Shown in pieces: positions 1 through 26,415 of a stretch of DNA of 26,415 nt; the stretch's first letter is position 1, and each line of letters starts with the position of its first letter. The notes under the pieces were generated by a model. It saw only the letters and a program-made list of their open reading frames with translations. It did not search any database and was not told where the DNA came from. The position numbers were made by a program, and so were the translations under genes. The DNA comes from a virus, in the IMG/VR virus record IMGVR_UViG_3300043411_000999, positions 1-26,415 of that record; one strand, written 5' to 3'.

Positions 1-127
1 TCATCCGGCAATACTGGATCATAACCAATAAGCACCCAGTCTTTGCCTATTGCGCCCATGTCTATCAATTCATTGCGGTGATATTCTGCCGTATATAAGG
101 GAGTTTCAATTTCAAAGACCTTACTTT
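1..127 (-). repeat. Exact 127-bp copy of an internal piece of the fibre-assembly-like gene
   Basis: Bases 1-127 are identical to 3798-3924, and the match stops abruptly at 127/128. On the minus strand the copied piece encodes about residues 128-170 of the 262-residue protein at 3518-4306. The copy starts at the window edge, so the rest of it, if any, lies to the left. It is a gene fragment here, because the sequence from 128 on does not continue the reading frame of the parent. Either a real duplication of the fibre region or an assembly overlap would produce this. Confidence 0.95.
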
Positions 128-211
128 CTCCACTAACAAAATGTGGCAGTTGTCGCCGTAAAGAGGCATACGTTATGTGTAAAGTTTATTGTTATGAAAA
201 CTGTCATTTTC
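128..211. other. Short non-coding stretch, no recognised feature
   Basis: Between the end of the 127-bp repeat and the promoter at 212 I see no credible reading frame, hairpin or repeat. It is A+T-rich and serves only as the upstream flank of the promoter. Confidence 0.5.
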
Positions 212-240
212 TTGATCGAAAAGACCAAGCAGCCTATTAT
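212..240 (+). promoter_or_regulatory. Sigma70-type promoter for the fibre-like gene
   Basis: TTGATC (212-217) and TATTAT (235-240) are separated by exactly 17 bases and face the gene that starts at 282. Transcription would begin near 246-248, in the TTAGGGGG that opens the leader. This is a sequence match only. It would make the cassette independent of the minus-strand late operon. Confidence 0.6.
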
Positions 241-245
241 ATAAG

Positions 246-284
246 TTAGGGGGCGTGGGTTACAGTCATTTTGGAGACTGTATG
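246..284 (+). promoter_or_regulatory. 5' leader: TTAGGGGG..GGGTTACA box plus hairpin with the SD in its loop (copy A)
   Basis: A box TTAGGGGGCGTGGGTTACA is followed at once by an inverted repeat, TACAGTC (261-267) and GACTGTA (276-282). The 8-base loop and the 3' arm carry the Shine-Dalgarno GGAG (273-276), and the ATG at 282 closes the stem. The same arrangement occurs near 21961-21997 on the minus strand and, more loosely, at 19743-19790. The stem would hide or expose the ribosome site, so translational control is a reasonable inference. Confidence 0.6.
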
Positions 285-965
285 CCTAATACTGATATTA
301 CCTATACACAAGATTCAACTGAAAAGATGAATATTAAAAAGGGTGGCCGCTTTGATTTTACCGATGCGGCGGGGATTGTCCAAGTTATTCAAGACAAAAC
401 TACCCTTCCCTTACCGAATATTGATCAATCCATAGGGCAAATAACTTATTCTTTTACCATTGAAGCAGACGGGCAAATAACTGGCTCTGGTGCAAACGCA
501 ATATCACGTGGATGGTGGTATGGATTGTTAGTGGATGTGCTTAAAAGTGGTAATGGGTCTGCTCATGCATTCACAGCCAACATTCAAATTGATCAATGCA
601 CAAACTATAATGAGGGTGGTGCATTTCAGGGACGTGTCACAAACATAGGTAGTCAAAATGCCTATGCTTCTTTTTCAGAAGGTATTGTTGATGATGGCGG
701 GTTCATTACACGGCTAACTGGCTTTGCTTCCAGGATTATTAAACGTGCAGCAACATCCTTGGCATATAATTTCTTTGCCAGTGCGGAAGGTACGCAGGTG
801 CTTGATGCAGTCCTTGCAGTACAGAATCCAAGTGGTTTGGGTTGGCGGCGCGGTATTGACTTTTCAAAGGGGCAATTCAGTGACGCGGCTATTGTCCTTA
901 AGCAAGGTCAAAAAATCAATTGGGTTAATGCAAATGGGCAAGTTATAAGAACACTTTCTTATTGA
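282..965 (+). CDS. Phage tail-fibre/appendage-like protein in a reverse-oriented cassette
   Basis: The protein has 227 residues. I place the start at ATG 282 (MPNTDITY) because GGAG lies five bases upstream; an in-frame GTG at 255 gives nine more residues but falls inside the leader box. The protein is rich in Gly, Ser, Asn and aromatics, with no signal peptide, membrane segment or catalytic motif that I recognise. Its C-terminus (GIDFSKGQFSDAAIVLKQGQKINW) resembles the beta-structured ends of phage fibre and appendage proteins, which is a family-level impression rather than a firm match. It lies on the strand opposite to all tail genes, just beside a fragment of the fibre-assembly-like gene, so it may be an alternative adhesin or a lysogenic-conversion (moron) gene. 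It has its own promoter and leader. Confidence 0.5.
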   Translation: MPNTDITYTQDSTEKMNIKKGGRFDFTDAAGIVQVIQDKTTLPLPNIDQSIGQITYSFTIEADGQITGSGANAISRGWWYGLLVDVLKSGNGSAHAFTANIQIDQCTNYNEGGAFQGRVTNIGSQNAYASFSEGIVDDGGFITRLTGFASRIIKRAATSLAYNFFASAEGTQVLDAVLAVQNPSGLGWRRGIDFSKGQFSDAAIVLKQGQKINWVNANGQVIRTLSY

Positions 966-988
966 CCAATACATACAATAGGTGGTAT

Positions 989-1021
989 GTTTTCACTCGC
1001 TTTATAAGCGAGGATTGAAAC
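989..1021 (+). other. Solitary CRISPR-repeat-like hairpin
   Basis: The 33-nt element begins GTTTTCA, has a 7-bp stem CTCGCTT/AAGCGAG around TAT (996-1012), and ends GATTGAAAC. A GTTT start, a central GC-containing stem and an ATTGAAAC 3' tag are the hallmarks of type I and some type III CRISPR repeats. No second copy occurs in the window and no cas gene is near, so it is not an array. Single phage-borne repeats are known to act as RNA anti-CRISPRs (Racrs). A weak extended -10-like promoter (TTGACC 962-967, 18-base spacer, TGGTATGTT) precedes it, but its start would fall inside the element. It could instead be an ordinary hairpin after the upstream gene, although no T-run follows. Confidence 0.45.
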
Positions 1022-1063
1022 AAAAAAGGCGTGATTTAAGGATGATTACCTTTTAGGAAATCG

Positions 1064-1153
1064 ATGGCTATCAATAAACTACGCAACGCTTCAAAGCTGA
1101 AAAGCTTCAAAAGGTCAGGGGGAAGGACTCATCAACTTCCCCCGCTCTCATAA
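1064..1153 (+). CDS. Possible 29-residue basic peptide
   Basis: ATG 1064 is preceded by AGGA at 1055-1058 with five bases between, a good ribosome site. The peptide (MAINKLRNASKLKSFKRSGG...) is strongly basic and ends at TAA 1151. I recognise no family. The same bases form two hairpins (1094-1107 and 1118-1143), so the stretch could be a structured RNA with a chance reading frame, or a leader peptide. Confidence 0.3.
   Translation: MAINKLRNASKLKSFKRSGGRTHQLPPLS
1094..1143 (+). other. Two adjacent RNA hairpins downstream of the CRISPR-like element
   Basis: The first hairpin is AAGCT-GAAA-AGCTT (1094-1107), with a GNRA-type tetraloop. The second is GGGGGAAG (1118-1125) paired with CTTCCCCC (1136-1143) across a 10-base loop. 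Neither is followed by a T-run, so neither looks like a standard terminator. Together with the element at 989 they make 966-1189 a compact, potentially structured non-coding region. Confidence 0.5.
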
Positions 1154-1173
1154 GGTCGGTTTCCACACTTAAA

Positions 1174-1185
1174 AAGAAATTTCTT
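1174..1185. promoter_or_regulatory. 12-bp perfect palindrome, operator-like
   Basis: AAGAAATTTCTT is a perfect palindrome lying four bases before the ATG at 1190 that probably began the zinc-ribbon gene. It could be an operator. A+T-rich palindromes also arise by chance. Confidence 0.3.
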
Positions 1186-1189
1186 CCCC

Positions 1190-1509
1190 ATGTCAATCAC
1201 AGTTAATTGTCCTCAGGTTTAATCACAACGCGTGGTCATGCAGAAAAGCGTGATAAAAAGTATAATAATGAGCAAGTTGAAATACCAATAAAACCGGTTA
1301 ATAAATGTATAGAAACAATTCGGTATTGTTATTTGGTTTTCTGTAGAAAGTGTGGTTGGGCAAAGCACATAATTCCAGCTAGAACGGAAGTATCTATTGG
1401 AGTGGCGATAATGAAGAAAGAAAGATGTGGCAATGGTTGTAGGGGGAAATTATATATACAGAATGCCAATGAAAAGAACACCTATGATCCAATTATGAAG
1501 GAAAAATAA
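1190..1509 (+). pseudogene. Zinc-ribbon protein, apparently frameshifted near its N-terminus
   Basis: An open frame from 1207 (only a TTG start, no ribosome site) encodes C-X2-C (CRKCGW) and about 25 residues later C-X3-C (CGNGC), a zinc-ribbon pattern, in a small basic protein. In another frame, ATG 1190 reads MSITVNCPQ and then hits TAA at 1220. Joining MSITVNCPQ to the downstream frame with four extra bases (TGTG after 1216) would give CPQCGLITTRGHAEK, a second zinc-finger half. I infer an original protein of about 107 residues with two Cys-pair modules that lost four bases, or a sequencing error. Small zinc-ribbon proteins of this kind (Ogr/Delta, Com) are regulators in other phages, but I cannot place this one in either family. 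Read as 1207-1509, it would be an intact 100-residue protein with a poor start. Confidence 0.45.
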
Positions 1510-1517
1510 CTTCCAAG

Positions 1518-1551
1518 TTGACCATTTTGCCGATATCAACAAAATGGTCAA
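1518..1551. terminator. Perfect 12-bp hairpin between converging genes
   Basis: TTGACCATTTTG (1518-1529) and CAAAATGGTCAA (1540-1551) are perfect inverted repeats with a 10-base loop. They lie between the plus-strand zinc-ribbon gene (ends 1509) and the end of the minus-strand late operon (1569). There is no clear T-run on either side, so it may act as a processing or rho-assisted stop in both directions. Confidence 0.55.
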
Positions 1552-1568
1552 AATTGATGACAAAAACA

Positions 1569-1970
1569 TTAGGCACAACTGAAAATTTCACAGATAACAT
1601 AACCTCCCTTCTCCGGCAACCATCGTTGGGTATTGCTCATAATCTTTGAATCATCTTCAATAATGCCCATATCAACCAGGAAATCACTAATGCACTTTTC
1701 ATAGTTTGCGCAATCACGTTTTCTGTTAGCTTCCGGTGGGGCATATGAATAGACAACGTTCACATGGCCTTTGATATTAGCCCGTTTCTGCGTCCATAGG
1801 GAATCACTGGCCGCTTTATACCATTTCTTATTTACTTCCGTCTTCACGCGCCCAACTTTGGCATTATTGAAGGCTGAATTTACGGATGGCGGAATGGGAA
1901 TTTTTAATGTTACATCCGGCTTTCGCTCGTACCAACCAAAGACATTTTCACGCACACACTTACCACACAT
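1569..1970 (-). CDS. rusA: RusA-like Holliday junction resolvase, one catalytic Asp replaced
   Basis: RusA enzymes cut four-way DNA junctions as dimers, using clustered Asp residues and Mg2+. I choose ATG 1970 because it overlaps the Rz1 stop codon (TAATG) and gives 133 residues, close to the 120 of E. coli RusA. The domain is seen in IPIPPSVN (25-31), RKRDCANYEK (83-92) and GIIEDDSKI (102-110). Aligning D86, K92 and D107 with E. coli D70, K76 and D91 gives identical spacing, and puts Ala88 where E. coli has the essential Asp72. The protein may use another metal ligand, bind without cutting, or belong to a divergent branch. Its place as the last gene of the late operon, after the lysis genes, is unusual and suggests a role in clearing branched DNA for packaging. 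Confidence 0.85.
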   Translation of the reverse strand: MCGKCVRENVFGWYERKPDVTLKIPIPPSVNSAFNNAKVGRVKTEVNKKWYKAASDSLWTQKRANIKGHVNVVYSYAPPEANRKRDCANYEKCISDFLVDMGIIEDDSKIMSNTQRWLPEKGGYVICEIFSCA

Positions 1971-2224
1971 TATTTTGATTTTCGTTCCCACGCGGCAATC
2001 AACGCTTCTTGGCGGTGCTTGCACTGGTTATATTCCCCAATCGTATACCCAATGTATTCCAATAAATCATTGGGGTATGCCGGTTCCTGGATATAATCCA
2101 GGTCAGGGCACGGTGTACAGTAATCTGGTGGACAACTACTTGGTTGAGTCGTTAAATTCGTTGAGCGCACGCACCCCATCAATAGGTGCGGCACAATCAG
2201 TACCAATAGCCATTTTCTTTGCAT
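1970..2224 (-). CDS. Rz1: Rz1-like outer-membrane spanin lipoprotein
   Basis: The 84-residue protein starts at ATG 2224. It has a lipoprotein signal: a basic start (MQRKW), a hydrophobic stretch and the lipobox LMGC, with Cys18 as the lipidation site. The mature part is Pro/Cys-rich near its start. It begins inside the Rz gene in another frame and runs past its end, the overlapping layout typical of spanin pairs. The product would sit in the outer membrane and bridge to Rz to fuse the membranes at lysis. At 84 residues it is longer than lambda Rz1 (60). The stop overlaps the rusA start, which suggests coupled translation. Confidence 0.8.
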   Translation of the reverse strand: MQRKWLLVLIVPHLLMGCVRSTNLTTQPSSCPPDYCTPCPDLDYIQEPAYPNDLLEYIGYTIGEYNQCKHRQEALIAAWERKSK

Positions 2225-2525
2225 CTTTAAGCCTCTTTTGAAGTTTCCTGTTTTGTTCCTGGTATACCTGCAAGTGTTGCTGGTATATTTCATTTGCTTT
2301 TAAATCCATTCCCCTATCTTTTGCATTCTTATCCATTATGGCTTTGATTTGTGCATTTACCTGGTCAACCTGTTCGGCCTTATCAGATTTGCCACGATGA
2401 TACCATCCGGCAGAATATGACAGTGCCAGAACAAGAATCACCCCACCTGTTATCATTACCCACTTCTGCGTCAAGAATTCCCATAAACGCACAAAGCCCT
2501 TAGCAATCATTATCAGCATCAACAT
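2136..2525 (-). CDS. Rz: Rz-like inner-membrane spanin
   Basis: The 129-residue protein has an N-terminal membrane segment (about 21-40, MITGGVILVLALSYSAGWYH) followed by a charged, helical, Gln/Lys-rich periplasmic part (about 45-110) likely to form a coiled coil. This is the inner-membrane spanin layout, and the embedded Rz1 gene supports it. It overlaps the end of the upstream membrane-protein gene by 26 bases. With Rz1 it would complete lysis after the amidase has opened the peptidoglycan. Confidence 0.8.
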   Translation of the reverse strand: MLMLIMIAKGFVRLWEFLTQKWVMITGGVILVLALSYSAGWYHRGKSDKAEQVDQVNAQIKAIMDKNAKDRGMDLKANEIYQQHLQVYQEQNRKLQKRLKDAKKMAIGTDCAAPIDGVRALNEFNDSTK

Positions 2526-2772
2526 GTTTACGCCCTCTCTTATTGGTAGAAATAAATTTTGATGCCATGGCCGTTAATCCACCCGCACCCCCATACGCAG
2601 CAAGTTTAGTATCAGTCGTACCACCATTCTTGTATGCGTCCCACACGAATACGGCAGTTGTCACTAAGCTGGTGATAAAAAACCATATTTTGCTTGTTGA
2701 TAATGTACCGTCTCCACTGTCAGTGAATAGATCGCGGATATGCCACCGCTGGCTTGATATTTCCTTTTTCAT
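2500..2772 (-). CDS. Small two-span membrane protein, holin candidate (DUF2644-like)
   Basis: The 90-residue protein has a conserved-looking N-terminal motif (SGDGTLSTSKIW, 19-30), a membrane segment (about 30-46) and a second weaker hydrophobic stretch (about 57-75), then a charged tail. Small phage membrane proteins with DGxLSxxK and two spans (DUF2644) sit in lysis cassettes and are thought to act with or as holins. GGGG lies six bases before ATG 2772. It overlaps the amidase gene by 53 bases. Holin function rests on position and topology alone; the coiled-coil membrane protein at 3199-3516 is the other candidate. Confidence 0.55.
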   Translation of the reverse strand: MKKEISSQRWHIRDLFTDSGDGTLSTSKIWFFITSLVTTAVFVWDAYKNGGTTDTKLAAYGGAGGLTAMASKFISTNKRGRKHVDADNDC

Positions 2773-3199
2773 CTAACCCCACAACTAAACGATAATTAAA
2801 CACAGGACATGTCTTGTTTGACACCTCACAATGGCCGTGAAATGTTACCGGCAATTTGCGCTGTTTATAGGCAGTGTCGATTGCTATACACATGGCCTTC
2901 AATGCTTTGAATTGTTCATCTGAAAACTGGTTAAGGCCGCCAACACAGATAGCAATGCTTCCTGCATTATAACCTTCCTGGGCGGCTGGCGTTAATTCAA
3001 GGTCGCGGCCAACCCAAATTTCACCACGTTTATTGATAAAATAATGATACCCAATCTTATGGAATCCTCTTTCAAGATGCCATTGGGTTATGGTTGCAAT
3101 ATTGTCATGCTCTGGCCGGTCACTGGCAGAGCAATGAATAAAAACTTTGACTACACCGCGTTTCGGCGGCTTAAAATCTATTGGTTGAACTCTCATCAT
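2720..3199 (-). CDS. N-acetylmuramoyl-L-alanine amidase (T7 lysozyme type), endolysin
   Basis: This 159-residue enzyme is an Amidase_2 zinc hydrolase that cuts between MurNAc and the stem peptide. Likely zinc ligands are His22 (FIHCSAS), His123 (HGHCE) and Cys131 (NKTCP). Tyr51 (GYHYFI) and Lys129 match the catalytic Tyr46 and Lys128 of T7 lysozyme. There is no signal peptide, so release would need a holin. The start overlaps the previous stop (TAATG) with AAGGGG upstream. It opens the lysis cassette: amidase, membrane protein, Rz, Rz1. Confidence 0.92.
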   Translation of the reverse strand: MMRVQPIDFKPPKRGVVKVFIHCSASDRPEHDNIATITQWHLERGFHKIGYHYFINKRGEIWVGRDLELTPAAQEGYNAGSIAICVGGLNQFSDEQFKALKAMCIAIDTAYKQRKLPVTFHGHCEVSNKTCPVFNYRLVVGLDEKGNIKPAVAYPRSIH

Positions 3200-3516
3200 T
3201 AAAACCCCTTTGCGTAATTCAACATCATAATAATGAAGGTCAGGAACGTGCTACATGCCACAACCTTAATTCCACCAATTAGCCGGTTATTGGAAAGTGT
3301 CAATTCAGCAACAGCCGCAGAAACCTTCTGAGAGTTTTCACGCACACAATCAAGGATGGCCGTGTGCTGTGTAAGCAATTGAGCATGATTATCCCTGGTT
3401 TCGCGCAACATATGGATTTCATTTGTCTGTGAATCAATTCTCTGACATAACACGGCTGTTAACTCCTTGATTTTGGCCACTTGCTGCCAAATTTTACTTA
3501 ATTCTTCTTCTACCAT
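3199..3516 (-). CDS. Coiled-coil protein with C-terminal membrane anchor
   Basis: I start this gene at ATG 3516 (MVEEELSKIW), two bases after the upstream stop and preceded by GGGGG; an earlier in-frame ATG at 3549 would overlap the previous gene. The 105 residues are a long helical, heptad-like region (about 1-75) and one hydrophobic segment near the end (about 82-98, VVACSTFLTFIIMMLNY). Similar small proteins precede endolysins in many prophages and are often labelled holin-like. The topology resembles a tail-anchored or type III holin-like protein, but I do not recognise a family. Confidence 0.6.
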   Translation of the reverse strand: MVEEELSKIWQQVAKIKELTAVLCQRIDSQTNEIHMLRETRDNHAQLLTQHTAILDCVRENSQKVSAAVAELTLSNNRLIGGIKVVACSTFLTFIIMMLNYAKGF

Positions 3517-3517
3517 T

Positions 3518-4306
3518 CTACGCCCCCAATAGAGCAACCAGTTCTTCAAATGTGTTCAGTTGTTCAACCATGGCTTCTATATCAACTGCATCAATTGCTT
3601 TGTATGCATTTGATGCAGTTTTTCGCATCTCTTCATCTTCAAGTCCTATTGCGACAAGCAAATCAGAACGACATTGTTTAAGGTCGTGCGCTTTTTTCTC
3701 ATTTAACATTGCTTTGGTGATTGTCTTTGCTTTATTAATGTCAATCTCAATCGCCTGGGCTGCCTCATTCCATACCCATGCATCACGGAATCTGTGATCA
3801 TCCGGCAATACTGGATCATAACCAATAAGCACCCAGTCTTTGCCTATTGCGCCCATGTCTATCAATTCATTGCGGTGATATTCTGCCGTATATAAGGGAG
3901 TTTCAATTTCAAAGACCTTACTTTGAAGTGGTTTTTGCCACAGAACAATGCTCTTCTCTTTATCTACATGAAACCCAACCAGCATATGATTTTCTGGCAC
4001 TTGTGGGTTTTCTCCTTCTTTCATATCCTTAGCTACCGCTGCAATATCAAACGCAGGATCAACTTCACCATCAATAAGAGGGGTTTGCATTTGAATACTT
4101 AAAACAGAAATAGTAGATTGAAATATAAATCTTGATATTGGTAAAGCTATATCAATCTTTGCTATTTTATAATCTTCCGTAATCTGTTGATTTTCATAGA
4201 ATTTATCCACAAAATCTTGTTGATTGAATTTTGGATGAATTTGTCCATCAACAAAGAAAATAAAATCCAAGCTCCCGTCTGGCTTTTTGTGAACGATATT
4301 AACCAT
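3518..4306 (-). CDS. Tail-fibre-assembly-like protein
   Basis: The 262-residue protein follows the two tail fibre genes and has a strong ribosome site (AAAGGAG before ATG 4306). Its C-terminal half contains DHRFRDAWVWN (about 169-179) followed by NKAKTITKAMLNEKK and a helical tail. This resembles the D(H/R)xFRxAW...NMxKAxxIxxxxxR region of small phage tail proteins found after fibre genes. The likely role is chaperone or accessory for fibre assembly. The N-terminal 120 residues are unrecognised. Residues about 128-170 are duplicated exactly at the left edge of the window. Confidence 0.55.
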   Translation of the reverse strand: MVNIVHKKPDGSLDFIFFVDGQIHPKFNQQDFVDKFYENQQITEDYKIAKIDIALPISRFIFQSTISVLSIQMQTPLIDGEVDPAFDIAAVAKDMKEGENPQVPENHMLVGFHVDKEKSIVLWQKPLQSKVFEIETPLYTAEYHRNELIDMGAIGKDWVLIGYDPVLPDDHRFRDAWVWNEAAQAIEIDINKAKTITKAMLNEKKAHDLKQCRSDLLVAIGLEDEEMRKTASNAYKAIDAVDIEAMVEQLNTFEELVALLGA

Positions 4307-4323
4307 GTTTTACTCCTTTTAAA

Positions 4324-5655
4324 TTACCAAACATAAACAATAACCTGGCCGTTAGCACCTGCACCAGAATTTCCAGTTTCTGATCCACCACCACCGCCGC
4401 CTGGTATAGTGCCAGCCGTTGCATTATTTGCATCATATCCACCTGCACCACCATTCCCACCTGCAATACTAGCACCACCAGCAGCCCCACCGGTAGCTTC
4501 CGCACCACCGCCGCCGCCGCCGCCGCCATTCATAGCTCTTCCGCCAACACCAACAGTATTTTGTCCAAGAGTATCACCGCCGCCACCGCCACCACCGGCA
4601 TTAGTACCGCCATCACCACCGGCAGTTGGCGGGTTGCCTCCATTACCACCCCCAGTACTACCACCTGAAACAGCCGCGCCGCCTGTAGCAGAAGTAGAAC
4701 TTGTACCAGCAAGAAAAGCACTCCCACCAGCTCCACCACCGCCACCGGATGCATTAGTGCCGCCGCCGCCGCCGCCATAAGCCGTTAACCAGCTTCCAAA
4801 AGTTGTATTTCCCCCCGCATCACCATTAGTTGATGCACCGGTTTTGGCTGCACCCCCAGTTCCGACTGTTACTGTTTCAGTTGATCCCAAACTACTTAAC
4901 AAGATGAATCTCTCATTAAATCCGCCACCGCCGCCGCCGCCGCCTGGCTGTGCTGTAGTGCCCCTACCACCACTGCCTCCGGCTCCCCATGCTTGAATAA
5001 ATGCAAAAGTTCCGAAAGCTGGCTTAGTCCATGTGCCACTAGATGTAAATGCTTGTCGATCCACAAAAGATGCAACTGCACCGCTCTTGCGTAATGTTCC
5101 AGTGAAATTGATATCCCCTGTTACGTCTAATTTATAGCTGGGCGTGCCACCTATCCCCACATTTCCACTGCTATCAACAGTTAGTTTGGTTGCGCCATCT
5201 ATTGTTATGGTTACTGATCCACTACCGGTATCTGTAACAGTAACATTACTATTTCCCTGACTTATCGATGAAACAACCGGCACATAGGCTGATCCGCTTT
5301 GGCGTAAAGTACCTGTAAAGTTAATATCGCCTGTTACATCAAGATGATAGCCAGGCGAAGTATTATTTATACCCACATATCCACTGCTATTGACCGTTAC
5401 TTTAACAGCATTATTAACATAAATTTCATGTTTGCTGGAATCGGCAAGTGGGCCTATTGTTACCCATGCGCTATTTGCACTATTACGAATTTTTAGAAGG
5501 CCAAGCGTTGTGTCATACCACAACATGTAAGCATAAGTTGTTGATGGTGCTGTTAAGCCACTATTGTGAGTCACCACAGCCGTTAACACAGTATTTAAAT
5601 CACTTCTAAACGATGCCCCCTGTTGATTGGCAATATCATAATCATGCTGTGACAT
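4324..5655 (-). CDS. Tail fibre with glycine-rich (polyglycine) receptor-binding domain
   Basis: The 443-residue protein has three parts. Residues 1-125 are a close paralogue of the start of the next fibre gene (MSQHDYDIANQQGASFRSDLN). Residues about 85-195 hold two copies of a module, VNSSGYVGIN...LDVTGDINFTGTLRQSG then VDSSGNVGIG...LDVTGDINFTGTLRKSG. From about 200 on, a Gly-rich domain carries about ten runs of 4-8 glycines and ends GQVIVYVW. Such domains pack as polyglycine-II sheets in phage adhesins (as in gp38 of T-even-like phages), with variable loops touching the receptor. The Gly runs are coded by perfect GGC repeats, up to six in a row, prone to in-frame slippage. Long proline-rich frames on the other strand here are shadows. 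Confidence 0.85.
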   Translation of the reverse strand: MSQHDYDIANQQGASFRSDLNTVLTAVVTHNSGLTAPSTTYAYMLWYDTTLGLLKIRNSANSAWVTIGPLADSSKHEIYVNNAVKVTVNSSGYVGINNTSPGYHLDVTGDINFTGTLRQSGSAYVPVVSSISQGNSNVTVTDTGSGSVTITIDGATKLTVDSSGNVGIGGTPSYKLDVTGDINFTGTLRKSGAVASFVDRQAFTSSGTWTKPAFGTFAFIQAWGAGGSGGRGTTAQPGGGGGGGGFNERFILLSSLGSTETVTVGTGGAAKTGASTNGDAGGNTTFGSWLTAYGGGGGGTNASGGGGGAGGSAFLAGTSSTSATGGAAVSGGSTGGGNGGNPPTAGGDGGTNAGGGGGGGDTLGQNTVGVGGRAMNGGGGGGGGAEATGGAAGGASIAGGNGGAGGYDANNATAGTIPGGGGGGSETGNSGAGANGQVIVYVW

Positions 5656-5658
5656 ATT

Positions 5659-6744
5659 TTAGGCTCCCAAAATAGATAATGCAAGATTGGTAATTGGTGA
5701 ATTTAATGAACCGGTTCCATTCTGTAATACGATTTCTATGTAGCTAGTGGTTAAGCTGTTTATTAATACAATTGGAGCTTTAGAGCTAACATATGATATC
5801 ATTGCTGATGGACAATATTTATTATCATTCATTGCATTAGTAAAATATATTCTATAAGTATTTGAACTTGGATTCGTAACAGAAGAAACATTAAAACTAT
5901 CGTTTATAACTAATCCACCAAATGCGAAACCGTCTGAAAAATTAACCCACGCCTTTGGCACATTCTTGGCAACAGGGTATTTGCCACTGGCAAATGTCAG
6001 TGTTCCATCACTGTTCTTTAATCGGCAAGTTTCAACTGCTCCCGTTCCAAGGACTATATCCACGCCATTTGATGTATAAATAAAGGCTGTGCCATTAATC
6101 GCAGCCTGATAATCGGATCCACTATCATTTGAGCCAAGTTTTAAATAGGTTCCAGTATTGCCTATGGCAAGCATATTTAATGCTGTAGAACTTTTCGTTA
6201 TCGTGGCTATCGCATTGGTAACAGGACTTGTGGTGTTCAACAGAAACTCACCTGCATTTGAAACACGCATCCGTTCTGTTCCATCAACGGTAACAGTCAT
6301 AACCCCATTGCTTCCGCTGTCGCTTACTTCAACGCTGGTGTTCCCCTCTGATATACTATCAGGGGCGGCGGTAAATGCTGTGCCATTTTGGCGCAAAGTT
6401 CCCGTAAAGTTTATGTCACCATTTACATCAAGGTGATAGCTTGGCGTGGTATCGTTGATACCCATATAACCACTGCTATTAACGGTTACCTTAACGGCAT
6501 TACTTACGTATATTTCATGTTTGCTTGAATCGGCAAGTGGGCCTATTGTCACCCACGCGTTATTTGCACCATTACGAATTTTCAGAAGATTAAGTGTTGT
6601 GTCATACCACAACATATAAGCAACTGTAGTTGTTGGCGCGGTAGTACCACTATTATTGGATACAACGGCTGCCAATGCATCGTTCAGATCACTTCTAAAC
6701 GGCGCACCAGCTTGGTTAGATAAAACATAATCGTGCTGAGCCAA
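5659..6744 (-). CDS. Tail fibre (paralogue of the next gene)
   Basis: The 361-residue protein starts MAQHDYVLSNQAGAPFRSDLN. Its first 125 residues are nearly the same as those of the fibre at 4324-5655, including WYDTT, IGPLADSSKHEIYV and LDV.GDINFTGTLRQ.G. After that it diverges: there is no polyglycine domain, but a Ser/Asn/Thr-rich beta region ending LALSILGA. The shared start probably binds the same tail site, and the different ends would meet different receptors. It lies 12 bases after gene J and 3 before the paralogue. Confidence 0.8.
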   Translation of the reverse strand: MAQHDYVLSNQAGAPFRSDLNDALAAVVSNNSGTTAPTTTVAYMLWYDTTLNLLKIRNGANNAWVTIGPLADSSKHEIYVSNAVKVTVNSSGYMGINDTTPSYHLDVNGDINFTGTLRQNGTAFTAAPDSISEGNTSVEVSDSGSNGVMTVTVDGTERMRVSNAGEFLLNTTSPVTNAIATITKSSTALNMLAIGNTGTYLKLGSNDSGSDYQAAINGTAFIYTSNGVDIVLGTGAVETCRLKNSDGTLTFASGKYPVAKNVPKAWVNFSDGFAFGGLVINDSFNVSSVTNPSSNTYRIYFTNAMNDNKYCPSAMISYVSSKAPIVLINSLTTSYIEIVLQNGTGSLNSPITNLALSILGA

Positions 6745-6756
6745 GACACCATCCCC

Positions 6757-9700
6757 CTAGTGCTTGTACCCAAACCCCTTGGCTATATAATCGAAACTCC
6801 TACTTACCAGTGTACCCGCACTGTTTTTAAACGCAATATCAAAACCTGTCTCATCGGCACTTGTTATATCAAAATAATCACCTGTAGCCATATTTCGCGT
6901 TAATATTGCAATGGCTGGGCTTTCCCAGAATGCATTCGTGTAATTAACCGAATATGTCCCTGCACCAGAGGTAATGTTATTACCACTCTCAACGCGATCA
7001 GGCATATCTATGGTGACACTTAATTCTTTCACAACAATATTGTGTGTTACATCGCCGGATGTTAGTGATAATTGGAATTGAAAGGCACGTGCAACGTACT
7101 GTCCTGTAAAGAATGGTCGCCAACTACTCCATGTTGGTGTACCGCCTGGATCATCTTCTGTCGTTCTAACATATAATAGAGCATTCACATCATCGATATC
7201 ATCACCATCAAATGAACCCCAATCATCAATGCTATCAAGCCGACTATCGATTAAATCACCCGCATTATAAGCTTCTGCCAGGATGTGAGCGGTTAATTGG
7301 CATGTGTATGTGTCCCCAAGGTCTGTTGTTTCAGGGAAAGTATACGTAGCACTGGCCGCTATCCCTCCGTTGCTTTCCACATAGTCCCAATCATCAACAA
7401 AGCCCATTTCATCAATGGTCAACTCTGAATCGATAACAAGCCCCCCTAAATCCGCTTGCACTGCGCAATTGGTTTTAGTACCGGTGAAACCTGGATGTTC
7501 TGTGATTGTCTCAACGACATTCATAACCAATAATTGAGCAATCGTTGTTGTCACACTGCTAGCTGTAACACTCACATTACCGCTACTATCAACAAATTTA
7601 GCCAGGTAAGTACCAGGTACGTGTGGTAAACTCACATTGGTAGTTATCCCTGGCAGGGCTGGCCCAATATCAATGGCATTTGTCCATGTAGCATCAACGT
7701 CAATATCAGGTGTATGTCTGATTCTCACATACCCACCAATCAACACATCCAGATCAACTGATTGTGCCCAAGTTAAATGAGCCGTTCCATTATCTATTGA
7801 AACCAATGAGAAATTTTCTACATTCCCTGGCGGGGCAAGCTTACCGTAAATGGTTTCAACTTCGGTTGCTGCTATTGACCTTTTTTCAATTATCGATAAT
7901 GCAAAGACCTTGAAGGTATATTCACCTGGTTGCGCATCAAAAATATCAATGGTGGTACTGGTTGTGCGTGGCAATATTACATAGTTTCCATTATCACGCT
8001 TATACCATACTTCATATGCCGTAGCCCTGCTTACAGAATTCCATGAGGCAGTAACCACCACCACAACACCATTCTGTGAATCATAAAGATATTCCGTTAT
8101 TTCCAAGCCTGTTGGTGTATCCGGTGCATTCGTTAAGGTACTGATATTAGGCGCGACTAATGCAATGTCCTGCTCGATTAAATCAAACTTGCCTTCATTG
8201 TGGGCAACTGCGGTTATCTCATAAAGCCCGTCACCAGTTTCAACCATGGCAAGGACACGGAAGGTTTGAACCTCAATGTTGGGACTTGATAAAACCCATA
8301 TAGCATTATTTGCTGGCTCGCTGGTGAAATCTTCGGTTACTGTGATGACTCTATCCGTAATATCACTTACAGTACGGGTATCCATTGTGCCATCTTCTAA
8401 CATCACATATAGTGTGTATGTATCCCCGCCGGCCAGGGCAACATCATCATCCGCTGTTATGGTGGTGGCAGTACTTGCCATAACACGCCCACCAAGTCTA
8501 TCACCTGATCTATCCCTATCTTGCACCTTAATGATTTGCCCTGGTCGTACAAGTGCGGCTTCAATACCACAGGAAAATGATACTGTTTCAGTTTCAAGCC
8601 TTTCAGTATATAGCAACCATTTACCTACACGGTGAGCCTGGCCCTGGCTGTTACAGCCAATGGCAATAATGGAAGTCTCAACAATGCCATAACGGGCAAT
8701 TCCTTCTGGGTCTTCCACATAGGTTGGTACGAGTTTTGAAAAATTATTGGGATCATTATAAGACACAATAGCAACGGTGTGCCTAGTTTTTCGGCTACTA
8801 CCAGAATACGTGAACATCCCTTCCTTTACATTGGTTACGTTAAAGATTTTTACCGCATCCTGTGGTGAATCCTGTACAGCGGTTAATACACCGGCAGACC
8901 AATATAGCAATCCCCTAAAGATGGATGCCATGTCTTGAAGGATTTTATAGGCCTCTTCTTGCGTTTGGATGTAAAGGTTACATGTAAAGCGCGGTTCAGT
9001 CCCCCCAAAACCATCATCAACCATTTCATCACAATAGCGGCCAATGGTGTAAAGTGTCCATTTATCAATCTGTGCATCATTGATAAAATTTCCAAGACCA
9101 TAACGGGTATTTGTTAACAGGTCAAAGAAGCACCAGGCTGGATTATTTGAATAGGCTATGTCAAATTCACCGTCCCATTCGCCGGTATATTCCCTTGTCT
9201 CTGGATCATAATTGGATGGAATTTGAATGCGCATCATTTTAACGTGATAGCTGCGTTGCGGTACTTGATTAAACTGTTGAGAATCAATCACGGTGGCAAC
9301 GATTGCGCTATTAGGATACCGCAATTTAGCGTCAATAATTTCGGTGTATGTATCCCAATATGTTTTATTATTTAAAACAACCTCTTCACTGTCATCCGTG
9401 ATACGGCGTACCCGCACATCCCAAGGTGCATCGCCACCAAGGGGAATGAGGTAAGAACGTTGATATTTAGTTGTTGTCTTGCCGCTTATGGTATCCGTGA
9501 GCATTTCGACATAGCCGCCACCATCGGCTTGCACATCGATGGCAATATCCACGGTCGTTCCATTTATATCACCATTGGAACTATCCTGGATCGTTAATTG
9601 CGGTACACTGATAGTGACTCTAACATTGTTAACATCTACATTGCTAATTGATCGTACCACTGGTGAAGCTTGCGTCACCTCAACAAAGACACTCTCTTCA

Positions 9701-10002
9701 CTCTCAACACCTGGAAAGCCTGGTATATAACTTTGTCCCTGTGTCCCATCCCTGGTTGCAACTGTCACACCAGTAAAGTTGAATGTACCATCATCATTTT
9801 GCAGGGGTGTTTCATTAAGGTAGATTGACTTCATACCGTTAACAAGACCCTCAATTTCACCTTCACAAAGTAAGTCTATTACCCGCGCAAAGGCGCGTGA
9901 ACGCAAAGAGTCAGGAGCTTCTACAGGCGTATGTGAGCTTCCGCCACCGCCTTTTCCGCCACCACCCCCGTATCCAATAATGCGTTTTGATTTATCTATC
10001 AT
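6757..10002 (-). CDS. J: Tail tip protein J (host specificity / central fibre)
   Basis: The 1081 residues are close to lambda gpJ (1132). A Gly-rich start (YGGGGGKGGGGSSH) is followed by the family's conserved block PVEAPDSLRSRAFARVIDLLCEGEIEGLV. The middle holds the baseplate-hub-like region (about 200-600), then fibronectin-III-like repeats (about 625-830, with APPGNVENFSLVS and TWAQSVDLDV), and a beta-rich C-terminal receptor-contacting part. In lambda, J forms the trimeric tail tip that recognises the outer-membrane receptor. The gene overlaps I by four bases. The C-terminus is the part expected to differ among relatives. Confidence 0.92.
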   Translation of the reverse strand: MIDKSKRIIGYGGGGGKGGGGSSHTPVEAPDSLRSRAFARVIDLLCEGEIEGLVNGMKSIYLNETPLQNDDGTFNFTGVTVATRDGTQGQSYIPGFPGVESEESVFVEVTQASPVVRSISNVDVNNVRVTISVPQLTIQDSSNGDINGTTVDIAIDVQADGGGYVEMLTDTISGKTTTKYQRSYLIPLGGDAPWDVRVRRITDDSEEVVLNNKTYWDTYTEIIDAKLRYPNSAIVATVIDSQQFNQVPQRSYHVKMMRIQIPSNYDPETREYTGEWDGEFDIAYSNNPAWCFFDLLTNTRYGLGNFINDAQIDKWTLYTIGRYCDEMVDDGFGGTEPRFTCNLYIQTQEEAYKILQDMASIFRGLLYWSAGVLTAVQDSPQDAVKIFNVTNVKEGMFTYSGSSRKTRHTVAIVSYNDPNNFSKLVPTYVEDPEGIARYGIVETSIIAIGCNSQGQAHRVGKWLLYTERLETETVSFSCGIEAALVRPGQIIKVQDRDRSGDRLGGRVMASTATTITADDDVALAGGDTYTLYVMLEDGTMDTRTVSDITDRVITVTEDFTSEPANNAIWVLSSPNIEVQTFRVLAMVETGDGLYEITAVAHNEGKFDLIEQDIALVAPNISTLTNAPDTPTGLEITEYLYDSQNGVVVVVTASWNSVSRATAYEVWYKRDNGNYVILPRTTSTTIDIFDAQPGEYTFKVFALSIIEKRSIAATEVETIYGKLAPPGNVENFSLVSIDNGTAHLTWAQSVDLDVLIGGYVRIRHTPDIDVDATWTNAIDIGPALPGITTNVSLPHVPGTYLAKFVDSSGNVSVTASSVTTTIAQLLVMNVVETITEHPGFTGTKTNCAVQADLGGLVIDSELTIDEMGFVDDWDYVESNGGIAASATYTFPETTDLGDTYTCQLTAHILAEAYNAGDLIDSRLDSIDDWGSFDGDDIDDVNALLYVRTTEDDPGGTPTWSSWRPFFTGQYVARAFQFQLSLTSGDVTHNIVVKELSVTIDMPDRVESGNNITSGAGTYSVNYTNAFWESPAIAILTRNMATGDYFDITSADETGFDIAFKNSAGTLVSRSFDYIAKGFGYKH

Positions 10003-10634
10003 GCAAAATCACTCATTGCTGTATAATCATCCGCCGTAATACCGGCACTAACCACCGCGCTACCAATAAATAGTTCGCCATACCCAAGTGGTACAGGATG
10101 GCCTTGTGCTGTGGTATTAACGGGGCCATTGAAATAATAGGATGGTTTGTTTTCTGGTGCTTCGGAAGGGCTACCAGCCTTGGGTTGTGGTGCTAGCAAT
10201 GAGGTAACACCACCTAGCAACAGTGAGGTTCCAAAGCTGAATAACACACTCCCAATGGTTGGAGACCAGGAACCAAGCGTAAACAAAGCCGTTGTTCCTA
10301 AGCCTGGCACAAATATGGCTGTGGCAATCAATGCAGCTCCAAGCACTATTCCAAGGAACCCGCTTTTTGCTCCCCCAATCACCGGCACAATATCAATACG
10401 GCCACGCTCCCCTACGGGGTGATGCATCGTTTCGGGATTAGGTATGATCATTTCATCATTAATCAATACCTTATACCCAACTTGCTGTTGTTCTGATTCG
10501 ATTAAATGCCGTTCGAATCTTGGGAAATTGGCGCACAATGCCTTTACCGCTTCCCCCGCACTGCGTACAATATAATGATGCACTTCCCCAAATTCACGGG
10601 CAAGGTCACCGTGTAACCGTATTGTCCTTTTCAT
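9999..10634 (-). CDS. I: Tail assembly protein I
   Basis: The 211-residue protein has the gpI layout: a ubiquitin-like N-terminal half (MKRTIRLHGDLAREFG...) ending in VPVIGGAKSG, a hydrophobic glycine-rich middle (FLGIVLGAALIATAIFVPGLG..., about 92-150), and a C-terminal PVPLGYGELFIGS. gpI is needed to build the tail tip with L, K and J but is not found in the finished tail of lambda. It overlaps K and J. Confidence 0.88.
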   Translation of the reverse strand: MKRTIRLHGDLAREFGEVHHYIVRSAGEAVKALCANFPRFERHLIESEQQQVGYKVLINDEMIIPNPETMHHPVGERGRIDIVPVIGGAKSGFLGIVLGAALIATAIFVPGLGTTALFTLGSWSPTIGSVLFSFGTSLLLGGVTSLLAPQPKAGSPSEAPENKPSYYFNGPVNTTAQGHPVPLGYGELFIGSAVVSAGITADDYTAMSDFA

Positions 10635-11340
10635 CGATTCCCCCGAATCTTAAAATGTCAGTTGTATGTTTTTTATAGTAGCCGCCGTAAACTTCGCGTG
10701 TAGATAGGCGGTTGAATAAATGGTGTAATATCTGGTCATTGCCCAAATAGATTGCCCCGTGATTAGGCACATTTGATTTAACCTGCATGAGGATCACATC
10801 ACCTACCTGTAGCCGTTCTGATTCCATTTTATAGAATCCGGCCAGGCCAAAGTTTTGGCGGTATAAATCTTCTCCTTTTTTCCACCATTCATCCTGGCGT
10901 TCAAAATCGGGTAATTCAATTCCCCTTTCCTGGATATACCAATCGCGGATTATGCTGTAACAATCCAGTACGCCATGTGTCCATTCACGCCCTACAAGCG
11001 GCGCACGGTATCCGGTTGGTTCAAGCGTATACCATGCTTGGTTTGGATACCCAACGATATACCAAGGAAGTTTTGTTTTCTCACATGCAACCATATCTGC
11101 TTGACTTGGTTTTGGGCTGGCGTTGGGATGTGAATGCACAACAGCTTTAATGTTACCCATGCAACTTGCCATTAGGTAATCTTTCGGATCGAGAATGAAT
11201 TGATGGTCATTATCAGCATTATTCCGGCACGCATAATATTTAAACACACCGGCATTTTCGACAATTAGGCCGCAACATTCACTTGGGTATACATTCTTTG
11301 CGTGTTCAATTATTTTGGCTTTCAATTCTTCATTTAACAT
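10606..11340 (-). CDS. K: Tail tip peptidase K: JAMM plus NlpC/P60 domains
   Basis: The 244-residue protein joins two hydrolase domains. The N-terminal JAB/MPN metalloprotease domain shows Glu21 (YPSECCGL) and the JAMM motif His69-X-His71...Ser79-X2-Asp82 (VVHSHPNASPKPSQAD). The C-terminal NlpC/P60 domain shows Cys127 (GVLDCYSIIRDW) and His194 (PNHGAIYLG), with His206 or His207 as a possible third residue. Both catalytic sets look intact. The protein probably helps the tail tip mature or opens peptidoglycan at injection. It lies between L and I as in lambda. Confidence 0.92.
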   Translation of the reverse strand: MLNEELKAKIIEHAKNVYPSECCGLIVENAGVFKYYACRNNADNDHQFILDPKDYLMASCMGNIKAVVHSHPNASPKPSQADMVACEKTKLPWYIVGYPNQAWYTLEPTGYRAPLVGREWTHGVLDCYSIIRDWYIQERGIELPDFERQDEWWKKGEDLYRQNFGLAGFYKMESERLQVGDVILMQVKSNVPNHGAIYLGNDQILHHLFNRLSTREVYGGYYKKHTTDILRFGGIDEKDNTVTR

Positions 11341-11342
11341 TA

Positions 11343-12050
11343 TTATCCCTCAATTAACCCCGCGCCTGGGAAACCGCCAAATGGCAATTCACTGGTTGCC
11401 CCAAACCTCAATTTACATGAGTTAAGACGCTTACCACACACATCAAGACTTGAATCTGTTGTTGATGAATCATCCACTTTAAAATAATCAGTACCCACAT
11501 ACCCACATTCCCCACCTCGATAAAGGAACGGACAAAGTCCTTGAATAATCTGGCGGCGCGGCAATTTTATACCCGTCACATCAAATGCACTGGTTAATTC
11601 GAATTCGCAGACCAGCTTGTTTTCAGTTACCTTCCGATCAATGTAAAAAATGTCGTCTGGAAATTCTGCCGTATCGTCTGCATCTGGATTTACTCCGCCA
11701 TCAAAATTTACAGCGTCAAGGTATCTTGCCAACGTACGTTTCCTGGTTACCTTACCTCCCACCATGTCATCATGAGCCAATATTAAGGCGGTGATGGTTC
11801 CCATGGCGTTAGCTAGGCTGATCTTTGGGCGCGGCAATTGTCCATTGGTACTATAGTCAAAGCCGCTTGCAGTACAAGGCCAAGCTGAATAAGTTTCACC
11901 TTGCCACACAAGGGCTTCACTCAATCCATTTGATCCGGCATGAAATCGGTAAATCGTTCCGCCAAGCTCGGTTAAATCCACCTCAAACATTTCCATTACG
12001 GCGGACGGCGCAAGCTTTTGAATTTCACTGGTGATTAATGTGCTGGTCAT
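11343..12050 (-). CDS. L: Minor tail protein L (iron-sulphur tail tip protein)
   Basis: The 235 residues are close to lambda gpL (232). Four cysteines, Cys173, Cys182, Cys205 and Cys212, lie in GLCPFLYRGGECGY and DVCGKRLNSC, at the positions that bind the [4Fe-4S] cluster in lambda gpL, followed by the family ending LPFGGFPG. The protein joins the tail tip to the tube. It overlaps gene M by four bases. Confidence 0.92.
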   Translation of the reverse strand: MTSTLITSEIQKLAPSAVMEMFEVDLTELGGTIYRFHAGSNGLSEALVWQGETYSAWPCTASGFDYSTNGQLPRPKISLANAMGTITALILAHDDMVGGKVTRKRTLARYLDAVNFDGGVNPDADDTAEFPDDIFYIDRKVTENKLVCEFELTSAFDVTGIKLPRRQIIQGLCPFLYRGGECGYVGTDYFKVDDSSTTDSSLDVCGKRLNSCKLRFGATSELPFGGFPGAGLIEG

Positions 12051-12382
12051 GCTTCAAACACCTGCTCAAAGGTTGCTGAAATACTGATTAGGTTGCCTAT
12101 GACATAACTTTTTGACCAGTTACGGCATACAAACTTACCAGCACTGCCACCTGGTGGTGTCCAGTCAAAACTTTCAATACTGCCCCGCGCCGCTAGGAAG
12201 TCATCAATGGCATTTCCATCCGTTTCACTCCAATTAGTAAAATTCAAATCCCATATTTCAGGGTTGGTATTGATACCATCCGATTGTCGCTGTTCGTATC
12301 CATCCCCAAACCTAACGGATTTTGTACGAGGTTCACGGCGTGCTGTTGCACCATAATCCGGTGCATAAGTAAACGTTGGCAT
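12047..12382 (-). CDS. M: Minor tail protein M
   Basis: The 111 residues match the size of lambda gpM (109). Family features are a Tyr/Arg N-terminal part with VRFGDGYEQR (24-33), WDLNFTNW, and FDWTPPGG (about 72-79) before a beta C-terminus. In lambda, gpM joins the tail tip late, near the tape measure. The ribosome site GGGGGAATAA before the ATG recurs at 17542 and 17789. Confidence 0.9.
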   Translation of the reverse strand: MPTFTYAPDYGATARREPRTKSVRFGDGYEQRQSDGINTNPEIWDLNFTNWSETDGNAIDDFLAARGSIESFDWTPPGGSAGKFVCRNWSKSYVIGNLISISATFEQVFEA

Positions 12383-12392
12383 TTATTCCCCC

Positions 12393-14627
12393 TTATGCCT
12401 GTGAAGTTGAACGATTCAACAATCCCCCTGGTAACATTTCTTTGAGAAGCATTGATTTAACAAGGGCGGCTAAGGATTTTCCCAACTCCGCGCCATCCTT
12501 ATTTCCACCACGTGTTGATTCCTGGCCCTGGCCGGTGTTGTTGAGCGTTAAATTAACAATCACAGCCCCTGTCTGGCCTTGGCCTTTTAATGTAACGGGT
12601 ATGGAGCGGCCATCCGGCAACGGTACATAAGCTTCCGGCGTGTCACCCTCACCAAAGATTGCCATTTGCGGATTGTTTGCCACGCCGCCGCGCGAATAAG
12701 CACGTAAAGGTATTGATCCACCAGAAGTCATCACGCCGCCATTTGCATGTAACCATGGCATTGCTGACCCAAGGTCTTGCTGTGGGCTAAATATGCTACT
12801 GAATGCACTTCTAAAACCGCCAACAGCACTCACAAGTTGTTGCTGCACCTGAATTCTGATCAAGTCAGCAATGATACTGCGTGCCATATCCTTGAAGTTT
12901 AACTTGCCTGTCATGGCAAAATTCACCAGTGCATCTTCCATGCCTTTGAAGGCGTTGGTGAATAGATTCTTTGCCCCTAATGCAGCATTCTTTGCGCCTT
13001 CCATGTATTCGTTAAAGGCTTGGGCTGCACCTGCTTGGAACGTTCGTTGCTGTTCGTAATTCAACTGCATTAAGGCCAGGCGTTGATCTTTAATTTGTTC
13101 TGTGGCCGCCTTCAATTCTGCCGCCCCTTCCCTGGTCATATCCTTGCTTTTGCTTTGATATTCCAGATCAATACGCCTTGCTTCTTTGAGTTTATCAACC
13201 TCAATTGATGCCATGCCAATATAGCCAATCTCATCCTGCAGAAGCTGGATGGATTGATTTTCTTTCATTAGGTAATCATCAAGTTCTTTGCTTTCTTTGG
13301 CACGCGCTCTATTCGTCAAGGCACCTGTAAGAGCGGTAGATAATTCCTGATATGCCTTTGAGCCTTTCTTGATGCCAGAAGCTTCCAAATCGGCCAGGTT
13401 TATTGATACCTCCCGTTCAAGGTTTGATAGCTTCATGGCGGCGGCTTCTGCATTTATTTTGGCAATTTTATCGCGCCATTTTGAAACCTCATCACTTCCG
13501 CCAATGCTGTCCCCTTTCAACTTCTTTTTTGGCTTCTCAACAGGGCTAAAGGTTGGGTCAGTAATGCCAAGCAATTGGCCGGTTAAACTGCCAGATTCTT
13601 TTGAAAACAAGGAGGTTGCGCCATTAACAAATTCATTGCCAATATTTTTAAGGCGATTACCGCCCCGCGTAAGAGCGTTCTTTACAGTGTCATCGGTGAA
13701 TATGGCCGCGCCCATTTCCACCATGGTTTTCAAGCTACTGGTTAAGCCTTTGACCGCCTGCACCACACCCATTACGCCCAAAGCTACATAACGGGCAATT
13801 TCACCCACGGCCATCAAACCGCCCTTGAATATGTCCATTAAGCCATAACTATCCTTGGTTGTTTTACCTAACTCAGTAAAACCCTTGATAATGGCATTGA
13901 AACTTGGTAGTGCGCCTTCCAGGATTTCGGATGTCAAAAGCATGAATTGTGCTTTCAATTCCCCCATAAGGTCACCCGCCTGGTCTGATAATTTGATGAA
14001 ATTACCACTAAAGGCATAGTTCATCCGCTCAATACCTTCTGATCCCTGGTTAAGAAATGGGATCATGTCAGCACCGGATTTACCAAATAATTTTACAGCA
14101 ACGGCAGTTTTATACGCACCATCTTCCATATCATGGAATTTGTCAGCAACAGACAGTATCAAATCTTCACTATCACGCAGCTTGCCTTTAGTGTCGTAAA
14201 TACTGATTCCAAGCTCGCTAAATGCTTTGGCCGGCCCACCTTTATTGTTGGCTTCTGCATCGACCATGCTTACATTGAATTTCTTTAATGCTCCGGCTAG
14301 GCTATCAACGCTAACGCCGGCGGCTCCGGCGGCGGTTGACCACCCACTTAGTGTGGTTGCCGAAACTCCTACCTTTTGAGCAATATCATTGAACTGATCC
14401 GCCAGTTCTATTGTTTGAGTGACGAAATCTTTGATGATTCCAACGCCTTTGAAACCAACCCATCCGGCCAGGAATACTTTTGATGCCTTGCCTAATAATG
14501 AAAAGCCACGGCTGGCGTTTTCGCTCTGCGTGGATATGGCTTTGATTTCTTTTTGCAATTCCTTAACGGAATTCAAGCCCGTAACGCTGGCAATGATCCT
14601 AAAACTGGATTCTAAGTTAACAGCCAT
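12393..14627 (-). CDS. H: Tail tape measure protein H
   Basis: The 744-residue protein is mostly helical, with a central hydrophobic region (about 270-295) and the lambda-type C-terminal motif NFAMTGKLNFKDMARSIIADLIRIQVQQQL (about 580-610). It sets tail length, is bound by the G and G-T chaperones, and leaves the tube during DNA injection. At about 1.5 angstroms per residue it predicts a tail near 110 nm. Its ATG overlaps the T-frame stop (TAATG). The gene order G, T, H, M, L is as in lambda. Confidence 0.93.
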   Translation of the reverse strand: MAVNLESSFRIIASVTGLNSVKELQKEIKAISTQSENASRGFSLLGKASKVFLAGWVGFKGVGIIKDFVTQTIELADQFNDIAQKVGVSATTLSGWSTAAGAAGVSVDSLAGALKKFNVSMVDAEANNKGGPAKAFSELGISIYDTKGKLRDSEDLILSVADKFHDMEDGAYKTAVAVKLFGKSGADMIPFLNQGSEGIERMNYAFSGNFIKLSDQAGDLMGELKAQFMLLTSEILEGALPSFNAIIKGFTELGKTTKDSYGLMDIFKGGLMAVGEIARYVALGVMGVVQAVKGLTSSLKTMVEMGAAIFTDDTVKNALTRGGNRLKNIGNEFVNGATSLFSKESGSLTGQLLGITDPTFSPVEKPKKKLKGDSIGGSDEVSKWRDKIAKINAEAAAMKLSNLEREVSINLADLEASGIKKGSKAYQELSTALTGALTNRARAKESKELDDYLMKENQSIQLLQDEIGYIGMASIEVDKLKEARRIDLEYQSKSKDMTREGAAELKAATEQIKDQRLALMQLNYEQQRTFQAGAAQAFNEYMEGAKNAALGAKNLFTNAFKGMEDALVNFAMTGKLNFKDMARSIIADLIRIQVQQQLVSAVGGFRSAFSSIFSPQQDLGSAMPWLHANGGVMTSGGSIPLRAYSRGGVANNPQMAIFGEGDTPEAYVPLPDGRSIPVTLKGQGQTGAVIVNLTLNNTGQGQESTRGGNKDGAELGKSLAALVKSMLLKEMLPGGLLNRSTSQA

Positions 14628-14977
14628 TAAGTGTCCCCTGCGCTTTTGTTAAGCACACTTAATGCTGCTTGCTCCATTACCTGCAAGTCTTCTAACACAC
14701 CCCTTTTATCAGTTATATCATAAAGCCGCATGGTTTCAAACACTGGTGTGTAATCTAATCCAATAAACCCGCCAAATGATGTACGCCACTGTGTTTGCAC
14801 ACGCAAAAAAAGCTTAACGACTTCTTCGTTTTCCGGCAGGATCTCAAATTCTTGTGGTTCCAATTTTAATCTGGCCGCTTCGATGATATCGGGGGGTGCG
14901 CCAAATGCTTCCAGGTCACTGATTGTTGTATCAATCGTTTGCCCTTCCCCCGCCCATCGTTTAGCGGCCTCTATTAG
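14627..14977 (-). CDS. T: Tail assembly chaperone T, made as a G-T fusion by -1 frameshift
   Basis: This frame has no stop from the slippery site at 14977-14983 to 14627 (about 116 residues, beginning LIEAAKRWAGEG). It has no good start of its own; the only early candidate is a TTG at 14863 without a ribosome site. It is therefore expected to be translated only as a C-terminal extension of G, giving a fusion of about 228 residues (lambda gpGT is 279). The T part recruits the tail tube protein while G coats the tape measure. Its stop overlaps the tape measure start. Confidence 0.85.
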   Translation of the reverse strand, partial: LIEAAKRWAGEGQTIDTTISDLEAFGAPPDIIEAARLKLEPQEFEILPENEEVVKLFLRVQTQWRTSFGGFIGLDYTPVFETMRLYDITDKRGVLEDLQVMEQAALSVLNKSAGDT

Positions 14978-15312
14978 TTTTTTCGTTTAGCACCCTTGAG
15001 GCTTTCCAGGAATGCAAAAACAATAGCACTTCCACAGCCGGTTATATCAAGTAATTTATCAAGGTTTTCATTGCTGTAAGGGATTTCTGAATCACCATCA
15101 AACACACCATTCCAACCCACCATAACCAATCGGGCTATATCAATATCATTGACATGGTCGGCTTCAATCTTGGTATTTATATCATATATTTCTGTTTGAC
15201 TGATCCGGCGGAATACAGCATTGAAAGATTGCTCCTCGTATTTGCCCCCGTCAATCGCACTTTTAATTATTACCGGCCACGTGTACGTGCCGGAATTATT
15301 CAACTTAAACAT
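14974..15312 (-). CDS. G: Tail assembly chaperone G
   Basis: The 112-residue acidic protein lies between the tail tube and tape measure genes, the fixed place of G-type chaperones. Its last codons read CGA AAA AAC TAA: the slippery heptamer A AAA AAC lies directly before the stop and in the correct frame for -1 slippage into T. I identify it by position and the frameshift rather than by sequence motifs. Confidence 0.85.
   Translation of the reverse strand: MFKLNNSGTYTWPVIIKSAIDGGKYEEQSFNAVFRRISQTEIYDINTKIEADHVNDIDIARLVMVGWNGVFDGDSEIPYSNENLDKLLDITGCGSAIVFAFLESLKGAKRKN
14977..14983 (-). promoter_or_regulatory. -1 ribosomal frameshift site A_AAA_AAC
   Basis: Read on the minus strand, the heptamer A AAA AAC ends one base before the G stop codon TAA (14976-14974) and is in the X XXY YYZ phase. 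After slipping, the ribosome reads CTA ATA GAG and stays open to 14627. Lambda uses a different heptamer (GGGAAAG) for the same purpose. Confidence 0.88.
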
Positions 15313-15324
15313 TTAGCCCCCAAA

Positions 15325-16257
15325 TTAAATTATTGTGATCTTAAAGTCATCGTTTCCAGCATTTGGTAGAGGCTGGAATGGAATTGACAACATATTTACC
15401 CCGTTACTGTCTTGGTATTCAGGGTTTCCAATATCAACAATGGCGCAATCAACCTTCACCTTATAACCGCTTGTCACACCGTGGGTGATTGTTAAAGCAC
15501 CAGTTGTTCCAGCCTGTGATATAGCAAAGAAGTCTTTGGTTCCAATGGCTGGCGATTCAATCATTAACTGGCCGCTTGGCTTTCTATCCGTTAGTTGGAC
15601 ATATTCACTTCCGCCAATGCGTGAGATGAAATCAAGCTGGTTATTCAGGTTAAGATTCAAAGATTGAAGAACGCCTGAATATGAATAGAAGCTAAAGGCT
15701 GTGGTATTGGTATTATTCGCCACAATCGGGTCTTTGAATCCCGTATACGTACATGAAGGAGCTGAGGCGGCTACTGGCGCAACGTAAGTACCAAGGAATC
15801 TAAACTTAAATTTGGGTATCCCGTTGGCCTCAATCATTAACTCAACGTTTCCACGACACCCGTTTAATTCATGCGTTGTTCCATCCATATTATGGTAGAT
15901 AGTGACGCTCTCAAAACTCGCGCTAATTGGATCATATTCAACCTTGGTGCTTGCTGTCACTGTTTCAGCAAGACCACATGCCCGTAGTAATGGCCCATAT
16001 CCTGGTGCAGTTCCTAGCGCACCAGAACCTTGCATTTCAACTTCAAACTCTATTTCAACGTGAGTGTTTGCATTGAGCTGCGCAAAATTCGCAAGGTAAC
16101 CAACAATTAATTCGCGGCCAACCTGCTCCGCCATCAATGGCCTGATAGTCATATTGCTTACTAAAATGGCATTAGCAACACCCGTTGGTGTAGGGTCAAC
16201 ACCGTATGATGACTCAATTTTAGCGAGTATAGTCTGCTTTCTTGTTAACTGTACCAT
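15325..16257 (-). CDS. Major tail tube protein
   Basis: The 310-residue beta-rich protein starts MVQLTRKQTILAKIESSYGVDPTPTG, a start typical of siphophage tube proteins (R.....AKIE..YG.DPTP). The gene lies between the tail terminator and the chaperones. It is longer than lambda gpV (246) and of a different tube family, with possible extra C-terminal decoration. It would polymerise around the tape measure. Confidence 0.82.
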   Translation of the reverse strand: MVQLTRKQTILAKIESSYGVDPTPTGVANAILVSNMTIRPLMAEQVGRELIVGYLANFAQLNANTHVEIEFEVEMQGSGALGTAPGYGPLLRACGLAETVTASTKVEYDPISASFESVTIYHNMDGTTHELNGCRGNVELMIEANGIPKFKFRFLGTYVAPVAASAPSCTYTGFKDPIVANNTNTTAFSFYSYSGVLQSLNLNLNNQLDFISRIGGSEYVQLTDRKPSGQLMIESPAIGTKDFFAISQAGTTGALTITHGVTSGYKVKVDCAIVDIGNPEYQDSNGVNMLSIPFQPLPNAGNDDFKITII

Positions 16258-16453
16258 GATGTTTCTCTCCCTCAGTTTTTTCTTGCTGCTCTGGCAATCC
16301 CTTTGCAGTCAATCCCCGTTTATCTTTTTTGGCTTTATTCAGAAACTCGGCCACATCCTGTGGCGATTGCGTACGCTCCACTAACACCCGCACCCCGTCT
16401 TGCATGATGTAGCTGCCTCCATGTCCTAAATTTTCGTCATTGTGTGAGGTCAT
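16220..16453 (-). CDS. Small phage protein of unknown function
   Basis: The 77-residue hydrophilic protein contains GGSYIMQDGVRVLVERT (about 13-29), a pattern I associate with small conserved proteins next to tail tube genes, and a Lys/Glu-rich tail. It overlaps the tail terminator gene by 17 bases and the tail tube gene by 38. Coupled translation is likely. Its function is not known to me. Confidence 0.65.
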   Translation of the reverse strand: MTSHNDENLGHGGSYIMQDGVRVLVERTQSPQDVAEFLNKAKKDKRGLTAKGLPEQQEKTEGEKHHGTVNKKADYTR

Positions 16454-16859
16454 TTAAAACCGTCCTGTATTTGATGTTATAATCACAGGCAATCAAACCC
16501 ATGGGCTGGTCACCATCCAGGAAGTCATATTGAACCGTCATTGCTTGCACATCCTGGCATAAGCCCCCCAATGTCAAATCGGCAGATATCTTGCTATGCA
16601 AGCTTTGAATTGTCGCATCCGCTTGCTGATCTGGAATATCCCCACGGGCAATAACTGTTACCCGCACCAGCAGTGACCATTCATAATTATTCAGGGTCAT
16701 TTGCTGTGCAATATCCTGCACTGGCTCGATCAATAAAGCGGGGCTTTCGGCGCGGGTGAAGGCTTCCGTACGACTCCGATAAATACGGGTTGAAACACCC
16801 GTTGTACCAGCAAGTGCCGTTGCTATTGCAGCCAGTATCGATTCCCGTTTAGTCGTCAT
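16437..16859 (-). CDS. Tail terminator / minor tail protein U-like
   Basis: The 140-residue protein (MTTKRESILAAIATALAGTTGV...) has the gpU-like pattern: a helix at the start, IYRSR..A, PALLIEP (about 40-46), and strands near VRVTVIARG. gpU-type proteins cap the tail tube at its final length. Size (lambda gpU is 131) and place before the tube gene agree. Confidence 0.75.
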   Translation of the reverse strand: MTTKRESILAAIATALAGTTGVSTRIYRSRTEAFTRAESPALLIEPVQDIAQQMTLNNYEWSLLVRVTVIARGDIPDQQADATIQSLHSKISADLTLGGLCQDVQAMTVQYDFLDGDQPMGLIACDYNIKYRTVLNDLTQ

Positions 16860-16862
16860 CCC

Positions 16863-17141
16863 CTATACCTTCGACAGCATGGCTATACTGATTAAGCCAT
16901 CATCTTCCTTGATTACCTGCCGCACAACGTATGAAACCCCATCCACCGTTATGCTGCTATTGTAGGCCAGGCCAGGGAATAGGGCAGTTTTGAACCTGAT
17001 CATATATTCAGTACTCAAAACGCTATCACCCATTCTAACCTGGTCTGGCGTATCCAAAATTACCTTGCCTGTGTATGCACCAAAGGTTGCATCAACTCCA
17101 TAATCGATAAAATAATTTGCGATTTCTTCGTTGAAACTCAT
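16863..17141 (-). CDS. Head-tail joining protein, FII-like
   Basis: The 92-residue protein is mostly beta (VDATFGAYTGKVILDTPDQV ... SSITVDGVSYVVRQVIKEDDGL), like the small barrel connectors of the lambda FII group. It lies between the capsid-side genes and the tail terminator, where FII or an equivalent stopper is expected. Identification is by size, fold impression and position. Confidence 0.65.
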   Translation of the reverse strand: MSFNEEIANYFIDYGVDATFGAYTGKVILDTPDQVRMGDSVLSTEYMIRFKTALFPGLAYNSSITVDGVSYVVRQVIKEDDGLISIAMLSKV

Positions 17142-17149
17142 GGCTATAC

Positions 17150-17542
17150 CTACGCAGGATATTTCTTTGTGGCCGTAGCAATAATACTCAGGTCATATTC
17201 CGGTGAATCTGTACCACCGATATCACCATCAACCCTGATATATTCCTTCAGATTGTCTTTATTGAGTGATATTGATTGAGTGCTGGAACCAGTCGTTAAT
17301 CCGGTAAAAGCTCCACCCACAACATCCGTCCACGTGGAATTGTCGCTACTTTCTTGCAGCTTCAAAGCCATGGTTGGGGCTGTTCCGGCGCGGTTAATAG
17401 CATCCAAAGTAATTGTCATTTCGCCTTCAAGATATTTAGTCTGAAGGTTTACGCCAGTACTATCAAAATCGGCTGTTTTGGTTGCAAGGGCTAAAATCGC
17501 AAAGATCGTTCTAGAGTCCCCCATGTTGACTGCGTAAGGCAT
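17150..17542 (-). CDS. Small beta-rich head protein, possible decoration protein
   Basis: I choose ATG 17542 (MPYAVNMGDSRT), preceded by AAAGGGGAATAAT, giving 130 residues; the frame is open back to 17707, but that part overlaps another gene. The text ...MALKLQESSDNSTWTDVVGGAFTGLT... suggests a beta sandwich of the kind seen in capsid-associated phage proteins. Its place two genes after the major capsid protein fits decoration or head completion. I do not recognise a named family. Confidence 0.55.
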   Translation of the reverse strand: MPYAVNMGDSRTIFAILALATKTADFDSTGVNLQTKYLEGEMTITLDAINRAGTAPTMALKLQESSDNSTWTDVVGGAFTGLTTGSSTQSISLNKDNLKEYIRVDGDIGGTDSPEYDLSIIATATKKYPA

Positions 17543-17543
17543 A

Positions 17544-17789
17544 TTATTCCCCTTTATTTTTTCTGGTTTGTGTGGCTTTTTTTTCGGATGGCTTTTCATC
17601 AACGGCTTCAACCACTGATAAGCTTTCGTATTTCTTTGCTTTATGGTAGCAAAGCAATACCCTGGCTTCTGCTTCCGGCAATTCCAGTATTTCACCTGGT
17701 TTAACAATCCTAAGCTTTGCCACGGTTTGTTTGGTTATCTCAACAATCATGGTTTTGTCTTTTGGCTGTTCGTACATTTCTACTGGCAT
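17544..17789 (-). CDS. Small head-module protein of unknown function
   Basis: The 81-residue protein has a compact N-terminal part (MIVEITKQTVAKLRIVKPGEILELPEAEARVLLCYHKAKKY) and a charged Lys/Glu tail. Small phage proteins with a PGE...L...EA..L motif near capsid genes are common, but their function is unknown to me. AGGGGAATAATTT precedes the ATG, nearly the same ribosome site as the next gene. Confidence 0.6.
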   Translation of the reverse strand: MPVEMYEQPKDKTMIVEITKQTVAKLRIVKPGEILELPEAEARVLLCYHKAKKYESLSVVEAVDEKPSEKKATQTRKNKGE

Positions 17790-17855
17790 AAATTATATTC
17801 CCCTGTTTATATGTATGTGGGCGTATTTAAACGCCCACCACATAGTCCCCCACGA

Positions 17856-19166
17856 TTAGAGCGTGTTATTTCCGCGACAGAAGCTAACTGGATGTCTTAC
17901 TGCAATATCCACATCCTGGAATGCAGTTACCCGCACGTTACCAGAAGATGACGCAGTGTATGGATCCACCAGAAGGTCTAAACCACTCCAGAACCCAAGG
18001 ATCAAGTCACTCCAATTACCAAACCAGAAGTCACCACTGGCGACTTGATTTGAGGCTTCAGCACGATATCCGTTTACGGTATTGCCTGGCTCCCAAATGA
18101 ACTGGCCCGTACTGCTTGCTTTTTCAGTCGTCTTCAATCCTCCCCTACCAGTTGCATTCACCGCATAAGCGAGTGATCCAAGGTCTGCATTGTCGGCTGC
18201 AACTTCTGTTTCAAGCTGTACGATTTCAGCAAATGTTGGTGCGGCGGCGGCAAAATCCACCGTATTAATGCCGGATACGTTTTTAACACCGGTTGGCTGG
18301 TTAGATGAACCACTGCCATATAGTGCAGCATAATCGATAGCCAAACCAAGCACTCTTGCCAAATCGTTTTTAACCATATTCTCAACGTCAATAGAGGACT
18401 GCAAAAACAATTTACGGCTAAAGTCGGTAAAGGCGGCCAAAGATTTAGGCCCCATTGTGACTTGGTCAACCGCCTGTTGGCTTTCTGTCGGTGCGCTTCC
18501 TTCCGCAACCCAGTACGCAGTTGCTCCACTAGTTTGCCTTGGAATGGCAATATTGCCTACCAGATCATTCAAAGTAGTTGCACCCAAACGTTGGATTAAC
18601 ATACGATTACGCAAAAGCTCAATAAAGCTTCCAGAAATCAAATTTGTTGCCACCAAGTGGCCACCAGCAGTTGATGTACCAACCGTTAAATCACGTTTAC
18701 CACCTTCTGGTGTATAGTCATGGCGCAATACGTCTACGGGGATGAATACACCCTTTGGACTCTTGCCGCTTCTTTCGGCGGCATAATTACATACTTCCAT
18801 TTCATAAGCTGCCTTTCTGAATGCAGCCATATCACCCGTTGCACGGCCAGCAAGACCACCCATTAAACGCAATAATGAGAAGCGTTGAACGTCTTTTTTA
18901 TCTAAATCCAATGCCCCACTTGGAACGGGTTTAAAACCTTCACCCATTTTGGCAACCAGTGCGCGGCTGAAATCATCCGCACTTTTACCATTATTGATGA
19001 ATTCACGGGCAAGTTCTAATCCGCCATGGTCTTTAAGATTCTGCCCCATTTGTGTAATTTCATTTACACGCTTCCTTTCCATTTCAACACCACGCTGTTC
19101 AAAAACGCTTTCATCTTGCGCATATGCACTACGTTCAACATTCTGTACTACTTGTTCTTTGCTCAT
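17856..19166 (-). CDS. Major capsid protein from an internal start (nested)
   Basis: ATG 19166 (MSKEQVVQN) inside the fused gene is preceded by GGGGG at 19176-19172, spaced five bases, one of the best ribosome sites in the window. It begins exactly after the protease and linker, giving a 436-residue protein with an intact scaffolding segment and shell domain. This is the usual arrangement for an HK97-type capsid precursor. It is my inference that this start supplies most of the capsid, with the fusion as a minor protease-bearing form, as in the nested C/Nu3 of lambda. Confidence 0.6.
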   Translation of the reverse strand: MSKEQVVQNVERSAYAQDESVFEQRGVEMERKRVNEITQMGQNLKDHGGLELAREFINNGKSADDFSRALVAKMGEGFKPVPSGALDLDKKDVQRFSLLRLMGGLAGRATGDMAAFRKAAYEMEVCNYAAERSGKSPKGVFIPVDVLRHDYTPEGGKRDLTVGTSTAGGHLVATNLISGSFIELLRNRMLIQRLGATTLNDLVGNIAIPRQTSGATAYWVAEGSAPTESQQAVDQVTMGPKSLAAFTDFSRKLFLQSSIDVENMVKNDLARVLGLAIDYAALYGSGSSNQPTGVKNVSGINTVDFAAAAPTFAEIVQLETEVAADNADLGSLAYAVNATGRGGLKTTEKASSTGQFIWEPGNTVNGYRAEASNQVASGDFWFGNWSDLILGFWSGLDLLVDPYTASSSGNVRVTAFQDVDIAVRHPVSFCRGNNTL

Positions 19167-19700
19167 TTGATCCCCCAAATTGATCTTATTTTCGTTATTG
19201 ATTTGCTCTTCTTTGATTTCGAGTTGTCGGCCAACTCCAACCGTGTTATCTGCCGGAATAGCCACAATGCTTATCTCGTACGGTTCCCAATCCGTGACGC
19301 GATAAACTGGTTTATCATCCTGCACCCCCGTTTTTTCGGCGGAATGAATTTGATAGCCAACCGATACCTTACGGCGGATACCATCCATTACATCTTGAAA
19401 GATTTCATTTGCCCGCTTGCTATTGCCAAAACGCACAACTACACTTCCGACACGATCCGCACGAATTTCAACGCTTTCCACAACGCCTATCTGGTCGCAC
19501 GCATCATGATCCATAAGCAAGGGCGCACCATCACGTAAACGCCCAAGTCTGATTGATTCTGGTGAATGATCTAGGATTTCATATCCAAACCATTGCAATG
19601 CCATTTCCTCACTTGAAAAGGCAAGCTGAACTGTACGTTCATCCTGGTTGATTGCTTCCCTGGTAACGGTAAAGCTTCGATATTGCTTTTTATCTTTCAT
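17856..19700 (-). CDS. HK97-type prohead protease fused to major capsid protein
   Basis: The 614-residue protein is two proteins in one frame. Residues 1-160 are an S78 prohead protease, with His65 (LLMDHD) and Ser113 (RKVSVGY) as the catalytic pair and the family ending WEPYEISIVAIPADNTVGVG. After a linker and a helical delta-like scaffolding segment (about 179-270) comes an HK97-fold capsid protein (about 320-614, with ATTLNDL.GNIAIPR, YWVAEG, RKLFLQSS and the C-terminal FQDVDIAVRHPVSF). Such fusions are known in other phages. A strong internal start at 19166 would make the capsid protein alone. The first ATG has only a modest ribosome site (GGGA). Confidence 0.9.
   Translation of the reverse strand: MKDKKQYRSFTVTREAINQDERTVQLAFSSEEMALQWFGYEILDHSPESIRLGRLRDGAPLLMDHDACDQIGVVESVEIRADRVGSVVVRFGNSKRANEIFQDVMDGIRRKVSVGYQIHSAEKTGVQDDKPVYRVTDWEPYEISIVAIPADNTVGVGRQLEIKEEQINNENKINLGDQMSKEQVVQNVERSAYAQDESVFEQRGVEMERKRVNEITQMGQNLKDHGGLELAREFINNGKSADDFSRALVAKMGEGFKPVPSGALDLDKKDVQRFSLLRLMGGLAGRATGDMAAFRKAAYEMEVCNYAAERSGKSPKGVFIPVDVLRHDYTPEGGKRDLTVGTSTAGGHLVATNLISGSFIELLRNRMLIQRLGATTLNDLVGNIAIPRQTSGATAYWVAEGSAPTESQQAVDQVTMGPKSLAAFTDFSRKLFLQSSIDVENMVKNDLARVLGLAIDYAALYGSGSSNQPTGVKNVSGINTVDFAAAAPTFAEIVQLETEVAADNADLGSLAYAVNATGRGGLKTTEKASSTGQFIWEPGNTVNGYRAEASNQVASGDFWFGNWSDLILGFWSGLDLLVDPYTASSSGNVRVTAFQDVDIAVRHPVSFCRGNNTL
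19164..19176 (-). promoter_or_regulatory. Strong internal ribosome binding site for the capsid protein
   Basis: GGGGG-ATCAA-ATG lies within the protease-capsid reading frame. It is stronger than the site before the outer start at 19700. Confidence 0.6.
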
Positions 19701-19722
19701 CGTTAGTCCCTAGCGTCATTAA

Positions 19723-19818
19723 ATAACGTTAGGTTAGGAGACAGAAGGGGTGGGTTACATTAAGTTAATAACAAAAGGAATCTCGTTATGAATCATCTGC
19801 CCCCTAACCTAATGTTAT
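19723..19818. repeat. Long inverted repeat between portal and capsid genes
   Basis: The arms 19723-19744 (ATAACGTTAGGTTAGGAGACAG read in two parts) and 19797-19818 match at 19 of 22 positions across a 52-base loop. As minus-strand RNA, two of the three differences become G-U pairs and one an A-C mismatch. As plus-strand RNA they become one G-U pair and two A-C mismatches. The stem therefore suits the leader of the minus-strand capsid mRNA. An inner hairpin ATAAC/GTTAT lies in the loop. I found no target-site duplication. Confidence 0.8.
19743..19790 (+). promoter_or_regulatory. Leader box and SD hairpin, copy B
   Basis: AGAAGGGGTGGGTTACATT (19743-19761) matches the boxes near 246 and 21978-21997. 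It is followed by ATAAC (19768-19772) and GTTAT (19785-19789) around a loop holding AAAAGGAA, with ATG 19788 overlapping the 3' arm. It lies within the long inverted repeat, on the plus strand. No convincing promoter precedes it. Confidence 0.45.
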
Positions 19819-19898
19819 CCTTCCCGATTTTTATTAAAGTTGAAAAAACAGTATCTTGCAACAACTTTTTAGACATTATATTGAGGTATCTTGATTGA
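19788..19898 (+). CDS. Possible 36-residue peptide antisense to the end of the portal gene
   Basis: ATG 19788 has AAGGA eight bases upstream and reads MNHLPPNLMLSFPIFIKVEK... to TGA 19896. It overlaps the last 23 bases of the portal gene on the other strand. I recognise no family. It is listed because its start has the same leader layout as two other genes here; it may well be non-coding. Confidence 0.2.
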   Translation: MNHLPPNLMLSFPIFIKVEKTVSCNNFLDIILRYLD

Positions 19899-21408
19899 CA
19901 GATTGATTATTAAGCATATTAAGCATATTTTGATCGCTTAAGATTTCTGAAATTCCTAGTTCTTCTGCACGTTTTTTCTCTTCGGCAAGTTGGAAAAATA
20001 CATCTTCAATATCACCACCTTGTTCTGCGATTGCATCCGCACGTGATTTTAAACCTCTACTTATTTGCTGAATATTTGCATCCGTATCAGCACGCGGATC
20101 AACCCATTGCCATCTACGGCCTTGCCATTTACCTACATTGAATTTTTCAAATTTTGTTAGAGGCAAGGCACTACCATTAGGCAAGGTTATAGCTCCATGC
20201 AACAATGCCATTTTTAACCACTCTGAAAAAATAGGTGCTAAAAAGTGGGTAATAACCCAATCCTGCCAGACCATCCAGTTATCACGTTCAGATAGCGCAC
20301 CAGAACGCATACTTGAAAAATTCACTCCTTCCAAATCATTTGCCAGGGCATTATATGATACGCCAATACCGCTTGCGATTGCACGAAGGCATGATTTAAC
20401 GAATGTACCAAACATGGCATGGGGGTAATCAGGATCAAAAGCTGTGAAGCTCACACCATCCGGCAATACATCAAATTGCCCTGGCTCTGCTTCCGTGCGC
20501 AATTCACCATTTGATTCTGTACTGTCGGCTAACATGCTACCGTCACCATCCGGTGTCGTATAAAAGCCCATTTTTGCCGCCCCAATACGTGAGGCAATAA
20601 TTGCCGCCTCTTCATAAGCCCCCAAATTTTGCATTCTAAACATCGCCGCATGAAGAGCTGGTATACCGCGCACTTGTTCCGGTCGATCCATGACAAACTT
20701 GTGAATGATTTCATTCGCTGGTATACGCAAATATCCTTTTCCACGATAGCTATAATAGGCATTATCCCCAGGGTGTTTTGCTAGGATATGGTAGGCTACC
20801 GGCTTGCCAAAGCTGGTAAGTTCAATCCCCATTCGTATTTCATTACCATTTTCAAGGTTGGTGTTATAATCCACATCCAGCCTATCAATATCAAGCACCT
20901 GAATCCCGAAACCATAGCTATTGGCATTTTTCCCATATACCTTCCTCATTAATACTTCGCCTTCGCGCAACAATCCGGCCATGAATAGATTCTGAATATC
21001 CCAAAATGAGCATTGGCCTGTTACCTCACATACCCCAGGCTTTGACCATTTATCAAAGTGGCTTTCAATCGCATCACTGGCAAGTTTATCAAGCTTAACT
21101 GGTTGGCCTTTGACCTGGTCATCTTTCACCTTGATTTGAAGAGTAAATCCAGACGGCCCCACCACGTTGGTTTTTGCCATACGCAAAAAATTGCACGCAA
21201 AAGGGTCATTTTGGAAAAGATCACGTGATCTTGCCTGTAAGGTTTTAAGTGAGCGTTGAAGGTCGTAATTAATAGAGGTTGATTGCGTTGTCCAATTATT
21301 GGTTAACCTAGTCAACTGAGCTGCATTAAAGGTACGCTTAACATGCTTTAAAACCTCTTTCTTTGGGTAATAACCCGCGCGTGCGGCGATTTTATTAATC
21401 AACCCCAT
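19876..21408 (-). CDS. B: Portal protein, lambda gpB family
   Basis: The 510 residues are close to lambda gpB (533). Family features include YDLQRSLKTLQARSRDLFQNDPFACNFLRMAKTNVVG (about 49-86), GEVLMRK (about 150-156), and GIGVSYNALANDLEGVNFSSMRSGALSERDNW (about 343-374). Twelve copies form the ring through which DNA enters and leaves the head. Here it lacks the S49-type protease partner (gpC) of lambda and is followed by an HK97-type protease-capsid gene, a sign of mosaic origin. The ATG lies two bases after the previous stop. Confidence 0.93.
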   Translation of the reverse strand: MGLINKIAARAGYYPKKEVLKHVKRTFNAAQLTRLTNNWTTQSTSINYDLQRSLKTLQARSRDLFQNDPFACNFLRMAKTNVVGPSGFTLQIKVKDDQVKGQPVKLDKLASDAIESHFDKWSKPGVCEVTGQCSFWDIQNLFMAGLLREGEVLMRKVYGKNANSYGFGIQVLDIDRLDVDYNTNLENGNEIRMGIELTSFGKPVAYHILAKHPGDNAYYSYRGKGYLRIPANEIIHKFVMDRPEQVRGIPALHAAMFRMQNLGAYEEAAIIASRIGAAKMGFYTTPDGDGSMLADSTESNGELRTEAEPGQFDVLPDGVSFTAFDPDYPHAMFGTFVKSCLRAIASGIGVSYNALANDLEGVNFSSMRSGALSERDNWMVWQDWVITHFLAPIFSEWLKMALLHGAITLPNGSALPLTKFEKFNVGKWQGRRWQWVDPRADTDANIQQISRGLKSRADAIAEQGGDIEDVFFQLAEEKKRAEELGISEILSDQNMLNMLNNQSVNQDTSI

Positions 21409-21410
21409 AA

Positions 21411-21962
21411 TCAGAACCTCACCTTTATTCTATTTTTCAATGGTATGCCGTTTGCCATCTTGTCCAGATTAATCAAGCGGTTATATTCTGCGAGGTAAAC
21501 ATCACGCAGTTTTTTTAGTTCAAGTATGGGAATTTTTTTCATTGAACGATTGCCAATCGTATATTCCTGTGTATCCCCTTCCGCACGGCCTTCTAACACG
21601 TCTTCTATCAAATCCACCATTTTCTTAGCGTGAATTCGTGCATCATAGGTTGTGGCAGCGGCAAAGTTGGGGACAACGGTTATAGTACCACTATCAACCA
21701 GGAATCGTTGAGATGATTTGGTTACATAGGCTTGCCACTGATACACACCGGCAGTATAGGCGGCGGTGGTGGCGGCTGATAACGACACAAGGTGATCAGC
21801 ACCATCGGCTGTCGCTGTGATTGATATTTTTGCAGTTGAATTTATGAGAGCATATGTCAAAATCCAGCTACTATCTGCTGGATAGTCATTAATTGATCTA
21901 GACCACTGGACGGTGTCCCCCGAATAAAATTCTAGTGGTTCATTGTTAGCAATTTCAGGCAC
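21411..21962 (-). CDS. Head-completion protein: beta domain plus gpW-like C-terminus
   Basis: The 183-residue protein starts at GTG 21962 (MPEIANNEPLEFY), whose first bases are the end of a leader hairpin with GGGGG in its loop. Residues 1-100 look like an Ig-like beta domain (GVYQWQAYVTKSSQRFLVDSGTITVVP). Residues about 108-183 (RIHAKKMVDLIEDVLEGRAEGDTQEYTIGNRSMKKI...ELKKLRD) resemble the gpW fold: helix, beta hairpin with YTI.GRS, helix, basic tail. It lies just before the portal, where lambda W lies. It probably seals the packaged head and joins it to the tail. Confidence 0.65.
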   Translation of the reverse strand: MPEIANNEPLEFYSGDTVQWSRSINDYPADSSWILTYALINSTAKISITATADGADHLVSLSAATTAAYTAGVYQWQAYVTKSSQRFLVDSGTITVVPNFAAATTYDARIHAKKMVDLIEDVLEGRAEGDTQEYTIGNRSMKKIPILELKKLRDVYLAEYNRLINLDKMANGIPLKNRIKVRF

Positions 21963-21997
21963 AGTACCCCCATGTACTGTAACCTACCCCTAAATTG
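21960..21997 (-). promoter_or_regulatory. Leader box and SD hairpin, copy C
   Basis: On the minus strand, TTTAGGGGTAGGTTACAGT is followed by the perfect stem ACAGTAC (21980-21974) and GTACTGT (21967-21961) around ATGGGG. The ribosome site GGGGG spans loop and stem, and the GTG start (21962-21960) overlaps the end of the stem. The layout matches copy A in front of the gene at 282, although the two proteins are unrelated. Confidence 0.6.
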
Positions 21998-22025
21998 ATT
22001 ATATTTGATTTTTATGAAACAACAA
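21998..22025 (-). promoter_or_regulatory. Promoter for the portal/head/tail genes
   Basis: On the minus strand TTGTTG (22025-22020), a 16-base spacer and a perfect TATAAT (22003-21998) lead into the leader copy C. It would restart transcription of the late operon below the acetyltransferase cassette. It overlaps a divergent promoter for that gene. Confidence 0.6.
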
Positions 22026-22032
22026 GCATACT
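22005..22032 (+). promoter_or_regulatory. Promoter for the acetyltransferase gene
   Basis: TTGATT (22005-22010), a 16-base spacer and CATACT (22027-22032) face the gene starting at 22052. It is a moderate match and shares bases with the opposite promoter, so the two may compete. Confidence 0.4.
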
Positions 22033-22051
22033 AATGAAGTAAGGGCTATCT

Positions 22052-22489
22052 ATGGATTTTCCAGTAATTAATATAAAAGATAAGAATATATCTTTCTCAA
22101 AAATAACTATTGAGGAATATAAATTACATTTCGATCAGTATACAAAAGAGATTCTTTCCATAATCGGAATTAGTCGTAAAGATTTTCAGCATCTTTACCA
22201 CGAAATAGAACACAGCACATTTAAGATTAAAAAGAGTAATAAGACTATCGGATTTGCCCTATTTAGCGATAGACATCCTGATGTAGTTCATCCACGGATT
22301 TATTTAGGTTTTATTTTCATAAAACCGCGTTACCGCCGCATGGGATACGGTAGCTTCTTGTTTAAGGCATGTGAGCATTATGCAAAATTAAATGGTTATA
22401 CCGATATACATTTGGATTTTGACCGAACGGATCCTGTTGCTTTTAAATTTTATAAAAAAGTTTTGCCAAATCATAATCTTTTAAACTAA
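22052..22489 (+). CDS. GNAT-family N-acetyltransferase
   Basis: The 145-residue protein has the acetyl-CoA binding motif A, IKPRYRRMGYGSFLFKACEHYAK (about 90-112), with the R-x-x-G-x-G core at RRMGYG, preceded by strand IYLGFIFI and followed by a motif-B-like AFKFYKKV (130-137). GNAT enzymes move acetyl groups to amines of small molecules or proteins; the substrate cannot be told from sequence. AAGGG lies upstream of the ATG. It is the only plus-strand gene in the packaging/head region, visibly richer in A+T (Lys, Ile, Phe codons), and flanked by its own promoter and a hairpin. This is the picture of a moron acquired by transfer. It could modify a host target, for example for defence evasion, but that is conjecture. 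Confidence 0.85.
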   Translation: MDFPVINIKDKNISFSKITIEEYKLHFDQYTKEILSIIGISRKDFQHLYHEIEHSTFKIKKSNKTIGFALFSDRHPDVVHPRIYLGFIFIKPRYRRMGYGSFLFKACEHYAKLNGYTDIHLDFDRTDPVAFKFYKKVLPNHNLLN

Positions 22490-22576
22490 ATAAAATGAGG
22501 CGATGATGGAATGAATTGATTGCTTGTTTTCAACCGTAAACACTCACTTAGACGCATGAAAAACATTGTATCAAAG

Positions 22577-22605
22577 TGAGTTTGTCGGAAATACCGACAA
22601 ACTCA
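22577..22605. terminator. Perfect 12-bp hairpin between the acetyltransferase and terL
   Basis: TGAGTTTGTCGG and CCGACAAACTCA pair perfectly around AAATA. The hairpin lies 11 bases past the terL stop on the minus strand and 87 bases past the acetyltransferase stop on the plus strand, so it could end both transcripts. No long T-run follows on either strand. The region 22490-22576 shows nothing else I can name. Confidence 0.65.
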
Positions 22606-22615
22606 AGTTTCCTGA

Positions 22616-24538
22616 TTACCAGTTCTTAACAAATCCGGTCTTCTTCGGCCTTCTGCGCGGTTTCTTTGTTAAATTTGGCGGGTCATCCGGTTGATTCACC
22701 TTGACATCTTCATTGTTCTTTAACTCTTCCTGCTTTTTGTTTATGCCCCATTTTTTCTCAAACTGATCCCAAACAGTACTACGATTCAGCCGTGTATAAA
22801 CAAACTGCAATGCGGCATACGCATAAACTTCACAGTCTAATGCCTCGTTCCTGGCTCCATCTTTTTTGACCCAGACGCGTTTAGGAAAACCATTAACATA
22901 ACCCTTCGTTATTTGCTTCTCGGCTGTTAGCTGTTTATAATACTCATCCGGGAGTCCGAGTGGGAAGTGATAACAACCATCTCCTTTCTGTCCAGCCTTT
23001 TTAAGCCGACTGTAAATTATAGATTTAATGGTGCCGGTTCCGATTGTCCATAACTCCACGCCTTTTTTTATAGTTTGGTTTTTAAAGTTAACATCCTGTT
23101 TTGAAGGTTTACTTAACGCTGGTTTGCCAGCAACCGAACTACCTTTTATTGCGATAATGTTGCTTTTCTTACGTTCCCGGCAATATGCATAAGCATGATG
23201 AGTATGGTATCCAGTATCCACCGCTCCCGCCGTTACCTTCATCTTAATGCCAGACTCGTGTTTATAATCTTGAAAAATAACACTGTCTACTTGCTTCCAT
23301 AACTCATTTTCTGTTGGATCACCGAAAATCTGAACATGGTTAACTAACCAAGATTCCTCGCCACGCCCCCAAGCTTTAATTTTAACTTCTATCCGGTTGT
23401 CCTGAACATCAACTCCTGCAGTTAGAATCAAACCACCATATGGCACTGTTAATAATGGATAGTTTTCGGCAAATTTAGCTAATGCATCCGCTTCAATACC
23501 GGCTGAATACTGTTCCTCCCACGTCTCGGCCAGAACGGTATTAACCCACTCCTTTAACCGGGGTGGATCGTTTTTTGCCTCCAGGAATTCCTCAACGATT
23601 TCTTTCCACGATTTCCATCCCAGGGGACTATAAAGTGATGATAAGTGAAAACCGGCGGCCCTTCCATCACCTGGAAACTCTGCTCGCCACTCCCCTTTAT
23701 TCAGCATCTGCGTTTTGTGATATTCATCGATCAAACAACCGCATTTATCGCAGAGCAACTTAGCAGTTTTCGGATCCTCATTATCCCATTTTATATTAGC
23801 CCATCGAATCCAATCCATATTTTGACAATGCGGGCATGGCACATAAAATCTGCGCCTATCGCTGGCAAGGTATTCTTTTTCTATGCGCGATATATCCTTA
23901 ATAGTTGGCGTTGAGACCATGTATATTTTTTTGCGTAAAAATGTAGTTGTCCTCCGCTCGGCAAGTTTAACCGGATCACCCTCACCATCAACATCCGATG
24001 GGTATGCGTCTATCTCATCAAGAAATAAAAACCGCACCGGCATGGATCTTAATCCAACCGCTGAATTCGCTCCAGTTATGATTAAAAATCCTCCCCGGAA
24101 CTCCTTTGCCAGCATAGTATTTCCCGAATCACGCGCCCTTGATTCGGCAATTCTTTCCCGTAATACCGGCGATTCTTCAATCATTGGAGCAAGACGTTGC
24201 TTTGACAAACGCTTAGCCATGTCAACAGTAGGCTGCACCATCAACATCGGGCCTGGACAATGATGCACAACATACCCGAACCAGTTATTACCCGTCTCAG
24301 TTTTGCCGATCTGAGCGCCAGCTTGAAATACCACTTTCTGAACTGTGGAAGATGGTGACAAACAATCCATTATTGTTCGCAAATATGGTGTTCTTTCTGT
24401 ACGCCACCGGCCTGGCTCAGATGATGATTTCTGACTCAAAAAACGATTGTCGTCAGCCCATTCGCTTACTGTTAGCAATGGATCCGGCTTCAGCCCAATA
24501 AAGAAAGCCTCTCTGTATAATTCTGCCCCACTTTTCAT
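22616..24538 (-). CDS. terL: Terminase large subunit, lambda gpA family
   Basis: I choose ATG 24538 (MKSGAELYRE), which follows the small-subunit stop by one base and gives 640 residues, against 641 in lambda gpA. The packaging ATPase has Walker A QAGAQIGKT (72-80) and Walker B LFLDEIDAYP with Asp174-Glu175. A zinc-ribbon-like set of Cys235, Cys238, Cys263 and Cys266 follows. The nuclease domain starts at AGVDVQDNRIEV (Asp377, Asp380) and includes AVDTGYH. The C-terminus is strongly basic (KKPRRRPKKTGF). The enzyme cuts concatemers, probably at cos sites, and pumps DNA through the portal. Confidence 0.95.
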   Translation of the reverse strand: MKSGAELYREAFFIGLKPDPLLTVSEWADDNRFLSQKSSSEPGRWRTERTPYLRTIMDCLSPSSTVQKVVFQAGAQIGKTETGNNWFGYVVHHCPGPMLMVQPTVDMAKRLSKQRLAPMIEESPVLRERIAESRARDSGNTMLAKEFRGGFLIITGANSAVGLRSMPVRFLFLDEIDAYPSDVDGEGDPVKLAERRTTTFLRKKIYMVSTPTIKDISRIEKEYLASDRRRFYVPCPHCQNMDWIRWANIKWDNEDPKTAKLLCDKCGCLIDEYHKTQMLNKGEWRAEFPGDGRAAGFHLSSLYSPLGWKSWKEIVEEFLEAKNDPPRLKEWVNTVLAETWEEQYSAGIEADALAKFAENYPLLTVPYGGLILTAGVDVQDNRIEVKIKAWGRGEESWLVNHVQIFGDPTENELWKQVDSVIFQDYKHESGIKMKVTAGAVDTGYHTHHAYAYCRERKKSNIIAIKGSSVAGKPALSKPSKQDVNFKNQTIKKGVELWTIGTGTIKSIIYSRLKKAGQKGDGCYHFPLGLPDEYYKQLTAEKQITKGYVNGFPKRVWVKKDGARNEALDCEVYAYAALQFVYTRLNRSTVWDQFEKKWGINKKQEELKNNEDVKVNQPDDPPNLTKKPRRRPKKTGFVKNW

Positions 24539-24539
24539 A

Positions 24540-25082
24540 CTAAAATGCGAGAAGATCCAACACTTTTCTAATCTCATTTGAGATCTTAGAGTGTACCTCT
24601 TCCGCCGTCTTGACCCCCACCAATTCAGCCGCTATCCGATCTGGTATACCAATTAAATTGTCCCTTATCGATCTTGCAAGTTTAAACGCCTCATTTTTAA
24701 CATCCTCAGCATTTACCAGTTTCTTAACTTTTTCCTCATACTCCAACTTGGAAAGTCTCGCTAAATAGGCCTCTTTAATTGCCCTTGATTCAGCTATGGA
24801 TGGTGCGTTATTTCTCCGCATTTCCAATGTTTGATTTTCTAACCTGTCGTAATCATCGTTATTACTCTCATTGTTTTTGCCTTTTTTATTCAAGACTTTC
24901 GTGGGATCGGTATTGCGCTTCCATTCATTGTTAGCAATAAGTGGATCAATAAATACTTTTCCTTTTTCATCCTTTGTTACAGCATTTTTTAAGCGACCAT
25001 GTTTTATTGCAAGCTGTACCGCAGTATGCGATACCTGACGTAAGCGAGCATATTCGCTTACTGAGACCTTCTTGTTTGACAT
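24540..25082 (-). CDS. terS: Terminase small subunit, Nu1-like
   Basis: The 180 residues match lambda gpNu1 (181). The start MSNKKVSVSEYARLRQVSHTAVQLAIKHGRL is a winged helix-turn-helix for DNA recognition. A Ser/Asn-rich linker and a charged helical part (about 95-140, AYLARLSKLEYEEKVKKLV) follow, typical of Nu1 oligomerisation. The start overlaps the methyltransferase end by 25 bases, and the stop is just before terL. Confidence 0.85.
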   Translation of the reverse strand: MSNKKVSVSEYARLRQVSHTAVQLAIKHGRLKNAVTKDEKGKVFIDPLIANNEWKRNTDPTKVLNKKGKNNESNNDDYDRLENQTLEMRRNNAPSIAESRAIKEAYLARLSKLEYEEKVKKLVNAEDVKNEAFKLARSIRDNLIGIPDRIAAELVGVKTAEEVHSKISNEIRKVLDLLAF

Positions 25083-26305
25083 AAATCATTATATCCCTTA
25101 CCAGTAGCCTCATGTATGGCTTTTTTGCCAGTAAACTGCTCCCATCTTGCAACAATCGTGTCGCAAAAAACTGGATCCAATTCCATTAAATACGCGTGCC
25201 GATTATTTTTCTCACAAGCTATTAATGTTGAGCCAGATCCACCAAAGCAATCGGCAATTATATCTCCTTCTTTTGAGCTATTGATAAGAGCACGTTCGAT
25301 AAGTTCAACCGGTTTTTGAGTGGGATGCACATAATCCGCCGTATTACCTCGGCTCATTGTCCATACATCTGATTGGCTTCTGTCGCCATACCAAGCCGCG
25401 CCCTTGCAGTAAAAAATAAATTCATGCTGAGGACGGTACTGTTGTTGACCCAGTCCCATGCTCCCCTTATTCCATACAATGCAAGCCGCTATGTTAATCC
25501 CAATATTTTCTAATGCTGCTTGAAATTCTGAGTATGTCCGCCACGGAAAGCATATATAACTTGCGGCTCCTGTTTTAGAGTATTTTTTCAAATTCGCAAG
25601 GGCCTGTTCTATTAATCTCACCAAATCATCTTGTTTCTTATCGTCATTTTTAATCATGGAGAATCCTTTCTTTGAACGCCCCCCCCCATAACTCATCCCA
25701 TATGGTGGGTCTGTAAATATAAGATCCGCCCTTTGTCCATTAAACAATTTCTCAATATCCTCCGGAATCGTGCTATCACCACACATTAATCGGTGTTTTC
25801 CTAATATCCAAACATCTCCGATGACAGAAACCGGTGGCCCTTCAATAACTTCCGGAACTTCATCCTCCCCGTCATTTGATAACTCTGATTCAATGTCAGG
25901 TAATAGATCGGCCAACTCTTCATCTGAAAAACCAATCAACGATAAATCAAAATCAAGGTCTCTTAAATCACCAAGTTCTAATGCCAGCAATTCATTGTCC
26001 CAGCCGGCATTTAAAGCCAGTTGATTATCGGCAATGATATAGGCCCTTCTTTGTTCTGAGTTAAGGTGCGATAAAATAAGCACTGGTACTTCTTTCATAC
26101 CTATCTTTTGGGCGGCCATAAGGCGGCCATGACCAGCAATGATTTCATCGTCATCACCTATCAGGATTGGGTTGTTAAATCCAAACTCCTGAATAGATTT
26201 TGCTATCTGATTAATCTGCTCTTCGCTGTGTGTTCTCGCATTTCTCTCATATTTTTTCAAACTTGCAACTTTTCGAGTTGCAACTTGGCCGACTTGCAAA
26301 TGCAT
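25058..26305 (-). CDS. ParB-domain DNA methyltransferase (beta class, N6-adenine or N4-cytosine)
   Basis: I start at ATG 26305, preceded by GGGGGGAG; the frame is open to a TTG at 26377. The 415 residues hold a ParB/Srx-like domain (1-100) with the motif GHGR (58-61). An acidic linker (about 128-156) follows, then a methyltransferase with motif IV DPPY (199-202) before motif I FGGSGS (354-359), the beta-class order. ParB-methyltransferase proteins often sit beside terminase genes in phages and are thought to protect phage DNA from restriction or mark packaging sites. No partner endonuclease is visible in the window, so it looks like an orphan. Confidence 0.9.
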   Translation of the reverse strand: MHLQVGQVATRKVASLKKYERNARTHSEEQINQIAKSIQEFGFNNPILIGDDDEIIAGHGRLMAAQKIGMKEVPVLILSHLNSEQRRAYIIADNQLALNAGWDNELLALELGDLRDLDFDLSLIGFSDEELADLLPDIESELSNDGEDEVPEVIEGPPVSVIGDVWILGKHRLMCGDSTIPEDIEKLFNGQRADLIFTDPPYGMSYGGGRSKKGFSMIKNDDKKQDDLVRLIEQALANLKKYSKTGAASYICFPWRTYSEFQAALENIGINIAACIVWNKGSMGLGQQQYRPQHEFIFYCKGAAWYGDRSQSDVWTMSRGNTADYVHPTQKPVELIERALINSSKEGDIIADCFGGSGSTLIACEKNNRHAYLMELDPVFCDTIVARWEQFTGKKAIHEATGKGYNDLCQTRRSQ

Positions 26306-26377
26306 ATCTCCCCCCGGAAAACCAATAAAATCAAGACCCCCAGGGATAATCTTATCGCACTTGCAAGTCAGTTGCAA
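26263..26377. repeat. Cluster of five TTGCAA palindromes around the methyltransferase start
   Basis: TTGCAA occurs at 26263, 26278, 26294, 26361 and 26372. Three copies are spaced 15-16 bases inside the gene start, and two are in a tandem 11-bp repeat TTGCAAGTCAG (26361-26382) upstream. Elsewhere in the window I noticed only scattered copies. The layout fits repeated binding sites, for example an operator or a packaging-related site. Confidence 0.5.
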
Positions 26378-26383
26378 GTCAGA

Positions 26384-26397
26384 CGCTAGCGCTAGCG
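26384..26397. repeat. 14-bp perfect palindrome
   Basis: CGCTAGCGCTAGCG is a perfect palindrome just upstream of the methyltransferase gene and next to the TTGCAA tandem repeat. It may be an operator. The window ends 18 bases later, so its context is cut off. Confidence 0.5.
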
Positions 26398-26415
26398 CGG
26401 GGTTCGAATTACCCA

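Follow-up and report, generated by a model that had tools for sequence, protein, structure and literature searches.

Solitary repeat units (SRUs) and the RNA anti-CRISPRs (Racrs) RacrIF1 and RacrIC1 are single, repeat-shaped and hairpin-forming sequences situated between genes in phages without cas genes (Camara-Wilpert et al. 2023, PMC10651486). Under the definition used by SRUFinder, an SRU covers 90% or more of a known CRISPR repeat at an identity of at least 90%, and a search including IMG/VR3 yielded 2,103 viral SRUs (PMC10651486). RacrIC1 is located 11 nt behind acrIC5, in a bicistronic arrangement (PMC10651486). Phages are also known to carry CRISPR mini-arrays, the repeats of which are described as identical to those of the host (PMC11656645). 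Among CRISPR repeats, many of types I and III carry ATTGAAAC as a general tag (PMC8482600), the type I-B and I-C repeats of Thermus end in GAGGATTGAAAC (PMC6452258), and the repeat of Geobacter metallireducens has the 3' end GCGAGGATTGAAAC (PMC2700814).

An element resembling these repeats is present in IMG/VR virus record IMGVR_UViG_3300043411_000999, analysed here over its whole length of 26,415 bases (the window). The late genes of a lambda-like phage lie on the minus strand of the window, and the host of this phage is probably Gram-negative. The large terminase is about 51% identical to those of Wolbachia phage WO and Acidithiobacillus phage AcaML1, and at most 59% identical to its IMG/VR relatives over most of its length (higher only in short, cut-off matches). 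The element itself is located in a plus-strand stretch at the left end of the window, between two orphan ORFs, and the features of this stretch are as follows:

282 to 965, plus strand: orphan ORF of 227 aa, starting at ATG 282 behind a GGAG (255-965 in the ORF list, with a GTG start)
962 to 991, plus strand: promoter-like site TTGACC-18-TATGTT with extended -10 (TG before the -10 box), a consensus match only
989 to 1021, plus strand: solitary CRISPR-repeat-like element of 33 nt, GTTTTCA, then CTCGCTT TAT AAGCGAG, then GATTGAAAC, read directly (fold z -3.9)
996 to 1012, no strand assigned: perfect 7-bp inverted repeat with a 3-nt centre, a hairpin as RNA and a 17-bp palindrome as DNA
1008 to 1021, plus strand: GCGAGGATTGAAAC, the last 14 nt of the element, identical to the 3' ends of type I-C repeats and to the end of the Rfam CRISPR-DR9 consensus
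1207 to 1509, plus strand: orphan ORF 185 nt downstream of the element, starting with TTG and showing a zinc-ribbon-like pattern (CxxC / CxxxC), with a low-confidence fold
1518 to 1551, no strand assigned: inverted repeat between the convergent ORF ends of 1207-1509 (+) and 1569-2024 (-), a possible bidirectional terminator

The 33-mer GTTTTCACTCGCTTTATAAGCGAGGATTGAAAC is found exactly at 989-1021 (+), with stem arms CTCGCTT (996-1002) and AAGCGAG (1006-1012) enclosing a TAT loop. The initial annotation had given sequence, coordinates and stem exactly, and both the CRISPR-repeat shape and the 3' ATTGAAAC tag that it described are real. As RNA, the 33-mer is predicted to fold into the 7-bp stem, the 3-nt loop and paired ends at -10.2 kcal/mol, and only 1 of 200 shuffles folded equally well. 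A Racr would have a hairpin like that of its cognate repeat; the element does form a hairpin (z -3.9), but a cognate repeat with which to compare it was not found among the genomes searched. Its position is intergenic, between an ORF stop at 965 and an ORF start at 1207. It is also solitary, as had been claimed: no second copy at three or fewer mismatches exists elsewhere in the 26,415-base record, no degenerate partner lies within 150 nt on either side, and no second full or partial repeat lies within 100 bp (best ungapped flank similarity 16/33). The element therefore lacks the two or more repeats with a spacer that make a CRISPR mini-array. The palindrome CTCGCTT-TAT-AAGCGAG likewise has no further match at three or fewer mismatches in the record. 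Owing to the absence of a T run 3' of the stem on either strand, the element is not an intrinsic terminator, and it is not among the four sites of an intrinsic-terminator scan. The adjoining interval 1022-1206 has a predicted fold slightly more stable than those of shuffles (z -1.8), and it contains an 8-bp GGGGGAAG/CTTCCCCC hairpin; no Rfam family matches it at gathering score.

The closest likeness to characterised repeats resides in the 3' end. The CRISPR-DR9 alignment marks GCGAGGATTGAAAC as a genuine repeat end, and the 14-mer occurs in 36 copies in one Nitrosomonas genome, in an array with the 37-nt repeat GTAGCGCCCGGCCCCAAAGCCGGGCGAGGATTGAAAC. In this MAG (L186, 7154-8200 and beyond), the array adjoins ORFs resembling a type I-C cas operon; from their translations, the upstream ORFs read like Cas5, Cas8c, Cas7, Cas4, Cas1 and Cas2, a type I-C set. 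The Nitrosomonas type I-C and G. metallireducens repeats share with the element these last 14 nt, a stem and a ATTGAAAC-type handle, but they are 37 nt long rather than 33 nt, begin with GTAGCGCC where the element has GTTTTCAC, and align to it at 62-66% identity. Their G+C-rich stems of 8-9 bp end before AGGATTGAAAC, whereas that of the element continues two pairs further. The Thermus type I-B repeat GTTGCAAACCYCGTYAGCCTCGTAGAGGATTGAAAC (PMC6452258) has the 3' end GAGGATTGAAAC in common with the element, but is 36 nt long with another core and 5' half, and aligns at 62% identity. Across the real repeats sharing the 3' end, whole-element identity is 58-66%, which is within the range of shuffled-core versions. 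No Rfam family matches the element at gathering score; CRISPR-DR2 and CRISPR-DR9 match weakly, at 17.3 and 14.8 bits versus gathering scores of 37 and 45, respectively. The best identity to the known repeats compared is 66%, versus the 90% of the SRU definition. On the similarity test that defines SRUs, as far as it could run, the claim that the element is a Racr or SRU fails.

A comparison with the CRISPR repeats of bacterial genomes, proposed in the initial annotation, returned no similar full repeat in any array searched. Among 84,980 species genomes (GTDB), no array has a repeat of the form GTTTTCAC-N13-17-GGATTGAAAC; the pattern gave 49 single matches, near the chance number, and not one of them lay in an array or had such a stem. 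A stem-constrained pattern found no match in the GTDB species genomes. Since the full scan demanded exact ends, it could miss repeats that differ at two or three positions, its estimated catch of these being about 20% and 8%, respectively. At three or fewer mismatches, the 33-mer was absent from four genome samples (n = 11, 369, 289 and 250; about 900 sampled proteobacterial genomes). A looser gapped pattern produced only scattered singles and type I-C repeats in 398 Proteobacteria, and the type I-C matches were rejected because GTTTT at the spacer end mimics the pattern.

Virus collections gave a similar picture. The exact 33-mer is absent from IMG/VR, and neither exact nor end-anchored patterns recovered a related solitary repeat there. 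The 15 pattern matches comprised coding DNA in the one case checked for ORFs (L165), with the rest being clusters of homologous sequence or lacking the stem; in one of these searches, most of the eleven matches were apparently homologous related stretches. By blastn against plasmids and phages, the best matches had E values of 2 or more. The question of conservation in related phages, also raised in the initial annotation, was answered in the negative, with none seen to keep the element in the IMG/VR and phage searches.

The frequency of such a layout by chance was estimated with a first-order Markov model of the window. The expectation per window is 1.2e-4 for a ATTGAAAC tag with a perfect stem of at least 7 bp and GTTT upstream, and 4.9e-4 with stems of at least 6 bp; looser 5' rules raise it to 1.8e-3, all of these figures being for a layout defined after it was seen, in a first-stage scan that covers thousands of windows. 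The CRISPR-like layout is rare by chance in any one window, yet it is expected as an occasional coincidence across thousands. Inverted repeats of 7 bp are frequent here, with five exact ones in 1.9 kb. No further instance of TTGAAAC following a stem of 6 bp or longer turned up in about 0.73 Mb of relatives' DNA. By a rough estimate, with the 2,103 reported viral SRUs in view, real but unmatched SRUs occur at a rate similar to that of chance layouts, and thus chance alone is not decisive for the element.

The surrounding genes were also compared with the claim of a typical anti-defence neighbourhood, which they do not bear out. On the other side of the element are RusA, spanin-like, amidase and tail genes (Pfam, PHROGs), and its neighbours are lysis and tail genes with the two orphan ORFs. 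No known anti-defence or acr relative was found near the element among ten left-end ORFs searched by Pfam and PHROGs and five by PADLOC. The reported absence of cas genes holds for these same scanned ORFs, and the ORFs of the window resemble structural, lysis and packaging genes of phages. For the 227-aa ORF, ORF 1207-1509 and gene 3518-4306, Pfam, PHROGs, PADLOC and a phage collection yielded no significant relatives, nor did IMG/VR yield any for the two orphan ORFs (282-965 and 1207-1509). Single-sequence AlphaFold was uninformative for the 227-aa ORF, the mean pLDDT of the two flanking ORFs being 34 and 51. A further possibility, a diversity-generating-retroelement hairpin following a variable gene, was set aside: inspection by eye reveals no C-type-lectin variable region at the C-terminus of the 227-aa ORF, and a reverse transcriptase was likewise not recognised anywhere in the window.

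Several other features of the record merit description. Window bases 1-127 are an exact repeat of 3798-3924. Assemblers often use a k-mer length of 127, so that the left end is probably either a breakpoint in the assembly graph or a duplication collapsed within gene 3518-4306; caution is needed with joins across 127/128. On the minus strand of 128-185, the reading frame of gene 3518-4306 is, by eye, carried on for about 20 codons (TLHITYASLRRQLPHFVSGE) and then stops, as though another version of that gene had once been present. The adjacent tail-fibre-like genes 4324-5655 and 5659-6744 (-) have related N-terminal parts (both phrog_29834) and differing C-terminal parts, one of which is glycine-rich. 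A lone plus-strand ORF at 22052-22489, which reads like a GNAT acetyltransferase, adjoins the terminase gene among the minus-strand late genes and is a possible moron. Near the right end, the ORF at 25058-26377 (-) resembles a fusion of a ParB-type domain with a DNA methyltransferase (DPPYG motif).

What the element does may be approached through its transcription. The initial annotation had given it a promoter of its own, which was not confirmed: the -10 box of the 962-991 site overlaps the first bases of the element, and promoter-like sites are not commoner in the region than in shuffles (15 vs 12 +/- 2.7). With the predicted start at about 998, inside the stem, a transcript from this site would not include the whole repeat. 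Accordingly, the site cannot serve a Racr, although read-through from the upstream ORF could. The same geometry, with the palindrome at about -2 to +15 of the TTGACC-18-TATGTT site, would suit a DNA operator for a repressor or activator at the start of this promoter, controlling ORF 1207-1509, and the length and centre of the palindrome are appropriate for a helix-turn-helix dimer site. Such an operator is nonetheless unlikely and a minor rival, given a promoter match no better than shuffles, no second operator-like copy in the record, and a presumed target that has a TTG start and no relatives found; the GTTTTC and ATTGAAAC ends would also be left unexplained. The remnant of a phage mini-array that has lost its second repeat and spacer is a very improbable origin. 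Such arrays are known in phages and the layout is CRISPR-like, but no degenerate second copy persists within 150 nt (best 16/33) and no array with an identical repeat was found in the genomes searched.

The two main contenders both place the element on the mRNA of the 227-aa ORF. An ordinary intergenic stem-loop, with CRISPR-like ends by coincidence, is the favoured reading at slightly under even confidence, and is somewhat likelier than a Racr. Here a short stem-loop would form the 3' end of the mRNA, where the untranslated hairpin may slow exonucleases or mark a processed or Rho-dependent end, and the resemblance of the GTTTTC and ATTGAAAC ends to a CRISPR repeat would be fortuitous. The element begins 23 nt past the stop of this predicted ORF, the usual position of a 3' stem-loop. 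The failure to find a matching repeat form in an array of the 84,980 genomes, a 33-mer copy in the four genome samples or a related solitary repeat in IMG/VR argues for the ordinary stem-loop, as do the shuffled-core level of identity to repeats sharing the 3' end and the abundance of 7-bp inverted repeats in the region. It accounts less readily for the full layout of GTTTT start, centred 7-bp stem, GATTGAAAC end and 33-nt length, at only about 1e-4 per window, for the two Rfam CRISPR models that match, albeit far under their gathering scores, and for an intergenic position that is itself required of SRUs. Alternatively, the element would be an SRU transcribed as the tail of the same mRNA, and its RNA would be bound as a crRNA by host Cas6 (Cas5 if type I-C) and the backbone protein Cas7, holding Cas subunits in a dead complex. 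In favour of this Racr reading are the CRISPR-like ends, stem and length, the solitary and intergenic placement, and a 3' end of 14 nt equal to genuine type I-C repeat ends. A repeat just behind a small phage ORF is also a known layout, shared with RacrIC1 (PMC10651486). Unlike Racrs and SRUs (PMC10651486), however, the element has no CRISPR repeat of at least 90% identity among those searched (at most 66% for repeats sharing its 3' end), no known acr neighbour or anti-defence relative nearby and no promoter site upstream of the repeat. Nor was a matching repeat seen in any array searched or conservation in related phages, and type I-C stems stop two pairs short, before AGGATTGAAAC. The Racr proposed in the initial annotation therefore stands in its shape, ATTGAAAC tag, solitary and intergenic state and I-C-like 3' end, and falls short in its matching repeat, promoter and neighbourhood. 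Because divergent repeats were only sampled, and the array of the phage's own host may lie outside the genomes searched, action like a Racr is still a plausible, if minority, reading. A Racr at a phage mRNA end against a CRISPR subtype variant with a 33-nt repeat of the form GTTTTCA-stem-GATTGAAAC, absent from the sampled genomes, is more doubtful.

If the element is not a Racr, it illustrates that phage intergenic DNA can give rise to a CRISPR-like hairpin by chance, and that a solitary repeat unit should be named only once it has been matched to a repeat in a real array. If it is a Racr, it would be one more phage-borne decoy in a class already numbering thousands, and a hint that the 85,000 species genomes searched lack a CRISPR repeat family. 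In its 33-nt-repeat form, such a Racr would indicate a repeat family not yet catalogued, in a Gram-negative host not yet sampled.
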